From: an uncultured delta proteobacterium
Lineage (GTDB): Bacteria; RBG-13-61-14; DRUE01
DNA: 13,550 nt
NCBI GenBank assembly: GCA_903930515.1
Contig: CAIYYW010000155.1
Span: 1-13,550 of the forward strand
Direction of reading: 5' to 3'
Position 1 is the first letter of the stretch; each line of letters opens with the position of its first letter. The position numbers were made by a program, and so were the translations under genes. Positions 1 to 13,550 of the stretch are shown here, one piece after another. The notes below the pieces were generated by a model, which had not been told where the DNA came from, did not search any database, and worked only from the letters and a program-made list of their open reading frames with translations.

Positions 1-125
1 AGTACCTGATCATTCCCGGCCTGATGACCAAGCTGACCGTTGGCCTGGGCCGGATTTTACCCGCTGTGGGCCGGGCGATTGTGGACGCCAAGGTCGGAAA
101 GTGCTACCGAGGCCCCAAAAAATGA
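1..125 (+). CDS. C-terminal end of a probable short-chain dehydrogenase (partial)
   Basis: Only the last 40 codons are in the window, read in the frame starting at base 3 and ending in TGA at 123-125. The visible tail begins YLIIPGLMTKLTVGLGRILP. The pattern of a basic, hydrophobic 'IPGLM-K-T--LGR-LP' segment is typical of the C-terminus of classical SDR-family oxidoreductases (NAD(P)-dependent, Rossmann fold). The catalytic Tyr-x3-Lys and the nucleotide-binding glycines lie outside the window, so the substrate cannot be inferred. It ends 39 nt before the DUF362 gene and on the same strand, so the two are probably co-transcribed. The family call rests on the tail alone and is moderate. Confidence 0.55.
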   Translation, partial: YLIIPGLMTKLTVGLGRILPAVGRAIVDAKVGKCYRGPKK

Positions 126-164
126 CGACCCCAAGAGAAATCAGCGCCAAGAGCGGATGACATT

Positions 165-1214
165 ATGCGCGGCGGCTTTCAGTTTCTCTTCCGCAGCCAA
201 CGCATCCCCGGCGAGCCGCTGCATTTTGGAAAGCGGCTTAAGGCCAGGGGCGCCGGGCCTCTGCCTTTGCCTCCGACCCGCGTCTATCCGAATATGCCCG
301 ACGCGGTGGTGGCGGTTCGTGGTGTTAAGGACGATCTTATGTCCGCGGTGCGGGATGCGGTGCTCGCCGCGGGCGGTATAGAGGAAATCCAGCCGGGACA
401 GACGGTGATGATCAAGCCCAATATGTGCGGCCCGGCCATCGGCGGCCGCCACCCCGGCCGCATTACCACCAACCCCGAGGTTTTGCGCGCGGTCATCCGC
501 CTGTGCAAAGAGCGCAGGGCGCGGATCATTGTCGGCGACCGCTCTATGTTCCTGACCGAACTTGCCTTCCGCACCACCGGCTTCGCGCGCATCTGCCAAG
601 AGGAGATGGTGGAGGGGCTGCCCTGGACGCGCTCGGGGTATGTGTGGTTCAAGCCCGGCAAGCGGCACTGGTCGCGGGGGTTTCGCGTGGCCAAGGCGCT
701 GATGGACGCGGACCACTTTATCAACCTGCCCCTGCTCAAGAACCACCGGGTGGCGGGCGCGGACTTCACCTGCTGCTTGAAGAGCTTGGTGGGCGCGCTC
801 ATGCCGCTTGACCGGTACCAGGAAGGACCGGACGCGCTCCACACCCTGAACCTCTCGGAAAAGGTCGCCGAACTTAACCTGGTCAGGAAGCCTACGATCA
901 ACATCGTGGATGCGCTCAGCATCGCGGTGCGGGGCGGGCCGGACGGACTCAGTAATAGCCCCCTCTGGGTGGACGCCAACCTGATCATCGCGTCCAAGGA
1001 CCGGGTGGCGTGCGACTCGGTGGCGCTGGCGGCCCTTAGGCGTTTCGGCGAGGAGAAGGGCGTGAAGCTGCCCTATGTGAATAAGAAGGTGTGGGATCAG
1101 GCTCAGATTTATTACGGCGCGGAACTGGGGCTGGGCCAGGCCGATCCCGCACACATAACGATTGAGGATGTGAGAGTTCCGAACCTTGATCAGATCCGGG
1201 GGGCGTGGCGATAA
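165..1214 (+). CDS. DUF362 family protein
   Basis: 349 aa. The protein matches the DUF362 pattern: a VMIKPNMCG segment (about residues 81-89), a TTNPEVLRAVIRLC helix (101-114), the NLPLLKNH motif (187-194), a CCLKSLVGA segment (203-211), a central IVDALSIAV (247-255) and a late DRVACDSVALAAL segment (279-291). The biochemical role of the family is unknown; some members carry ferredoxin domains. This one has no CxxCxxC iron-sulfur cluster at its C-terminus. The start at 165 follows an AAGAGCGGA sequence. ATG at 294 (Met44) is an alternative, because conserved sequence only begins there and the first 43 residues are basic and lack a clear signal peptide. It lies 39 nt after the SDR fragment and 30 nt before the acetoacetate-decarboxylase-like gene, so an operon is likely. 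Family assignment is firm; function is not known. Confidence 0.85.
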   Translation: MRGGFQFLFRSQRIPGEPLHFGKRLKARGAGPLPLPPTRVYPNMPDAVVAVRGVKDDLMSAVRDAVLAAGGIEEIQPGQTVMIKPNMCGPAIGGRHPGRITTNPEVLRAVIRLCKERRARIIVGDRSMFLTELAFRTTGFARICQEEMVEGLPWTRSGYVWFKPGKRHWSRGFRVAKALMDADHFINLPLLKNHRVAGADFTCCLKSLVGALMPLDRYQEGPDALHTLNLSEKVAELNLVRKPTINIVDALSIAVRGGPDGLSNSPLWVDANLIIASKDRVACDSVALAALRRFGEEKGVKLPYVNKKVWDQAQIYYGAELGLGQADPAHITIEDVRVPNLDQIRGAWR

Positions 1215-1244
1215 CGAGTTGGAAAAATTCCAGGGGGTATCTCA

Positions 1245-1982
1245 ATGTATGAAAACAAATGGATGCGGCAACTGGGCCGGCTGCTTTACGGCCGGAGGGT
1301 TTTCTGGGTGGTGCCGGTAGGGTCGCGGCAGGTGACCTCGGTTCGGCTCAGGTTGCCGGTGGCGGTTGACAAGCTGGCATTGTACCGCTCGCTGCTGCCG
1401 CGGGAGCTGGAAATGCCGGCCGTGCCGCGGATCTATTTTTACATCTCGGAGTTCCAGGGAACCTACCCGGTTAAGATTGAGGGCGGATATCGGGAAGCAG
1501 CGGTCTCCCTGACCGCGGGCTGCAAGCGTGACTTAAAAACCGAACTCCGCAAAGGCGGCTGGTTCCCGCTGGAAATGCCGGTCAGCGCGAAATCAGCGCT
1601 TAACAGCGGCCTCATTATGGGGTACCCCAAATACCTGGCCGAGATCTCGCTGGTTGCCGGAGACCGCAAAGGCGAGGGCGCGGTGAAGGTGGATGGGCAG
1701 GATTTTTTCCGGATGCAATATGATCCGGCTGAGGTTGAGGTCCGGGGCCTGGAAGAAGAAGAAATGACCGTGCCCTTTTATCTGGTCGCCGACGGTCGGA
1801 TCAATATCATGCAAAATGAAGTGGCGGAACAAAGCTCTTTCACCTGCCGGACCGGCATAGTCAGCGTCAGGGTCAACTCCCAGGCCCGCTGGACCGGACT
1901 GCTGGACAGCCCCGAGATCAAAGGACCGGGGGTCCTGAAAATCATCACCGGTCGTTTCAATCTTACCCGCAGGTCCAGCTGA
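1245..1982 (+). CDS. Acetoacetate decarboxylase-like protein (ADC family)
   Basis: 245 aa, the usual length for the acetoacetate decarboxylase (ADC) superfamily. Family marks are YFYISEF (65-70), GGYREAAVSL (80-89), a WFPLEMPV strand (106-113) and GLIMGYPKYLAEISL (122-136). In Clostridium acetobutylicum ADC the equivalent motif is YPKK: the first Lys forms the Schiff base and the second lowers its pKa. Here the motif is Y-P-K129-Y, so the Schiff-base lysine is kept and its neighbour is Tyr. The GRE just before the motif in the clostridial enzyme is also absent. Activity may thus be Schiff-base chemistry other than acetoacetate decarboxylation. ATG at 1245 is preceded by AGGGGG at a good distance. 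Last gene of the SDR-DUF362-ADC group; no convincing terminator follows. Confidence 0.8.
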   Translation: MYENKWMRQLGRLLYGRRVFWVVPVGSRQVTSVRLRLPVAVDKLALYRSLLPRELEMPAVPRIYFYISEFQGTYPVKIEGGYREAAVSLTAGCKRDLKTELRKGGWFPLEMPVSAKSALNSGLIMGYPKYLAEISLVAGDRKGEGAVKVDGQDFFRMQYDPAEVEVRGLEEEEMTVPFYLVADGRINIMQNEVAEQSSFTCRTGIVSVRVNSQARWTGLLDSPEIKGPGVLKIITGRFNLTRRSS

Positions 1983-2018
1983 GTTAATCTCGCATAACCG
2001 CTGATCCCGGGACGCGCT
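1983..2018. other. Start of the 241-bp gap between convergent genes
   Basis: The gap between the ADC-like gene (+) and the lipoprotein gene (-) runs to 2223. It holds repeat copy A (2019-2063) and then AT-rich sequence with two CTTTTCTGA words around 2115 and 2139. A short inverted repeat, AGGGTG-TT-CACCCT, covers the lipoprotein stop codon (2212-2225). It has no T-run on either strand, so it is at best a weak terminator. I see no further gene here. Confidence 0.4.
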
Positions 2019-2063
2019 TGACCTGCCCACAATACTTGCGCCACCCTTTAGGTTTGTGTCAAT
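2019..2063 (-). repeat. Dispersed 45-bp repeat, copy A (orphan)
   Basis: Ungapped match to the repeat seen at 3784, 5857 and 6612. On the minus strand it starts with TTGACA (2057-2062) and ends with GGGCAGGTCA (2019-2028). It points leftward into the 3' end of the convergent ADC-like gene, with no minus-strand gene start ahead. The hexamer that reads TACAAG in the other three copies is CGCAAG here (2035-2040). It is the most diverged copy. Confidence 0.75.
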
Positions 2064-2223
2064 CCCCTATGACCCGACTCCTGCTCAAACCAATCAATTA
2101 TTCAATATTCCCCCGCTTTTCTGAAAAATTTCCTCCCTTTTCTGACATAAAGATATGAGGACGTTCGGACAGACCGGTTGCAAAGTGCTTCTAAACGCTC
2201 AACTCATTACAAGGGTGTTCACC

Positions 2224-3726
2224 CTAATAAAGCTTAAGCAGCGGGAACCGTTCAAGTTCGGCTTTGATCTCTTCATCTATTTTCTTCACATCGCTCTCTA
2301 GCGAGTTAATTTTCTTTTTAATCTCAGGATGATTGGCAATGTATTTCTTGGCCTCCGGATCGGTGCTGGTTCTTTTGTAATCGGGAGGGCTGATTTTATA
2401 CTTATCGGCAATAGCGGTAAATGCGGAAACGAGCGACTTGTTGGCATCAATTGCCTTGTCGTTCAGTTCCGGATCATTGGCTTGGCTGGATTTCAGGAGC
2501 TGTAGAAATTTGCTTTTATGGTCCTTCGACAAAGACAGCTTGTCTGCTTCAAATTGATAAAAAATCTCTGGAGAGATCAGGTTGCCCTCCACCTCCGGAC
2601 TGATTGTCGCTAGAGCCCCTAATGCGGCGCTGTGCACAAAACCCTCTTCGTCTTTCAGCATCTTTCTAAGAACGGGAACTGCGTCTTTCGCCTCTGGTCC
2701 GATTTCCCGAAGCGCCACTGCTGCAGATCCTTGTATGTCGTCATCATCCCTTTTTAAGGCCTCGATGAGAATAGGGATTGCGGCGACTCCGATTTTTCCG
2801 AGTTCCCTAATTGCATAGCCGCCCACAAATTTATTTTTGCTTTTTAATGTCTCGGAAAATACTCGAATGGCTTCATCCGTGGAAGGCGGATACATATAAG
2901 ATATAATGATCGGCATACAGTCCAATGCTGCATTTATTGTTGTCAATCCTGCGCTGGAATCGCGCTCGATCCCCACCTTCCACTGGAAGTCTCCAGGATG
3001 CTCAATATATTCCGGCAACTTGGAGCTTTGGGTGGAATGGCAGCTTTTCTTTGTCTCTCCCTTGTTCTTAAGACTAATGTTCACCCTGTTACTCGCCGCC
3101 GGACATGCATAGCCTGCATCGTAAGACCCACACATTTTCCTGATTTCAATAACGACAATAAGCTCATTCTCCGCTCGCTCCGATGATGTGATTACATAAC
3201 CCATTGCGGTTATTGGACTTGTTATATATCTTTCGCGTTCGTAAAATAGCTGTCCAGGTATTTCAAAATTGGAGTCAATCTTGGTCGTGATTCTTATGAA
3301 TTTATTCAGTCGTGTGCGCGCTTCATCCGCGAACTTGTTGTTGGGATATTCTTGAAGGAATTGCTCGTAGGCCTCGGGGGTGTCGGTTTTTCTAGCATGT
3401 TTGAAAGGCAGTTCTTCTATGCGCAAGAGCGCTTTATCGGTAAAGCTGCCCTTGGGGTATTTCGCCAGGAAGCTTTCGTAGGCCTCTATGGTGTCGGCCT
3501 TTTTAGCGGCCGAGAAATTGAGCGCCTCAATTCTCGATAGTGCCTCGCCAGCGTATTTTTTATTGGGGTATTCCTTTAGAAAATCTTCGTATGCTTCAAC
3601 GGTGTCAGCCTCTTTCGCCGATTTGTAGGCCCGGGATTCGCATCCAGAAACCATAACGACGAAAATGACCGCAATCATCATCCTTTTTGTTTTATCGTCC
3701 TTGTTCATTCTCATATGGGTTTCCAT
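2224..3726 (-). CDS. Lipoprotein with three 37-aa TPR-like repeats and HEAT-like repeats
   Basis: 500 aa. A basic N-terminus and the hydrophobic stretch MMIAVIFVVMVSGC end in a lipobox with Cys29, so it is a predicted lipoprotein. Three tandem 37-residue repeats follow (about 35-145), each with the pattern ADT-EAYE-FL-EYPN-K-ADEA---I, similar to TPR-like units of YbgF/BamD-type envelope proteins. Residues 146-280 form a Cys-containing region I do not recognise. About 283-378 are PBS-lyase/HEAT-like repeats (AIPILIEALKRDDDDIQGSA and AVPVLRKMLKDEEGFVHSA). The C-terminus is helical and charged. The likely role is protein binding at the envelope; no catalytic motif is seen. The start is uncertain: ATGs at 3726, 3714 and 3708 are in frame and none has a strong ribosome site. 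It appears less GC-rich than neighbouring operons, which suggests separate acquisition. Repeat copy B lies just upstream. Confidence 0.75.
   Translation of the reverse strand: METHMRMNKDDKTKRMMIAVIFVVMVSGCESRAYKSAKEADTVEAYEDFLKEYPNKKYAGEALSRIEALNFSAAKKADTIEAYESFLAKYPKGSFTDKALLRIEELPFKHARKTDTPEAYEQFLQEYPNNKFADEARTRLNKFIRITTKIDSNFEIPGQLFYERERYITSPITAMGYVITSSERAENELIVVIEIRKMCGSYDAGYACPAASNRVNISLKNKGETKKSCHSTQSSKLPEYIEHPGDFQWKVGIERDSSAGLTTINAALDCMPIIISYMYPPSTDEAIRVFSETLKSKNKFVGGYAIRELGKIGVAAIPILIEALKRDDDDIQGSAAVALREIGPEAKDAVPVLRKMLKDEEGFVHSAALGALATISPEVEGNLISPEIFYQFEADKLSLSKDHKSKFLQLLKSSQANDPELNDKAIDANKSLVSAFTAIADKYKISPPDYKRTSTDPEAKKYIANHPEIKKKINSLESDVKKIDEEIKAELERFPLLKLY
3292..3624 (-). repeat. 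Three in-frame tandem 111-bp repeats within the lipoprotein gene
   Basis: Three copies of a 37-codon unit encode residues 35-145 of the lipoprotein. The aligned Asp residues are D41, D78 and D115, exactly 37 apart, and each unit contains EAY-(E/Q)-FL and YP. The units are similar but not identical in DNA, so the duplication is not recent. Confidence 0.8.
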
Positions 3727-3783
3727 TTCATTGTACTTGTATGTTTCCGCCCTTCAGGCTCTGTTTTCGGTGCCTACCGCAGA

Positions 3784-3829
3784 TGACCTGCCCCCAATAC
3801 TTGTACCATTTTTTTAGTTAGTGTCAACC
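3784..3829 (-). repeat. Dispersed 45-bp repeat, copy B (promoter-like, ahead of lipoprotein)
   Basis: On the minus strand it reads GTTGACACTAACT, a run of A, then TGGTACAAGTATTGGGGGC and AGGTCA. TTGACA (complement of 3822-3827) and TACAAG (complement of 3800-3805) are 16 bp apart and point at the lipoprotein start about 74 nt further on. Copy D matches 42 of 45 bases with no gap. Similarity to copy C extends outward to about 3845 (CTTGC--CCGGGG). The promoter reading is inference: TTGACA is a perfect -35 box, but TACAAG is an imperfect -10. Confidence 0.75.
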
Positions 3830-3860
3830 ACTCTTGCTACCGGGGATGGGCCGAACCAGC

Positions 3861-3887
3861 TAAAAAGAGGGCCTTCGGGCACCCTCT
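3861..3887 (-). terminator. Rho-independent terminator, leftward
   Basis: On the minus strand AGAGGG (3887-3882) pairs with CCCTCT (3871-3866) around a ten-base loop, followed at once by TTTTA. On the plus strand no T-run follows, so it acts leftward. It would stop transcription coming from the cyclase side just before repeat copy B and the lipoprotein gene. Confidence 0.55.
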
Positions 3888-4219
3888 TGATTCGCTTTCA
3901 GGCCAGGAGGGCTAATGGCTGTCACCCCAAAACCACTCTCAGGATTAACCCTACGATTTGCAAAACGGTTGAGAAAATTTGCCAAAAGCCCAGTTTTTCC
4001 TTCTTGCTCATCTCAGATCTCCTCCCCCGTGTTCCTCTTTCAGCTTCTTTTCAGCCCAAAAGGTTTGGTCAATGGTGCGGCTGGCGAACTGGAAAAACAT
4101 GGATCGGCAGGTTTCCCCAAAAATTGCCTTGGGAAATACACAACCGATTCCACAACCGAAAATAGCCGTCCTCGGAAATGCAATAGAATCAAGCGATTAT
4201 CTGGCGCGAGGAGGGGGAA
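3888..4219. other. Gene-free spacer, probably decayed sequence
   Basis: Reading frames here are short, overlapping, Cys/Pro/Ser-rich and without recognisable motifs or ribosome sites, so I call no gene. A GGCTGTCACCCC word lies at 3917-3928. A near match, GGCTGTCCCCCC, lies at a comparable place after repeat copy C (5958-5969). This suggests that the spacers after copies B and C are remnants of related elements. Confidence 0.35.
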
Positions 4220-4465
4220 TTGAATCTAAAAGGGGTCCGGAACTCTCCCCGTACTCACAAGGACAGGATCAAGACTAAAGCCGGACAAATTCCAGGACTT
4301 GGACAGGATAATCAGACTGATGCGGACAGGCCCGGAACTGCCCCGGAACCGGCTAAAGAACATAACTGGCACATAACAGATTCCGACCTTCGCGCCGTGG
4401 TTGACGCATGGCCGAATTTGTCGGAATCAATAAAGGCAGAAATAGTTAAAAAAATAAAAATGTAA
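4220..4465 (+). CDS. Small hypothetical ORF with a helical C-terminal tail, possibly a remnant
   Basis: 81 codons from a TTG start preceded by GAGGAGGGGGAA, a strong ribosome site; the frame is open back to 4187. The first 50 residues are polar and low in complexity. Residues 52-81 form a probable helical hairpin, ITDSDLRAVVDAWPNLSESI followed by KAEIVKKIKM. The pattern L--V---W--L----K--I---I recurs in the remnant ending at 6267. From memory, such short tails are found at the ends of tyrosine-recombinase-type ORFs in environmental genomes; no search was made. It may be a real small protein or the preserved 3' end of a decayed gene. Confidence 0.4.
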   Translation: MNLKGVRNSPRTHKDRIKTKAGQIPGLGQDNQTDADRPGTAPEPAKEHNWHITDSDLRAVVDAWPNLSESIKAEIVKKIKM

Positions 4466-4548
4466 AAAAACTATGACCCACTACTCATGCCGAACCTGGC
4501 TTGGTTTTAAGGCAAACTTAACCACTGGTTCAATTTTTGGGGGGCAGA

Positions 4549-5856
4549 TCAGCCGATCACTTCGTAGATCTTGATCGGCTCCGGCAGGCCCTTGAGAGAA
4601 ATTTCGCCCTGCTGCAAGCACTTGATCTCGTCCTTGACAAGCAGGTAGGTGCTGTGGCTGATGGTGATACAGTCCGGCTTGGACACCGTTTCGAGGCGCG
4701 AGGCCAGGTTGACCGCCCCGCCCACCGCAGTGTAACTCAAACGTTCCTCCGAGCCGAAGTTCCCCACCGTGGCATAGCCGGTGTTGATCCCCACCCGGAT
4801 GTGCAGCGTGTCCTCGTAGCCCTGCTCCTGCCATTCCCTGCGCAGCCCGTCCAGCCGCGCCTGCATTTCCAGCGCCATCTTCACGCAGTCCAGCGCGTGC
4901 CGCCGGTCGTCGATGTACTCCGGGTCCCCGAAAAAGATCATCAAGGCGTCGCCTATGAACTTATCCACCGTCCCGCCCCACTTGTGCGCGATCTTGCTCA
5001 TTTCCGACAGGTAGCGGTTCAGGATTTGCCTGACCTCCTCCGGCTCCAGCCGGTCGGTCCAGCGTGTGAACCCCTGCACATCCGAGAATAAAATGGTCAG
5101 CCGCCGCCGGCGGTAGTCGGGCAGAGGCTGGTCCTGCTCCCCGGCCAGCGCTTCCACGAACTGGTGCGGGAGGTAGGTCTGGAGTTTTTCGCTCAACCGG
5201 TTGACCTTGTCCTGCTCCGCCCGCAGCCGAGCGTCCGACCCGGCGATAAACGCACTTAAGAACAGGCCCAAAATCAGTAGCGCGCAATAGGAAAAGAAAA
5301 TCAAGAAGTTGTTGTACACAGTCAGGCTCGGCTGCGGCCGCGCATAAAAAGGCGTCACGATGCTTTTGGCGATCATGGTCGCGATCAAACAGAACGAGAT
5401 GAAGGCCACCATCGCCAGCATCTTTTTCCATTTGCCGGGCGGGAAGATCAGGATGGTGATAATCACCATCGGGATGAAGTTGACATACCCGAGCGCGCCC
5501 TTCTCGTCGAAGAACACCGTCATGCACGACTGGAAAAACACCACCGCCGTGGCAAAGAGCATGGCCGCGGTCGAATGGCGTCCGGTCTTGCTTAAGATCA
5601 ATACCGCCAGCATGGCCACAATCGCCAGCGAGACCGGGATATGGTTGATGTAGAACCCATTCAGCAGACTACCCGCGTCCGGGCCGAGACCTTTCAACAG
5701 TTCTCCCAGCAGTCCGAGGCCGAACAACACCAGTTCGAAAATTGCCGCCGTGTTCAGCAACTGGATATGCTTCACATTTTCGGGCTTGGTCCGCTCAGTC
5801 ACGCCCAGATTGATGACCAGCATGATCCAGGCCCTGATTTTATATTCCACTCCCAT
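4549..5856 (-). CDS. Membrane-bound class III adenylate/guanylate cyclase
   Basis: 435 aa from ATG at 5856. About six hydrophobic segments fill residues 36-206. A linker with LSEKLQTYLPHQFVEAL (221-237) leads to a class III cyclase domain (about 250-435). Metal-binding aspartates are in ILFSDVQGFT (D259) and KFIGDALMIFFGDP (D303). K299 matches the purine-specifying Lys, and VNLASRLE supplies N383 and R387. The Asp that pairs with that Lys in adenylate cyclases (WGDAVN in Mycobacterium Rv1625c) is Gly380 here (VGGAVN), so ATP preference is not assured. It would make a cyclic nucleotide at the inner membrane; no receptor gene is adjacent. The frame is open upstream to 5937, but those codons are the repeat. 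ATG at 5823 is an alternative start. Repeat copy C abuts the start. Confidence 0.85.
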   Translation of the reverse strand: MGVEYKIRAWIMLVINLGVTERTKPENVKHIQLLNTAAIFELVLFGLGLLGELLKGLGPDAGSLLNGFYINHIPVSLAIVAMLAVLILSKTGRHSTAAMLFATAVVFFQSCMTVFFDEKGALGYVNFIPMVIITILIFPPGKWKKMLAMVAFISFCLIATMIAKSIVTPFYARPQPSLTVYNNFLIFFSYCALLILGLFLSAFIAGSDARLRAEQDKVNRLSEKLQTYLPHQFVEALAGEQDQPLPDYRRRRLTILFSDVQGFTRWTDRLEPEEVRQILNRYLSEMSKIAHKWGGTVDKFIGDALMIFFGDPEYIDDRRHALDCVKMALEMQARLDGLRREWQEQGYEDTLHIRVGINTGYATVGNFGSEERLSYTAVGGAVNLASRLETVSKPDCITISHSTYLLVKDEIKCLQQGEISLKGLPEPIKIYEVIG

Positions 5857-5902
5857 TGGCCTTGCCCAAATACTTGTATCACCCTTTAAGTTAGTGTCAA
5901 CC
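5857..5902 (-). repeat. Dispersed 45-bp repeat, copy C (promoter-like, abuts cyclase start)
   Basis: On the minus strand TTGACA (complement of 5895-5900) and TACAAG (complement of 5873-5878) are again 16 bp apart. TACAAG ends 16 bases before the ATG at 5856. If this is a promoter, the leader would be only about 10 nt, or about 40 nt if ATG 5823 is used. Similarity to copy B extends outward to about 5918 (CTTGC--CCGGGG). The gene-proximal GGCAAGGCCA differs from the GGGCAGGTCA of the other copies. Confidence 0.75.
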
Positions 5903-5988
5903 CCCCTTGCCTCCGGGGCCGGTGGCTTATACCCCAAGGAACTGTGAGGACGATGGCGGCTGTCCCCCCCCTGGCAAAAATTTTCTAA

Positions 5989-6267
5989 GGAGGGCCAAAC
6001 CGAGACAACTCCGCTGCAGAAACCGCGAAAATCCGCACAGAATACAGCGATGAGCAGGGTTCAGAAAACGGCCTGAATTACAACTCCATTACACCTTCTT
6101 CACACTTACCCGACACTCCTTTGCACAAAAAGTGTGCCCTATGTGTGCACAAAAATTCTCTCCGACTCGCGCCCGAGCTGGAGTTTGTCAAGAGCGTCTG
6201 GGCCGACCTCGACGACGAGGTCAAACAAAAAATCCTAGCCATTATCTCAAAGGAGGTAATACCATGA
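5989..6267 (+). pseudogene. Remnant ORF with the shared L--V---W--L tail motif
   Basis: A frame opens after TAA (5986-5988) and runs to TGA at 6265-6267, with no good ATG start. It contains a C-A-L-C pair (HKKCALCVHKN) and ends in ELEFVKSVWADLDDEVKQKI LAII (6175-6246). That segment has the same spacing of L, V, W, L, K, I and I as the small ORF ending at 4465. The final TGA overlaps the ATG of the next gene (ATGA), which would allow translational coupling. GC use is uneven and the 5' part looks random, so I treat it as a decayed gene or preserved 3' end. It may still be a short ORF from a non-ATG start such as TTG 6121 or GTG 6145. Confidence 0.35.
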
Positions 6268-6467
6268 AGGTGAAGGATGTCACTCCAAAAGGGTTGGCAT
6301 GCATCGCCGGTGGTTGCCCAGCGATTTTCAAGACTGACAGAGGCACCTATCTCATCATCGGGACTAATCTGGATTCAGCCAGAGGTCTGCTCTCCGACAG
6401 AATCGGGCCGAATGAAGTTGTAATCGAAGTCCCGGCCGAGCTTGTGCGAAGCATCAAACTCATATAG
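6264..6467 (+). CDS. Small conserved hypothetical protein (CPAIF/TDRGTY type)
   Basis: 67 aa. ATG at 6264 is preceded by a near-perfect AAGGAGGTAAT ribosome site and overlaps the previous frame by ATGA. Recognisable elements are CPAIF (18-22), TDRGTYLIIG (24-33) and EVVIEVPAEL (51-60), giving a short beta-rich protein. It has Cys13 and Cys18. I recall similar small proteins (CPA/T-[IV]-[FY] then TDRGT) next to XRE-type regulators, notably in actinobacteria, but no function is known to me and no such regulator is seen here. The strong ribosome site and motif-rich sequence make it a real gene. A terminator-like hairpin follows at 6494. Confidence 0.65.
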   Translation: MKVKDVTPKGLACIAGGCPAIFKTDRGTYLIIGTNLDSARGLLSDRIGPNEVVIEVPAELVRSIKLI

Positions 6468-6493
6468 GCCTTTGCCCGGGAATTGCCGAAGGG

Positions 6494-6521
6494 AGGGAGA
6501 CTATAGGTCCCCTTTCTTTCT
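6494..6521 (+). terminator. Candidate rho-independent terminator
   Basis: GGGAGAC (6495-6501) pairs with GTCCCC (6507-6512) with one bulged A and a TATAG loop, followed by TTTCTTTCT. It lies 27 nt after the stop of the small protein gene and about 90 nt before repeat copy D. The T-run is interrupted by C, so efficiency is uncertain. Confidence 0.4.
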
Positions 6522-6611
6522 GACCTGTTCACTCTAAAATAGACGAATTCTTAAAGGATACAAAAGGTTGCTTTTATCAGCCTTCCCTGCATACCGCTCC
6601 CTCAAATGGGT

Positions 6612-6656
6612 GTTGACACTAACTGGAGAAATGGTACAAGTATTGGGGGCAGGTCA
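6612..6656 (+). repeat. Dispersed 45-bp repeat, copy D (promoter-like, ahead of hydrolase)
   Basis: On the plus strand it reads GTTGACACTAACT, then GGAGAAA, then TGGTACAAGTATTGGGGGC and AGGTCA. It matches copy B (reverse complement) at 42 of 45 bases. TTGACA is at 6613-6618 and TACAAG at 6635-6640, 16 bp apart. The hydrolase ATG at 6679 lies 38 nt after TACAAG, with GTGGAGGAAAA as ribosome site in between. This gives a sensible promoter-leader-start layout. Confidence 0.78.
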
Positions 6657-6678
6657 TTTCGCAAGTGGAGGAAAAGCG

Positions 6679-7614
6679 ATGCGTAAAAATCGGGCGACAG
6701 TAATCAATGGATTGACTCTGGCGATAATCCTTTTGGCCTCGATGGCGGCCCAAGCCAAGGGAAACCCCTGGAACCCTCCGCCCTATTTCGCGCCTGAGCA
6801 TTACGCCCAGATCGAGGGCATGAAGATCTGCTACCTGGAAGCGGGCGAGCAGAACCCGCAGGCCATTGTCTTCATTCACGGCTTCTCCGGCGACGTCCAG
6901 AACTGGTGGGACCAGTACGAATACTTCAAGAGCCAGTATCACGTGGTGGTGATTGACAATCCGGGCCACGGCAAGTCGGAGCGGCGCAAGGACATCAAAT
7001 ACTCGATGGCGCTGGACGGCAAGACCGTGATCGGGCTGATGGACTTTCTGGGGATCAAACAGGCGATCGTGGCGGGCAATTCCATGGGCGGGCATATTGC
7101 CGCCTGGGTGGCCATCAATTACCCAGACCGGGTGACCAAGCTGGCGCTCTCGGACGCGGCCGGGGCCTCGGACATGCGCGGGCTGGCCATTTTGGCTCCG
7201 TTTGTGAACCCGGCCACCATGAAAAGCATGGGCTACACCTCCGGCAACCAGTACAAGCCGACCACTTCCCAGAACCAGGCCCGCTCCGCTTTTATCAAGA
7301 GCTTTGACGGCACTGAGGAAGGGAACCTTTATTCGGACGCGCTGGCCAAGTCCATCAAGAACCTGGTCATGAACCCCATCAAAAAAGACCTGCCCAAAAT
7401 CAAGGCGGAGACCCTGTTGATATGGGGAGACAACGACCCGACGGTCAACCCCAAGGCCATGGACACTTTCGCCAGACTCATCCCCAACACCAAGCGCTAC
7501 CTGGTGCCTCAGGGCGGCCACACGCCGCACATGGACAAGCCGGCGGAGTTCAACTGCGCGGTTGAGAATTTCATCCAGGGCAAGGATATGAGCGCCTGCC
7601 ACAACGCCAAATAA
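6679..7614 (+). CDS. Secreted alpha/beta-fold hydrolase
   Basis: 311 aa. The N-terminus (MRKNRATVINGLTLAIILLASMAAQAKG) is a Sec signal peptide, probably cut after AQA. The frame is open upstream to 6568, but that part is the repeat, and GGAGGAAAA supports ATG 6679. The fold marks are an oxyanion loop FIHGFSGDVQNWW (65-77), VIDNPGHGKS (91-100), the nucleophile elbow GNSMGG with Ser135, Asp253 in LLIWGDNDPTV, and His281 in PQGGHTPH. It therefore has a complete Ser-Asp-His triad. Such enzymes hydrolyse esters, lactones or C-C bonds; the substrate cannot be told. Cys293 and Cys307 near the end could form a disulfide after export. Transcription is probably from repeat copy D. Confidence 0.88.
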   Translation: MRKNRATVINGLTLAIILLASMAAQAKGNPWNPPPYFAPEHYAQIEGMKICYLEAGEQNPQAIVFIHGFSGDVQNWWDQYEYFKSQYHVVVIDNPGHGKSERRKDIKYSMALDGKTVIGLMDFLGIKQAIVAGNSMGGHIAAWVAINYPDRVTKLALSDAAGASDMRGLAILAPFVNPATMKSMGYTSGNQYKPTTSQNQARSAFIKSFDGTEEGNLYSDALAKSIKNLVMNPIKKDLPKIKAETLLIWGDNDPTVNPKAMDTFARLIPNTKRYLVPQGGHTPHMDKPAEFNCAVENFIQGKDMSACHNAK

Positions 7615-7646
7615 ATCTGGCCGCGTCAAAGCGGGGGGACAATCGA

Positions 7647-7866
7647 GTGGACATCATTGACCTGCGAAGCGACACCGTGCCCCTGCCATCGCCGGCCATG
7701 CGCCAGGCCATGGCCGAGGCTGATGTGTGAGGCGATGTGTACGGAGAGGACCCCACCGTCAACAGGCTCCAGGAAACCGCCGCCAGGCTCATCCGCCCTC
7801 TTTGTGCCCTCCGGCACCATGGCCAACCTGCGGGCGCTGTGCGAACCGCTCGTCGGGAAAGGATGA
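7647..7866 (+). pseudogene. Threonine aldolase N-terminal fragment, broken
   Basis: From GTG 7647 the frame reads VDIIDLRSDTVPLPSPAMRQ AMAEADV, then TGA (7728-7730), then GDVYGEDPTVNRLQETAARL. After a frameshift near 7785 a second frame continues ALFVPSGTMANLRALCEPLV and stops at 7866. These are the consecutive N-terminal blocks of PLP-dependent L-threonine aldolases (IDLRSDTVT--P--AMR, VGDDVYGEDPTVN, FVPSGTMGN). The remaining ~250 residues, including the PLP lysine region, are missing. Nonsense, frameshift and truncation together make it a pseudogene. It follows the hydrolase by 32 nt. Confidence 0.8.
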
Positions 7867-7890
7867 AAAAAAACATGGTATTGAGCACCC

Positions 7891-7920
7891 TTGACCTGCC
7901 GGCGGATTTGGCTTTTTAAT
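7891..7920 (+). promoter_or_regulatory. Candidate sigma70-type promoter for the trehalase gene
   Basis: TTGACC (7891-7896), 18 bp, then TTTAAT (7915-7920). Each box has one mismatch to consensus. It lies about 55 nt before the trehalase ATG at 7976 and just after the aldolase remnant. Predicted by eye only. Confidence 0.35.
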
Positions 7921-7975
7921 CAAATTGGGGTGAAATGTTGTTTGATAAAACCAAGACAAGGCTCAGGGAGGGCTG

Positions 7976-10003
7976 ATGAAGACACAACAAGCCATTAAAG
8001 TTTTTTCGGTGGTCTGCTTGGCCGCCGGCATGCTGATTTTTATGGGCGCCAATCCAAGCGCTGAATGCGAATGTCCTCTTTCATCGTCCATCAAGGTAAA
8101 GGTGGAACAGACTTTTCAAAGACTTCTTGCCGACGAAGACACGGACGGAGATGCCAAAATAACCATAGACGACCGTCAGACCGGGACCTCGGCCAAAGGC
8201 GATAAAAAATTCACGCTTGAGAGCCCGGACGGGAAATGCGCGGTGGTGAACGACACCTGCCAGTTGTCGCTCCTTTTGCAGGAGCTTGCCCTGGCGCGGG
8301 AGAACGGAGCGCGCGAGCTTGAGGTCACGCCCGCAATGATGGCCGAGCGGCCCGCGGACCGCATCTCCCGGCTCATCCGCGAGAGATATTGGGACGCGCT
8401 CACCCGCCGCATCGACGCTGAGCATCTAAGCGCCATGCTCACCGACGAGAAACAGGTTTCGGTTGACGGGTACAGGCATTTGTATGTTCCCGGTGATGAC
8501 CTTGCGGCGTTTGCATACTTTGAAAAGGCCGGCTCGCTCCACCCGGAGTGGAAGCTCAAGGTCGGGCTGCTGCCGGAAAATATCACCCCGGAATACGTGC
8601 GCGGGCTGGACGGCCGGCACGGCATTTTAAGCCTCAGGCTGATTGACGACAACGGCGCAATCAAAGGCGTTCCCTTTGTGGTCCCGGGCGGGCGGTTTAA
8701 CGAGATGTATGGATGGGACTCCTACTTTGAGTCGCTCGGACTCATAGCCGATGGGAGGCCCGAACTGGCGCGCGCCATGGTTGATAATTTTGTGTATCAG
8801 ATTGAGCATTACGAAAAAATCCTCAACGCCAACCGCAGCTACTATCTAACGCGCTCGCAGCCGCCGTTCCTCACCTCCATGGCGCTCGCGGTCTATAATT
8901 CCGGGTCCAAAGACGCGGCGCAAAAGGAATGGCTGGCCGGGGTTTTCCGCGCGGCCATCAAGGAATACCGCCAGGTCTGGACCGGGCCGGAGCGTTTGAC
9001 CGGCACAGGTCTTTCCCGCTATTTTGATTCCGGTCGCGGCCCCTGCCCGGAGGTGGAGCCTAGGCATTACGACTCCATGATCAGGCCTTATGCGGACGCC
9101 GTCGGGCTTTCGCCCGCGGAGTGGCTGGCGCAATATGAGGCCGGAAAAATTGCCAGCCCGGAGATGGACAAGTTTTTTATCCATGACCGGGCGGTGCGCG
9201 AATCCGGGCACGACACCACCTGGCGTTTTGACAACCGCACCGCTGATTTTGTGAGCGTGGATTTGAACTCTCTGCTTTACAAACATGAAACCGACATAGC
9301 AGACACGATTCAAAACGAGCTTGGCGGCAGTCTCAGGATGCCGGACGGCGCGGTGGAGACCCCCAAGCCCTGGCGCGACAGGGCGAGCCGCCGGAAAGCC
9401 GTCATGAATAAACTCATGTGGTCCCAGGAACAGGGAATGTTTTTTGATTACGATTTTATCAACCGCAAAAGGTCCGGGTATGTAAGCGCAACAACCTTCT
9501 ACCCGCTCTGGGCCGGAATCGCCACCAGGCAGCAGGCGGCCGCGCTGGTTAAAAACGCGCTCCCGCTTTTGGAGATGCCGGGAGGGGTGGCGGCCACGGC
9601 GGAGAAGTCGCGCGGGCCGGTCACCGAAGCCCGGCCACAGCGCCAGTGGGATTACCCGTATGGCTGGGCTCCCCATCAGATGCTTATCTGGGAGGGGCTG
9701 TCCAACTATGGCTATGGGCAGGACGCCCGGCGTCTGGCCTACAAATGGCTCTACATGATCACCCGCAACGCCGCAGACTACAACGGGGTCATCCCGGAGA
9801 AATACGATGTGGCTGCCATGACCCACCAGGTGTTCGCGGGATATGGCAACGTTGGCACCCAGTTCAGTTACATCACCAAGGAAGGCTTCGGATGGATGAA
9901 CGCGTCCTTCCAAGTCGGCCTTAAACTGCTCACCCCGGAAATGAGGGACAAATTAAACGGGCTGGCAAAGCCTGAACAGGTATTTGCCAAATCAAGGCCC
10001 TGA
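7976..10003 (+). CDS. Periplasmic trehalase (GH37) with N-terminal EF-hand-like motif
   Basis: 675 aa; splits alpha,alpha-trehalose into two glucoses. An N-terminal hydrophobic segment (about 9-25) is a Sec signal, so it acts outside the cytoplasm. Both trehalase signatures are present: PGGRFNEMYGWDSY (237-250) and QWDYPYGWAP (557-566). RESGHDTTWRF supplies the catalytic acid Asp413, VIPEKYD the base Glu608, and GFGWMNASF follows near the end. Residues 55-66 (DTDGDAKITIDD) resemble an EF-hand calcium loop, within an extension longer than in E. coli TreA (about 565 aa). ATG 7976 follows GGGAGGG. A candidate promoter lies at 7891. No trehalose transporter or regulator is next to it. The treA symbol is withheld because orthology was not tested; the family assignment is certain. 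Confidence 0.93.
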   Translation: MKTQQAIKVFSVVCLAAGMLIFMGANPSAECECPLSSSIKVKVEQTFQRLLADEDTDGDAKITIDDRQTGTSAKGDKKFTLESPDGKCAVVNDTCQLSLLLQELALARENGARELEVTPAMMAERPADRISRLIRERYWDALTRRIDAEHLSAMLTDEKQVSVDGYRHLYVPGDDLAAFAYFEKAGSLHPEWKLKVGLLPENITPEYVRGLDGRHGILSLRLIDDNGAIKGVPFVVPGGRFNEMYGWDSYFESLGLIADGRPELARAMVDNFVYQIEHYEKILNANRSYYLTRSQPPFLTSMALAVYNSGSKDAAQKEWLAGVFRAAIKEYRQVWTGPERLTGTGLSRYFDSGRGPCPEVEPRHYDSMIRPYADAVGLSPAEWLAQYEAGKIASPEMDKFFIHDRAVRESGHDTTWRFDNRTADFVSVDLNSLLYKHETDIADTIQNELGGSLRMPDGAVETPKPWRDRASRRKAVMNKLMWSQEQGMFFDYDFINRKRSGYVSATTFYPLWAGIATRQQAAALVKNALPLLEMPGGVAATAEKSRGPVTEARPQRQWDYPYGWAPHQMLIWEGLSNYGYGQDARRLAYKWLYMITRNAADYNGVIPEKYDVAAMTHQVFAGYGNVGTQFSYITKEGFGWMNASFQVGLKLLTPEMRDKLNGLAKPEQVFAKSRP

Positions 10004-10082
10004 TAAGGTTTGGTTGCAGGAAGAAGGCAAGCAGTCCAAATCGTTAAGTGATATAATTCAACTCAATTTTTTGGAGGGTGAG

Positions 10083-10332
10083 ATGAAACCACAAAGAGCT
10101 TTACGGATCCTGGCAATCGCGAGCTTTGTCTTGGCCGGCTCCCGCGCTAATGCGGAAGGAAAGGTCACGCTAAACCAATTGCTGGACAAAATGGTCACGC
10201 TTGATTGGCTTTACTCCCCGCCGTTCAAAGATTAATTGGTTCGCGGGCGGGCATGTCGCAAACTTCGGTATAAAGCAGGCACTCAAGGTGGAGGATGAAT
10301 TCTTGGCAAGGCAATTGAAGAAATTAAACTGA
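10083..10332 (+). pseudogene. Signal-peptide fragment of an exported protein, possibly DUF2961-like
   Basis: From ATG 10083, with GGAGG eight bases upstream, the frame encodes a clear Sec signal (MKPQRALRILAIASFVLAGS then RANA), followed by GKVTLNQLLDKMVTLDWLYS PPFKD and TAA at 10233. A second frame then reads INWFAGGHVANFG and continues to TGA at 10330. The order 'LLDEMV-LD-L...' then 'WFA...' recalls the N-terminus of DUF2961 proteins, with the part between deleted. This is from memory and tentative. A complete 50-aa secreted peptide is the alternative. It lies between the trehalase and carboxylesterase genes. Confidence 0.4.
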
Positions 10333-10386
10333 CCAAGCCGGCGGTTTTATGGTAATTTGGTGACAATCACTTCAGGAGGGTTGTTA

Positions 10387-12018
10387 ATGAATTGCGAGTA
10401 TTTTATCCGGAAAATGATGCTTGCGGCTATCACGCTCCTTGTGAGCATATCTTTTGCCGCTAAGGCCGATGATTTATGCTCCAAACCGGTCACAACCAGG
10501 ACCGGACAGGTGAGCGGCATGGATGATAAGGATTCCAAGACCTGCGCCTGGCTCGGCATACCTTACGCTGCGCCTCCGGCGGGAGACAACCGTTGGCGCG
10601 CGCCTCAACCTGCGGTGCCATGGTCCGGGGTGCGCGAGACTAAAGCTTTCGGCCGGCGCTGCATGCAGTCCGGCGGTCTGATGGAAAGCGCGAACTCGGA
10701 CCCCTCCGGCGGTATGTCCGAGGACTGCCTTTTCCTCAACATCTGGCGGCCGGACAAGCCGGGCAAGTTCCCGGTCATGTTTTTTATTCATGGCGGCGCC
10801 TATGTTGTTGGCTCGGGCAAGGATGACCCCGGTGGCAAGCTTGCGGAATTCGGCGATGTAATTGTGATTACCCTCGACTATCGGCTTGGCGCGTTCGGAT
10901 TTCTCGCCACTCCGGCTCTGCGCGAGGAAGACCCTGACAAAATGGTAGGCTCTTACGGCTCGCTCGACCAGGTTGCGGCAATCAAATGGGTCCATGACAA
11001 CATCGCGAATTTCGGTGGAGACCCCTCCAATATCACCATCTTCGGACAGTCCGCTGGGGGATGGAGCGTTTGCACCATGCTCGCCACCCCGCTGGCCAAG
11101 GGCCTCTTCTCCAAAGCCATCATTGAAAGCGGCGGGTGCGAGTCCACGGAAACGCTCGATCAGGGTTATGCAACGGGCGCGATCATCGCCAAAAAAGTCG
11201 GGTGCAAGGTTGATGATCTAAAATGCCTGCGCGCGGTGCCCGCGGAAAAACTGGTCGTAAGCGGACCGGGAGACATTCTCAAGAAGGGTTTCATATTCTT
11301 TCCGCATGAGGACGGGTATCTGCTGACCGGTACGCCTCTCTCCATGATTCGCTCGGGAAATTTCAACAAGGTTCCACTCATGGCCGGCAGCAACAAGGAA
11401 GAAATAAATGCCGCGGTCACGGCCGTCCGTCCCCGGCTGGCCTATGCTTTGCCCTTTCAATACGAAAGCCGTATCATCCGCGACCTGAATGTCACCAAGG
11501 AAGAGGCCAAAAAGGTCGAGCAGGCATATCCGTTGAGAAAATACGAGAACAGCCCGGGGGAAGCCTTTGGATATATCCTGACTGACATGCTCCTTGCCTG
11601 TCCGACCTATTTCGGGCTGGAATCCTTCGCCGGCCAGGATGCGCCAACTTTTTATTACCGCTTTGATTACCGCGGTATGAACAACGGCAGCGTTGTCGGC
11701 GCCATGCATACAATGGAAGTGCCGCTGGTTTTCAATTCCATAGGCGAAGGCTCAAGTAAAAATATCGACCAGGCCCGCGAGTTGAGCAGAATCATCCAGA
11801 GCTATTGGACCAACTTCGCCAAGACCGGAAATCCCAACGGTCCTGATCTCCCGGTCTGGCCCCGGTTTGAGCCCAGCCATCAGACCGTCCAAATCCTGGA
11901 CACCGAGGTCAGGACCGAGCAGAGCGATTCCGGACAGCGCTGCGCGCCCTGGGACGGATATCCGCAAACCCATACGCCGGCCTGGAAAAACCTGGGTAAA
12001 CACGAAAAACACAAGTGA
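10387..12018 (+). CDS. Secreted type B carboxylesterase
   Basis: 543 aa, the typical length of type B carboxylesterases (para-nitrobenzyl-esterase-like). ATG 10387 follows CAGGAGGG at good spacing. The basic N-terminus and MMLAAITLLVSISFAAKADD form a Sec signal. Family marks are IPYAAPPAGDNRW (58-70), EDCLFLNIWRP (112-122), the oxyanion HGGAYVVGSG (135-144), GSLDQVAAIKWVHDNI (191-206), the nucleophile FGQSAGG with Ser222, the acid Glu339 in GSNKEE, and His441 in GAMHTMEVP. The triad is complete. It hydrolyses carboxylic esters outside the cytoplasm; the natural substrate is unknown. Several Cys residues (31, 53, 92, 114, 251, 273, 280) could form disulfides. It follows the broken 10083 ORF by 54 nt, and no terminator separates them. 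Confidence 0.92.
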   Translation: MNCEYFIRKMMLAAITLLVSISFAAKADDLCSKPVTTRTGQVSGMDDKDSKTCAWLGIPYAAPPAGDNRWRAPQPAVPWSGVRETKAFGRRCMQSGGLMESANSDPSGGMSEDCLFLNIWRPDKPGKFPVMFFIHGGAYVVGSGKDDPGGKLAEFGDVIVITLDYRLGAFGFLATPALREEDPDKMVGSYGSLDQVAAIKWVHDNIANFGGDPSNITIFGQSAGGWSVCTMLATPLAKGLFSKAIIESGGCESTETLDQGYATGAIIAKKVGCKVDDLKCLRAVPAEKLVVSGPGDILKKGFIFFPHEDGYLLTGTPLSMIRSGNFNKVPLMAGSNKEEINAAVTAVRPRLAYALPFQYESRIIRDLNVTKEEAKKVEQAYPLRKYENSPGEAFGYILTDMLLACPTYFGLESFAGQDAPTFYYRFDYRGMNNGSVVGAMHTMEVPLVFNSIGEGSSKNIDQARELSRIIQSYWTNFAKTGNPNGPDLPVWPRFEPSHQTVQILDTEVRTEQSDSGQRCAPWDGYPQTHTPAWKNLGKHEKHK

Positions 12019-12295
12019 GAAGCAAGCCGGTGAAAAAAAAATTCAAATGCTCGCGCTTTAGGAACATCCTCGGGCAGGATATCTGAGCCACTCAGGTCAA
12101 GACCATGTCCGGCTTGGTCATGGGTATGGCCGAGAAAGGCGGTAAGAGCGGCGTCTGGCGCGGCATTACCCTAAGACGCGGTTCCGGTCGGCGATTTGCG
12201 ATGCAAAGCCCCCTGTCCGCATAATCTCAGTTAAAAATTAGAGCACACTTCCCTCGGTTTTTTTGCATGCGCGACTGCCAACCCCGGATAGGGAT
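12019..12295. other. Spacer without a recognisable gene
   Basis: A 48-codon frame ending in TAA near 12225 encodes Gly/Lys/Arg-rich sequence (MAEKGGKSGVWRGITLRRGS) but has no start with a ribosome site and no family resemblance I can name. A five-pair hairpin TTTGC-GAT-GCAAA lies at 12195-12207 without a T-run. A run of seven T follows at about 12257. Nothing else is seen. Confidence 0.3.
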
Positions 12296-12324
12296 TTGCA
12301 TTGCTGAACCTTGACAAGATATAC
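12296..12324 (+). promoter_or_regulatory. Candidate promoter for the Tat-exported isomerase-like gene
   Basis: TTGCAT (12296-12301), 17 bp, then TATACT (12319-12324, one mismatch to TATAAT), 36 nt before ATG 12361. A perfect TTGACA at 12311 has only a weak -10 partner (ACTAAT, 18 bp on). Both are predictions by eye. Confidence 0.3.
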
Positions 12325-12360
12325 TGCCTTTACGACTAATAAACCATGAAAGGATGTGCC

Positions 12361-13550
12361 ATGACGAGATCAAATCCTTGTGGCAAGAGAGCGGGCGGGA
12401 CTGACCGACGGCGGTTTTTAAAAGGCGCGCTCTGCGCCGGCGCGGGGCTGACGATGGCGCCCGGATTCGCAAAAGCCAAAAGTTCCTCGGGCAAGCTGCG
12501 GCTCCGGGTGGTGTATGCGTTAAGCTCAACGGTTCAGCAAAAACCCGACTGGCCCAACTTGGGGTTTGACTTTGCGCCGGTCATGGAAAAATATAACCAA
12601 ACTCTAGCCAATGCTTTCCCGGAAATCGAGTTCCTCCCCATCACTGCCAAAGGCGCGGCCAAGGCTGTTTCAGTCCTGACCGGGGACGCTGTCCGGGGCA
12701 TTGACGGCTATATTGTGCTCCAGTTAAACAGCTGGAAGACCTCAATCCTTCCAGTCTCCACGGTCAACAAGCCGGTGCTTTTCGCGCCTTTCATGTATGG
12801 CGGTACCGGCGGGTTCCTGCGTTTGAATTCCATGTTCCTGCGCCAGGGCAGGAATAATGTCGGGTTCGTGTCCTCGTCCAGGATGGATGACTTGCTCGAG
12901 GCAATCAAATGTTTCAAGGAAATTAAAGCTGGCGGGCGGGCCTCGGACTTCGGAGCGGCCGTTTCCAAAGTCAGAATTGCGCGCACACCCGGACCAGGAG
13001 ACCTGGCCTGCGTCGCGGACCCGCTGCCCCTGGTATCCATGGATGAGGCGCTCGGAAAAATGAAGGAGTCCAAAATCCTTGCGGTAGGCTATCCCGGGGT
13101 TTCCCTAGCGACCCTGCCTTTTATCGCGGTGCAAACAATGTCTTTTGATGATCTCAACCTAGCGTTAAAAGCCGCGGACCAGGACCAGGCCCGGGAGATG
13201 GCAGGCCGCTGGCGCAAAGCCGCAACCGCGATTAAAGAGGTTTCCGACCCCGTGTTGGAGGATTCCGCTGCCATGTATCTGGGCATGAAGAGTCTGCTCA
13301 AAAAGCACCGCGCCAATGCCATCACCGTCAACTGCCTGGTCGGCGTTTACGGCGGACTGACCAAGTGCTATCCCTGCCTGGGATTCCACGAGCTGAACAA
13401 CGAAGGGCTGGTGGGTGCTTGCGAATGCGATGTTCGCTCAGCCGGAACCATGCTTGCGATCAATGCGCTCACCAACGGCCGGCCCGGTTATATAAGCGAT
13501 CCAGCCCTTGACGCCGCCAACCGGAGGATCATCTACGCCCATTGCGTGGC
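12361..13550 (+). CDS. Tat-exported L-fucose/L-arabinose-isomerase-like protein (3' partial)
   Basis: Open from ATG 12361 (AAGGAT ribosome site) to the window edge; 396 residues are visible. The N-terminus holds a twin-arginine signal, T14-DRRRFLKGALCAGAGL, ending near FAKAK. The visible body is alpha/beta. At 321-357 it shows ITVNCLVGVYGG, YPCLGFHELNNEGLVGACEC and D, then GRPGYISDPALD and IIYAHCV. This is the C-terminal block typical of L-fucose isomerase-type proteins (NCL-G-YGG, PCLGF-xLNxEGxxGACExD, IIxAHC). Exported members of this family occur in environmental heterotrophs; from family knowledge they are mostly uncharacterised, and ketol isomerase activity is unproven. Cysteines at 325, 336, 339, 354 and 356 cluster here. 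The export route implies folding in the cytoplasm, possibly with a metal cofactor. Confidence 0.75.
   Translation, partial: MTRSNPCGKRAGGTDRRRFLKGALCAGAGLTMAPGFAKAKSSSGKLRLRVVYALSSTVQQKPDWPNLGFDFAPVMEKYNQTLANAFPEIEFLPITAKGAAKAVSVLTGDAVRGIDGYIVLQLNSWKTSILPVSTVNKPVLFAPFMYGGTGGFLRLNSMFLRQGRNNVGFVSSSRMDDLLEAIKCFKEIKAGGRASDFGAAVSKVRIARTPGPGDLACVADPLPLVSMDEALGKMKESKILAVGYPGVSLATLPFIAVQTMSFDDLNLALKAADQDQAREMAGRWRKAATAIKEVSDPVLEDSAAMYLGMKSLLKKHRANAITVNCLVGVYGGLTKCYPCLGFHELNNEGLVGACECDVRSAGTMLAINALTNGRPGYISDPALDAANRRIIYAHCV

Follow-up and report, generated by a model that had tools for sequence, protein, structure and literature searches.

The window, the entire contig C155 analysed over its full length of 13,550 nucleotides, contains four copies of a short repeat that probably represents a compact promoter module of about 50 bp, present in few copies and serving a few non-homologous genes, with element–gene pairings made and lost over time. 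We infer transcription from the module, a shared regulator and the route of copying from the DNA sequence. The element itself is discrete and very low in copy number: the draft genome (3.65 Mb, 401 contigs, 93% complete) holds five copies, four of them inside 4.6 kb.

All four window copies placed by the first-pass annotation at 2019, 3784, 5857 and 6612 are present, ungapped and far above chance. Relative to copy 2 as the reference, the other three match at 41/44, 35/44 and 35/44 bases, compared with a best match of 27 of 44 bases in 500 Markov-1 random windows. The conserved block spans roughly 50 bp, starting with a G-run ahead of TTGACA and ending with GGTCA, and reads (A)AGGGGGTTGACACTAACTTAAAGRGTGGTACAAGTATTGGGGGCAGGTCA in promoter orientation. 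Pairwise identity of the copies is mostly 73–93%. No homology of the flanks was found outside the block (three weak alignments in 30 tests, little above the number expected), so the boundaries of the element are sharp.

Table 1 Copies of the element in the window and the genes that follow them
Feature	Position	Strand	Sequence parts	Support
Copy 1 (orphan)	2019–2062	−	TTGACA 2057–2062; CGCAAG 2035–2040 in −10 position	Alignment; profile 57.9 bits
Copy 2	3784–3827	−	−35 TTGACA 3822–3827; TGn; −10 TACAAG 3800–3805	62.6 bits
Conserved box of copy 2	3784–3799	−	TATTGGGGGCAGGTCA	
Copy 3	5857–5900	−	−35 5895–5900; −10 TACAAG 5873–5878	59.4 bits
Copy 4	6613–6656	+	−35 6613–6618; −10 TACAAG 6635–6640	60.0 bits
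Lipoprotein gene (TPR/HEAT-repeat), downstream of copy 2	2224–3726	−	Lipobox VSGC	HEAT_2, YfiO matches
Membrane adenylate/guanylate cyclase gene, downstream of copy 3	4549–5856	−		PF00211, E 4.7e-29
Alpha/beta hydrolase gene, downstream of copy 4	6679–7614	+	Signal-like N terminus	PF00561, E 1.3e-31

The full genome and its relatives were searched with the consensus, as had been suggested earlier. BLAST with a consensus built from the window copies only revealed one further copy in the whole genome, at C359:396-443 just before a methyltransferase gene, and a single copy in the only same-genus genome compared (G001), at C418:2719-2772 before an RCC1-repeat lipoprotein gene (E 1e-10 and 2.5e-10). 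A profile of all six copies recovers exactly those six, with E values of 1e-16 to 6e-15, and the next match has E 0.07 or worse; in the same-order genome (G002) this profile found no convincing copy. A strict pattern gave 0 matches in 191 other genomes. A degenerate pattern was scanned over about 85,000 species genomes, a set that may lack records very close to the genome of the window; it matched the G001 record (an uncultured delta proteobacterium of the 'AlinenSedimentsD2' set) and two others, in Photobacterium and Nanoarchaeota, which the profile does not support and for which the rough chance expectation is about 2. A phage or plasmid origin was rejected, as neither collection gave a match, and the single IMG/VR pattern match is likewise unsupported by the profile.

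Five of the six copies are co-oriented with a gene and lie 0–57 nt from its start codon, including the three window copies (2, 3 and 4) for which this arrangement had been claimed. Copy 2 is separated from the lipoprotein ATG (3726) by 57 nt and copy 4 from the hydrolase ATG (6679) by 22 nt, with GGAGG upstream of the hydrolase. The 3′ end of copy 3 abuts the cyclase ATG (5856), so the predicted cyclase leader is about 10 nt. Outside the window, 6 nt lie between the C359 copy and the start of the methyltransferase gene (C359:451), which encodes a 2Fe-2S-thioredoxin-like N terminus and is followed by a carboxylesterase gene, and 45 nt between the congener's copy and its RCC1-repeat lipoprotein gene. 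Copy 1 is directed antisense at the 3′ end of an acetoacetate-decarboxylase-like gene and has no co-oriented start downstream. When orientation and distance to the start codon were scored, as had also been suggested, the placement departed from random: five of six copies within 60 nt of a start gives P = 1.4e-4 against random intergenic placement in the same contigs, with gene starts called from ORFs rather than curated annotation. The value is P = 1.4e-3 with a limit of 100 nt, and P = 0.005 for the four window copies alone under the same null.

Sigma-70-type promoters have a −35 element close to TTGACA, 16–18 nt to a −10 element close to TATAAT, and a transcript start 5–9 nt downstream. The element agrees with this type in its −35 and its spacing: TTGACA occurs in five of the six copies and TTGATA in the sixth, and the spacer measures 16 nt, or 17 nt in the G001 copy, which is inside the sigma-70 tolerance. 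The arrangement TTGACA, 16 nt, TACAAG, reported earlier for the three gene-facing window copies, indeed adjoins the lipoprotein, cyclase and alpha/beta-hydrolase starts. In addition, the TG dinucleotide of an extended −10 is invariant (6/6). The −10 hexamer carries four of six consensus bases in the five gene-facing copies, with no T at position 6; the orphan copy 1 has two, and it is the sole copy so decayed. The first two −10 bases vary in copies 1 and 5 and the downstream TATT does not; the box after the −10, TATT..G...AGG.C, is nearly invariant across the six copies. Taking the start as 7 nt after the −10, conservation spans about −42 to +10.

Bases vary more inside the spacer than elsewhere in the element (P = 0.005 when the region is set by promoter anatomy), and an unguided window test of variability gives P = 0.05–0.4, depending on window length; these statistics are modest because there are only six copies. 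A freer spacer between conserved parts is what a promoter with an operator would be expected to show. The earlier promoter reading is thus consistent with the placement, the pattern of conservation and the −10 decay in the only copy without a gene. TACAAG is a poor −10, a standard promoter consensus scan calls none of the copies, and copy 5 departs from the others at a critical base of the −10; a strong constitutive promoter therefore appears less favoured than a regulated one with an operator. The copies fold no better than shuffled sequences (z −0.7 to +1.2) and contain no palindrome, including an operator palindrome. No Rfam match to a known RNA such as a riboswitch or leader was obtained at the gathering threshold, and no tRNA was found in the scanned loci (window 2298–5327, window 5113–8142 and both outside loci).

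The association between element and gene differs between the two species. In the congener, the gene orthologous to the C359 methyltransferase (66% identity) lacks the element and has its own ribosome site, GGAGGAGG. Synteny around the methyltransferase differs on both sides, so either the promoter or the gene may have moved. RCC1-repeat proteins are very strongly expanded in the window's genome, with 56 matches spread across many contigs, and none of their genes carries the module according to the six-copy profile, whereas one does in G001. The methyltransferase ortholog without the element and the RCC1 carrier found only in G001 indicate that element–gene pairings turn over within the genus. 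The first-pass annotation had reasoned that the genes are unrelated and that the element itself explains the placement. This is plausible, as the downstream genes are non-homologous and the congener ortholog of one lacks the element, but a small shared regulon remains a serious rival. RCC1-repeat proteins as such are also present in the congener and were not found in the same-order genome.

In the promoter module that we propose, a consensus −35 (TTGACA), a spacer of 16–17 nt and an extended but weak −10 (TGn-TACAAG) would be followed by the conserved box TATTGGGGGCAGGTCA lying over the presumed start point, and each gene-facing copy would initiate transcription of the gene 0–57 nt downstream. 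Given the weak −10 and the conserved box, all copies may respond to a common regulator. In both congeneric species the module has come to precede genes that are not homologous, with pairings gained and lost most likely via local recombination or duplication. It could be used by a small regulon or act as a mobile-promoter-like sequence, mobility being a candidate property only. If the copies are working promoters switched between genes of two related species, they would provide a clean small example of promoter acquisition by copying. If they constitute a regulon instead, a methyltransferase operon would be tied to a membrane cyclase and to proteins that are secreted or lipid-anchored, in a lineage about which little is known.

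Mobile promoters are described in PMC8049555, which cites Matus-Garcia, Nijveen & van Passel (2012) and van Passel et al. (2014), as repeated promoter-like sequences upstream of non-homologous genes within a genome. Compared with that description, the module is similar in being a short promoter-like repeat before non-homologous lipoprotein, cyclase, hydrolase and methyltransferase genes, and it differs in its few copies, its strong clustering and its identity of mostly 73–93%, with mobility here only a candidate.

An ordinary small regulon is a somewhat unlikely account: functionally linked genes whose operator and promoter are kept alike by one transcription factor, the clustering reflecting a co-regulated neighbourhood and no DNA being copied. 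The crowding of four of five copies into 4.6 kb would fit such a neighbourhood, and the −42 to +10 position, the co-orientation with genes and the two conserved blocks flanking a variable spacer are shared with regulon promoters that have a common operator. Moreover, carboxylesterase genes (PF00135) lie downstream in both element-bearing loci, at window 10387–12018 and C359:1905-3563. On the other hand, the near-identity over about 44 bases (80–93% in the best pairs) is longer than usual and exceeds that of most operator–promoter pairs, the orphan copy has no gene in front of it, the downstream genes share no obvious or known pathway, and the congener's methyltransferase ortholog does without the element.

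It is improbable that the module is a miniature element or the degenerate end of a transposable element, in the form of a solo terminal repeat whose promoter points outward and which may be akin to the GGGGTCAGGTCT ends of this lineage's Y1 (TIRYT/RAYT-type) transposases. Copies 2 and 4 form an inverted pair (46 nt, 93% identity) around 2.87 kb, the box TTGGGGGCAGGTCA agrees with the transposase ends TTGGGGTCAGGTCT at 12/14 positions, and all three genomes encode Y1 transposases (5, 6 and 19 matches). Many of these are bounded by GGGGTCAGGTCT ... AGACCTGACCCC ends fitting GGGGWSAS, the motif in which 'TIRYT' elements end (Di Nocera et al. 2013, PMC3733652). The G-rich box of the module, GGGGGCAGGTCA, is close to this motif but, as GGGGGCAG, breaks it at W (PMC3733652). 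Its orientation is also reversed: Y1 elements have GGGG.. at the outer boundary and the promoter inside, whereas the module has its promoter on the outside and its inside is unrelated, the order of box and promoter thus being opposite to that of TIRYT/TIRtron terminal repeats. In addition, no transposase lies between the copies, the module has no self-complementary tract, and the profile detected it at no Y1 transposase end or locus. There is neither target duplication nor flank homology, and the copies are too few and too clustered for random transposition. Even variation would be expected along a transposon relic that is drifting, whereas conservation of the module is uneven. A TIRYT transposase end was rejected on the reversed arrangement and the absence of the module from the Y1 transposases of all three genomes.

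Quite improbable, too, is local spread of the module as a mobile promoter, some 50 bp long, that resident Y1 (TIRYT-type) transposases would move in trans via the GGGGNCAGGTC box and that would wire unrelated genes into one expression programme. The Y1 genes at seven loci (L087, L092, L094, L097, L102, L103 and L109) lie inside inverted repeats composed of GGGGTCAGGTCT and about 13 further bases, which vary among elements but agree at both ends of any given element. A promoter-like TTGAC(A) often occurs just inside the left end. Putative solo GGGGTCAGGTCT ends with an AT-rich tail were seen at L052:1392, L025:1773, L044:979 and L081:2291; one of them is located upstream, by about 100 bp, of the gene in G002 that is related to the window's alpha/beta hydrolase.

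We give very little credence to a functionless relic of local segmental duplication: four copies share one 4.6 kb stretch and one is visibly decayed, but there is no homology beyond 50 bp, the uneven decay spares the −35 and TG, and the gene-proximal position is kept in a second species.

REP and REPIN sequences are palindromic, GTAG-tagged repeats of high copy number, tens to thousands per genome. The module resembles these and MITEs in being short, intergenic and repeated, and is unlike them in having five copies per genome and no palindrome, GTAG tag, usable terminal repeats or target duplication. MITE hallmarks are absent, as the ends share only TGAC/GTCA (4 bp), no target duplication is seen and the flanks are unrelated. 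The REP/MITE or transposon-end resemblance proposed by the first-pass annotation is therefore unsupported: there are five copies in 3.65 Mb, four of them clustered, with no palindrome, usable terminal inverted repeat or target duplication, and the genome's Y1 transposases end differently; REP/MITE was rejected for its mismatch in copy number, structure and flanks. A composite transposon with copies 2 and 4 as its ends was also rejected: target duplication is lacking, and the DNA between the two copies holds no intact transposase. An integron-like array of cassettes, with single genes between direct repeats spaced 1765/2073, was rejected as well, the repeat having no attC-like core sites or fold.

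The earlier statement that there is no transposase is correct for intact genes of the window, but window 5997–6269 (+) is what is left of the C terminus of a phage-type integrase. This relic has copies of 62–83% DNA/protein identity at C282 and, in G001, at C309, and its protein sequence is about 49% identical to the tail of a Phage_integrase ORF on C140, which is intact and encodes 497 aa. The region of a small ORF after the relic (6264–6467) matches DNA downstream of the C140 integrase. Within window 4198–4465 (+), TGGCGCGAGGAGGGGGAATTGAAT looks like a reversed tRNA 3′ end (an attachment-site scar); behind it comes a short ORF whose ending resembles an integrase tail, and the C282 integrase relic (L126) is preceded by a similar stretch. 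Separately, window 3341–3618 contains three repeats with 111-bp spacing, in the part of the lipoprotein gene that encodes TPR/YfiO-like repeats.
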